Source: Betaproteobacteria bacterium (lineage in GTDB: Bacteria; Pseudomonadota; Gammaproteobacteria; Burkholderiales; SG8-41). From it: 42,007 nucleotides of DNA. Below are positions 1 through 42,007 of this stretch, one piece after another; within the stretch, counting starts at the first letter, position 1, and each line of letters opens with the position of its first letter. A program made the translations under genes and the position numbers. The notes under the pieces were generated by a model. The model worked only from the letters and a program-made list of their open reading frames with translations, made no database searches and was not told the DNA's origin. The DNA lies in contig JANXSE010000316.1 of NCBI GenBank assembly GCA_025356695.1, forward strand, positions 1 through 42,007, in the 5' to 3' direction.

Positions 1-150
1 GTGATCAGCCGCGTCCAGCGCGATTACGTCTGGATCATGGCGCGGGCGCCGTCGATCCCGGATGACGAATACCGGCGCCTCGTCAAACTGATCGGCGAGC
101 AGGGCTACGACGTTGCGAAAATTGAAAAAGTGCCGCAGCGATGGAATTGA
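1..150 (+). CDS. blc: Lipocalin (Blc-like), C-terminal fragment
   Basis: Frame 1 is open from the window edge to a TGA at 148-150, giving about 49 residues. They carry the stretch DYVWIMARAPSIPDDEY, which matches the C-terminal region of bacterial outer-membrane lipocalins (Blc family) that bind lysophospholipids or fatty acids. The N-terminus, including any lipobox, lies outside the window. The stop overlaps the next gene's ATG (141) by 10 bases, so the two are probably translationally coupled and in one lipid-related operon. Family assignment rests on this short motif and on the neighbours. Confidence 0.75.
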   Translation: MISRVQRDYVWIMARAPSIPDDEYRRLVKLIGEQGYDVAKIEKVPQRWN

Positions 151-1079
151 AACGTCACGGTATTGCGTCCAGCGTCGTGCGCTGGTTCGACGCCCATGCC
201 GATGACGGCGCGCCGGCACGCCGTTTCGACTGGGCGCGCCTGTTGCCGTTCATCGGCCTGCATCTCGGTTGCCTCGGTGTACTGTGGGTCGGCGTGAGCA
301 CGACGGCGGTGCTGGTTGCCGCCGCGCTGTATGCGTTGCGCATGTTCGCCATCACGGCGTTCTACCACCGCTATTTTTCGCACAACGCCTTTCGCACCTC
401 GCGCGCGGCGCAACTCGTGTTTGCCGTGTTGGGTGCGGCCGCTGTCCAGCGCGGCCCGCTGTGGTGGGCCTCGCATCATCGCCACCATCATGCCAGTTCG
501 GATCGCGCCGACGATGCGCATTCGCCGCTGCAACACGGTTTTCTCTGGAGCCACATGGGCTGGTTTCTGGCGCGTGAGAATTTCGCAACACGCACCGCGC
601 TGGTGGCCGACCTTGTGCGTTATCCGGAACTGCGTTTTCTCGATCGTTACGACGCGCTGGTGCCGCTGCTGCTGGCGCTGTCGCTGTATGCGGCGGGCGA
701 ATGGTGCGCGGCCACCGTTCCGGCGCTGGCAACCAGCGGCGCGCAACTGGTGGTGTGGGGATTCTGCATTTCGACTGTGGTGCTGTATCAGGCCACCTTC
801 ACGATCAATTCGCTGGCGCACCGCTTCGGCAGCCGCCGTTACGCCACCCGCGATGACTCGCGCAACAACGTCTGGCTGGCATTGCTGACGCTCGGCGAAG
901 GCTGGCACAACAACCACCACCATTTTCCAGGCGCGGCGCGACAGGGGTTTTACTGGTGGGAAATCGATCTGACCTATTGCGGCCTGCGGCTGCTTGAGGT
1001 GCTCGGTATCATCCGCGACCTGCGTGCCGTGCCGCTGCGGTTGCTGGGCGCGCGCCGCGCCGCCGGAGGCGCGCTGTGA
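141..1079 (+). CDS. Membrane acyl-lipid/acyl-CoA desaturase
   Basis: A 312-residue integral membrane fatty acid desaturase of the stearoyl-CoA (delta-9) type. It should insert a double bond into an acyl chain using O2, a di-iron centre and an electron donor. The three histidine boxes are visible: HRYFSH (76-81), HRHHH (113-117) and HNNHH (256-260). Hydrophobic segments lie around 35-75, 90-105, 172-190 and 198-222. Length is normal for the short bacterial forms that lack a fused cytochrome b5. The start overlaps the end of the lipocalin gene, and the stop overlaps the GTG start of the next gene. The substrate (acyl-CoA or phospholipid-bound chain) cannot be read from the sequence. Confidence 0.9.
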   Translation: MELKRHGIASSVVRWFDAHADDGAPARRFDWARLLPFIGLHLGCLGVLWVGVSTTAVLVAAALYALRMFAITAFYHRYFSHNAFRTSRAAQLVFAVLGAAAVQRGPLWWASHHRHHHASSDRADDAHSPLQHGFLWSHMGWFLARENFATRTALVADLVRYPELRFLDRYDALVPLLLALSLYAAGEWCAATVPALATSGAQLVVWGFCISTVVLYQATFTINSLAHRFGSRRYATRDDSRNNVWLALLTLGEGWHNNHHHFPGAARQGFYWWEIDLTYCGLRLLEVLGIIRDLRAVPLRLLGARRAAGGAL

Positions 1080-2347
1080 GAATCGCCATTATCGGCAGCG
1101 GCATCGCCGGCAACGTCGCCGCGCGCCGCCTGTACCGTGATCACGACATCACCGTCTTCGAGGCGGCCTCGCATATCGGCGGCCACACGCACACGCACGA
1201 TATCGAGATCGACGGCGAGCGCCAGCAGATCGACACCGGCTTCATCGTTTTCAACGACTGGACCTACCCGAATTTCATCAAACTACTTGAAGAAATCGGC
1301 GTCGAAGCGCAACCCAGTGCGATGAGTTTCAGCGTGCGCAACGAAACCAGCGGCCTCGAGTACAACGGCACCACGCTCGACACGCTTTTCGCGCAGCGGC
1401 GCAATCTGCTGAATCCCGCGTTCTACCGTCTGCTTGCCGCTATTCTGCGTTTCAACCGCGAGGCGCCGCGGTTGCTTGAAGACGGCGGCGAAATCGCGCT
1501 GGGCGAATACCTGCGGCAGCGCCGCTACCCGCGCATTTTCATCGACAACTATCTGCTGCCGATGGGCGCAGCGATCTGGTCCACGGATCCGGAGCGCATG
1601 CTGGGTTTTCCAGCGCGCTTTTTCGTGCGCTTTTTCCACAACCACGGCATGTTGTCGGTGGATGCGCGGCCGCAGTGGCGCGCCATCCGCGGCGGCTCGG
1701 CGCGTTATGTGGAAAAGCTGGTGGCGCCGTTCCGCCAGCAGATACGCCTGAACGCACCGGTGGAAGCAGTGCTGCGCTCGCGCGGGCGCGTGCTGGTGAA
1801 GGTGCGCGATGCGGCGCCGGAAACGTTCGACCAGGTCTTTTTCGCCTGCCATTCAGACCAGGCGCTGCGCCTGCTCGGCGACGCCTCGCCCCTGGAGCGC
1901 GAGGTGCTGGGGGCGATAGCCTACCAGCGCAACGAGGTGGTTTTGCATACCGATAGCTCGATACTGCCGCGCGCGCGGCGCGCGTGGGCGGCGTGGAACT
2001 ACCATGTGCTGCCGCAGACCGGCACGCGCGTGGCGCTCACCTATAACATGAATATTCTGCAGAGCCTGCGTTCGCGGCACACCTTTTGCGTGACGCTCAA
2101 CCGCAGCGAGGCGATCGCGCCGGACAGAATCATCCAGCGTCTTTCGTATGATCATCCGTTGTTCACCCCGGCAGCGGTGGTGGCGCAGCAGCGCCAGCAT
2201 GAGATCAACGGCGTCAACCGCAGCTATTTCTGCGGTGCCTACTGGCACTTTGGGTTTCATGAGGACGGCGTGGTCAGCGCACTCAATGCGTTGCAACATT
2301 TTGAACAAACCGCATATGCACAGCGCTCTATATCTCGGGTCGCTTAG
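1076..2347 (+). CDS. FAD-dependent amine-oxidase-like oxidoreductase (NAD/FAD-binding protein)
   Basis: A 423-residue flavoprotein with an N-terminal Rossmann dinucleotide-binding motif G-x-G-x-x-G (GSGIAG, 7-12), followed by the acidic strand end (VFEA) and a GGHTHTH stretch. This is the layout of the flavin amine oxidase / squalene-phytoene desaturase superfamily. Close homologues usually sit beside DUF1365 and a cyclopropane-fatty-acid-synthase-like methyltransferase, as here, and are linked to oxidative modification of methylated or unsaturated membrane fatty acids. That role is inferred from context. The GTG start overlaps the desaturase stop by 4 bases (GTGA), and the 3' end overlaps the DUF1365 start at 2316. 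Confidence 0.85.
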
Positions 2348-3104
2348 ACACCGGCGCTTTGCGCCGCGCGAGCATGTCTTCAGCTATCCGCTGTTCATGG
2401 TGTATCTCGATCTGGCCGAACTCGATCGGGTGTTCGCGCGGCGCTGGTTGTGGTCGGCGCGTCGCCGGGCACTTGCGCGCTTCGACCGTGCAGACCATTT
2501 GGGCGATCCGGCGCTGCCGCTCGACACTGCGGTGCGCGATCTGGTTGAGAGCCGCAGTGGCTTCCGCCCGTCGGGACCGGTCCGTCTGCTCACGCATTTG
2601 CGCTATTTCGGTTACGGCTTCAACCCTGTGAGCTTTTATTATTGCTTCGACGCCGTAGACGAAAAAATCGAATGCGTTGTCGCCGAGGTCAACAACACGC
2701 CTTGGGGTGAGCGGCACTGTTATGTGCTGGATGAACCGCGCGCGCCGCGTCACGACCGGCATCTTGCCTATCGCAGCGTCAAGGCGATGCACGTTTCGCC
2801 CTTCATGCCGATGGATCTGGTCTACAACTGGCATTTCGGCCGCCCGGAGGAGCAACTCAGCGCGCATATGGCGCTGCATGAAAATGCACCCGCGGGCGCA
2901 AGACTGTTTGATGCCACCCTGCGCCTGCGGCGCGTGCCGGCCAGCGGCCCGCAACTGGCGCTCGCGCTGTTGCGCTTTCCACTGATGACGCTGCAGGTGA
3001 TTATCGCCATTCACTGGCAGGCGCTGCGCCTATGGCTCAAGCGCGTACCGGTGCACAGCCATCCCGATAAAACCGGCCCATTGTCTGACGCGACAAAGAC
3101 ATGA
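2316..3104 (+). CDS. DUF1365 family protein
   Basis: A 262-residue DUF1365 protein. The diagnostic opening ([14 protein letters not shown]) is followed by a central [15 protein letters not shown] segment and [19 protein letters not shown] chose the ATG at 2316 because it begins exactly at the family's usual N-terminus and overlaps the upstream flavoprotein gene by about 30 bases. The reading frame could extend 56 codons upstream, but that would lie inside the flavoprotein. The biochemical function is not established. The gene is a constant companion of the FAD protein and the CFA-synthase-like methyltransferase, suggesting a role in modifying methylated membrane fatty acids. Its stop overlaps the next ATG (ATGA). 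Confidence 0.9.
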
Positions 3105-4363
3105 AGATCACCGCTCCCAACGCGTTGGCCACACCGGTTGATGCGGACCGTCGCAATACGCTGGAAGCCCTTGCGCGCCGGGCGATGCTCGCGCGCCTTG
3201 CCGCCATCGCCGATGGTGCGCTGCGCATTGAAGACGGCGCGGAGAGGCTGCAATTCGGCACGCTGACTGCGCGCTGTCCGCTAGCGGCGACGGTGCGCGT
3301 GCACGACCCGCGCTTTTACACCGAGCTCGCGTTCGGCGGATCGATCGGCGCCGGCGAAGCCTACATGTCGGGCTACTGGAGCACCGACGACCTGACGGCC
3401 GTGATACGCGTGCTGATCAGCAATATGAGTGTGGTGGACGGCATGGAAGGCGGTCTGGCGCGCCTCGGCGCGCCGTTGCGCAAAGCGCTGCATTGGGCGG
3501 CGCGCAACAGCCGCCGCGGCAGCCGGCGCAACATCGCCGCACACTATGATCTGGGCAATGAGTTCTTCCGAACTTTCCTCGATCCGACCATGATGTATTC
3601 GGCGGCCCTATTCGAACGTCCGGGCATGACGCTCAAGGAGGCCTCCATCGCCAAGCTCGACCGCATCTGTCGCCGCCTCGAATTGAAGCCGGCCGATCAT
3701 CTGCTTGAGATCGGCACCGGTTGGGGCGGCATGGCGCTGCATGCCGCTGCACACTACGGCTGCCGCGTGACGACGACCACGATTTCGCAACAGCAATACG
3801 AGCTGGCGCGCGAGCGCATCGCTGCGATGGGGCTGAGCGACCGCATCACGCTGCTGCGCGAAGACTATCGGGACTTGAGCGGCCAGTATGACAAGCTGGT
3901 GTCGATTGAAATGATCGAAGCCGTCGGCTACCAGTACTACGATACCTATTTCAGGCAATGCGGCGCGCTGCTCAAAGCGAACGGCATGATGCTGCTGCAG
4001 GCGATTACCATCGCCGACCAGCGTTACGAGTCGGCGCGCGATGCGGTCGATTTTATCCAACGCCACATTTTTCCCGGCAGTTGCATTCCCTCGGTGACGG
4101 TCATCACCGACGCTGTGGCACGTAGCACTGACATGCGGCTGGTTGACCTGCTCGACATCGGTGCGCATTACGCAACCACATTGCGTTGCTGGCGCGAAAA
4201 CCTGTTCGCCAATCTCGAGCGGGTGCGGACACTCGGCTATCCGGAGGAATTCATCCGCATGTGGGAGTTCTACTTCTGCTATTGCGAGGGCGGTTTCATC
4301 GAGCGTGTCATCGGCGACGCGCAGATGCTGTTCATCAAGCCGCTGGCGCGGCCGGCGTTATAA
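3101..4363 (+). CDS. cfa: Cyclopropane-fatty-acyl-phospholipid synthase-like SAM methyltransferase
   Basis: A 420-residue class I SAM-dependent methyltransferase of the CFA-synthase family, which methylates or cyclopropanates double bonds of phospholipid acyl chains at the membrane surface. The SAM-binding motif [10 protein letters not shown] is at 201-210, preceded by an N-terminal lipid-binding region containing [28 protein letters not shown] matches the family's catalytic region. Family length is about 380-420. The ATG overlaps the DUF1365 stop by 4 bases, making this the last gene of a tightly coupled operon. The product may be a cyclopropane, a methyl-branched or a furan fatty acid; the flavoprotein partner favours something beyond simple cyclopropanation. 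Confidence 0.88.
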
Positions 4364-4388
4364 AAAAGCGGAGTGGTTTTACGGCAGG

Positions 4389-5471
4389 CTAGATTTTGAA
4401 AAGCCGTTTGGCATTGCCCGAAAATATCTGCTCTCGCTCGGCCGCGGGCAGCGCCAGTTGTTCGACGAGTTCGTTGGGCTGGTCAACATCCATCGTTGCG
4501 AAGCTGTCGGTGCCGATGACGATGCGGTCCGTACCGAGCAGGCCGATCATGAAACGAAGCGTTTCCGGATAATAGGCCATCGAGTCGTAGTGAAAGCGCC
4601 GCAGGTAGTCGCGCACCGGGTGCTTGAGCTTGTTTTCGGTGGCGCCCTTGTTGATGCTGTGCTGGATGCGCCCGGCGATGTATGGAAAACAGCCGCCCGA
4701 ATGCGGCAGCACGATGTCGAGTTTCGGAAATTTGTCGAGCGTGCCGCTGAAAATGAATTTGGCCGCGGTGGTTGCCGTCTCGAACGGAAAGCCCAGCGTG
4801 TTGTAGAGCAGGTTGGGGCCTTCAAGGCGGTCCGGTTCGGCATAGTGGTGCGGCGCATAATCGACCGGATGAAAAATCAGCGGCAGGCCGAGTTCTTCGC
4901 AGCGCGCGAGGAAGGGCGTGTATTCCGCTGCGAACAGATAGTCCTTGCCGTCGAGCGAATTGGGCAGGCCGACGCCGCGGATGCCCGGCTTGCCGGCGAC
5001 GCGGTTGAGTTCGGCAATTGCCGCGGCCGGATTGCGTATGGGAACTGCGGCGCCGATCAGAAAGCGGTCGGGGTTGGCGGCGTGTGCTTCCATGCCGGCG
5101 TCGTTGACGATCTGCGCGAGGCGCACTGCTTCATCCGGCTTGGCCCAGCCCCAGGGCATGCTGCCAGACAGTGTTAGCACATGCATCTGCACGTTGCGCT
5201 CGTCCATCCACTGCATGCGCAGTTTCAGGTCATGCAGCTTGGGTTCAATCGCCTTGCCACGTGTGCGCGGCGCCTGGCCGAGCGCGGTGACCGCCTTGAT
5301 GTAGGGTTCCGGTGCCCAGTGCGCATGTGCGTCGATTGAGCCGCCGCCGCGCATTTGCGCGCCTGCATGCGGCACCAGCGCCGATAATGCGGCGGTTACG
5401 CCGCTGATCTTGAGGAAATCGCGGCGCGTGCGCGGCGCCGGCCGTTGCGATGCTGCGTCGAGATCGGCCAT
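4389..5471 (-). CDS. Tat-exported amidohydrolase (ACMSD/amidohydrolase-2 family)
   Basis: A 360-residue TIM-barrel metal-dependent hydrolase of the amidohydrolase-2 family, which includes aminocarboxymuconate-semialdehyde and related decarboxylases. The N-terminus carries a twin-arginine motif (TRRDFLKIS, RR at 16-17) and a hydrophobic stretch ending near AHAGA, so export as a folded protein is likely. Metal-ligand motifs are visible: HAH (49-51), the FHPVDYAPHH region, HSGG and a late GTDSF carrying the conserved Asp. The gene is convergent with the lipid operon and divergent from the oxidoreductase at 5615. Substrate unknown; decarboxylase or hydrolase activity on an aromatic or carboxylic acid is the family expectation. 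Confidence 0.85.
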   Translation of the reverse strand: MADLDAASQRPAPRTRRDFLKISGVTAALSALVPHAGAQMRGGGSIDAHAHWAPEPYIKAVTALGQAPRTRGKAIEPKLHDLKLRMQWMDERNVQMHVLTLSGSMPWGWAKPDEAVRLAQIVNDAGMEAHAANPDRFLIGAAVPIRNPAAAIAELNRVAGKPGIRGVGLPNSLDGKDYLFAAEYTPFLARCEELGLPLIFHPVDYAPHHYAEPDRLEGPNLLYNTLGFPFETATTAAKFIFSGTLDKFPKLDIVLPHSGGCFPYIAGRIQHSINKGATENKLKHPVRDYLRRFHYDSMAYYPETLRFMIGLLGTDRIVIGTDSFATMDVDQPNELVEQLALPAAEREQIFSGNAKRLFKI

Positions 5472-5614
5472 GCTGGTTCTCCCCCGGGTAATTTTCTTGT
5501 GCGAAGGATGCTACGCCGGCCCCCATGCCGCGTAAAGCGTCGAAAAGGCACGTCGCCGGTAATGCAGCGGGCAGCTTGTTGTCGAGATGTGCGAAAATCG
5601 CCGCGGGAGAGATC

Positions 5615-6700
5615 ATGATCGAACGCAAACAACTCGGTATTGCAGTCATCGGCTCGGGCCGCATCGGCACGCTGCGCTCGCGGCTGGCGGCGGAACATCC
5701 GGCGGTCAGATTCATCGCGGTTTCAGACCTCGTTGAGGCCAACGCGCAGAAGCTGGCGAAGGCGGTTGGTGCGAGTGTGGCCTCGACCGACAACCGCGCC
5801 ATCATCGCGCACCCCGAGGTCAACGCGGTGATCGTTTCGACCAGCGAGGGCGAGCATCTCGATGCGGTGCTGGCGGCGATCGAACTCGGCAAGCCGGTGC
5901 TGGTCGAGAAGCCGATCGCGCTGACGACGGCGGACGCCGACCGCATCATCGCCGCGTCGGAGAAGGCCGGCGTCGAAGTGCGCGTTGGCTACAGCCGTCG
6001 TTACAAAGACCGTTATCTGCTGGCGAAAGAACAGATCGTGCAGGGGCGCATCGGCAAGGTGATCGGTGCGGCGATGCGCGTCTACAACTCGCGTTCGCAG
6101 GCGCTGGCGATGCTGGGGCGCAATCCGCATGCCACACCGGTGGTTGATGCACTGACCTATTACGTCGATCTCGCCAACTGGCTGCTCGACACCGGTTCGC
6201 CGGTCGAGGTGTATGCGCGCGGACAGAAGGGCGTGCTGAAAGCCGCCGGCCACGATGTCGATGACGTGAGTTGGGCGATCCTCAGTTATTCAAGCGGCGC
6301 GGTGGTGAATCTCGGTGTCTGTTACGCGCTGCCGGAAAAATATCCATCCCTCGGCCACGCCGCGCGTGTCGAAATCCTTGGTAGTGAAGGCGTGATGATT
6401 CTCGACGACGATCACACCGACCAGATCATGTACAGCGAAAAGGGCGTGCCGCACGTCTACCTGCCCGATCACAACGTCAACATGGTGTTTATGGGCAGCG
6501 GCACGCCGGGCGACTGGGCACTGGGCGATTTCTGGGGCCCGATTGCGAATGAAACGCGCGCCTGGCTCGATCATCTCGCCACCGGCAAGAAATGCGTGCT
6601 GGCGACGCCGCAGGAAGCGCGCGCCAATCTCGAAACGACGCTGGCGATCGAACTGGCGGCGGATACCGGACGGCAGGTCAAGTTGCCGCTGTCGGCGTAA
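5615..6700 (+). CDS. Gfo/Idh/MocA family oxidoreductase (first copy)
   Basis: A 361-residue NAD(P)-dependent dehydrogenase of the Gfo/Idh/MocA family (inositol 2-dehydrogenase-like). The Rossmann motif GSGRIG is at 13-18 and the conserved EKP lysine motif at 98-100. In the catalytic D-x-x-x-H position the sequence reads D178...Y182, so Tyr stands where IolG has His. Tyr is known at this place in glucose-fructose oxidoreductase. The frame extends 30 codons upstream, but the ATG at 5615 has a good ribosome-binding site (GGGAGAG) and gives the normal family start. It is followed after 11 bases by two Bug genes. A closely related paralogue in the same arrangement lies at 23460-24566. Confidence 0.88.
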   Translation: MIERKQLGIAVIGSGRIGTLRSRLAAEHPAVRFIAVSDLVEANAQKLAKAVGASVASTDNRAIIAHPEVNAVIVSTSEGEHLDAVLAAIELGKPVLVEKPIALTTADADRIIAASEKAGVEVRVGYSRRYKDRYLLAKEQIVQGRIGKVIGAAMRVYNSRSQALAMLGRNPHATPVVDALTYYVDLANWLLDTGSPVEVYARGQKGVLKAAGHDVDDVSWAILSYSSGAVVNLGVCYALPEKYPSLGHAARVEILGSEGVMILDDDHTDQIMYSEKGVPHVYLPDHNVNMVFMGSGTPGDWALGDFWGPIANETRAWLDHLATGKKCVLATPQEARANLETTLAIELAADTGRQVKLPLSA

Positions 6701-6711
6701 GCGGAGTACTC

Positions 6712-7686
6712 ATGCGTAAGCATAATGGAATTCTGCCGCTCGCCATTGCATTGGTCGCGTGCATTGCGCCGGTCTTTGCGCAGGACGCCTATCCGACGCG
6801 TTCGATCCGCATGGTGGTCGCTTATCCGCCGGGCGGCGGCACCGACATCGTTGGCCGCATGGTGGCGCAGAAACTGAGCGAAGTCTTCGGGCATACCGTC
6901 GTCGTCGATAACCGCGGTGGTGCCACCGGCAACATCGGCACTGAAATCGTCGCGCGTGCCGCGCCTGACGGCTACACACTGCAGATGGGCAACGTTGCGC
7001 CCAACGCAATCAATGTCAGTCTGTTCGCGAAAATTCCCTATGATCCGGTCAACGATTTCGAGCCGGTGAGCCTCGTCGCGCTGACGCCGAACATCCTGCT
7101 CGTGCATCCGGCACTGCCGGTGAAGAACGTGAAGGAATTCATCGCGCTGGCGAAAGCGAAACCCGGCACGCTGAATTATTCCTCGGCCGGCATCGGCAGT
7201 TCATCGCATCTGGCGCCCGAACTGCTGGCGATGATGACCGGCATCAACATCGTGCACGTGCCGTACAAAGGCGGCGGGCCTGGCCTCGTCGATCTCTTGT
7301 CGGGCCAGATGCAGTTCATGATGACGACGACACCGGCGGCGATGCCGCATGTGAAAACGGGCAAGGTGCGCGCCCTCGGTGTGACCAGCGCCAAACGTTC
7401 GCAGTCGCTGCCGGAACTGCCGACGATTGCCGAAGCCGGCGTCAAGGGTTATGAAGTCTCGACCTGGTACGGCGTGCTGGCGCCGGCGAAGACGCCGAAA
7501 GCCATCGTCACAAAACTGCACGGCGAAATCGTCAAGCTGATCGCGGTGCCCGACACACGCGAGAAGCTGCTGGTGCAGGGTTTCGAACCGGTCGGCAGCA
7601 CGCCGGACGAATTCGGCACCTATATCAAATCCGAAATCGCCAAGTGGGCGAAGGTCATCAAGACCGCCAAAATCAAGGCGGAATAG
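6712..7686 (+). CDS. Bug/TctC tripartite tricarboxylate transporter binding protein
   Basis: A 324-residue periplasmic binding protein of the Bug (TctC, PF03401) family, which captures carboxylates for TctAB-type transporters. A signal peptide covers about residues 1-23 (cleavage near VFA/QDAYP). Family landmarks are the first ligand loop AYPPGGGTDIVGR, DNRGGATGNIG, HVPYKGGGPGLVDLLSGQ and ELPTIAEAG. ATG 6712 follows the oxidoreductase stop by 11 bases with GGAG just upstream; the frame continues further upstream but only inside the previous gene. It is probably cotranscribed with the oxidoreductase and the next Bug gene. The ligand may be the substrate or product of that oxidoreductase. Confidence 0.92.
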   Translation: MRKHNGILPLAIALVACIAPVFAQDAYPTRSIRMVVAYPPGGGTDIVGRMVAQKLSEVFGHTVVVDNRGGATGNIGTEIVARAAPDGYTLQMGNVAPNAINVSLFAKIPYDPVNDFEPVSLVALTPNILLVHPALPVKNVKEFIALAKAKPGTLNYSSAGIGSSSHLAPELLAMMTGINIVHVPYKGGGPGLVDLLSGQMQFMMTTTPAAMPHVKTGKVRALGVTSAKRSQSLPELPTIAEAGVKGYEVSTWYGVLAPAKTPKAIVTKLHGEIVKLIAVPDTREKLLVQGFEPVGSTPDEFGTYIKSEIAKWAKVIKTAKIKAE

Positions 7687-7722
7687 CGCCGCCGGCCGGC
7701 GTCATAATTGAAAGGTGTTTTC

Positions 7723-8706
7723 ATGAAGAGTTTGCGTATAGCGCGCGGTGTTGCGTGTTCGATTTCATTGTTGTCGCTCGCCGGGTTCAATGCGTCTGCA
7801 GCGGACAACTACCCGGACCGCCCGATCCGCCTTGTCATTCCGTTTCCGCCCGGCGGCGGTTCGGACATTACCGGGCGCACCATCGCGCAGAAACTCGGTG
7901 AGGCACTCGGCCAGCAGGTGGTGGCCGACAACCGAGGCGGCGCCGGCGGCAACATTGGCACCGACATCGTCGCCAAGGCGGTGCCGGACGGCTACACACT
8001 GGTGATGGCGCTGTCGGGGCCGTTTTCGATCAACGGCAGCCTGCTCGGCAAACTGCCGTTCGATCCGCTGAAGGACTTTGCCCTGATCACGCTGGCCGGC
8101 GCGACGCCGAATCTGCTGGTGGCGCATCCCTCGTTGCCGGCGCACACGGTGAAGGAACTGATCGCACTGGCGAAAGCGAGCCCGGGGAAAATCAATTTTG
8201 CATCGTCGGGCCTCGGCACGCCGGCGCAGCTTGCGGGGGAACTGTTCAATACCATGGCCGGCGTGAAACTCGTGCATGTGCCGTACAAGGGCGCATCGCC
8301 CGCGCTGACTGATCTGCTCGCCGGTCAGGTGCAGCTGATGTTCTCGACGATGCCGCCGTCGCTGCCGCAGGTGAAAGCCGGCAAGTTGAAGGCGATCGCG
8401 GTGACCAGTGCCAAACGTTCGGTCACCACACCGGAACTGCCGACCATTTCGGAAGCGGGTTTGCCGGGCTTCGAGGCGATCACCTGGTACGGCATGGCGG
8501 CCCCCGCCGGCACGCCGCCCGCGATCGTCAAAAAACTGAACGCCGAAGTGGTCAAACTGCTGCATCTGCCGGATGTCAATGAGCGCCTGTTGGCCACCGG
8601 CACCGAGGCCTCGGGCACGACGCCCGAAGAGTTCGCGACCTATATCAAATCCGAGACGGTAAAGTGGGCAAAGGTGGTCAAGGCGTCCGGCGCGCGCGCC
8701 GATTGA
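7723..8706 (+). CDS. Bug/TctC binding protein
   Basis: A 327-residue Bug-family periplasmic binding protein. The signal peptide ends near residue 26 (NASA/ADNYP). The ligand loop reads PFPPGGGSDITGR, followed by DNRGGAGGNIG, HVPYKGASPALTDLLAGQ and ELPTISEAG. I prefer the ATG at 7723 to the TTG at 7708, since AAAGGTG lies at a proper distance before it. It is 36 bases downstream of the preceding Bug gene and similar to it along its length, so the pair probably arose by tandem duplication. No membrane transporter genes follow. Confidence 0.92.
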   Translation: MKSLRIARGVACSISLLSLAGFNASAADNYPDRPIRLVIPFPPGGGSDITGRTIAQKLGEALGQQVVADNRGGAGGNIGTDIVAKAVPDGYTLVMALSGPFSINGSLLGKLPFDPLKDFALITLAGATPNLLVAHPSLPAHTVKELIALAKASPGKINFASSGLGTPAQLAGELFNTMAGVKLVHVPYKGASPALTDLLAGQVQLMFSTMPPSLPQVKAGKLKAIAVTSAKRSVTTPELPTISEAGLPGFEAITWYGMAAPAGTPPAIVKKLNAEVVKLLHLPDVNERLLATGTEASGTTPEEFATYIKSETVKWAKVVKASGARAD

Positions 8707-8797
8707 GAACGGTGGCGGCAGTGCTGTCGTCATGGACGTTGACTAGAATGGTCCGGCAGTTCAGGATTGCGGCCTGACTAAAAGGTTCGGGGGTTTC

Positions 8798-9403
8798 ATG
8801 ATGGGCAAGTGGTTTGCAGCATTACTGGCTGGCGTTCTTATTTTTGCGGTGAGCACCGCCGGCGCACAAAATCCGATGCGTATTCGCGGCACCATCGCGT
8901 CCATCGATGGCGACGTCGTACTGGTGAAGACGCGCGAAGGCCGCGAGGTCAAAGTATCGGTCGATGAGAAAACCACCTATGCCTATCCGAAGCTGGTGAA
9001 ACTGTCCGACATCAAGGCGGGCACGCCGATGGGCACGACGACGGTGGCCGGCCCCGACGGCAAGCTCATCGCGCGCGAGGTGCATGTATTTCCCGCCGAT
9101 CGTCCGATTCCAAACGAGGGCCATCGCCCGTGGGACCTGGAAGCCAACTCGAACATGACCAATGCCGCGGTGTCGGCCGTGGCCCAGGCCGGGAATGGAC
9201 GTGAACTGACGCTGAGTTACAAAGGCGGCACGCAGACGGTCGTGGTGCCGGAGAACGTTCCGGTGGTTGCGGCGGTTGAAAGCGATCGATCGCTGCTCAA
9301 GGCTGGCGAATACGCCTACATCCAGGCCGGCATGAATAACGACGGCAAGGTGATTGCCTCGCGCTTTCAGGTCAGCAAGGACGGCGTAAAACCGCCGCAG
9401 TAG
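8798..9403 (+). CDS. DUF5666-like exported protein
   Basis: A 201-residue protein with a clear signal peptide (hydrophobic core about 6-22, cleavage near AGA/QNPMR). The mature part starts with a small beta-rich module, RGTIASIDGDVVLVKTREG, like DUF5666 / OB-like domains of unknown function. It has no cysteine and no obvious catalytic motif, and ends in a second repeat-like beta segment (AYIQAGMNNDGKVIASRFQV). It begins 91 bases after a Bug gene and ends 54 bases before the selenoprotein-like TlpA gene in the same direction, so it may lead that operon. A role in binding a metal or other small ligand is only a guess. Start 8798 or 8801 (adjacent ATGs). Confidence 0.72.
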   Translation: MMGKWFAALLAGVLIFAVSTAGAQNPMRIRGTIASIDGDVVLVKTREGREVKVSVDEKTTYAYPKLVKLSDIKAGTPMGTTTVAGPDGKLIAREVHVFPADRPIPNEGHRPWDLEANSNMTNAAVSAVAQAGNGRELTLSYKGGTQTVVVPENVPVVAAVESDRSLLKAGEYAYIQAGMNNDGKVIASRFQVSKDGVKPPQ

Positions 9404-9457
9404 GTTCATTGCCCAGGACGAGCGATGGTGTCTCAATTGAATCAAGCAGGAGGAACG

Positions 9458-10003
9458 ATGAAACTGATGTCATGGGGTGCACGTTTCGTTTCATTGCTGG
9501 CGTTGACGGCCGCAAGTGCCGTCGCCGCCGATCTGCCGCCGCTGCCGCAGGGCCTGACAGCACCGGCCAAGCCGATCAAGATGCAGGCCTTCAACCTGCC
9601 GACCGCGGCGGGCGGCTTCGCCAAATCCGACGACTACAAAGACAAGGTCATCATCGCCCGCTTCTGGGCAACCTGGTGAGACATCTGCGTAGGTGAGATG
9701 CCCTCCGTGCAGAGGGCTCAGCAGGAATACCAGAAAAGCGGCATCCCGGTGATCGCGATTTCGCTCGATGGCGACGGCGCCAAGTCGGTAAAACCGTTTT
9801 TGAGCGAGCACAAGTACACGCTGCCGGTGCCGCTCGATCCCGAGATGCAGTTCGCGCGCTCGCTCGGCGTGCGCGTTACGCCGTGGACGGTGATTATCGA
9901 CCGCGATGGCAATCTCGTCGGCGGCGGTTACGGCCGTATCGATATGCAGAGCGCGGAGTTCCGCAACTACATCAAGGCGCTCTCGGCGAAGAAGCGGGGC
10001 TGA
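9458..10003 (+). CDS. Exported TlpA/thioredoxin-like selenoprotein (U-x-x-C), TGA recoded as Sec
   Basis: Read through one in-frame TGA (9677-9679), this is a 181-residue TlpA/AhpC-TSA-type thioredoxin-fold protein. A signal peptide (about 1-23, SAVA/ADLPP) sends it to the periplasm. The TGA falls at residue 74 inside FWATW-U-DIC, exactly where TlpA proteins have the first Cys of W-C-x-x-C. The second active-site Cys is C77, the only cysteine in the protein. The thioredoxin cis-proline motif VTPW (P142) and the IIDRDGNLVG strand follow in the same frame after the TGA, with no other stop. A strong ribosome-binding site (AGGAGG) precedes ATG 9458. A SECIS-like hairpin begins 17 bases after the TGA. 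Likely role: periplasmic thiol/selenol reductant, perhaps for the peroxiredoxin 42 bases downstream. Automatic annotation would split it into two fragments or call it a pseudogene. Confidence 0.88.
9697..9719 (+). promoter_or_regulatory. Candidate bacterial SECIS element for the TlpA-like selenoprotein
   Basis: Just after the Sec TGA, bases 9700-9705 (GCCCTC) pair perfectly with 9712-9717 (GAGGGC) around a six-base loop CGTGCA (9706-9711). Two more pairs below (9697-9698 with 9718-9719) leave T9699 bulged on the 5' side. There are 26 bases between the TGA and the loop. The loop has G-U at its second and third positions, and the bulged U resembles the E. coli fdhF SECIS bound by SelB. These features fit the published bacterial SECIS pattern (short stem, loop about 16-37 bases from the UGA, G near the loop start). 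Folding energy was not computed. Confidence 0.75.
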
Positions 10004-10045
10004 CCGGTTTTTTTGTAAGTCGCAATTAACCACAACGGGGGGACT

Positions 10046-10603
10046 ATGCAGATGACACGATGGCGGCAGTTGATGACAGGTGTATTGCTGGCGGCATGGG
10101 CGATGGCCGCGTCCGCGGTGAATGTCGGCGACAAGGCGCCGGAATTCGCGGCGCCTTCAAGCACAGGCAAGGAAATCAAGCTCGCGGATTTCACCGGCAA
10201 GAAACACACGGTGCTGTTTTTCTACATCGGCGCATTCACCAACACTTGAACGCAGGAAGCGCTGGCTTTCCAACTGGATCTTCCCCAGTTCGAAGCCGCA
10301 AATGCCCAGGTCCTGGGCATCAGTGTTGACTTCCCCGACGCCAACAAGGCCTGGGGTGAGAAGCTTGGTTTGAAGTATCCGTTGCTCTCCGACCTGCGCC
10401 GGCAGATTTCACGTGCCTACGGCGTGTTGCAGGACGACCCGGCGATGGCGCAGGACCCTGCGCGTATTCCGCAGTATCTGCGCGCGAAGCGTTCGTGGTT
10501 CATCGTCGACAAAAACGGTGTGGTGGTCTATGCGCGGGTTACCGACCCGCGCGGCCTCGTGCCGAACGACGAGATGCTCGAAGTCTTGTCGAAACTCAAG
10601 TAA
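10046..10603 (+). CDS. Exported peroxiredoxin selenoprotein (T-x-x-U), TGA recoded as Sec
   Basis: Read through one TGA (10247-10249), this gives a 185-residue AhpC/TSA (Prx) protein. A signal peptide covers about 1-24 (AASA/VNVGD), so it is periplasmic. The Prx start (VGDKAPEFAAP) is followed by FFYIGAFTNT-U-TQEALAF. The TGA is residue 68, exactly the peroxidatic cysteine of the T-x-x-C motif (T65 conserved). After the TGA the frame continues with VLGISVDFPD, YPLLSD, the Arg-containing KRSWFIVDKNG strand and a normal end at TAA. There is no cysteine anywhere in the protein, so it would be a one-Sec peroxiredoxin that needs an external reductant. The usual Pro four residues before the Thr is replaced (Y-I-G-A-F-T). 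GGGGGGAC precedes ATG 10046; ATG 10052 is an alternative. Same operon as the Sec-TlpA gene. Confidence 0.88.
10264..10297 (+). promoter_or_regulatory. Candidate SECIS element for the peroxiredoxin selenoprotein
   Basis: A stem-loop follows the Sec TGA. The lower stem pairs 10264-10268 with 10293-10297 and C10270 with G10292, leaving T10269 bulged. After a C-C mismatch, AACTGG (10272-10277) pairs with CCAGTT (10285-10290). The loop starts 28 bases after the TGA, inside the accepted range. It lacks a G in its first two bases unless the terminal G-C pair opens, so it is less canonical than the upstream element. A competing smaller hairpin, 10255-10260 with 10265-10271 (loop GCTG), lies only 11 bases from the TGA. 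Which one SelB would use is undecided. Confidence 0.5.
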
Positions 10604-10609
10604 TCCCTG

Positions 10610-10643
10610 CCGCAGTTCCCTCCATTTCAGGAGGGAACTGCGG
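10610..10643 (+). terminator. Hairpin terminator-like structure after the selenoprotein pair
   Basis: Seven bases after the peroxiredoxin stop, a perfect 14-bp inverted repeat (10610-10623 with 10630-10643) encloses a six-base loop ATTTCA. It probably ends the operon transcript or protects its 3' end. There is no clear T-run behind it, so classic rho-independent termination is not certain. Confidence 0.6.
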
Positions 10644-10700
10644 TGGCGGCCCTTCCTGTTTGCTTCGATGCACAATCATTGTGCGGCGCTTCATGCGTAT

Positions 10701-10730
10701 TTCACTTTGTCGCCCACAATTTGCTAGACT
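10701..10730 (+). promoter_or_regulatory. Possible sigma-70 promoter for the cyclase gene
   Basis: TTCACT (10701-10706) and TAGACT (10725-10730), with an 18-base spacer, resemble -35 and -10 hexamers. They lie 53 bases before the ATG at 10784 and after the preceding operon's terminator hairpin. Each matches the consensus at only four of six positions. Confidence 0.3.
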
Positions 10731-10783
10731 CCCCGTTCCGTCTCGAATCCCCCTGATCAATTTCCGCATCTACAGGAGAAGTC

Positions 10784-11791
10784 ATGGCTGTGCGCAAACC
10801 GAAAGTCAAAAACACGATCGAAAAACGTAATCGCAAACTGACGCGGAAAGACATACACGCCGCCGCCAAGCGCCTGAAGAATTGGGGCCGCTGGGGCAAG
10901 AACGACGAAATCGGCACGCTGAATTTCGTCACGCCCGATTGCATCGTCGAGGCCTGCCGCCTCGTCACCAAGGGCCAGGTCATTTCGCTGGCACTGAACT
11001 ACGACCAGACCGGCCCGCAGGGCGGCAAGACCAAATATCCTGCGCTTGGCCGCTTCAACCCGATCCACCTGATGACGCGCACCGGCACCGATGCCTATTC
11101 GGGCGTGCTCGATCATCGCAAGATCCGCGGCACCGACGACATCATCATCATGCCGCTGCAGTGCGGCACGCAGTGGGACGGCCTCGGCCACATCATGTAC
11201 TACGACCACATGTGGAACGGCTACGACTGCCGCACGGTCACCAGTGCCGGTGCGTCGAAAGGCGGCATCGAGAAGACCAAGGAAAAAATGATCGGCCGCG
11301 GCGTGCTGCTCGACGTGCCGAAGGCGCTGGGCATGAAATGGCTGCCGGACGGTTTTGCCGTCACCAATGAAATCCTCGATTACACCGCCGACAAACTCGG
11401 CGTCGAAGTGCGTCGCGGCGACTTTCTGCTGGTGCGAACCGGCCACGTCGAGCGCAAATTCGCCGACAAGAACTGGGACGGTTACTCGGGCGGCGACGCG
11501 CCGGGCCTGGCGTTTGAAACACTCGACTGGCTGCACAAGAAAGAAGTTGCGGCGATTGTCACCGATACCTGGGGCGCGGAAGTGCGGCCGAACGAAACCG
11601 AGGACACCAACCAGCCGTGGCACTGGATCGCCATTCCGATCATGGGCCTGACGGTCGGCGAGATTTTTGACCTTGGCGGTTTGTCGAAAGCCTGTGCCGA
11701 AGACGGCGTCTACGAGTTCATGTTCTGCGCACCGGCGTTGCCGATCACCGGCGGGGTGGGTTCGCCGGTGAATCCTTACGCGGTCAAATAA
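10784..11791 (+). CDS. Cyclase family protein (kynurenine-formamidase-like)
   Basis: A 335-residue protein of the metal-dependent 'cyclase' family (PF04199), which contains formamidases and related amide or lactone hydrolases. The family's H-x-G-T-H-x-D-x-P-x-H metal motif appears here as Q126-C-G-T-Q-W-D132-G-L-G-H136. The first two His are Gln, while Asp132 and His136 remain. Such GTQWDGLGH forms are common in one subfamily whose substrate is uncertain. No signal peptide is seen. A strong ribosome-binding site (AGGAGA) precedes ATG 10784. It is followed by a terminator hairpin at 11830, so it is probably a single-gene unit. Possible role: hydrolysis of a carboxylic amide or lactone. Confidence 0.85.
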   Translation: MAVRKPKVKNTIEKRNRKLTRKDIHAAAKRLKNWGRWGKNDEIGTLNFVTPDCIVEACRLVTKGQVISLALNYDQTGPQGGKTKYPALGRFNPIHLMTRTGTDAYSGVLDHRKIRGTDDIIIMPLQCGTQWDGLGHIMYYDHMWNGYDCRTVTSAGASKGGIEKTKEKMIGRGVLLDVPKALGMKWLPDGFAVTNEILDYTADKLGVEVRRGDFLLVRTGHVERKFADKNWDGYSGGDAPGLAFETLDWLHKKEVAAIVTDTWGAEVRPNETEDTNQPWHWIAIPIMGLTVGEIFDLGGLSKACAEDGVYEFMFCAPALPITGGVGSPVNPYAVK

Positions 11792-11829
11792 ATAGTGTCG
11801 TTCCTGGCGCCGCTCTGCGGCGCCGGAAC

Positions 11830-11880
11830 AACTGCGCGGGATCGAACGGACACTAGTGCCGTTCATCCCGCGCAGTTTTT
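11830..11880 (+). terminator. Rho-independent terminator of the cyclase gene
   Basis: Beginning 38 bases after the cyclase stop, 11830-11849 pairs almost perfectly with 11859-11877 (one unpaired base) around ACACTAGTG. The arm AACTGCGCGGGAT is matched by ATCCCGCGCAGTT. The right arm runs into TTTTT (11876-11880). This is the clearest intrinsic terminator in the window. Confidence 0.8.
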
Positions 11881-11894
11881 CTTCCCTGAATCTT

Positions 11895-11973
11895 GTAGCC
11901 CGGAAGGAGCAACGCGTATTCCGGGGTTCTGCATGCGAATGTCCCGGAATACGCTGCGCTCCTTCCGGGCTAC
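11895..11973. repeat. Palindromic REP-like intergenic repeat (full copy)
   Basis: A 79-base nested palindrome. GTAGCCCGGAAGGAGC (11895-11910) is the exact inverse of 11958-11973, and inside it GCGTATTCCGGG (11914-11925) is the exact inverse of 11943-11954. The GTAGCCCGGA core is a familiar type of dispersed palindromic repeat in beta- and gammaproteobacteria. A half copy follows the MmgE/PrpD gene at 13414, so the repeats bracket that gene. It could form a large hairpin in RNA from either strand. Confidence 0.8.
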
Positions 11974-12037
11974 GAACCCGCCCAACGGGCCGCGCTGTAT
12001 TTCTGCAACGCGAATCACTCCAGCACGGATGCCATTC

Positions 12038-13417
12038 ATGAAAAAAATTAAACCCGTCATCTCCCCAGTCATGCGCAAGCTCAGCGCCTACATCGCCGGC
12101 GCTGCGAAACGTCCGCTGCCCGCGCGCGTCACCGAACGCGCCAAACATCATCTGCTCGATACGCTCTCGGCGATGCTGTCGGGCGCACCGCTGCTGCCGG
12201 GGCGCCGCGCCATCGAATACGTCGGTGCCATGGGTGGCACGCCCGAGGCCTGCGTCGTCGGCACGCGCATCGTCACCACCGCGGTGAATGCGGCGCTCGC
12301 CAATGGCATGCTCGCGCACGCCGACGAAACCGATGATGCGTATTACCTGGCACTCGTGCATCCGGGTTGTGCGGTGGTGCCCGCTGCGCTGGCGATGGCC
12401 GAGCGCCAGCATTCGAGCGGACAGGCGCTATTGCGCGCGGTGGTGGTGGGCTACGACATTTGCGCGCGTACCTCAAAAGCACTCGGCATCGAACGCTTTC
12501 GTTCGGCCGGGCATTCGACGCACAGTTACGGTGGTACTTTCGGTGCGGCGGCTGCAGCCGGCGCACTGGCCGGCATCAACGCCGATCAGGCGCGCTGGCT
12601 GCTCTCCTATACGGCGCAGCAGGCGTCGGGGTTGTCGTGCTGGGCGCGCGACACCGAACACGTTGAAAAAGCCTTCGACTTCGGTGGCATGCCGGCACGC
12701 AACGGTGTTACGTCGGCCACGATGGTGGCGAGCCACTTCACCGGTGTCGAAGACGTGTTCTACGGCGACCGCGGCTTTTTTCATGCACATGAAAAATATG
12801 CCGAACCGGAAAAATTCGTCGCTGGCCTCGGTCTTGATTTCGACATCATGCAGACGGCGATCAAGCGCTGGCCGGTCGGTTACCCGATCCAGGCGCCGCT
12901 CGATGCGCTGTCGAACCTGATGGCAGCGCATAAAGTCAGCGCGCGCGATGTCGTACATGTCCAAATCACGTTGGACGAGCAGGGCGCGCGCACTGTCAAC
13001 GGCCGCACCATGGTCGACATCAACATCCAGCATCTCGCCGCCCTGATGTTGCTCGATGGCGACATCACCTTCGAAAGCTCGCATAGCGCCAAACGTGTGC
13101 GCGACCCGAAAGTATTGAAATTGCGCGAACGCATCGCGATTGTCGGGAGCGCCGCCTTGTCGAAAGCCAAAACCACGCAGGCGATCGCCGAGATCGTTAC
13201 GCGCGACGGGCGCAGGCTGCGCCACCATACGCGCGAGGTGCGCGGCACTGCTACCAATCCGATGATGCGCGAAGACATTTCCGCCAAGAGCCGCGCGCTG
13301 CTCGTCCCGGTGATGGGCAAGCGCCGCGCCGAGGCCTTGATCAAGGCGGTGCTCGATATCGACCGCCTGCGCGATGTGCGCATGCTGCGGCGTCTGCTGC
13401 AAAGTCAGAATTTGTAG
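12038..13417 (+). CDS. MmgE/PrpD family protein
   Basis: A 459-residue MmgE/PrpD protein, the family of 2-methylcitrate dehydratase and of iminodisuccinate epimerase / cis-aconitate decarboxylase relatives. It is soluble, with no signal peptide. Recognisable parts are the N-terminal helical domain with HHLLDTLSAMLSG, LANGMLAHADETDD with its His and Asp residues, and GHSTHSYGGTFGAAAAAG. The frame is open to 11795, but the upstream 81 codons run through a terminator and a palindromic repeat, so I take ATG 12038 (before MKKIKPV). The TAG stop is supplied by the downstream repeat. Without a prp cluster nearby, a methylcitrate role is unlikely; another dicarboxylate or tricarboxylate substrate is more probable. 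Confidence 0.85.
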   Translation: MKKIKPVISPVMRKLSAYIAGAAKRPLPARVTERAKHHLLDTLSAMLSGAPLLPGRRAIEYVGAMGGTPEACVVGTRIVTTAVNAALANGMLAHADETDDAYYLALVHPGCAVVPAALAMAERQHSSGQALLRAVVVGYDICARTSKALGIERFRSAGHSTHSYGGTFGAAAAAGALAGINADQARWLLSYTAQQASGLSCWARDTEHVEKAFDFGGMPARNGVTSATMVASHFTGVEDVFYGDRGFFHAHEKYAEPEKFVAGLGLDFDIMQTAIKRWPVGYPIQAPLDALSNLMAAHKVSARDVVHVQITLDEQGARTVNGRTMVDINIQHLAALMLLDGDITFESSHSAKRVRDPKVLKLRERIAIVGSAALSKAKTTQAIAEIVTRDGRRLRHHTREVRGTATNPMMREDISAKSRALLVPVMGKRRAEALIKAVLDIDRLRDVRMLRRLLQSQNL

Positions 13418-13447
13418 CCCGGAAGGAGCGCAGTGTATTCCGGGGTT
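13414..13447. repeat. Half copy of the GTAGCCCGGAAGGAGC repeat
   Basis: The first 16 bases are identical to the left arm of the repeat at 11895, and ATTCCGGGGTT is shared further in. The right arm is missing. Bases 13415-13417 (TAG) are the stop codon of the MmgE/PrpD gene, so the repeat has become part of the coding sequence's end. Confidence 0.75.
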
Positions 13448-13462
13448 GCGTGCGCCTGACCT

Positions 13463-13468
13463 TATAAT
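13463..13468 (+). promoter_or_regulatory. Consensus -10-like hexamer before the OCD-family gene
   Basis: A perfect TATAAT stands 35 bases before the GTG start at 13504, just after the half repeat. No convincing -35 is found 16-18 bases upstream, so this is a weak promoter call. Confidence 0.3.
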
Positions 13469-13503
13469 CAAATCAATGCGTCAACCTGCTGGAAATAATT
13501 GCT

Positions 13504-14499
13504 GTGCCCGACGAAAATAAACTGCTCTTCATCACCGAAGCCGATACGGTCGCGCTGTTGAACTGGCCCGACGTCATCGGCTGCCTCGCGGCGGCCTATG
13601 CGGCGCCAGACGAGCCGGCGGCAGTACCGCCGCGCGTGGTGGCGCGCAAAGAGGGTGCGTGGCTGCGCGTGCTGGCGGCGATGTCTTCCGGCAAACACAT
13701 GGGTGCGAAGATCATTGCCCGCGCGCGCACGCCGCAATTGAGTTATCTGATGCCGCTATGGGACCGCGAAACCGCCGAGCTGGTCTGCCTGCTCGATGCC
13801 AAACACATCACCGGCATGCGCACCGCCGGCACCACGGCGATGGCGGCCGATCGCATCCTGCCTAAAAAGCCGTTGCGCGTGGCGGTGCTCGGTTCGAGTC
13901 ATGAGGCGCAGGCGCATGCGGCGGCAATCGCTGCGGTGCGCACCATTGCCGCCTTGAAGGTTTACAGCCCGACGCCGGCAAGCCGCGAGAAATTCGCGCG
14001 CAAATTCGCCACGGAATTCGGCATTGATTGCAGTGCCGCCGAGTCACCGCGCGACGCCATTGAGGGCGCCGAGCTGATTCTGTGCGCCGCGCGTTCTCAT
14101 AATGAGAAACCCATTCTTGAAGGTGCCTGGCTCAAGCCTGGCGTGATGGTAGCGTCGATCGGTTCGACCCTGCCCGAGCAGATTGAGGTCGATCCTGAAG
14201 TGATCCGTCGCGCCGCGGTGATCGTTGCCGACGTGCCCGAGGAAGTCATGCACCAGACCGGTGACCTGCTGGCGGCGGCCAAAGCCGGTGTGGCTTTTGC
14301 CGACAAGGTGGTTTCGCTGCATGATCTGGTGCAGGGCCGCTGCTCCGTCGCGCAGACGGCCGACAATATCGTGTTGTTCAAATCGGTCGGCTCGGCGCTG
14401 CAGGACATGGTGGTGTCGGAACTCTGTCTCGCACAGGCGCGCCGCCGCGGCATGGGCACCGAATTGCCGGTCGGCCTGACGGTCAAGGGACGCAAGTAA
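13504..14499 (+). CDS. Ornithine cyclodeaminase / mu-crystallin family protein (first copy)
   Basis: A 331-residue NAD(P)-binding protein of the OCD/mu-crystallin family, whose members include ornithine cyclodeaminase, ketimine reductases and alanine or tauropine-type dehydrogenases. The nucleotide-binding turn is VLGSSHEAQAH, where the usual G-x-G-x-Q-A is altered to G-S-S-x-x-A-Q. Other family segments are ITGMRTAGTTAMAAD and the late DLVQGRC. It starts with GTG at 13504; no better in-frame start is seen. It probably forms a transcription unit with the DapA-like gene 33 bases downstream. A second, distant family member lies at 35092-36054. Substrate unknown; imine reduction or deamination of an amino acid is the family norm. 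Confidence 0.82.
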   Translation: MPDENKLLFITEADTVALLNWPDVIGCLAAAYAAPDEPAAVPPRVVARKEGAWLRVLAAMSSGKHMGAKIIARARTPQLSYLMPLWDRETAELVCLLDAKHITGMRTAGTTAMAADRILPKKPLRVAVLGSSHEAQAHAAAIAAVRTIAALKVYSPTPASREKFARKFATEFGIDCSAAESPRDAIEGAELILCAARSHNEKPILEGAWLKPGVMVASIGSTLPEQIEVDPEVIRRAAVIVADVPEEVMHQTGDLLAAAKAGVAFADKVVSLHDLVQGRCSVAQTADNIVLFKSVGSALQDMVVSELCLAQARRRGMGTELPVGLTVKGRK

Positions 14500-14532
14500 A
14501 ATCAACCCCAACGATGCATCGAGGAGTTTGTA

Positions 14533-15552
14533 ATGGTCCGCTATGAAAAGAATGAAGCCCGCGCCTGGGCGCGCGAAAACATGAAGGGCATGGCGAATGT
14601 GGTCATTCCCTCGTATACGCAGGACCTCGAGCATCTGAACGAGAAGGGCATCCGCCACGACATCCGCACTTGTATCCAATATGGCTTCTGGGGTACGTTG
14701 CTGGCCTCCGAGGTGGCGATCACCGTCGATGAATACCGGCAGTTCGTCGAGTGGTCACACGACGAGGCGGGCGGCAAACTCACGCTGATCCATCACGCTG
14801 CCTTCGGCACGCTGGCGCAGAATGTCGCCGCCGTGAAAGCCGCCGAGAAAGCCGGCGCCGAACTCGTGCTGCTGGCCTATCCGCATAACTTTTACGCTAC
14901 CACCGAGCAGCACATCTTTGATTACACGAAGGCATTTTGCGATGCCACGCGGTTGGGCGTGATCCTGTTTCCGGTGCCGCACTGGGGTTTCGAGCGCGTG
15001 CATCCGGCCGGCATGAGCCCCGATCTGATCAAAAAAATGGTCAAGGAAATCCCCAACATCGTTTGCATCAAGGCCGAGGGCGGCATGCCGACACCGGCGG
15101 GTTTTGTCGAAACGTGGAAGAACCACGCGCACGAGGTGGTGGTGACCTGTCCGCTGGAGGCCGATGCGATCCCGTTCATGGGCCTGGTGCCGATGCAATT
15201 TTCGGGCACCAGCAACACCGGTTACTTCGGCGATACCATACCGCGCATGTTCAACCTTGCACGCGACGGCAAGTTCGACGAGGCGATGAAGATTTACTGG
15301 CAGATCCATCCGGCGCGCATGGCGCAGAAGGCGGCCGGCGCCAGTTACATGCCGGGCACCGCGGTGATTAACCGCATGGACTGGAAATATCAAACGTGGC
15401 TCGCCGGTTTCAACGGCGGCCCGCTGCGCCAGCCGACGATGAAAATCGTCGATCGCAACATGCGCATCCTGCGCGAGGGACTGAAAAAGTCCGGACTCAG
15501 TGTGACGTCCGATCCGGACAGCGAGTATTTTGTCGGTCGCCATCCGGCCTGA
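14533..15552 (+). CDS. Dihydrodipicolinate synthase / N-acetylneuraminate lyase (DapA-NanA) family aldolase
   Basis: A 339-residue class I (Schiff-base) aldolase of the DHDPS family. The lysine expected to bind pyruvate or another 2-oxo acid is K180 in CIKAEGG. AYPHNFYATT and the late FSGTSNTGYFGD match family regions. At the place of the DHDPS general-base Tyr (Tyr133 in E. coli DapA, in a Y-N-V-P context) the sequence appears to read F-P-V-P (F146), which suggests a different reaction from true DapA. AGGAG precedes ATG 14533. It lies between an OCD-like gene and four Bug genes, so a catabolic aldolase or dehydratase acting on an imported organic acid fits better than lysine synthesis. Confidence 0.85.
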   Translation: MVRYEKNEARAWARENMKGMANVVIPSYTQDLEHLNEKGIRHDIRTCIQYGFWGTLLASEVAITVDEYRQFVEWSHDEAGGKLTLIHHAAFGTLAQNVAAVKAAEKAGAELVLLAYPHNFYATTEQHIFDYTKAFCDATRLGVILFPVPHWGFERVHPAGMSPDLIKKMVKEIPNIVCIKAEGGMPTPAGFVETWKNHAHEVVVTCPLEADAIPFMGLVPMQFSGTSNTGYFGDTIPRMFNLARDGKFDEAMKIYWQIHPARMAQKAAGASYMPGTAVINRMDWKYQTWLAGFNGGPLRQPTMKIVDRNMRILREGLKKSGLSVTSDPDSEYFVGRHPA

Positions 15553-15652
15553 GACAAGGCGCGCGGTTGTTGCGACCGGGCCGGCAGCGGTACTGCAGCA
15601 ATGCAGTAAACTGACAGATTGCCGGCAACCATTTCATTGCGTGGAGACTCGA

Positions 15653-16621
15653 ATGACGCAACGCATGCTCATGACGTTGGCGCTGACACTGCTCGCGGCG
15701 CAGTGTGCGATGGCACAGAACTATCCGAACCGCTCGATCCGCCTCGTCGTGCCGTGGGCGGCCGGCGGTCCGCCCGATGCGGTCGGCCGCCTGCTCGGCC
15801 AGCGCATCGGCGAGGCTTTCAAGCAGCAGTTCGTCATCGACAACCGGCCGGGGGCGAACAGCATCATCGGCACCGAGATGGTGGCGCGCGCCGCACCCGA
15901 TGGTTACACGTATCTGTTAACGACCGGTTCGCACACTACCAACGCTGCGCTGCATCCGAAGCTGCCATATGACACGCTGAAGGATTTTGTGCCACTGACC
16001 CTGGTCGGTGAATCGGCCGGCATGGTGATCGGCGTGCATCCGTCGCTACCGGTGAAGTCGGTGAAGGAACTGGTAGCGCTGGCGAAGTCGCGCCCGGGGC
16101 AGCTGACCTTCGGTTCGGCCGGCAACGGCAACACGCTGCATCTGGCCGGTGAGCTGTTCAAGGCGGCGACCGGCACCAACATCACGCATGTGCCGTACAA
16201 AAGCGCGACGCCGGCGCTGAACGATCTTCTTGGCGGACACATCGACATGATGTTCGCCAGCCCGATCTCGATGGCGCCGCCGATCAAGGCCGGGCGGCTG
16301 CGTGGCATCGCGCAGATGGGCCTGCGCCGTTCGCACCTGCTGCCCGATCTCGTCACGCTCAATGAACTCGGCATCCGCGACGCCGAAATCGGCGGCTGGT
16401 ACGGTTTGTATGCGCCGGCGAAAACGCCGCGCGAGATCACAGACCGCATGCTGGTCGAAGTGTTGAAAGCCCTGAAAGAACCCGAGGTGCGCGAAAGAAT
16501 CGGCAACCTCGGCGCCGAGCCGGTCGGTATGCCGCAGGACGAATTCGCGCGCTTCATCCTCGCCGACATTGAAAAATATGCGCGTCTCGGCAAGCGCATT
16601 AATCTGAAATTGAGCGACTGA
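15653..16621 (+). CDS. Bug/TctC binding protein (first of four in tandem)
   Basis: A 322-residue Bug-family periplasmic protein. The signal peptide is about 1-21 (AMA/QNYPN). The ligand loop PWAAGGPPDAVGR differs from the common PFPPGG-x-x-D form. It is followed by DNRPGANSIIG, HVPYKSATPALNDLLGG and a less typical LVTLNELG in place of the VPTxxE motif. ATG 15653 has GTGGAG upstream; longer frames run into the DapA-like gene. It is the first of four consecutive Bug genes separated by 3 to 78 bases, which implies cotranscription. Confidence 0.92.
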   Translation: MTQRMLMTLALTLLAAQCAMAQNYPNRSIRLVVPWAAGGPPDAVGRLLGQRIGEAFKQQFVIDNRPGANSIIGTEMVARAAPDGYTYLLTTGSHTTNAALHPKLPYDTLKDFVPLTLVGESAGMVIGVHPSLPVKSVKELVALAKSRPGQLTFGSAGNGNTLHLAGELFKAATGTNITHVPYKSATPALNDLLGGHIDMMFASPISMAPPIKAGRLRGIAQMGLRRSHLLPDLVTLNELGIRDAEIGGWYGLYAPAKTPREITDRMLVEVLKALKEPEVRERIGNLGAEPVGMPQDEFARFILADIEKYARLGKRINLKLSD

Positions 16622-16624
16622 ACG

Positions 16625-17596
16625 ATGACGAGTAGAGCTTTTCTGATGGCAGCGTTGTGCGCCTGTAGCGGTGGCGTACACGCCGCCTCTGCGGCGTATC
16701 CCGACCATCCGCTGCGCCTGATCCTGCCGTTTCCGACCGGCGGGCCGACTGATATCGTGGCACGCGCCTTCGGCCAGAAACTCGGCGAGGCGCTCGGTCA
16801 GCAGGTTGTTGTCGACAACCGCGGCGGCGCGGCCGGCGTGATCGCCTGCGACATCGCCGCGCACGCGGTGCCCGACGGCTACACGCTGTTGCTCGGCGTG
16901 ATCGGCACGATGTCAGTGCAGCCGCATCTTTCGGCCAAGCTGCCCTACGAACCCTTGCGCGATTTTGCGCCGGTGTCTTTGCTAAGTGCGTCGCCCTATG
17001 TGTTCGCCCTGAGCAATACGGTGTCGGCGCGCAGCGTGAAGGAACTCGTCGCGCTGGCGAAGGCGAACCCGGGCAAACTCACGTTTGCCTCGGGCGGCGT
17101 CGGCACCGGCAATCATCTGTCGGCGGAGTTGTTCCGCATTACCGCCGGCGTCGATCTCGTGCACGTCCCCTACAAAGGCGCCAGCCTCGCCATTACCGAT
17201 GTGATTTCGGGGCAGATCCAGATCTGGTTCATCAACCTGCTGCCGGCCACGCCCTATATCAAGGCCAACCGCATCCGCGCGCTGGCAGTGACGAGTGCCA
17301 GGCGCGCGCATTCGGCTCCGGATCTGCCGACGGTTGCCGAGTCCGGTTACCCGACCTATGAAACGACCTCCTGGCATGGCGTCGTGGTGCCGATCAAGAC
17401 GCCAGCGGCCATCGTTACGCGGCTCAATGCGGAACTGGTGAAGGTCGCGCGCCAGCCTGATCTGCGCGATCTGCTCGGCGCGCAGGGTTCCGAGGTGATC
17501 GGCAGCACGCCGGAGGAATTCACCGCCAAGATCAAGTCGGAGTCGGCAAAGTGGGCGCATGTCATCAAGACCGCCAATATCCGGGCGGAGAACTAA
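16625..17596 (+). CDS. Bug/TctC binding protein (second of four)
   Basis: A 323-residue Bug-family protein with a signal peptide of about 20-23 residues (GVHAASA/AYPDH). The ligand loop is PFPTGGPTDIVAR, then DNRGGAAGVIA, HVPYKGASLAITDVISGQ and DLPTVAESG. It begins three bases after the previous stop, so translation is probably coupled. The pocket loop is nearer the family norm than those of its immediate neighbours. Confidence 0.92.
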   Translation: MTSRAFLMAALCACSGGVHAASAAYPDHPLRLILPFPTGGPTDIVARAFGQKLGEALGQQVVVDNRGGAAGVIACDIAAHAVPDGYTLLLGVIGTMSVQPHLSAKLPYEPLRDFAPVSLLSASPYVFALSNTVSARSVKELVALAKANPGKLTFASGGVGTGNHLSAELFRITAGVDLVHVPYKGASLAITDVISGQIQIWFINLLPATPYIKANRIRALAVTSARRAHSAPDLPTVAESGYPTYETTSWHGVVVPIKTPAAIVTRLNAELVKVARQPDLRDLLGAQGSEVIGSTPEEFTAKIKSESAKWAHVIKTANIRAEN

Positions 17597-17616
17597 TCGA
17601 CGGGCGAGGTTCGAAA

Positions 17617-18588
17617 ATGATGCGGTCAACCTATTTAATTCGCGCAACACTGGCTGTTGTTGCATTGGCAGCTACGGCAGCGCCCGCGCAAACATATCCG
17701 TCGAAGCCGGTGCGCATGGTCGTGCCTTATGTCGCCGGCGGCCCGTACGACGAACTCGCGCGCCTGCTTGGGCCCCATCTGACGCAGATCTGGGGGCAGG
17801 CCGTGGTGGTGGACAACCGCGGTGGTGCCGGCGGCAACATCGGCGCGGAGGCGGTGGCGAAGTCGCCGGCCGACGGTTATTCGATGCTGCTCGGCAATGC
17901 CGGGCCGATCACCATCAATCCAAGCCTGTTGAAGAAGATGCCCTACGACGCGCAGCGCGATCTGCTGCCGATCATCACCGTGTCGGCCTCGCCGATGGTG
18001 CTGGTGGTACACCCCTCGCTGCCAGTGAAGAGCGTGAAGGAACTTGTCACGTTTGCGAAAACACGCCCCGGCCAGATCAACTACGCTTCGGCCGGCGTCG
18101 GCAATCTGCAGCACCTGGCAATGGAACATTTGCAGGCCCTCTCCGGCATGAAACTGAATCATGTGCCGTACAAAGGGGCTGCGCCCGCCTTCATCGATGT
18201 CATCGCCGGCCAGTGCGGCCTGATGTTTGCCAACATCACCGGTGCGATGACGCACATCAACTCGGGCCGTGTGCGCGTGATCGCGGTGTCGTCGGCCAAA
18301 CGTGCCGCGATATTGCCGAAGGTGCCGGGCATTGTCGAGACTTATCCCGAATTCGACATCACGACCTGGGTCGGCATCTTCGTGCCCGCCGGCACGCCGC
18401 GCGAAATCACGGCCAAACTGCAGGCCGATTTCATCACCGTGCTGGCACGCAGCGATGTGCGTGAACGCATCGCCAGCCAGGGCGGCGAAGTTCTCGCCGC
18501 GCCCGGCGAACAGCTCGCCGCGCACATCCGCAGGGAAACCGCGCTCTATGCGAAAGTGGTGCAGAGTTCGGGCATCAAGCCGGAATAG
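17617..18588 (+). CDS. Bug/TctC binding protein (third of four)
   Basis: A 323-residue Bug-family protein with a signal peptide of about 24 residues (APA/QTYPS). The ligand loop is unusual: PYVAGGPYDELARL, with Tyr-Asp-Glu in place of the common Thr/Ser-Asp-Ile/Val, which suggests a different ligand. DNRGGAGGNIG and HVPYKGAAPAFIDVIAGQ are conserved. ATG 17617 (or the next codon, 17620) is preferred over a frame start inside the previous gene. Confidence 0.91.
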   Translation: MMRSTYLIRATLAVVALAATAAPAQTYPSKPVRMVVPYVAGGPYDELARLLGPHLTQIWGQAVVVDNRGGAGGNIGAEAVAKSPADGYSMLLGNAGPITINPSLLKKMPYDAQRDLLPIITVSASPMVLVVHPSLPVKSVKELVTFAKTRPGQINYASAGVGNLQHLAMEHLQALSGMKLNHVPYKGAAPAFIDVIAGQCGLMFANITGAMTHINSGRVRVIAVSSAKRAAILPKVPGIVETYPEFDITTWVGIFVPAGTPREITAKLQADFITVLARSDVRERIASQGGEVLAAPGEQLAAHIRRETALYAKVVQSSGIKPE

Positions 18589-18666
18589 CCGGGGCAGGAC
18601 AGCGCCCGGCCGGAGCAGGTGCATCCCCTGCGTGCAGCGCAGGGGCAATCCTCGGGAAGGAACACG

Positions 18667-19623
18667 ATGAAGAACAGGATGGCATGGGTGGTTGCCGCTG
18701 CACTTTTACCTGGCACCGGCGTACAGGCGCAGCAATATCCGGTGAAAACTGTGCGTGTGGTCGTGCCGTTCGCGCCGGGTGGCGGCAGCGACATCACCGC
18801 ACGCCAGGTCTCGCAGAAATTCAGCGAACATCTCGGCCAGCAGTTCGTGGTGGACAATCGCGGCGGCGCTGGCGGCGTGATCGGTATGGAAATGGTGGCG
18901 AAGGCGCCGCCCGACGGCTACACCATCATGGTGATGTCGGGCAGTTTCTCGGCGACCGCGGCAACGCACCGGCCGGCCTTCGACCCGATCAATTCCATCA
19001 TTCCAGTGGGCGAAGTCGGCATCACGCCCTTCGTGCTCTCGGTGCATCCGTCGTTGCCGTCGAAAACGACGAAGGAATTCATCGCGCTGGCGAAGTCCAA
19101 ACCCGGCCAGCTGGTTTATGCCTCGAGCGGTATGGGCGGACTTACCCACCTTGCCACCGAACTCATGAGCATGATGGCGAAAATCAAAATGGTGCATGTC
19201 CCCTACAAGAGCACGGGGCCCGCGATCAGCGATCTGATTTCGGGGCAATGCCAGTTCATCGTCGGCAGCCTGCCGCCGATCCAGCCGCTGATCCAGACCG
19301 GCCGCCTGCGCGCGCTGGCGGTGACCACTTCCAAGCGCTGGTTCGCGCTGCCCGAGGTACCGACCATGGGCGAAACGCTGCCCGGTTACGAAGTCGAATT
19401 GTGGTTCGGCGTGATGGCGCCGCGCGGCACGCCGCCGGCCATCGTCGACAAGCTCAACGCGACGGTGAACAAATTCCTGCAGGACGCCGACATGAAAAAG
19501 AACCTCGACCAGCAGGGCATGATCGCCACCGGCGGCACGGCACAGAAATACGGCGAACGCATCCGCGCCGAATATGCGCGCTGGGTCAAGGTGGTGGATA
19601 CGGCGGGCATCAAGCCGGAATAA
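18667..19623 (+). CDS. Bug/TctC binding protein (fourth of four)
   Basis: A 318-residue Bug-family protein with a signal peptide of about 21 residues (VQA/QQYPV). Landmarks are PFAPGGGSDITAR, DNRGGAGGVIG, HVPYKSTGPAISDLISGQ and EVPTMGETLPG. The ribosome-binding site GGGAAGG is at 18654-18660. A 78-base gap separates it from the third gene, the longest in the array. It ends just before a GC-rich hairpin (19644-19668) that may stop transcription. Confidence 0.92.
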   Translation: MKNRMAWVVAAALLPGTGVQAQQYPVKTVRVVVPFAPGGGSDITARQVSQKFSEHLGQQFVVDNRGGAGGVIGMEMVAKAPPDGYTIMVMSGSFSATAATHRPAFDPINSIIPVGEVGITPFVLSVHPSLPSKTTKEFIALAKSKPGQLVYASSGMGGLTHLATELMSMMAKIKMVHVPYKSTGPAISDLISGQCQFIVGSLPPIQPLIQTGRLRALAVTTSKRWFALPEVPTMGETLPGYEVELWFGVMAPRGTPPAIVDKLNATVNKFLQDADMKKNLDQQGMIATGGTAQKYGERIRAEYARWVKVVDTAGIKPE

Positions 19624-19643
19624 GGCCGAACCTTGCGGTTCAC

Positions 19644-19668
19644 GCCTTCCCCCCTTGTGGGGGAAGGC
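19644..19668. repeat. GC-rich inverted repeat after the Bug array
   Basis: GCCTTCCCCC (19644-19653) pairs with GGGGGAAGGC (19659-19668), a 10-bp stem with a short CTTGT loop. It lies between the last Bug gene and the dehydrogenase gene. It could attenuate transcription or be a dispersed repeat; no T-run follows. Confidence 0.5.
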
Positions 19669-19718
19669 GGGGATAGGGGGTAAAGCAAACTGAAACGCAG
19701 ACAAAGAAATTCGAAACC

Positions 19719-20792
19719 ATGAACACGTCGCCTCGCATCAACGCCCAACAACTGCTCGACTTTGCCACCGCCGTCTACGCCGGTGCCGGTATGCCCGAGC
19801 GTGACGCACGTCTCGTCGCCGACACACTGGTGCAGGCCGACCTGTGGGGCCATCAATCGCACGGTGTGCTGCGGCTGGGCTGGTATCTCGATCGCATCCG
19901 CAACGGCGTGATGAAGCCGGTGACCACGCCCGAGTTCGTCGTCGATGCCGGATCGATCGCCGTGATCGACGGTCACGACGGCGTCGGCCACGTGGTGACC
20001 GAACTCGCCACGCGCGAGGCGGTCAAGCGCGCGAAGGTGCACGGCCTCGGTGCCGTCGGTGTGCGCATGTCGAATCATTTCGGCACCTGCATGTACTACA
20101 CGCGTTTGGGTGCGCTGGATGGTTGCGCGATGTTTTTGACCAGCAACGGTGGCCCGGCGATGGCGCCGTGGGGCGGACGCAAAAAAATAATCGGCACCAA
20201 TCCGTGGTCGGTGGCTACCCCCGCCGGCAAACACGCGCCCTTCCTGATGGACATGGCGAACACCGGTGTGGCGCGCGGCAAGATTTATCTCGCGCGCAAC
20301 AGGCATCAGCCGATCCCCGAAGGCTGGGCGATTGACGCCGACGGCGCGCCGACCACCGATGCGCAGGCCGCGATCGACGGCATCATCCTGCCAATGGCGG
20401 GGCACAAGGGTTACGCGATTGCGATGATGGTCGATGTATTGTCGGGCGTGCTGACCGGCAGCGGCTTTCTCTCGCAGGTGCACAGTCCCTACAAGACCGC
20501 CGAGAAAAGCAATTGCGGCCACTTCATGATCGCCATCAACATCGAGGCCTTCCAGCCGCTGGCGCAATTCAACGCGCGCATGGAGGCATACATTGCCGAA
20601 CTGAAATCGGTGCCGCTCGCCAAGGGCCACGACGAGGTGTTTTATCCGGGCGAAATCGAGGCCAACAACAACGTGGCGAATCGGCGTGACGGCCTGTTGC
20701 TGCCGGAAGATACGCTGGCGGATCTGGCGCGCATTGCACGCGAGACAGGGCTTGTGGACAAGCTGTCGTTTACAGATGGGATTTTCCGATAA
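19719..20792 (+). CDS. Type-2 malate/L-lactate dehydrogenase family oxidoreductase (Ldh2/AllD-like)
   Basis: A 357-residue NAD(P)-dependent 2-hydroxyacid (or imine) dehydrogenase of the Ldh2 / malate-lactate dehydrogenase family, which also holds ureidoglycolate and sulfolactate dehydrogenases. The conserved catalytic GHQSHGVLR segment is at 44-52 (H48, R52), the SNHFGTCMYY segment follows near 115, and MAGHKGYAIAMMVDVLSG is typical of the C-terminal half. There is no signal peptide, so it is cytoplasmic. It follows the four-Bug array and likely handles an imported hydroxy- or oxo-acid. The exact substrate cannot be told from the sequence. Confidence 0.9.
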   Translation: MNTSPRINAQQLLDFATAVYAGAGMPERDARLVADTLVQADLWGHQSHGVLRLGWYLDRIRNGVMKPVTTPEFVVDAGSIAVIDGHDGVGHVVTELATREAVKRAKVHGLGAVGVRMSNHFGTCMYYTRLGALDGCAMFLTSNGGPAMAPWGGRKKIIGTNPWSVATPAGKHAPFLMDMANTGVARGKIYLARNRHQPIPEGWAIDADGAPTTDAQAAIDGIILPMAGHKGYAIAMMVDVLSGVLTGSGFLSQVHSPYKTAEKSNCGHFMIAINIEAFQPLAQFNARMEAYIAELKSVPLAKGHDEVFYPGEIEANNNVANRRDGLLLPEDTLADLARIARETGLVDKLSFTDGIFR

Positions 20793-20839
20793 TCGTGGCA
20801 ACAGGGTATGCCCTTGGTATTTCGGTTAAAGTTGCGGGC

Positions 20840-21205
20840 ATGAGCTACGAACTTGTCTGGGAACCGCATGGCGTGGTGTTGAATTTCTCCGGGCAACTGG
20901 TGCCCAATGACCCCTTGAATGCCACGGCTGACTATGAGGGCGATAGCCGTTTTGACGAACTTTTGTACGTGATTGCCGATTACACGCAGATCACCGGTTG
21001 CGACGCGAGACCGGACGACATAGAGAATGTCTGGGCGATTGACTGGGCGGCGAAACACAGCAATCCGAAAATCAGGAAAGCCGTGGTCACTACTTCGACT
21101 GCAGTCATCAAGATGGCAGACCACTACAGGAATAATCTCGGCGCCGCCTATCCGGTGGAAATATTCGCCACTCGCGCCGACGCCAGAGCCTGGCTCAATG
21201 CCTGA
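20840..21205 (+). CDS. Small SpoIIAA/STAS-like protein of unknown function
   Basis: A 121-residue soluble protein beginning MSYELVWEPHGVVLNFSGQL. It has alternating beta strands and amphipathic helices that resemble SpoIIAA-like (STAS-fold) proteins, and it ends in FATRADARAWL, a common ending in that group. I chose ATG 20840 because similar proteins begin there; a GTG at 20795 would add 15 residues. Neither start has a strong ribosome-binding site. It follows the dehydrogenase gene closely and converges with the methyltransferase gene at 21215. The family call is an impression from the sequence pattern and function is unknown. Confidence 0.6.
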   Translation: MSYELVWEPHGVVLNFSGQLVPNDPLNATADYEGDSRFDELLYVIADYTQITGCDARPDDIENVWAIDWAAKHSNPKIRKAVVTTSTAVIKMADHYRNNLGAAYPVEIFATRADARAWLNA

Positions 21206-21214
21206 CCGCACTGG

Positions 21215-22387
21215 CTAGTGCACTATCAGCCGCCACAACGACGTCACCTCCGCCGCACGCACCGCGTGCAGCGCATCCGATTTGTCATGGACCTTGGGAT
21301 GATGCGGGCGCACTTCGGTCCTTCCTGATACCGTCAGTCCCGCCGCATCGAAAGCGGCAAGCAAGGCCTCGCGTGAACGCAGTCCCAGCCGTTCTGCGAT
21401 ATCCGAAAGCACCAGCCAGCCTTCGCCGCCCGTTTCAAGATGCGCGGCAAGGCCGTTGATGAAACCGAGCAGCATGCGGCTGTCCGGATCGTAGACGGCG
21501 TGTTCGAGGGAACTGCTCGGGCGCGCCGGTATCCATGGCGGATTACAGACGATGAGATTCGCGCGGCCTTCCGGGAACAGATCGGCTTCGACGATTTTCA
21601 CTTTGCCGAAAAAGCCGAGGCGCGCGATGTTTTCGCGCGAGCAGGCGAGCGCGCGCGGGTCCTGTTCGGTGGCGATGATCTGCGCGATGCCGCGTTGTGC
21701 GAGCACCGCGGCGATGACGCCGGTGCCGGCGCCGATATCAAAGGCCAGTGCGGGCGCGGGCACCGGCATGGGGGCGGCGATGACGAGCTCGATGTAATCG
21801 TTGCGCACCGGTGCGAACACGCCGTAATGCGGGTGGATGCGCCCGGCCAGGGTCGGGATGTCCATGCCCTTCTTGCGCCATTCGTGCGCGCTGATCATGC
21901 CCAGCAGTTCGCGCAGCGAGGTGACCGAGGCGGTCGCGTCTTCGGCTTTTGCGCCGTATGCCTCGGTGCAGGCCTCGCGCACGTCGGGCGCGCGACGCAG
22001 CGGCACGCCGTAATCCCCATCCAGCGGAATCAGCAGCATGCCCAGGGTGCGTGCGCGTTGCGAACGGCTCTGCCGGTAGAGATGAAAGGCCTCGGGAAAC
22101 GGTGTCGGCGGCGGCGCCACGGGCGGCCCGCCGCGGGCGGCACGCGGCGCGCGCGGTTTGCGGTCGGCGCGTACCGTCAATGCCTTCAGCAACTGGCGCG
22201 CATTTTGAAAGTCGCCGCGCCAGAGCAGCGCAGTGCCTTCGCAGGCGTGGTGATAGGCGGCGTCGGCCGTCATGCTGTCGTCGGCAATGATGACGCGTTT
22301 GTGCGGCGGCGTGCCACGTTCGGCGCGCCAGCGCGCCGAACGTGCTGCGCCGGCCTCGGTCCAGTTCAGAACAGGATGTGTGCTCAT
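21215..22387 (-). CDS. Class I SAM-dependent methyltransferase (HemK/PrmC-like fold with NPPW)
   Basis: A 390-residue cytoplasmic protein with a C-terminal class I methyltransferase domain. The SAM loop DIGAGTG is at about 217-223 and the catalytic NPPW at 282-285, the motif of N-directed methylation (glutamine, adenine or guanine amino groups). The N-terminal 200 residues hold a basic, proline-rich linker (around 80-100) and no domain I recognise. The start overlaps the upstream DUF1415 stop as ATGA at 22387; a start five codons earlier (22402) is possible. It is the last gene of a three-gene minus-strand group. The target may be a protein or rRNA; it cannot be settled here. Confidence 0.8.
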   Translation of the reverse strand: MSTHPVLNWTEAGAARSARWRAERGTPPHKRVIIADDSMTADAAYHHACEGTALLWRGDFQNARQLLKALTVRADRKPRAPRAARGGPPVAPPPTPFPEAFHLYRQSRSQRARTLGMLLIPLDGDYGVPLRRAPDVREACTEAYGAKAEDATASVTSLRELLGMISAHEWRKKGMDIPTLAGRIHPHYGVFAPVRNDYIELVIAAPMPVPAPALAFDIGAGTGVIAAVLAQRGIAQIIATEQDPRALACSRENIARLGFFGKVKIVEADLFPEGRANLIVCNPPWIPARPSSSLEHAVYDPDSRMLLGFINGLAAHLETGGEGWLVLSDIAERLGLRSREALLAAFDAAGLTVSGRTEVRPHHPKVHDKSDALHAVRAAEVTSLWRLIVH

Positions 22388-22959
22388 GGTTTGGTCGTCC
22401 ACAGTTGTTGCCAGCCTGCGTGGCCGAGATGGCGCAGGGTGGCGATGTTTTTATCGAAGATGGTCGCCGCGTCGGGAAATGCCGCCACGGCGCGGTCGAT
22501 GCTGGCTTCTCGCAGCAGATGCAGTGTAGGGTAGGGCGCGCGGTTGCTGTAGTTGTCGATATCGTCGCTGGCGCTGCCGGCGAATTCATAATCCGGATGC
22601 AGGCTGGCGATTTGCAGGGTGCCTTCGAGGCCAAGGTTTTTGACAGTGGCATTGGCTTCGGCGAGAAAGAACTGGTAATCGATAAAACCGGTCATTACCC
22701 GCGGATGAATCAGCAGGGTGGTGTCGATGTCATCGGCGTCCGCCGCGGCTAGCCATTCAAGTTCGTGCGCCAGTTCGGCCAGCAGCTCGTCGGCAGTGTG
22801 TGCTGCAGTGATCGCGTAACGGATCTGTCGTTTGTTGTGCACCGCCTTGGCGAACGGACAGAGATTGAGTCCGATCACTGCGCGCTCGATCCAGCGCTGC
22901 GTGGCAGCCACGCATTCACCGCTGTCCGCCACGGCGCAGGGCATCAGTACATCAATCAT
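22384..22959 (-). CDS. DUF1415 family protein
   Basis: A 191-residue DUF1415 protein, a conserved proteobacterial family of unknown function. The typical opening is seen (WIERAVIGLNLCPFAKAV), with IHPRVMTGFIDYQFFL and LQIASLHPDYEFAG in the middle and NRAPYPTLHLLREASIDRAV near the C-terminus. No signal peptide or membrane segment is present. It is translationally coupled to the methyltransferase gene downstream and lies 33 bases after the Cys-cluster gene upstream, so the three are probably one operon. Confidence 0.9.
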   Translation of the reverse strand: MIDVLMPCAVADSGECVAATQRWIERAVIGLNLCPFAKAVHNKRQIRYAITAAHTADELLAELAHELEWLAAADADDIDTTLLIHPRVMTGFIDYQFFLAEANATVKNLGLEGTLQIASLHPDYEFAGSASDDIDNYSNRAPYPTLHLLREASIDRAVAAFPDAATIFDKNIATLRHLGHAGWQQLWTTKP

Positions 22960-22992
22960 CGGGTGTTTCCAGAAATTCCGGCGGGATGCCGC

Positions 22993-23304
22993 TTACAGGG
23001 AAGCCTTGGTTCGCTCAGTGAGACAGTCGCCGTCGCCGACCGGATATTCACGGCAGACGCCGGGCCTTTGCTTGTAGATTCTGCACAAGAGTGTCTTGCG
23101 GTCCAGCGCGGCGCACCAGCCGTCCTCGAGGCGCTTCATCACCTCGCCGCCCCAGCGATCCTTTTCACTGAATTCGGCCGGCACGTCGTCGTCACCCATC
23201 AGTATCACCTCCAGCCGGCAGCAGCAGGCTTTGCAGGACGCGCAGGTGATGGCGCTGTTGTCGCCGGCTGCGGCCGCGAGGGAAATGGCGTTCGAATGAC
23301 TCAA
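22993..23304 (-). CDS. YkgJ-type cysteine-cluster (putative Zn/Fe-S-binding) protein
   Basis: A small protein of about 103 residues with a cysteine pattern typical of the YkgJ/UPF0153 family: CASCKACCC, then WCAALD, LCRIYKQRPGVCREYPVGDGDC. This should bind a metal or an iron-sulfur cluster. Function is unknown. The only in-frame start I see is a TTG at 23304 with no good ribosome-binding site, so the N-terminus is uncertain; the conserved part begins near residue 20. First gene of the minus-strand group with DUF1415 and the methyltransferase. Confidence 0.8.
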   Translation of the reverse strand: MSHSNAISLAAAAGDNSAITCASCKACCCRLEVILMGDDDVPAEFSEKDRWGGEVMKRLEDGWCAALDRKTLLCRIYKQRPGVCREYPVGDGDCLTERTKASL

Positions 23305-23459
23305 AGGAAACTGCGTCAGGTCAATGGGGCAAAGGGGGCGACAGTATACGTGCTGCCTCCAATGGGCGTCACAAAAAGAATAGTGTCGTGCATTCCGCGG
23401 GCGGTGTTCCGCGGTCGGCTATGATGGCGGGGTTCTTATCAATAAGTGTGGAGTTCGCA

Positions 23460-24566
23460 GTGGAAAAGCCAGGCCTGCAACGCAGGGAGATCGGTCTCGC
23501 CATCATTGGCGCCGGGCGCATCGGTACCATGCGCGCCAAACTGGCGGCGTCGCACGCCGCGGTGCATTGTATCGGTGTTGCGGACATCAACAAAGATGCG
23601 GCAAAAAAACTGGCGGATACTGCCGGCGCCACCATCGTCGGCACCGACAGTCTGGAAATCATTTCCAATCCGGCGATCAATGCGGTGGTGGTCGCCACCG
23701 GCGAACACCAGCATGTCGAGCCGGTGCTGCAGGCGCTGGCGCAGGGCAAACACGTGCTGGTCGAAAAACCGATCGCACTGAAACTCGAGGACGCCGACAG
23801 GCTGATCGCCGCGGCCGCGCAAAGCAGCGGCAGCCTGCACGTTGGTTATAGCCGTCGCTTCAAACGGCGTTATCTGACGGTGAAGGAGCAGATCTCGCTG
23901 GGCCGCCTGGGTAGCGTGTCGGGACTGTCGGCGCGCATCTACAATTCGCGCGCCCAGGTCTTTCAGATGCTCAAACGCGATCCGCATGCGACGCCGGTGG
24001 TCGATTCGCTGACCTATTTCGTCGATATGCTCGGCTGGTGGGTGCCCGACAACCCGGCCGTCGAGGTGTGGGCGCGCGGCAAGGGCGGCAGCATTCGCAA
24101 GGCCGGTTTCGATTGCGACGACGTCACCTACGCGGTAGTCACGCTCGCCGACGGCGCGCTGGTCAATTTCAGCTGCAGCTTTGCGCTGCCGGATAAATAT
24201 CCCTCGCTCGGCTATTGCGCGCGTGTTGAAGTGATCGGCACCGAAGGTGTGTTGATGATCGACGACGACCATCTCGACCAGATCATGTACACCGAGCGCG
24301 GCATTCCGCATATCTATGTGCCCGACCTGACGGTGAACATGGCCTTCCTCTCGAGTTCGGCGCCTGGCGACTGGGTCGGCGGTGAATTCTGGGGGCCGCT
24401 GGCGAGCGAAACGCGCAACTGGCTCGATCATGTGGCGACCGGCAAGCCCTGCCTGCTCGCGACACCGCGCGAGGCGCGCAGCAATCTGGCGATCACGCTG
24501 GCGGTCGAGGAAGCGGTGGCCAGCGGCAAGACGGTGCGGTTGTCGGAAACGGCGGTGGCACGGTAA
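23460..24566 (+). CDS. Gfo/Idh/MocA family oxidoreductase (second copy)
   Basis: A 368-residue paralogue of the oxidoreductase at 5615-6700, matching it along the whole length (e.g. DPHATPVVDSLTY vs NPHATPVVDALTY, and the shared ALPxKYPSLG and DDDHxDQIMY). The Rossmann motif GAGRIG is at 17-22, and the EKP motif is present. Tyr again replaces the catalytic His (D-S-L-T-Y). I take GTG 23460, with GTGGAG upstream, over an upstream ATG (23388). Like the first copy it is followed by two Bug genes, so the whole three-gene module occurs twice. Reaction: NAD(P)-linked oxidation of a polyol, sugar or sugar acid, by family. Confidence 0.88.
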   Translation: MEKPGLQRREIGLAIIGAGRIGTMRAKLAASHAAVHCIGVADINKDAAKKLADTAGATIVGTDSLEIISNPAINAVVVATGEHQHVEPVLQALAQGKHVLVEKPIALKLEDADRLIAAAAQSSGSLHVGYSRRFKRRYLTVKEQISLGRLGSVSGLSARIYNSRAQVFQMLKRDPHATPVVDSLTYFVDMLGWWVPDNPAVEVWARGKGGSIRKAGFDCDDVTYAVVTLADGALVNFSCSFALPDKYPSLGYCARVEVIGTEGVLMIDDDHLDQIMYTERGIPHIYVPDLTVNMAFLSSSAPGDWVGGEFWGPLASETRNWLDHVATGKPCLLATPREARSNLAITLAVEEAVASGKTVRLSETAVAR

Positions 24567-24611
24567 TCGGCTTCGTGCAAACCGTCGTACAATCGGGCAC
24601 CCAATCTTGAT

Positions 24612-25598
24612 GTGGATACCCAAGTGCAAAAAATTCTGAGCCGTATGCTGGCGGGCGCTTTTGCGATCGCGGTATTTTCCGCGGCACTCGCCGCCGACGT
24701 GCCCTATCCGGCCAAAGTCGTGCGCATGATCCTGCCGTTTCCGCCGGGCGGGCCGACTGACATCCTCGGCCGTGTGGTCGGACAAAAACTCACCGAAAGT
24801 CTCGGTCAGCCCGTGGTGATCGACAACCGGCCGGGGGCGGGCGGCAACGTCGGCACCGATTACGCCTCGAAACAGGCGCCCGATGGTTATACGATTGTGC
24901 TGGTATCACCGGCGCTCGCCATCAGTCCCAGTCTGTATAAAAAACTCGGCTACGATCCGGTGAAGGATCTGACGATGGTGTCGCTGGTGGCGCAGATACC
25001 CAATGTGCTGCTGGTGCATCCGAGCGTACCGGCGAAAACGCTCAAGGATTTCGTGCAGCTCGCGCGCGGCAATCCGGGTACACTCAATTTCGGTTCGGGC
25101 GGTGTGGGCACGGGCCAGCATCTGGCCGGTGAAATGCTCAACGTGCTGACGAAAACGAAGCTGGTGCACGTGCCGTATAAAGGCTCGAACCAGGCGATGA
25201 TGGGCATGATCGGCGGCCAGATCGAAATGGTGGTGATCGGCATTCCGTCGGCGGTGCAGCAGGTGCAGGCCGGGCGCGTGCGCGCGCTGGCGGTGCTGGC
25301 TGGAGAACGCTCGCCGATACTGCCGAATGTGCCGACCTCGAAAGAGGCGGGCTTCGCCGGTTTCGAAGTGCTGAGCTGGTACGGCATCGCGGCACCGGCG
25401 GGCACGCCGCGCGAAATCGTCGCGCGCCTGAATGCGGAGCTGACGAAAATCATGAAGTCGCCCGACGGCCGCGAACGTCTCACCGCTGTCGGCTTCGATC
25501 CGGCCTTCAGCACACCGGAACACTTTGCCGAGTTTCTGCAGTCCGAGATCGCGCGCTATGCGAAGGTCGTCAAAGCCGCCGGCATTCAACCCGAATAA
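24612..25598 (+). CDS. Bug/TctC binding protein
   Basis: A 328-residue Bug-family periplasmic protein. The signal peptide ends near ALA/ADVPYP. Landmarks are PFPPGGPTDILGR, DNRPGAGGNVG, HVPYKGSNQAMMGMIGGQ and NVPTSKEAG. The start is uncertain: GTG 24612 gives this length, and GTG 24624 is four codons shorter and fits a signal peptide equally well. It lies 45 bases after the second oxidoreductase and 23 bases before another Bug gene. Confidence 0.9.
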   Translation: MDTQVQKILSRMLAGAFAIAVFSAALAADVPYPAKVVRMILPFPPGGPTDILGRVVGQKLTESLGQPVVIDNRPGAGGNVGTDYASKQAPDGYTIVLVSPALAISPSLYKKLGYDPVKDLTMVSLVAQIPNVLLVHPSVPAKTLKDFVQLARGNPGTLNFGSGGVGTGQHLAGEMLNVLTKTKLVHVPYKGSNQAMMGMIGGQIEMVVIGIPSAVQQVQAGRVRALAVLAGERSPILPNVPTSKEAGFAGFEVLSWYGIAAPAGTPREIVARLNAELTKIMKSPDGRERLTAVGFDPAFSTPEHFAEFLQSEIARYAKVVKAAGIQPE

Positions 25599-25621
25599 TT
25601 TTTCAGCACACGAGGCGCAAT

Positions 25622-26596
25622 ATGAAAAACCTTTTCAAATACACATTGATGGCCGCCGCGGCAGTGGCGACAGGCAACGCGGCAAACGCGGCCGACGCGC
25701 CGTATCCGAGCAAGGCGGTACGCATGATCGTGCCGTTCGCACCGGGCGGCCCGACCGATGTGATCGCGCGCGTGGTGGCGGCGAAACTGTCGGAGGCGTG
25801 GAGCAACCAGGTGGTGGTCGACAATCGCGCCGGTGCCGGCGGCAACATCGGCATGGGCCTTGCTGCGACGTCGCCGGCCGACGGTTACACCATCGCGGTG
25901 GTGAGTTCGAGCTATGTGGTGAACCCGACGCTCTACGCGAAGATTCCCTACGACCCCTACAAGAGCTTTGTGCCAGTGACGAATATCGCCGCCTCGCCCA
26001 ATGTGTTTGTTTCGCACCCGTCGGTGCCGGCGAAGACCATGCAGGATCTGGTCTCGGTGATTCAGAAAGACAACAAGAAATACAGCATCGGCACGCCGGG
26101 TGTCGGCACCACGCCGGACCTGTCGGCGGAACTCTTCAAGATGACCGCCAAACTCGATCTGGTGCGCGTGCCTTTCGGCGGCGCCGGCCCGGCGGTGGCT
26201 TCGGTGATCGGCAATCAGGTGCAACTCGGCTGCGTGGCGATGCCGCCGGCAACGCAACACATACTCGGCGGACGCTTGCGCGGACTCGCGGTGACGAGTG
26301 CGAAACGTTCTTCGGCGCTGCCCGATGTGCCGACCATGGCGGAGTCCGGCTTCAAGGGTCAGGAGGCCGACACGCTGCAGGGCGTGTTCGTGCCGGCCGG
26401 CACGTCCAAAGCGATCGTCAATAAAATCGCCGCCGACATCAAACGCCTGATGGCGCAGGCCGAGACCAAACAGCGCGTGCAGGAACTCGGCTTCGACATC
26501 GTCGCCAGCACGCCGGAGGAATTTACGGCGCAGGTGAAAAGCGAAATCGAGAAGTGGGGCAAGGTGATCAAGGCGTCCGGTCTTAAGGCGGAATAG
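25622..26596 (+). CDS. Bug/TctC binding protein
   Basis: A 324-residue Bug-family protein with a signal peptide of about 23 residues (NAANA/ADAPYP). Landmarks are PFAPGGPTDVIAR, DNRAGAGGNIG and DVPTMAESG. The usual HVPYKG is changed to RVPFGGAGPAVASVIGNQ, so the pocket differs from its neighbours. It ends three bases before the D-tartrate-dehydratase-like gene, which is strong positional evidence that they share a transcript and perhaps a substrate. Confidence 0.92.
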   Translation: MKNLFKYTLMAAAAVATGNAANAADAPYPSKAVRMIVPFAPGGPTDVIARVVAAKLSEAWSNQVVVDNRAGAGGNIGMGLAATSPADGYTIAVVSSSYVVNPTLYAKIPYDPYKSFVPVTNIAASPNVFVSHPSVPAKTMQDLVSVIQKDNKKYSIGTPGVGTTPDLSAELFKMTAKLDLVRVPFGGAGPAVASVIGNQVQLGCVAMPPATQHILGGRLRGLAVTSAKRSSALPDVPTMAESGFKGQEADTLQGVFVPAGTSKAIVNKIAADIKRLMAQAETKQRVQELGFDIVASTPEEFTAQVKSEIEKWGKVIKASGLKAE

Positions 26597-26599
26597 GCG

Positions 26600-27769
26600 A
26601 TGCGCATTACTGCAATCCGCGAGGTCGCGGTTCCTATCAATTCGACCATCAGCAACGCGGTGTTCGATTTTTCCGAAATGACGACCTCGGTGGTGGCGGT
26701 GATCACCGACGTCATCCGCGACGGCAAGCCGGTCGCCGGTTTCGCCTTCAACTCGACCGGTCGTTACGCCTGCGGCGCGCAGATGCGCGACCGTTTCATT
26801 CCGCGCATCCTGAAGGCGAAACCCGAGTCGCTGTTGAACGAAGCGGGCGACAATCTCGATCCGGCGAAGATACTCGCCGCGATGATGCAACGCGAGAAAC
26901 CGGGCGGGCACACCGAGCGTTCGGTCGCCATCGGCACCATTGAAGTGGCGTGCTGGGACGCGGTGGCGAAGATCGCCGGCAAGCCGCTGCACGCAGTGCT
27001 GGCCGAAAAATTCAGCGACGGAAAAATTCTCGACAAGGTGCAGTGCTACGTCGGCGGCGGCTGGTACTCGCCGGGCAAGGGTATTCCGGAACTCGAAGAC
27101 GAAATCCGCAAGCGCCTCGACGAGGGTTATACGACCATGAAGATCAAAGTCGGCGGCATGACGATCCCTGAGGACGTCAGACGCGTCGAGGCCGGCATCA
27201 AGGTGGTCGGTTCGAGCGACCGCCTCGCCGTCGATGCGAATGCCGGATTCAATCGCCTGCGCTCGCTGCAGTATGCGCAGGCGCTGAAGGATTTCAAATT
27301 GCGCTGGTTCGAGGAGCCGACCGATCCGCTTGACTATGCATTGCTGGCGGATTTTGCTTCGATCTACGATTCGCCGATAGGCACCGGCGAAAACTTGTTT
27401 TCCACCGGCGACATTGAAAACCTCGTGCGCTTTGGCGGCATGCGCGAAGACCGCGACATCATCCAGATCGACGTGCCGCAGTCGTACGGCATCACGCAGT
27501 TTTCACGCACGCTTGAGATGCTGAAGCGCCACAAGTGGCAGCGCAGCTCGATTTTCCCGCATGGCGGCAACCAGATGACGCTGCACATCGTCGGCGGCTT
27601 TGGCCTCGGCGGCTGCGAGGCCTACCCGGATGTGTTCGGCGTGTTCGCCGGTTTTGCCGACGAGGCGAAGGTGGAAAACGGCTGGCTCAAGCTGCCGGAT
27701 CGGCCCGGCATCGGCTTCGAGGCGCAGAACGCGCTGTATGCGGTGATGAAAGAACTGGTTTCGGCGTAG
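26600..27769 (+). CDS. tarD: Enolase-superfamily dehydratase, D(-)-tartrate-dehydratase-like
   Basis: A 389-residue mandelate-racemase/muconate-lactonizing enzyme family protein. The catalytic K-x-K motif is KIKVGG (K181, K183). Metal ligands are D212 (VDANAG), E238 or E239 (FEEP) and E264 (GEN), and the His base is H321 (FPHGGNQM). Length, these residues and segments such as MTTSVVAVITDV, LLNEAGDNLDP, EKPGGHTERSVA and GLGGCEAYPD closely resemble the characterised Bradyrhizobium D-tartrate dehydratase as I recall it. The reaction would be D-tartrate to oxaloacetate plus water in the cytoplasm. The Bug gene three bases upstream may bind the same or a similar hydroxy-diacid. A related sugar-acid substrate remains possible. 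Confidence 0.8.
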   Translation: MRITAIREVAVPINSTISNAVFDFSEMTTSVVAVITDVIRDGKPVAGFAFNSTGRYACGAQMRDRFIPRILKAKPESLLNEAGDNLDPAKILAAMMQREKPGGHTERSVAIGTIEVACWDAVAKIAGKPLHAVLAEKFSDGKILDKVQCYVGGGWYSPGKGIPELEDEIRKRLDEGYTTMKIKVGGMTIPEDVRRVEAGIKVVGSSDRLAVDANAGFNRLRSLQYAQALKDFKLRWFEEPTDPLDYALLADFASIYDSPIGTGENLFSTGDIENLVRFGGMREDRDIIQIDVPQSYGITQFSRTLEMLKRHKWQRSSIFPHGGNQMTLHIVGGFGLGGCEAYPDVFGVFAGFADEAKVENGWLKLPDRPGIGFEAQNALYAVMKELVSA

Positions 27770-27814
27770 CACAATGTTCGCGCGGCACGAACCGGCAGCG
27801 ATGAATCGAGCGTC

Positions 27815-28834
27815 ATGACCCCGCTGCTTTCTGTTTTCATGCCGACGTACAACGGTGCTGCATTCGTGCGCGAGGCGCTCGAATCGGTGATCGACAACGG
27901 TTTTCCTGATTTCGAAATCGTCGTCGTCGACGATGCATCGACCGACGACACGGTGGCCGTGGTCGAGTCGCTCGGCCATCCGGCCTTACGCATCGTTAAA
28001 CAACCGAAAAATCTCGGCGTCGGTATTACGCGCCAGCGCGCCATCAGCCTGCTGCGCGGCCGCCACGTTGCATTGCTCGACCAGGACGACATTGCCGTGG
28101 CCGGGCGCTTCGAGCGGCAGGTGGCGCGGCTGGAAGCAGCCGGCGGTCCGGACATCATCGGCGGTGCCATCGAACGTTTCGGTGAGGATAAACGGCTGGG
28201 CACCGTGAGCTATCCGCAGAGCGATGCCGCCATCAAATCGATGCTGCTCTTCACCTCGCCCATCATCAATCCGGCGGCCTGCATGAAGCTCGCGCTGTTT
28301 CGCCAGCGCCGCATCGACTACAGGCCGGAGACCGGCCCCGGTGCCGACTACGCGCTGTGGGTCGATGGCATGCGCGCTGGCCTGCGCTTTGAAAACCTGC
28401 CGCAGGTCGTGACGCGTTACCGCCGGCATACCAAATCGTATACGGCCAGCGCTTACGGCAGCGTCGCCGGCCACATGCACGACATCCGCGCGCAGGTCAT
28501 CGCGCATTATTTTCCGGCGATGGCGGTTGAGGCGCGCGCGGCGCTTGCCAATGCCTTGTCCGGACGCATTGCCAGCCGGCAGGGCTGGGCGGTGAGTGCG
28601 TCGGCATTGGCGCACGCGGCCAAACTGGCGCCGGCCGTGCCGGGCATCGATGTGGCCGACATGCTTGAAAGGCTGGCTGTGCAGCTGCTCAATTTCATCG
28701 TGCGCGGTCTCGAAGTCCGCGCCACTGATTTTGCAATGCTTGAAGCGTTGACCGAGCGGGACGACCATTTCGAACAATGGCGCGCACTGAACGGCGGCGC
28801 GCTCGATCAGCGCATCATGGCGTTGTTCGGCTGA
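27815..28834 (+). CDS. Family 2 glycosyltransferase
   Basis: A 339-residue GT2 (GT-A fold) glycosyltransferase. The nucleotide-sugar-binding VVVDDASTDDT is at about 36-46 and the metal-binding DQDD at 89-92, with GADYALWVDGM in the acceptor region. No membrane segment is present, so it is probably cytoplasmic or membrane-associated, acting in glycan or lipopolysaccharide side-chain assembly. It stands alone between a dehydratase and a Bug gene, with no other polysaccharide genes nearby. The last 100 residues match no domain I recognise. Confidence 0.85.
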   Translation: MTPLLSVFMPTYNGAAFVREALESVIDNGFPDFEIVVVDDASTDDTVAVVESLGHPALRIVKQPKNLGVGITRQRAISLLRGRHVALLDQDDIAVAGRFERQVARLEAAGGPDIIGGAIERFGEDKRLGTVSYPQSDAAIKSMLLFTSPIINPAACMKLALFRQRRIDYRPETGPGADYALWVDGMRAGLRFENLPQVVTRYRRHTKSYTASAYGSVAGHMHDIRAQVIAHYFPAMAVEARAALANALSGRIASRQGWAVSASALAHAAKLAPAVPGIDVADMLERLAVQLLNFIVRGLEVRATDFAMLEALTERDDHFEQWRALNGGALDQRIMALFG

Positions 28835-28856
28835 TACGGGCATTGACGGGGAAGGT

Positions 28857-29837
28857 ATGAAGACTCTGAATATTTTTGCGGCATCCGCGGGCGGCACTTT
28901 GCTGTGCATCTGTTCTGCGCATGCAGTTGCGCAGACTTATCCATCCAAACCCATCCGCGTCATCATCGGTTTCACTGCCGGCAGCAACAGCGATTCACTG
29001 GCGCGGCCGCTGGCGCGCAAACTCTCCGAGGCCATCGGGCAGCAGGTCATCATCGACAACCGGCCCGGCGCCTCGGGTAATATTGCGATGGAGCTTGTCG
29101 CGCGCGCGGCACCCGACGGCTACACTATCTTCAGCGGCCCCGGCTCTTCGATCACGACCAATCCGCACATGCAGGAAAAGATGGCGATCGACGTCATGCG
29201 CGATCTGGTGCCGGTGGCGCCGATGGGCCAGTTCTCAACGGTGCTGGTGGTGCATCCGTCGATGCCGGTGAAAACAGTGGCCGATCTCGTAGCGCTGGCG
29301 AAGCAGAAGCCGGGTGTGATCAGCTACGGTTCACCGGGCCACGGCACCGGCTTTCATCTCGGCACCGAGTTGTTTCGCGTGCGTGCCGGCATCCGCATCA
29401 CCCACGTGCCTTATGCCTCGAACAGCCCGATGCTCGCCGACATGATCGGCGGCCGCATCGATATGATGATCTTCTCCATCATCGTCATGGCGCCGCATGT
29501 GAAGGCCGGCAAGCTGCGCGCGCTCGCCACTACCGGCAAGACGCGTTCCGAGGTCATGCCCGATCTGCCGACGGTGGCCGAGGCGGGCGTGCGCGATTAC
29601 GAATACACGGGTTTTCACGGCCTTTTCGCGCCCGCCGCCACACCGCGCGAGGTTGTCGAGAAACTCAACGCCATGATCGTCAAGGTGCTGGCGACGTCGG
29701 AGATGCGCGATTACTACGCCACGCAGAACGTCGAGGTGCTGTTGATGAATCCGGTGGAGTTTGCGGCCAAGGTGCGGCGCGATCACGATACCTGGGGCAA
29801 GTTGATTCGCGACGAAGGGCTGAAGAGCGCGAACTGA
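28857..29837 (+). CDS. Bug/TctC binding protein
   Basis: A 326-residue Bug-family periplasmic protein with a signal peptide of about 25 residues (AVA/QTYPS). The first ligand loop is unusual (GFTAGSNSDSLARPL instead of P-F-x-P-G-G-x-x-D). HVPYASNSPMLADMIGGR replaces the common HVPYKG form, and DLPTVAEAG is conserved. These changes imply a ligand unlike those of the other copies. A GC-rich hairpin follows the stop. Confidence 0.91.
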   Translation: MKTLNIFAASAGGTLLCICSAHAVAQTYPSKPIRVIIGFTAGSNSDSLARPLARKLSEAIGQQVIIDNRPGASGNIAMELVARAAPDGYTIFSGPGSSITTNPHMQEKMAIDVMRDLVPVAPMGQFSTVLVVHPSMPVKTVADLVALAKQKPGVISYGSPGHGTGFHLGTELFRVRAGIRITHVPYASNSPMLADMIGGRIDMMIFSIIVMAPHVKAGKLRALATTGKTRSEVMPDLPTVAEAGVRDYEYTGFHGLFAPAATPREVVEKLNAMIVKVLATSEMRDYYATQNVEVLLMNPVEFAAKVRRDHDTWGKLIRDEGLKSAN

Positions 29838-29840
29838 GAC

Positions 29841-29856
29841 TCCGGCCGGCGCCGGA
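29841..29856 (+). terminator. Short GC-rich hairpin after the Bug gene
   Basis: TCCGGC (29841-29846) pairs with GCCGGA (29851-29856) around CGGC, followed by ATTTGT. It sits between convergent genes and could act as a weak terminator. Confidence 0.4.
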
Positions 29857-29867
29857 ATTTGTCTGCG

Positions 29868-30674
29868 TTATTCCTTATCAACTGCGCCGCGCAATCCTGT
29901 CCGTTGCGCCGCGCGTGCAACCAGTCCGTCGGCTTTCGCTTCTTCGACGAATGCGTTGACGAAAGCCATCGCCTGTTCGCGGCCTTTCGGAATCGCGATC
30001 GACAAATGCTCAAGACCCCAGCGACCGTCGATAACGCGCGAACCGGGCAATTTTCCGGACATCTCGTAGAGATTGGCCTTGTTGGTCGTATACGCGTCGA
30101 TGCGGTGCTGCGACAGCATTTCGATTGCCGTGTCGAGCGTCGCAGCGGGCACCACCGTTGCATTCTTCAATGCGTGCGCCAGTTCGCGGTTGGTGGTGCC
30201 GCCTTCGGTCACGCCGATGCGGATGCCGGGCCGGTCGATATCGGTGATCGTGGTGACCGGGGAGCCGGGCAGAACCAGATAGCCGAGTTCGATCAGCAGC
30301 ACCGGTGGCGTCCACCCGAATTCCTGCTTGCGGGCGGGAGATGCGTTGGCGAACGCCATGTCCACTCGGCCGGCTTTCAGAGCTTCGAGAACTTCTGCAA
30401 TGCGCTGGAATTCGACCTGCTCGTACGGCACGCCCAGACGCGCGGCCAGAGACTGGCCGAGTTCGATCGTGATACCGCGGGCCTCGCCGGACACCGGGTC
30501 GCGGATCATCGAGAAGGGGCTGCCGGGGTAAACACCGACGCGCAGCTTGCCGGAGGGAGCGAGGGTTTGGCGTATTTCAGGTGACGGCGTCGTTTGCATG
30601 TTTGTGCAGGATGTCAGCAGCGATGCAGTAATTGCAATTAATGAGCAGCGGAATAGATGCAGTGCGATTTTCAT
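29868..30674 (-). CDS. Amino-acid-type (family 3) ABC substrate-binding lipoprotein
   Basis: A 268-residue periplasmic binding protein of the SBP_bac_3 family. The N-terminus carries a lipobox LLTSC (Cys23), so it is probably a lipoprotein anchored in a membrane. Family segments are GKLRVGVYPGSPFSM, GITIELGQSLAARLGV, LKAGRVDMAFAN and IRIGVTEGGTTNREL. No ABC permease or ATPase gene is adjacent, so it is an orphan binding protein whose partner is elsewhere. It follows the hydrolase gene at 30722 in the same direction with a 47-base gap and may be cotranscribed with it. Confidence 0.87.
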   Translation of the reverse strand: MKIALHLFRCSLIAITASLLTSCTNMQTTPSPEIRQTLAPSGKLRVGVYPGSPFSMIRDPVSGEARGITIELGQSLAARLGVPYEQVEFQRIAEVLEALKAGRVDMAFANASPARKQEFGWTPPVLLIELGYLVLPGSPVTTITDIDRPGIRIGVTEGGTTNRELAHALKNATVVPAATLDTAIEMLSQHRIDAYTTNKANLYEMSGKLPGSRVIDGRWGLEHLSIAIPKGREQAMAFVNAFVEEAKADGLVARAAQRTGLRGAVDKE

Positions 30675-30721
30675 ACCGGGTGGCCAGGTATTTAATTGCG
30701 CCTGCGCCTTACCTGATCAAG

Positions 30722-31933
30722 TCATCGTACGTTCTTCGCCACCCACCCGCCAAGAAACGCCGCCACCTCCAGATTGTTTTTCTCCAGCATCATCATGTGC
30801 CCGTTGCCGCGGATGCCGACTTCGGGCAGGCGCACGAATTGATGCTTGACGCCGGCCTGCGCGAGGAACTTCGAGGTGCAGTGGTCATAGGGCACGTGGT
30901 ACGATGATTCGCTGGTGACGATGAGTATGGGCACTTTTTTCAGATTGACGAGTTGCCGCGCCGGCGCTTCCTGCTGCCAGCAGCGCACGAGGCCTTCGCT
31001 GTCGGACTTGTCCTGCCGCGCCATGACGAGGTCTTTCGGTTCGGTGGCGGGTGGATCGAAGGTAAGCGGCATGCGTGTCACGCCCCAGGCGCGGCCGACG
31101 GGGCCGTCCTTGAACCATTCGGGTGCGCCGATCATGACGGCTTCGTAGAACGACGGACCGCTCGGTTCAATGGCGAGTACTGCTTTGACGAGTTCCGGCC
31201 GCAGATCAGCGATACCCCAGCCGAAGGGGCCGGATTGCGAGTGCGTGAGCAGAATCGACGGGCCGATCTTGTCGAGCAGCGCCGCACCGGCATTGCGGTT
31301 CAGATCTTCGAGCATGGTCAGATTGTTCATGTCTTCGACCTGCGAAGCGAAGAACTGGTCGAAGACGGCGTCGCCGGCGACACCCTTGCCCGGCCATTGC
31401 GTGTGCAGTTTGGCCTGCGGATACATGTTGGCTAGTTCGGGTGCGGTGAAACGCTCGGACATCGCCGCCGCGTTCGGGCGGCGTGTCGGGCCGTAGGCCT
31501 CGGTGAAATAGCCGGAACGCGCGCGGCCCGGTTGATCGACCACGTAAACGGCATAACCCTGGCGCAGAAAATATTCGGCCCAGCCCGGACGACCATCGGG
31601 AGTACCGAGGAAGTTGGTGCCGGTCTGGCCGCCGCCGTGGACCATGATGACTGGATATTTTTTCGTGCGCGCCTGCGGGATCTGGTACTGCACAAACATC
31701 TGGCCGACCATGATCTGGCCGTCTTTGGATGTGGCGTATTGGCCGTTGACGTAGAAGTAACCCTGCTTCGCGATGGACACCGGGCCGCTGAATTTGACCG
31801 GTTTGGGTTTGGCGATCGGCGGTTTTGCCGCTGGTTTTGCTTTGGCAGCCTCGGCGCCATATGCGGCGGGCATGGCGAAGGCAAACATGATCGAGGCCAG
31901 CAAGGACAGCGATAACGTGTTGGAACGGCGCAT
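30722..31933 (-). CDS. Exported alpha/beta hydrolase (esterase-like)
   Basis: A 403-residue alpha/beta-hydrolase with a signal peptide (core about 7-24, cleavage near AYGA/EAAKA), followed by an Ala/Lys/Pro-rich linker (28-46). The oxyanion region is MVHGGGQTG (98-105). The nucleophile is S232 in T-H-S-Q-S, a small-residue variant of G-x-S-x-G, and H379 (GNGHMMM) is a likely catalytic His. Length is above the usual 280-330 because of the linker and a long lid insertion (150-205). Likely a periplasmic ester or lactone hydrolase, substrate unknown. Divergent from the SoxC-like gene with a 128-base shared upstream region. Confidence 0.85.
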   Translation of the reverse strand: MRRSNTLSLSLLASIMFAFAMPAAYGAEAAKAKPAAKPPIAKPKPVKFSGPVSIAKQGYFYVNGQYATSKDGQIMVGQMFVQYQIPQARTKKYPVIMVHGGGQTGTNFLGTPDGRPGWAEYFLRQGYAVYVVDQPGRARSGYFTEAYGPTRRPNAAAMSERFTAPELANMYPQAKLHTQWPGKGVAGDAVFDQFFASQVEDMNNLTMLEDLNRNAGAALLDKIGPSILLTHSQSGPFGWGIADLRPELVKAVLAIEPSGPSFYEAVMIGAPEWFKDGPVGRAWGVTRMPLTFDPPATEPKDLVMARQDKSDSEGLVRCWQQEAPARQLVNLKKVPILIVTSESSYHVPYDHCTSKFLAQAGVKHQFVRLPEVGIRGNGHMMMLEKNNLEVAAFLGGWVAKNVR

Positions 31934-32061
31934 TGGTTTCTCCCCGTAAACGCGCGTGGCGGCTGCGCGCGAATTTCTATATGATGAAGCAGTGGCTGAA
32001 TTCTAGCGCGAATCAAACACAATAGCCGCGCAATAGCAGTGTTTTACACAGGGGAGGAAAC

Positions 32062-33375
32062 ATGAAATTACGCCGCGCATCCGCGCGCGCCGCCGTGCTT
32101 TCGGGCACGGCTGCCGCTGTCGACAAAGAACCCGGGTACGACCGCCGGAAATTTCTGCAGAACAGCCTTGGTGCCGCCGGTGCCTTGGCGGCGGCGGTGG
32201 CGGTACCGGCACGTGCCGCTGATCCGGTCGGCAAAGATTTCCCGGCGTGGTCCACCACGCCGGGTACGCCGATGCGCGCCTACGGCCAGCCGTCGAAGCA
32301 TGAAGACAAAGTGCTGCGCACGCTGACACCGAGCTACGGCGCGACCTCGCCGGGCACCGGCACCTCGCGCACGCCGCTGCAAACGCTCAACGGCGCGATT
32401 ACGCCGAGCGGTCTGCACTTCGAGCGCCATCACAACGGCGTGCCGGAGATCGATCCGGCACAGCACAAGCTGCTGATCCACGGCATGGTGAAAAAGCCGC
32501 TCGTCTTCACAGTGGCAAACCTGCTGCGTTATCCGATGGTGTCGCGCACCTGTTTTGTCGAATGCGCGGGCAACAGTTCGGCCAACACGCTGCCAAAACC
32601 GCCGCAGGCCAATTGTGCCGTGATCCACGGCTTGCTTTCGGGCAGCGAGTGGACCGGCGTTTCGCTCTCGCTGCTGCTGGATGAGGCGGGCGTTGAAGCC
32701 GGCGCGAAATGGTTTCTCGCCGAGGGTGCCGACTCCGCGGCGATGAGCCGCAGCGTGCTGCTCGACAAGGCCTATGACGACGCGATCATCGCGCTCTATC
32801 AAAATGGCGAGCGTATCCGTCCCGAGCAGGGTTACCCGATGCGACTTTTAGTGCCGGGTTATCAAGGCAACATGAACGTCAAATGGCTGCGCCGGCTCGA
32901 AGTTTCCGCCACGCCCATGCACACCAAGGACGAAACCTCGAAATACAGTTTGCTGCTGCGCGACGGTACGGCGCGCCAGTTCGATTTCGAACTCGGTGTG
33001 AAATCGCTGATCACACAGCCTTCGGGCGGCATGAACATGCCGGGTGCGGGGCTGCATGAAATTTCCGGCCTCGCGTGGTCGGGTGCGGGCCGTATTGTCA
33101 AAGCCGAAGTCTCGACCGACGGCGGCGCGAGCTGGCGCGAGGCGGTATTGCAGGGCCCGGTGCTGCCGAAGGCGCTGACGCGGTTCCGTCTGCCGTGGGA
33201 GTGGAGCGGCGCGCCGGCGCTGCTGCAAAGCCGCGCCACCGACGAAAAGGGCAATGTGCAGATGACGCGCGCGGCGTGGAACGCGATCTATTCGCCGTCC
33301 AACCGATACCACAACAACATGATCCAGACCTGGGCGGTCGATGCCAAAGGGAGCGTCAGCAATGTTTACCTCTAA
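32062..33375 (+). CDS. soxC: SoxC-like sulfite dehydrogenase, molybdopterin subunit
   Basis: A 437-residue periplasmic molybdenum-cofactor enzyme of the sulfite oxidase family. A twin-arginine signal (YDRRKFLQN, RR at 28-29) precedes a hydrophobic stretch ending at ARA near residue 52. The cofactor-binding Cys is C168 in FVECAGN. Downstream are the Moco domain (GSEWTGVSLSLLLDEAG, RLLVPGYQGNMNVKWLRRLEV) and a C-terminal dimerisation domain (VSTDGGASW). Length fits SoxC. The SoxD-like cytochrome gene overlaps its end. No soxXYZAB genes are in the window, so thiosulfate oxidation cannot be claimed; sulfite or sulfane-sulfur oxidation is the likely role. Confidence 0.87.
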   Translation: MKLRRASARAAVLSGTAAAVDKEPGYDRRKFLQNSLGAAGALAAAVAVPARAADPVGKDFPAWSTTPGTPMRAYGQPSKHEDKVLRTLTPSYGATSPGTGTSRTPLQTLNGAITPSGLHFERHHNGVPEIDPAQHKLLIHGMVKKPLVFTVANLLRYPMVSRTCFVECAGNSSANTLPKPPQANCAVIHGLLSGSEWTGVSLSLLLDEAGVEAGAKWFLAEGADSAAMSRSVLLDKAYDDAIIALYQNGERIRPEQGYPMRLLVPGYQGNMNVKWLRRLEVSATPMHTKDETSKYSLLLRDGTARQFDFELGVKSLITQPSGGMNMPGAGLHEISGLAWSGAGRIVKAEVSTDGGASWREAVLQGPVLPKALTRFRLPWEWSGAPALLQSRATDEKGNVQMTRAAWNAIYSPSNRYHNNMIQTWAVDAKGSVSNVYL

Positions 33376-33910
33376 ACGTCTGGCGGTTTCCGCTGTTGCA
33401 GTGATGACACTCGGTGCCTGTGCGATGCAGGGCACGCTGCAGCAATCGTCGGTGCCGGGCCCTGCGCTCGGCCGCGCCGCCACGGCGGAAGAAGTCAAAG
33501 CCTGGAGCATCAGCATTCCGCCCAGTGGTGCCGGCCTGCCGGTGGGCAGCGGCAGCGTGCAACAGGGCATGGCGGTATATGCGGCGAAATGCGTGGCCTG
33601 TCATGGCGAAAAGGGTGCCGGCAAACCGGCCGACGTACTGGCCGGCGGCAGCGGCACACTGGCCGCGGCCGATGCCGTGCGCACCGTCGGCAGCTACTGG
33701 CCGTATGCGACCACGCTGTTCGATTACGTGCGCCGCGCCATGCCGGTGAATGCGCCGATGTCGCTGACCAATGAAGAAGTCTACGCGGTGACGGCCTATA
33801 TGTTGAATATCAACGGCATTGTGCCGGCGGACGCGGTGATGAATGCACAAGCGCTGCCACAGGTGAAGATGCCGAACCGCGGCGGGTTTGTGGATTATTC
33901 GCGGAAGTAA
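33362..33910 (+). CDS. soxD: SoxD-like c-type cytochrome subunit
   Basis: A 182-residue exported c-type cytochrome. One haem site, C77-V-A-C80-H81, is present, with methionines around RRAMPVNAPMSL as candidate sixth ligand. A signal sequence ends at LGAC (Cys20), so it may be a lipoprotein. The ATG at 33362 overlaps the soxC stop and has GGGAG upstream. Classic SoxD has two haem domains and roughly twice this length, so this is a short single-haem form, intermediate between SoxD and SorB-type partners. It would take electrons from the molybdenum subunit. Confidence 0.85.
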   Translation: MFTSKRLAVSAVAVMTLGACAMQGTLQQSSVPGPALGRAATAEEVKAWSISIPPSGAGLPVGSGSVQQGMAVYAAKCVACHGEKGAGKPADVLAGGSGTLAAADAVRTVGSYWPYATTLFDYVRRAMPVNAPMSLTNEEVYAVTAYMLNINGIVPADAVMNAQALPQVKMPNRGGFVDYSRK

Positions 33911-33924
33911 AAGTAGGGCAGGAC

Positions 33925-33949
33925 GCAGGGTGCGCACCGCGCACCCTGC
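33925..33949. terminator. Bidirectional hairpin between convergent genes
   Basis: GCAGGGTGCGC (33925-33935) pairs perfectly with GCGCACCCTGC (33939-33949) around a three-base loop. It lies between the SoxD-like gene (+) and a Bug gene (-) and could end both transcripts. Its core resembles the AGGGTGCGC repeat at 39894, so it may be a member of the same dispersed repeat family. Confidence 0.6.
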
Positions 33950-33961
33950 AAAGCTTCTGCG

Positions 33962-34015
33962 TTACTGAGCGGAGATCTTCGCTTCCGCTTTATTGCGCGG
34001 AGATCTTCGCTTCCT
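33962..34015. repeat. 28-base tandem duplication of the 3' end of a Bug gene
   Basis: On the minus strand the Bug gene ends E-A-K-I-S-A-Q-stop (stop at 33990-33992). The same codons, including a stop at 33962-33964, occur again exactly 28 bases further on, with CGGAGATCTTCGCTTCC identical in both units. The second copy is out of frame with the gene (28 is not a multiple of 3) and lies after its stop, so it is untranslated scar sequence. Confidence 0.75.
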
Positions 34016-34967
34016 TAACCACGCGCGCGAACTTGGCGATTTCCGACTTAAGGTAATCGCCGAACTGTTCCGGCGTGCCGCCGACCGCATCGGCGCCGAA
34101 CGAGGCGTTCTTTTCCATCACGTCCGGCAGTTTCAGAATTGCGTTGAGTTCGCTGTTGAGCCGCGCGATGATTTCTTTCGGCGTGCCGGCGGGTGCCGCG
34201 ACCGCCGACCACGATGAATTGTCGTAGCCTTTGACGCCCGACTCGTCGATCGTCGGGAGTTCCGGCAACGCGGCCATGTGCTTCAAGCTGGTCACCGCCA
34301 GCGCGCGTGTCTGCCCCGATTTGATATAAGGCACGGTCGAGATCGCGTTGTTGAACAGCACCTGGATCTGTCCGGCAATCAGATCGGTGAGTGACGGCGC
34401 TGAACTCTTGTAGGGGATGTGCACCATTTCGGTTTTGGTCATCAGGCCGAACAGCGCGCCCGAAATGTGGCCGAAGCCGCCCACACCCGAAGAGCCGTAA
34501 TCGAGTTTGCCGGGCTTGGCGCGCGCCAGTGCGACGAGTTCTTTCACCGATTTGGCCGGCACCGAGGGATGCACGACCAGCACGCCGGGTGAACCCGAGA
34601 CCTGCATGACGGGCGCAAAATCGCGCACTGGATCGTAGGGCATCGATTTGTAGAGACTGGGGTTGACCGCCCAGGTGCCGACGGTGGCGATGACGATCGT
34701 ATAACCGTCGGGCGGCGACTTCGCGGCGAGTTCCATGCCGATGTTGCCGTTGGCGCCGCCGCGGTTGTCGATGATGAACTGTTGCCCCAGTCGCTGGCCG
34801 AGTTTTTCGCCGAGCATGCGGCCCTGGATATCGGTGGGGCCGCCGGCAACGAAAGGCACGATGAAGCGCACGGGCTTAGAGGGATAGTTTTGTGCAAACG
34901 CGTGTGACGGGGTGATGGTGGCGGCCGCGCATGCGGCTGCAACTGCAAATCGATTGAGGCTGATCAT
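33990..34967 (-). CDS. Bug/TctC binding protein (minus strand)
   Basis: A 325-residue Bug-family periplasmic protein and the only one of ten on this strand. The signal peptide is about 25 residues (AFA/QNYPS). Landmarks are PFVAGGPTDIQGR, DNRGGANGNIG, HIPYKSSAPSLTDLIAGQ and ELPTIDESG. GAGGAGG stands just upstream of the ATG. It is probably monocistronic, 124 bases downstream of the OCD-family gene. Its 3' end is tandemly duplicated. Confidence 0.92.
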   Translation of the reverse strand: MISLNRFAVAAACAAATITPSHAFAQNYPSKPVRFIVPFVAGGPTDIQGRMLGEKLGQRLGQQFIIDNRGGANGNIGMELAAKSPPDGYTIVIATVGTWAVNPSLYKSMPYDPVRDFAPVMQVSGSPGVLVVHPSVPAKSVKELVALARAKPGKLDYGSSGVGGFGHISGALFGLMTKTEMVHIPYKSSAPSLTDLIAGQIQVLFNNAISTVPYIKSGQTRALAVTSLKHMAALPELPTIDESGVKGYDNSSWSAVAAPAGTPKEIIARLNSELNAILKLPDVMEKNASFGADAVGGTPEQFGDYLKSEIAKFARVVKEAKISAQ

Positions 34968-35091
34968 TGCTGCCTCCTCTGAAGTTGTGGCGGGGTGGTA
35001 AAGCGACGCAGTGTACTGCGAGCAGTTGTTTCAGTCTTGCCACTGCGGAATAGGGGCTGGTGAAAACGCTGCGGCCGCGCCATCCGTGGAA

Positions 35092-36054
35092 TCAATCGCC
35101 GACCGGCAGATCGATGCCGATGTTATTCTTTAAAGCGGCGTCGAGCACGAACTTGCTGGTATACAAATCCTGTACCGCCATGCCGTGCGATTCGTAGAGC
35201 GTGATGTCGTCCTTGCTGCGGCGGCCCGGCACGCGGCCGGTGATGATTTCACCCAGTTCCGGCAGCGAATCCCAGTCGATCAGTCCCGATTCGGCGAGCG
35301 GCAGCAGATCGCCGCATTCGTTGCGCGCGGTGTTGCGCGAATCAACGGCGATGCGCGTCGAGCGCCGCACGGCGGCCTCGTCGAGTTCGCGCCGTGCCAG
35401 CGAATTGGAACCGGCAGCGTTGATGTGTTGTCCCGGCGACAACCACGCACCGAGCAGCACCGGTGTGGCCGCCTTGGTGATGACGTTGATGATGTCGGCG
35501 CCGCGCACCGCCTCGGCCGGATCGGTGATGACTTTCATCGCCACGCCGAGTTTTTTTGCGAGCGCATCGCAGAATGTTTTCGAACGCTCGGGGTTGCGGC
35601 TCCACACGCGCACTTCACTGATCTTGCGCACGGCGCAGACGGCTTCGAGCTGGCCGATCGCCTGTTTGCCCGCGCCCAGCGTGGCGACGATGGCGGCGTC
35701 TTCGCGCGCCATGTGGCGCGTTGCCACGCCGCTGGCCGCCCCGGTGCGCACCATGCCGAGATGGCTGGCTTCGATCATGGCGGTGGGTTTTCCCGATTCG
35801 GTGTCGAACAGATGCACGTAAAAACGCGTGCCCTTGCCGGTGGCCGAGAAGTAGGCCTTGTAGCCGATTACATTGAGGTCGGCGGCGGTCGCCTCCATCA
35901 TGTGCAGCGTGCCCGCCGGCATGCGCGCACGCACGCGCGGCACGTCGGTGGCGCGGCCTTCGGCGCGCGCCTTCAGTGATTGTTCGACGAGTTCGACGGC
36001 ATCGGCCATCGGCAGCAGTTGTTCGACATCTTTTTCTTTGAGGTACCGTATCAT
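35092..36054 (-). CDS. Ornithine cyclodeaminase / mu-crystallin family protein (second copy)
   Basis: A 320-residue OCD/mu-crystallin family NAD(P)-binding protein. Unlike the copy at 13504 it has a canonical nucleotide motif, LGAGKQAIGQLEA. Other family segments are GMVRTGAASGVATRHMA, NVITKAATPVL and INAAGSNSLARRELD, with a late ESHGMAVQDLYTS. Its ATG overlaps the stop of the TPP-enzyme gene (ATGA), so the two are translationally coupled and probably catalyse linked steps. Candidate activities by family are imine reduction or amino acid deamination. Confidence 0.88.
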   Translation of the reverse strand: MIRYLKEKDVEQLLPMADAVELVEQSLKARAEGRATDVPRVRARMPAGTLHMMEATAADLNVIGYKAYFSATGKGTRFYVHLFDTESGKPTAMIEASHLGMVRTGAASGVATRHMAREDAAIVATLGAGKQAIGQLEAVCAVRKISEVRVWSRNPERSKTFCDALAKKLGVAMKVITDPAEAVRGADIINVITKAATPVLLGAWLSPGQHINAAGSNSLARRELDEAAVRRSTRIAVDSRNTARNECGDLLPLAESGLIDWDSLPELGEIITGRVPGRRSKDDITLYESHGMAVQDLYTSKFVLDAALKNNIGIDLPVGD

Positions 36055-37739
36055 TTTTTGTTCTTCATCGCCTCGGCGCGGATGGCCGACAGTGTGGCGC
36101 GCGGCGACACCGAATCCGGATCGATGCGCAATTCAAGCAACGCTGCGGTGCCGGCGTTCCACGCGCGCTCGAAGGCCGCTTCGAAGTCTTCAGTCCTGGT
36201 GACGACTTCGCCGTGCGCGCCGTAGGCGCGCGCGAGTGCCGCGAAATCCGGGTTGTGCAACTCGGTGCCGCTGACGCGCCCGGGATAGTAGCGTTCCTGA
36301 TGCATGCGGATAGTGCCGAACATGCCGTTGTTGATGACGATGAAAATGGTTTTCGCGCCGTACTGCATGGCGGTCGCCAGTTCCTGGCCGTTCATCATGA
36401 AGTCGCCATCGCCGGCGAAGGCGATGACGGGGCGATCGGGATGCACGAGCTTGGCCGCGACACCGGCCGGCACGCCGTAACCCATGGCGCCGCTGGTCGG
36501 TCCGAGTTGGGTGCGAAAGCCCGTGTATTGATAAAAGCGGTGCGCCCACAGCGTGAAGTTGCCCGCGCCGTTGGTGAGGATGGAGCCTTCGGGCAGACGT
36601 TTTTTCAGGAAGGCGATGACTTCGCTCATGTTGAGCGTGCCCGGCGTTTTCACTGGCAGCTGCCACGCGTCGAATTCGGCGCGCGCAGCTTTGGTTTGAT
36701 CGGCCCACACCGGTTTGACGGGGGCCAGCGCGCGTACTGCGGCGGCGAATTCCGGCATGCCGGAATTAATCAGAATGTCGGCCTGATAAACGCGGCCGAG
36801 TTCCTCGGCGCCGGCATGCACGTGCACGAATTTCATTTTCGGCCGCGGGATGTCGATCAGCGTGTAGTTGATCGTAGTCCATTCGCCGAGGCGCAGACCG
36901 ACTGCCAGCAGCAGATCGCACTCGCGGATGCGTTTTTCGATCGCCGGGTTCATGCCGACGGCGATGTCGCCGAGATAATTCGGGCTGCGGTTGTCGAGCA
37001 GGTCCTGGCAGCGGTAGGCGCAGGCGGTCGGCAGATGGTTGGTTTCGATGAAGGCGCGCATGTCTTCGCAGGCCTTGGCGTTCCAACCGCCGCCGCCGAG
37101 CATGACGAAGGGGCGTTTGGCCGCGGCGAGCATATCGCGCAACTTGTTCATGTCGGCCGCACCCGGATGCGCGGCGACGCGTTGATAATGCGCAGCATCA
37201 GGTACGATGGCCGTAGTGGTCTGCATGTCTTCGGGCAGCGCCAGCACGACGGGGCCCGGACGGCCGGATACTGCAAGATGGAAGGCGTGGCTGATCATCT
37301 CGGGCACGCGCTCGGGGCGGTCGATCTGTGCCACCCATTTCGCCATCTGCCCGAACATGCGGCGGTAATCGATTTCCTGAAACGCTTCGCGCTCGGTGAC
37401 TTCGTTGTCGACCTGACCGATGAACAGAATCAGCGGGGTCGAATCCTGAAACGCGGTGTGGATGCCGATCGATGCGTTGGTGGCGCCGGGGCCGCGCGTG
37501 ACGAAGCAGATGCCGGGCCGGCCGGTGAGTTTGCCGTAGGCGTCGGCCATGTTGGCGGCACCGCCTTCCTGGCGGCAGATCACAAACTTGATGTCGTCAC
37601 GCGATTCGTAAAAAGCATCGAGCACCGACAGATAACTTTCGCCGGGCACGCCGAAGGCCATGTCGACGCCGTGTACTTTGAGTGCATCGACGAGCAGTTG
37701 GCCGCCGGTGCGGGTGAGGGTCGAGTCGGAAGGTTTCAT
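36051..37739 (-). CDS. Thiamine-diphosphate-dependent enzyme (acetolactate-synthase-like)
   Basis: A 562-residue three-domain ThDP enzyme of the IlvB/benzoylformate-decarboxylase superfamily. The cofactor-activating glutamate is E58 (CRQEGGAANMADAYG). The ThDP/Mg motif runs from GDGDFMMNG (about 440) to INNGMFG (about 468). Length is typical. The frame could extend 83 codons upstream, but ATG 37739 starts the normal N-terminal domain. No small regulatory subunit (ilvH) is adjacent, which argues against a biosynthetic acetolactate synthase; a catabolic decarboxylase or carboligase is more likely. Coupled to the OCD-family gene and divergent from the amidase with a 148-base gap. Confidence 0.88.
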   Translation of the reverse strand: MKPSDSTLTRTGGQLLVDALKVHGVDMAFGVPGESYLSVLDAFYESRDDIKFVICRQEGGAANMADAYGKLTGRPGICFVTRGPGATNASIGIHTAFQDSTPLILFIGQVDNEVTEREAFQEIDYRRMFGQMAKWVAQIDRPERVPEMISHAFHLAVSGRPGPVVLALPEDMQTTTAIVPDAAHYQRVAAHPGAADMNKLRDMLAAAKRPFVMLGGGGWNAKACEDMRAFIETNHLPTACAYRCQDLLDNRSPNYLGDIAVGMNPAIEKRIRECDLLLAVGLRLGEWTTINYTLIDIPRPKMKFVHVHAGAEELGRVYQADILINSGMPEFAAAVRALAPVKPVWADQTKAARAEFDAWQLPVKTPGTLNMSEVIAFLKKRLPEGSILTNGAGNFTLWAHRFYQYTGFRTQLGPTSGAMGYGVPAGVAAKLVHPDRPVIAFAGDGDFMMNGQELATAMQYGAKTIFIVINNGMFGTIRMHQERYYPGRVSGTELHNPDFAALARAYGAHGEVVTRTEDFEAAFERAWNAGTAALLELRIDPDSVSPRATLSAIRAEAMKNKK

Positions 37740-37887
37740 GAGGTCATCCGCGAGGTTGTTGTATGTTGTGGAGATGTCGCGACTGGCGCGATAACAGCGC
37801 ATATTGTAGCCGCTTGCCGCCTCTCCGGCGCCGGTGCGCGCCGCGCTCGCGTTATACTCGCGGCATGCCAGCCAGGAGGTGCTACGC

Positions 37888-39309
37888 GTGAACGAACTAT
37901 GCAAATTGTCGGCCACCGCCGTGGTCGCTCTGCTGAAGCAGGGCAAGGTTTCGCCGCTGGAACTGATCGATGCGGCTGCAATGCGCATCGCCGAAACCGA
38001 ACCTGCGTTGAACGCGCTACCGACGCTGTGCCTCGACCGCGCGCGCGATCACGCGAAGCGCCTGATGCAGAACCCGCCGAAAGCACCGCCGGCGCATTTT
38101 CTGCACGGCCTGCCGATTGCAGTCAAGGACAACACCGACGTCAAGGGCGTGCGCTGCACCTCGGGCTCGCGCATTTACGCCGACCGCATCGCCACTGAAT
38201 CCGACATCATCGTCGAGCGCCTCGAAGAACACGGCGCGCTGGTCGTCGCCAAATCGAATCTGCCGGAATTTGCGGCGGGCGGCAATACCTTCAACGAAGT
38301 GTTCGGCGTGACGCGCAATCCCTGGGACACGCGTTTGACGCCGAGCGGCTCATCGGGCGGCGCCGCGGCGGCACTGGCGAGCGGGCAGGTGTGGCTTGCT
38401 ACGGGCGGCGATTTCGGAGGCAGCATCCGCACGCCGTCGAGTTATTGCTCGACGGTGGGTTTAAGGCCGACGCCGGGCATGGTGCCGCGCGCGCAGAAAC
38501 AGCCTTATTCAGCACTGTCGGTCGAGGGGCCGATGGCGCGCAATGTCGCCGACTGCGCGTTGATGTTCGAGTGCGAAGCCGGTGCGCACAAACTCGATCC
38601 GATGTCGCGCCCGCTGGAATCCGGCAGCTATATTGCTGCCGCAGCGCATCCGCAGAAACCAAAACGCGTCGCTTACAGCGTCGATCTCGGCGTGACGCCG
38701 GTGGTGCATCGCGACACCCGCGCGGTGGTCGAGGCGGCGGCCAAAAAAATCGCCGGCGACGGCGTGATCGTCGAGGAAGTGCATCCTGATTTGTCGGATG
38801 CGGTACGAAACTTCATGGTGCTGCGTGGTGCGATTTATATCGCGCGTGTTGCTCCGCTGCTGGAGAAATACCGCCATCTGCTCAAACCCGAGGTCATCGG
38901 CAACACCGAATTCGGTCTAAGTCTGAAATTGTCCGATGTCGTTGCTGCAGAAATCGCACAGGGCGAGATCGTGCGCCGCATGGCGAAATTTTTCGAGACC
39001 TACGATCTGCTGATCGCGCCGGCGGTAATGTGTCCGCCATTTCCAGTGGAGACGCGTTATATCGCCGAATTGGACGGCGTGAAGCTCGACGGCTACATGG
39101 GCTGGTTGTCGCTGACCTGCGCGCTGTCGATTACTTCCTGCCCGATTCTTGCCTTGCCCGGTGGCTTTACGCCGGATGGCCTGCCGGTGGGCTTGCAGGT
39201 GGCGGGACCGTTGCGCTCGGAGGAAAAACTGTTTTCGCACGGCGTGTATCTGGAACAATTGCTTGGTTACGCGGAACGTCTGCCGATTGAGCCGGTCATA
39301 CGGAAATAG
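37888..39309 (+). CDS. Amidase (amidase-signature family)
   Basis: A 473-residue amidase-signature enzyme. The Ser-cisSer-Lys triad is visible: K80 (IAVKDN), S155 or S156 in GSSGG (154-158) and S179 (GGDFGGSIRTP). Expected reaction: hydrolysis of an amide to acid and ammonia. There is no signal peptide. I chose GTG 37888 because AGGAGG is placed correctly before it. The frame is open 18 codons upstream, with a TATACT (37853-37858) that could be a -10 box. No gatB or gatC is nearby, so it is not an obvious tRNA amidotransferase subunit. It is followed 13 bases later by the HD gene. Confidence 0.88.
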   Translation: MNELCKLSATAVVALLKQGKVSPLELIDAAAMRIAETEPALNALPTLCLDRARDHAKRLMQNPPKAPPAHFLHGLPIAVKDNTDVKGVRCTSGSRIYADRIATESDIIVERLEEHGALVVAKSNLPEFAAGGNTFNEVFGVTRNPWDTRLTPSGSSGGAAAALASGQVWLATGGDFGGSIRTPSSYCSTVGLRPTPGMVPRAQKQPYSALSVEGPMARNVADCALMFECEAGAHKLDPMSRPLESGSYIAAAAHPQKPKRVAYSVDLGVTPVVHRDTRAVVEAAAKKIAGDGVIVEEVHPDLSDAVRNFMVLRGAIYIARVAPLLEKYRHLLKPEVIGNTEFGLSLKLSDVVAAEIAQGEIVRRMAKFFETYDLLIAPAVMCPPFPVETRYIAELDGVKLDGYMGWLSLTCALSITSCPILALPGGFTPDGLPVGLQVAGPLRSEEKLFSHGVYLEQLLGYAERLPIEPVIRK

Positions 39310-39322
39310 AACGGGGATCATC

Positions 39323-39883
39323 ATGGCCAGCAACGCTTATAAACCGCCGAAGTCGGATCTGGAGTTGATCCTGCACGCGCTGGAGTTCGCCGCGCGCAAG
39401 CACCGCGACCAGCGGCGCAAGGACGTGCATGCTTCGCCCTATATCAATCACCCGATCGCGCTGGCGAACATCCTCGTCAACGAGGCGGACATTCACGATC
39501 CGGAAGTGATCTGCGCGGCGCTCCTGCACGACACCATCGAAGACACTGAAACGACGGCAGAAGAACTCGAAGCCGAATTCGGCGTGGTGGTGCGCGACAT
39601 CGTGCTTGAGGTCACCGATGACAAGCTGCTGCCGAAGGTGGATCGCAAGCGTCTGCAGATCGAACACGCCGCGCATGCAAGTCCGAAGGCGAAACTCGTT
39701 AAGCTAGCCGACAAGATCAGCAATTTGCGCGATATCGCGGCGAGTCCGCCAGCGTCATGGAGTCTCGCGCGGCAGCAGGAATACTTCGAGTGGGCGAAAG
39801 CGGTGATTGCGGGCGTGCGCGGCGCCAACGCAAAACTGGAGGCGGCGTTCGACGACGCTTATTCGCGTAAACCGCGCAGCTAA
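39323..39883 (+). CDS. HD-domain phosphohydrolase (RelA/SpoT-hydrolase / MESH1-like)
   Basis: A 186-residue single-domain HD phosphohydrolase resembling the hydrolase half of RelA/SpoT and small MESH1-type (p)ppGpp hydrolases. Metal-binding residues appear in order: H27 (RKHRDQ), H43 (INHPIA), H69-D70 (LLHDTIEDTETT) and a late Asp in KLADKISNL. No synthetase, TGS or ACT domain is present. It might hydrolyse (p)ppGpp or another nucleotide; activity is inferred from the fold only. ATG 39323 lies 13 bases after the amidase stop with GGGGA upstream. Confidence 0.86.
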   Translation: MASNAYKPPKSDLELILHALEFAARKHRDQRRKDVHASPYINHPIALANILVNEADIHDPEVICAALLHDTIEDTETTAEELEAEFGVVVRDIVLEVTDDKLLPKVDRKRLQIEHAAHASPKAKLVKLADKISNLRDIAASPPASWSLARQQEYFEWAKAVIAGVRGANAKLEAAFDDAYSRKPRS

Positions 39884-39893
39884 CAATCGGTAC

Positions 39894-39952
39894 GTAGGGT
39901 GCGCATCGCGCACCGACCTGCGGTGGGTTTGCGTGCGCGATGCGCACCCTAC
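39894..39952. repeat. Palindromic GTAGGGTGCGC repeat
   Basis: A 20-base arm (39894-39913, beginning GTAGGGTGCGC) is the exact inverse of 39933-39952, with a 19-base spacer. It lies between convergent genes and could work as a bidirectional terminator. The core recalls dispersed repeats common in proteobacteria and is related to the hairpin at 33925. Confidence 0.78.
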
Positions 39953-39976
39953 CCGAAAGTCACGCAATCCTCGCGG

Positions 39977-40555
39977 CTAGAACAATTTCCAGCGCCGCGT
40001 CGCGCGTTGCACGCGCGCCACCATCTGCGCGAGTTCGACGTCGTTTAACAGGCGCACCGAATTTTTCGCCGCGAACTCGCGCGCATTGGCGTTGAATTCA
40101 CCGGCCGATATGTAGATACAATCCTGCGCGTCAGCGGCTTTTTTGGCGTCGAACAATTCGCGCAGCGGCCCCGCGCCCGTCTGCGCGACTTTCCAGCGTT
40201 TGCAGCTCACCAGCGCCAGCCGCCCGTCCTTGCGCGCTTCGTAATCCACCGCCCCGGCTTTGCTGGCACTGACCGCATAACCATCGCGGGCCAGTGCTTC
40301 GGCGATGACAGCGGAAAAGTTCTCCCACGACATGTCGCGTAGCTTGCCGAGAATTTCGGCGACGTTGGCAGCCCCCGGCGTGCGCAGTTGTTTCCATGCC
40401 GCGTAGGCGGCGATGCCGAGGAAGGGGAATGTGGCGAACAGCGCGGCGATCGGTGGCAGGAACATTTGCACGGCGCCGAACAGCGGCGCAGCCGCAAGGA
40501 TGCTCATCCACCACGGGGCGCGCACAAGAATTGAAAATAATGTCTGTTTTGCCAT
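39977..40555 (-). CDS. Membrane-anchored Mrr-like restriction-endonuclease-fold protein
   Basis: A 192-residue protein. Two hydrophobic segments near the N-terminus (about 8-30 and 32-52) are followed by a soluble domain of the Mrr/restriction-endonuclease-like type. The domain opens with LRDMSWENFSAVIAEALARDGYAV and continues with VDYEARKDGRLALVSCKRWK, a PD-(D/E)xK-like site where D and K are clear and the middle acid is a Ser or Cys. ATG 40555 (MAKQTLF) is preferred; a start 11 codons earlier (40588) is possible. Such membrane-tethered nuclease-fold proteins are of unknown function. Divergent from the CoA-transferase gene. Confidence 0.72.
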   Translation of the reverse strand: MAKQTLFSILVRAPWWMSILAAAPLFGAVQMFLPPIAALFATFPFLGIAAYAAWKQLRTPGAANVAEILGKLRDMSWENFSAVIAEALARDGYAVSASKAGAVDYEARKDGRLALVSCKRWKVAQTGAGPLRELFDAKKAADAQDCIYISAGEFNANAREFAAKNSVRLLNDVELAQMVARVQRATRRWKLF

Positions 40556-40610
40556 ACTAGAATACGATGATGAACTCAATAAACTCATTTTGCAGCGGGC
40601 ACCGGATTAT

Positions 40611-41810
40611 ATGAGCGCGACGAAAACACCGCCATTAAAAGGTATCAAGGTCATTGAGCTGGGCACGCTGATCGCGGCGCCGTTTTGCAGCCGCATTCTC
40701 GCGGAATTCGGCGCCGAGGTGATCAAGATCGAGTCACCCGACGGCGGTGACCAGCTGCGGCAGTGGCGCAAGATGTACGAGGGTACCTCGCTGTGGTGGT
40801 ACGTGCAGGCGCGCAACAAGAAATCGGTGACGGTGAATTTGCGTTCGCCCGAGGGGCAGGAAATCGTGCGCAAGCTGTGCGCTGATGCGGATATCGTTGT
40901 CGAGAACTTCCGCCCCGGCGCACTGGAAAAATGGAACCTCGGTTACGAGGCACTGGCAAAGATCAATCCGCGGCTGATCATGGTGCGGCTTTCGGGTTAC
41001 GGCCAGAGCGGGCCCGATCGCGACAAGCCCGGTTTCGGCGTCATCGGCGAATCGATGGGCGGCATGCGTTACGTCACCGGTTACGCCGACCGTCCGCCGG
41101 TGCGGCTGGGCATTTCGATCGGCGATTCGATCGCCGCGCTCTACGGCGTGATCGGCGCGATGATGGCACTGCAGCACCGCCATACGAGCGGGCGCGGCCA
41201 GGTGGTCGACGTGGCACTCTACGAGGCGGTGTTCAGCATGATGGAAAGCCTGCTGCCGGAATTCGACGTGCTGGGTTTTGTGCGCGAGCGCGCGGGCAAC
41301 GCATTGCCCGGCATCGTGCCGTCGAACACTTATCCGACGCGCGACGGCAAGTTCGTCATCATCGGCGCCAACAACGATGCGATTTTCAAGCGCTTGATGA
41401 AGGCAATGGGCCGTGCCGACCTCGCCGACGATGCGCTGCTCGCCACCAACGCCGGCCGCGTGCCGCGTACCGCAGAGATTGACGGCGCCATCGGGGCGTG
41501 GACGGCAGCGCACGATCTTGACGGAGTGCTGGCCGCGCTCGAGGCCGTCGATGTGCCGGCAGCAAAAGTCTATGATGTTGCGGACATCGTCAAGGACGCG
41601 CAGTATCTGGCGCGCGGCATGATCGAGCAGCACACGTTGCCGGACGGCAAACCGGTCAAGCTGCCGGGCATCGTGCCCAGGTTGTCGGAGACGCCGGGCG
41701 GCACTGAATGGATCGGCCCGAAGCTGGGCGAGCACAACGATGAAGTACTGGCGGCGTTGGGTTACGATGCACAAGCGCAGGCGGCGCTCAGGGAACGAGG
41801 CGCCATCTAG
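40611..41810 (+). CDS. Class III CoA-transferase (CaiB/BaiF family)
   Basis: A 399-residue family III acyl-CoA transferase, which moves CoA from one carboxylic acid to another through an aspartyl-CoA intermediate. The likely catalytic Asp is D172 in LGISIGDSIAALYG, matching formyl-CoA transferase Asp169. The N-terminal region (GIKVIELGTLIAAPFCSRILAEFGAEVIKIE, split here as GIKVIELG and AEFGAEVIKIE), KKSVTVNLRSPEG, and VVENFRPGALEKWNLGYE are diagnostic. It is cytoplasmic and homodimeric by family. ATG 40611 lacks a strong ribosome-binding site but gives the standard N-terminus. It would activate a carboxylic acid, possibly one imported via a Bug system. Confidence 0.9.
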   Translation: MSATKTPPLKGIKVIELGTLIAAPFCSRILAEFGAEVIKIESPDGGDQLRQWRKMYEGTSLWWYVQARNKKSVTVNLRSPEGQEIVRKLCADADIVVENFRPGALEKWNLGYEALAKINPRLIMVRLSGYGQSGPDRDKPGFGVIGESMGGMRYVTGYADRPPVRLGISIGDSIAALYGVIGAMMALQHRHTSGRGQVVDVALYEAVFSMMESLLPEFDVLGFVRERAGNALPGIVPSNTYPTRDGKFVIIGANNDAIFKRLMKAMGRADLADDALLATNAGRVPRTAEIDGAIGAWTAAHDLDGVLAALEAVDVPAAKVYDVADIVKDAQYLARGMIEQHTLPDGKPVKLPGIVPRLSETPGGTEWIGPKLGEHNDEVLAALGYDAQAQAALRERGAI

Positions 41811-41862
41811 CAAGTCGGCCCATCGCAGATGCATAATCAAAGCGGCATAAAGGAGCATCGAT

Positions 41863-42007
41863 ATGCTCGATCTCACCGGATACGGACGTCTCGCCGAACT
41901 CACCAAGCTCATCGACCGCATGACCAAGGAGGCGTCCAAGGAAGCGATGGTTGCCGTCGCGCGCCTGCTGGCGATCCAGGTCGGGCAATACCAGAAAAAA
42001 TTCGGCC
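41863..42007 (+). CDS. Start of an unrecognised gene, cut by the window end
   Basis: An ATG at 41863 preceded by AAGGAG at correct spacing opens a frame that runs to the window edge (48 codons). The peptide starts MLDLTGYGRLAELTKLIDRM and is helical and charged, with no signal peptide. It is too short to name. Its direction and 52-base gap suggest it could be read with the CoA-transferase. Confidence 0.55.
   Translation, partial: MLDLTGYGRLAELTKLIDRMTKEASKEAMVAVARLLAIQVGQYQKKFG

What the first reader, a model, noticed from the sequence alone, without database searches (positions are those of the whole stretch)
8798..10643. Predicted two-selenoprotein periplasmic peroxide-reduction relay in one operon
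Two adjacent exported redox genes both use TGA at the catalytic position and are 42 bases apart, followed by a perfect 14-bp terminator hairpin. The peroxiredoxin lacks a resolving Cys, and the neighbour offers a U-x-x-C dithiol-type centre, which makes an electron-donor/acceptor pair. A DUF5666-like exported protein precedes them by 54 bases. A paired Sec-Trx/Sec-Prx system in the periplasm would be unusual, and normal gene callers would break both genes.
Basis: inference. Interest (0 to 1): 0.9.

Follow-up and report, generated by a model that had tools for sequence, protein, structure and literature searches.

The report
Paired selenium peroxide-reduction operon, Betaproteobacteria
Two neighbouring genes in uncultivated environmental bacteria encode exported redox proteins that both appear to carry selenium in their active sites, stay together in the relatives examined, and probably work as a pair that destroys peroxides outside the cytoplasm.

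Summary
Window 9458-10003 encodes an exported TlpA/ResA-like protein (W-UGA-D-I-C), and 10046-10603 an exported peroxiredoxin (T-N-T-UGA) without cysteine, 42 nt apart. Both look like true selenoproteins: UGA sits at the redox Cys position, hairpins follow, and tRNA-Sec (23 of 25) and SelB (24 of 25) occur in the relatives' genomes. The pair is conserved. In 74 genomes of one Burkholderiales family there are 43 Prx copies (42 genomes) and 41 TlpA copies (40 genomes), all with UGA. 40 of 41 TlpA copies lie directly upstream of the Prx; each exception is at a contig end. Three family members without this pair have a distant Sec-Prx followed by a Cys-TlpA, which supports a functional link. The exported gene at 8798 is not part of the unit (absent there in the four nearest relatives), and the 14-bp hairpin is real but lacks a T-tract. 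Best reading: a DsbD -> Sec-TlpA -> Sec-Prx -> peroxide relay, a selenium version of the known Caulobacter ScsB-TlpA-PprX pathway. Electron flow and chemistry are inferred, and the Sec-Prx lacks the Pro of the usual PxxxTxxU motif. New variant of a known kind.

The parts
9458..10003 (+). Sec-TlpA gene: exported TlpA/ResA-like thioredoxin-fold protein, 181 aa, active site W-U74-D-I-C77
9677..9679 (+). UGA read as Sec (U74), first position of the C/UxxC motif
   Evidence: UGA in 27 of 27 aligned loci; 41 of 41 family copies with one inner TGA, motif read in loci
9699..9718 (+). SECIS-like hairpin of the TlpA gene (UGCCCUC-CGUGCA-GAGGGCU; 6 pairs in the window, 7 in most relatives)
10046..10603 (+). 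Sec-Prx gene: exported AhpC/TSA peroxiredoxin, 185 aa, T65-N-T-U68, no Cys (a second ATG at 10052 is also possible as start)
10247..10249 (+). UGA read as Sec (U68), peroxidatic position
   Evidence: UGA in 25 of 25 aligned loci; 43 of 43 family copies with one inner TGA, motif read in loci; Cys there in P0026, P0031, P0032, P0034
10264..10297 (+). SECIS-like hairpin of the Prx gene with covarying stem
10612..10645 (+). 14-bp perfect inverted repeat after the Prx stop; possible transcript end, no T-tract
8798..9403 (+). exported protein of unknown function, upstream neighbour; not part of the conserved unit

Best explanation
The two genes form a dedicated selenium-based peroxide-reducing relay in the cell envelope. 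The Sec-Prx attacks a peroxide with U68 and becomes a selenenic acid; having no resolving Cys, it is attacked by U74 of the Sec-TlpA, giving a Prx-Se-Se-TlpA mixed intermediate; C77 of TlpA resolves it, and the TlpA selenenylsulfide is reduced again by a DsbD-type membrane transporter. Shown by sequence: UGA at redox positions with hairpins, hydrophobic export-type N-termini, missing resolving Cys, tight adjacency, donor family and Sec machinery in relatives. Inferred: direction of electron flow, the diselenide intermediate, DsbD as donor, peroxide as substrate.
For: Adjacency: 24 of 24 TlpA loci with room; Prx-first search of 399 genomes, 14 of 14 Prx loci with room (9 of those 15 genomes were already in the TlpA set, 6 are new); 40 of 41 TlpA copies in 74 family genomes, the exception at a contig end (21 of the 42 Prx genomes are new). 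Control: 0 of 15 other Prx loci fetched (L046-L060, about 1.5 kb each side) have a TlpA hit, and none was seen by 5 loci of another Sec-Prx type (L120, L121, L125-L127; L121 has only about 190 bases on its upstream side). Independent pairing: 3 of 3 fetched loci of a further Sec-Prx type (L122-L124, 39-42% identical) are followed by an export-type CxxC TlpA, reversed order. Cys: TlpA has a single Cys after the UGA, at U+3, in 27 of 27; Prx has no Cys after its signal-like stretch in 24 of 25, the exception L009 with one at U+4; five rows have a Cys at U-52 to U-66, which I assign to the signal peptide. Folds: TlpA/ResA and one-Cys AhpE/Bcp4 type Prx. Hairpins against synonymous-codon nulls: Tlp mean z -3.04 (10 of 10 distinct p<0.05), Prx mean z -2.08 (14 of 19), control stretches about 0; covariation in the Prx stem. 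tRNA-Sec at 74-80 bits in 23 of 25, SelB over cut-off in 24 of 25. DsbD_TM over cut-off in 24 of 25, open frame of 590 aa or more in 21. TlpA and Prx distances correlate, r 0.90 over 25 loci (shared species history not removed). Precedent for the relay: ScsB-TlpA-PprX.
Against: No biochemistry. The Pro of the PxxxTxxC/U motif is Ile (22), Val (2) or Thr (1) in 25 of 25 operon Prx, while the Cys forms P0026, P0032 and P0034 keep Pro, so peroxidase activity is not certain. The Tlp hairpin shows no covariation because it hardly varies. 5 of 19 distinct Prx hairpins do not beat the null at p<0.05; in L025 z is 0.22. The number of covarying Prx pairs is reached by 106 of 500 shuffles. The window's own genome is not held, so machinery and donor were seen only in relatives. 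DsbD_TM is common (10 of 14 control genomes), so its presence is weak evidence. L122-L124 show that a Cys-TlpA can also be the neighbour, so Sec in TlpA is not strictly needed.
Confidence: 0.68

Rival explanations
1. Both are selenoproteins expressed together but acting in parallel: the TlpA is a general envelope thiol reductase (cytochrome c maturation or oxidase assembly, as for ResA, CcmG or Bradyrhizobium TlpA), and the Prx is reduced by something else.
For: The TlpA model is closest to ResA/TlpA-type structures, among them TlpA bound to ScoI and to cytochrome oxidase subunit II; conserved Glu after UxxC in 26 of 27.
Against: Adjacency is to the Prx; none of the 10 neighbour ORFs that I scanned is a cytochrome-maturation or oxidase gene (only 10 representatives, some possibly not real genes); pairing recurs in reversed order.
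Confidence: 0.2
2. The relay runs the other way: the Prx senses peroxide and oxidises the TlpA, which passes oxidation on to envelope proteins (a peroxide-driven disulphide or signalling system).
For: A one-Sec Prx with a UxxC neighbour would also fit; inference only.
Against: TlpA/ResA relatives are known as reductants (general knowledge); DsbD_TM in 24 of 25 source genomes.
Confidence: 0.08
3. The UGAs are sequencing errors or pseudogene stops.
For: Public gene calls break both genes.
Against: One inner TGA in 43 of 43 Prx and 41 of 41 TlpA family copies, at the same motif where read; conserved protein and hairpins after it.
Confidence: 0.01
4. UGA is read as an ordinary amino acid (recoded genome).
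For: Some database proteins print W there, which I take as gene calls with UGA=Trp.
Against: UGA is the ordinary stop of 10 of 27 of these TlpA genes; tRNA-Sec and SelB in relatives.
Confidence: 0.01

Closest known systems
Caulobacter ScsB -> TlpA -> PprX envelope peroxide pathway (Cho et al. 2012; seen only as a passage of review PMC5403849)
   Same: Exported TlpA feeds an exported peroxiredoxin; a membrane transporter supplies electrons
   Different: Here both active sites are Sec; the genomes carry a DsbD_TM-type transporter that I did not assign to ScsB or DsbD
Sec-containing peroxiredoxin (Prx, TxxU; PF00578)
   Same: AhpC-TSA domain, TxxU
   Different: Export-type N-terminus, no resolving Cys, Pro of PxxxTxxU replaced
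Prx-like thiol:disulfide oxidoreductase, UxxC (listed in PMC13188914 and PMC2398784)
   Same: PF00578 with UxxC
   Different: This subfamily is tied to one Prx neighbour; no Cys form among the 41 family copies (remote full-length relatives such as P0194, 33% identical, have CxxC)
[quoted passage not shown] PMC2398784)
   Same: Sec-Prx next to another selenoprotein, once a Prx-like one
   Different: Other families, seen on single reads; here a fixed two-gene unit in many genomes
Mycobacterial AhpE (one-Cys Prx)
   Same: Fold; one-Cys type (titles)
   Different: Cys enzyme; its reductant (mycoredoxin) and cytosolic place are recalled, from no call

Membership tests
Selenoproteins (bacterial) | in-frame UGA at a redox Cys position, conserved | tested here: met
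Selenoproteins (bacterial) | SECIS hairpin shortly downstream of the UGA | tested here: met
   Loops begin 26 (Tlp) and 28 (Prx) nt after the UGA. No Rfam family reached its score in the window. Loop rules are recalled; the Prx loop has no G unless its closing pair opens
Selenoproteins (bacterial) | tRNA-Sec and SelB in the genome | tested here: met
   In relatives only. The window's genome is not held
Selenoproteins (bacterial) | selenium in the protein by chemistry | not testable with these tools
   needs mass spectrometry or selenium labelling
Peroxiredoxin | AhpC-TSA/Redoxin domain and fold | tested here: met
Peroxiredoxin | TxxC/U part of the active-site motif | tested here: met
Peroxiredoxin | Pro of PxxxTxxC/U | tested here: not met
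   Ile, Val or Thr in 25 of 25; Cys forms keep Pro. So 'peroxiredoxin-fold, works like a Prx' is safer than 'typical Prx'
TlpA/ResA thiol-disulfide oxidoreductase | thioredoxin fold, W-C/U-x-x-C, cis-Pro position, Glu after the motif | tested here: met
   P142 invariant, E80 in 26 of 27; fold
ScsB-TlpA-PprX pathway | exported TlpA and exported Prx as partners | tested here: inconclusive
   adjacency met; partnership not assayed; no signal-peptide program was run
ScsB-TlpA-PprX pathway | ScsB transporter | tested here: inconclusive
   DsbD_TM in 24 of 25; ScsB and DsbD not told apart
ScsB-TlpA-PprX pathway | Prx orthologous to PprX | not tested
   no PprX sequence was fetched

The most novel reading that the evidence does not exclude
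An all-selenium electron relay in which peroxide reduction passes through an intermolecular diselenide between two separate selenoproteins in the periplasm, fixed as a two-gene unit with no Cys substitution seen in one bacterial family.
Probability: 0.45. Interest if true: 0.88.

Novelty: new variant of a known kind. Interest (0 to 1): 0.72.

Why it matters
It would be a natural two-protein system in which both the peroxidase and its reductant use selenium, outside the cytoplasm. That makes two open questions testable: why bacteria keep Sec instead of Cys (the reversed Sec-Prx/Cys-TlpA pair in L122-L124 is a natural comparison), and whether diselenide exchange between proteins occurs. It also shows several selenoproteins in a lineage of Betaproteobacteria, a group where a 2006 survey reported formate dehydrogenase as the only selenoprotein (PMC1794560, passages), and that public gene calls break both genes.

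Tried and rejected
Rejected: the exported 8798-9403 gene as third partner; the hairpin as a strict intrinsic terminator; genome-wide UGA recoding (UGA is the stop of 10 of 27 TlpA genes); pseudogene. Led nowhere: viral-contig scan (17 pattern matches, none confirmed); plasmid search (381 records, all under 60% identity); Rfam. Flank grouping was not clean (23 of 27 loci in one group, probably because TctC-type genes are repeated), so I claim little from it; the one clear case is L005, whose only listed match to the window is 9516-10603 (output filtered at 150 bases and cut at 4000 characters). One search printed the residue before the UGA as '@'; its motif strings are right. N-part Cys positions are wrongly scaled and not used. 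A first Prx translation was one base out of frame and was redone. One search turned out to be the same 74 genomes as and is not counted. Rows left out of counts: L027 (remote Cys TlpA), four TlpA hits at 1e-31 to 1e-34 without TGA and three Prx hits near 1e-36.

Full report
What is there. The window holds a TlpA/ResA-like ORF (9458-10003) and a peroxiredoxin ORF (10046-10603), 42 nt apart, each with one internal UGA: W-U74-D-I-C77 and F-T-N-T-U68. With UGA read as Sec both match AhpC-TSA/Redoxin (E 1.1e-20 and 9.9e-36). Both begin with a hydrophobic signal-like stretch (read from the sequence; no signal-peptide program was run).

Are they selenoproteins? In the protein database most of the 75 listed TlpA relatives are about 100 aa long, and the 24 that I aligned all start at the Met seven residues after the UGA; P0185 is the other half, ending at W before the UGA. 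Remote full-length relatives such as P0194 (33% identical) have CxxC. Prx relatives (1290 found, 120 listed) are either cut after the UGA or full length, most of the full-length ones that I read showing W at that place; four (P0026, P0031, P0032, P0034) have Cys, and so does P0035, which looks chimeric. Among genomes, 26 of 26 TlpA relatives have the UGA (27 loci returned; L027, a remote Ralstonia TlpA with Cys, set aside). After the TlpA UGA an almost invariant 20-nt hairpin follows; its Arg codon is AGG in 27 of 27, while AGG is 18 of 448 Arg codons counted elsewhere in the two genes. After the Prx UGA a 12-pair hairpin has 95.5% of cells paired and 3 pairs changed on both sides (106 of 500 shuffles reach that number of pairs, 0 of 500 reach the covariation score, and shuffles do not remove relatedness). 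Against synonymous-codon nulls: Tlp mean z -3.04, 10 of 10 distinct sequences p<0.05; Prx mean z -2.08, 14 of 19; control stretches -0.03 and -0.05 (the sequences are related, so these are not independent tests). tRNA-Sec at 74-80 bits is in 23 of 25 and SelB over cut-off in 24 of 25 source genomes (the 25 genomes behind L001-L026, L005 and L007 being one assembly). UGA is the normal stop in 10 of 27 TlpA genes, so it is not reassigned everywhere.

Is the pair conserved? TlpA first: 24 of 24 loci with room have the Sec-Prx next (L010 and L019 end within 200 bases). Prx first, 399 genomes of the order: 182 have some match at 1e-20, 15 have this Prx (E < 1e-76, all with one TGA), then a gap to 1e-29; 14 of 14 with room have the Sec-TlpA upstream, L036 starts at a contig end; 9 of the 15 genomes were already in the TlpA set. 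Family of G004, 74 genomes: 43 Prx copies in 42 genomes and 41 TlpA copies in 40 genomes, all with one inner TGA; 40 of 41 TlpA copies are adjacent, the last (G018) and its Prx both lie at contig ends; the two Prx-only genomes (G789, G794) have the Prx at a contig end. I read the motif itself in loci; for G794 only the pattern at the contig start. 21 of the 42 genomes are new against the TlpA set. Pair loci also come from genomes not among those 74 (L008, L011, L012, L032), so the pair is not limited to one family. Phylum-wide, 1 of 398 genomes (G004 itself) has the Prx at 1e-35: narrow in the genomes held. SelB at E <= 1e-60 is in 67 of 74 family genomes and in 39 of the 42 with the Prx: the Sec machinery is wider than the pair.

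An independent pairing. The three Prx hits near 1e-36 (G803, G809, G812, without the main pair) are a different Sec-Prx (F-T-P-T-U, 39-42% identical) with a signal-like start, followed by an export-type TlpA with CxxC. Gene order is reversed and the TlpA has Cys. A further Sec-Prx type (F-T-G-G-U, without signal-like start in the two printed, L120 and L125) shows no TlpA in 5 loci, one of them (L121) with only about 190 bases upstream, and 15 other Prx loci show none. So in this sample the pairing goes with export-type Sec-Prx.

How it probably works. TlpA has one Cys after the UGA (27 of 27); Prx has none after its signal-like stretch in 24 of 25. A one-Sec Prx needs an outside reductant, and the adjacent UxxC protein is the obvious one. 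Models: TlpA pLDDT 89.9, nearest 3kcm and TlpA 1jfu/4txv; Prx pLDDT 87.9, nearest Sulfolobus Bcp4 3hjp and one-Cys AhpE. DsbD_TM is over cut-off in 24 of 25 source genomes, with an open frame of 590 aa or more in 21; 10 of 14 control genomes have it too. The steps from DsbD to TlpA to Prx to peroxide are inferred.

Comparison with what is known. Caulobacter ScsB-TlpA-PprX does the same job with Cys (review PMC5403849, passage; the original was not held). The review of prokaryotic selenoproteomes (PMC13188914, passages) lists Sec-Prx (TxxU), UxxC Prx-like proteins and selenoprotein operons, and notes Prx with SELENOW-like and Prx-like with AhpD-like; the GOS paper (PMC2398784, passages) reports one Prx/Prx-like 2 read; the Sargasso paper (PMC1088965, passages) lists both families. 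I found no description of this TlpA-Prx pair in those passages or in the listings of searches; the library holds only open-licence papers.

What does not fit. The Pro of PxxxTxxU is missing in 25 of 25 operon Prx and present in the three Cys forms aligned. The 8798-9403 protein is not found between TctC and TlpA in L001-L004 nor anywhere in L001-L026 at the threshold used, and its DUF5666 match is sub-threshold. The 14-bp hairpin lacks a T-tract.

Noticed in passing
L122, L123, L124: Reversed pair in three genomes of the same family: Sec-Prx (FTPTU) followed by an export-type Cys-TlpA, with a 7-bp hairpin after the UGA.
   Followed up: partly
L120, L121, L125, L126, L127: A further Sec-Prx type (FAFTGGU) in genomes of the same order, no TlpA neighbour seen.
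   Followed up: partly
window 10226-10228 and the Prx of L001-L026: Sec forms have Ile, Val or Thr where the Cys forms keep the Pro of PxxxTxxC.
   Followed up: partly
L005 and L007: One genome (G005) carries two copies of the pair on different contigs.
   Followed up: no
window 6592-8706: Two TctC-type solute-binding proteins stand before the pair; similar stretches recur along the window and in relatives.
   Followed up: no
window 8798-9403: Export-type protein with weak ExtJ (selenite/tellurite operon, 21 bits, cut-off 52.5) and DUF5666 similarity, missing at that place in L001-L004.
   Followed up: partly
window 32062-33375: Molybdopterin-binding oxidoreductase with Mo-co dimerisation domain.
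   Followed up: no
P0005-P0041: Public gene calls print W at the Sec codon of many full-length Prx relatives, probably from calls with UGA read as Trp.
   Followed up: no
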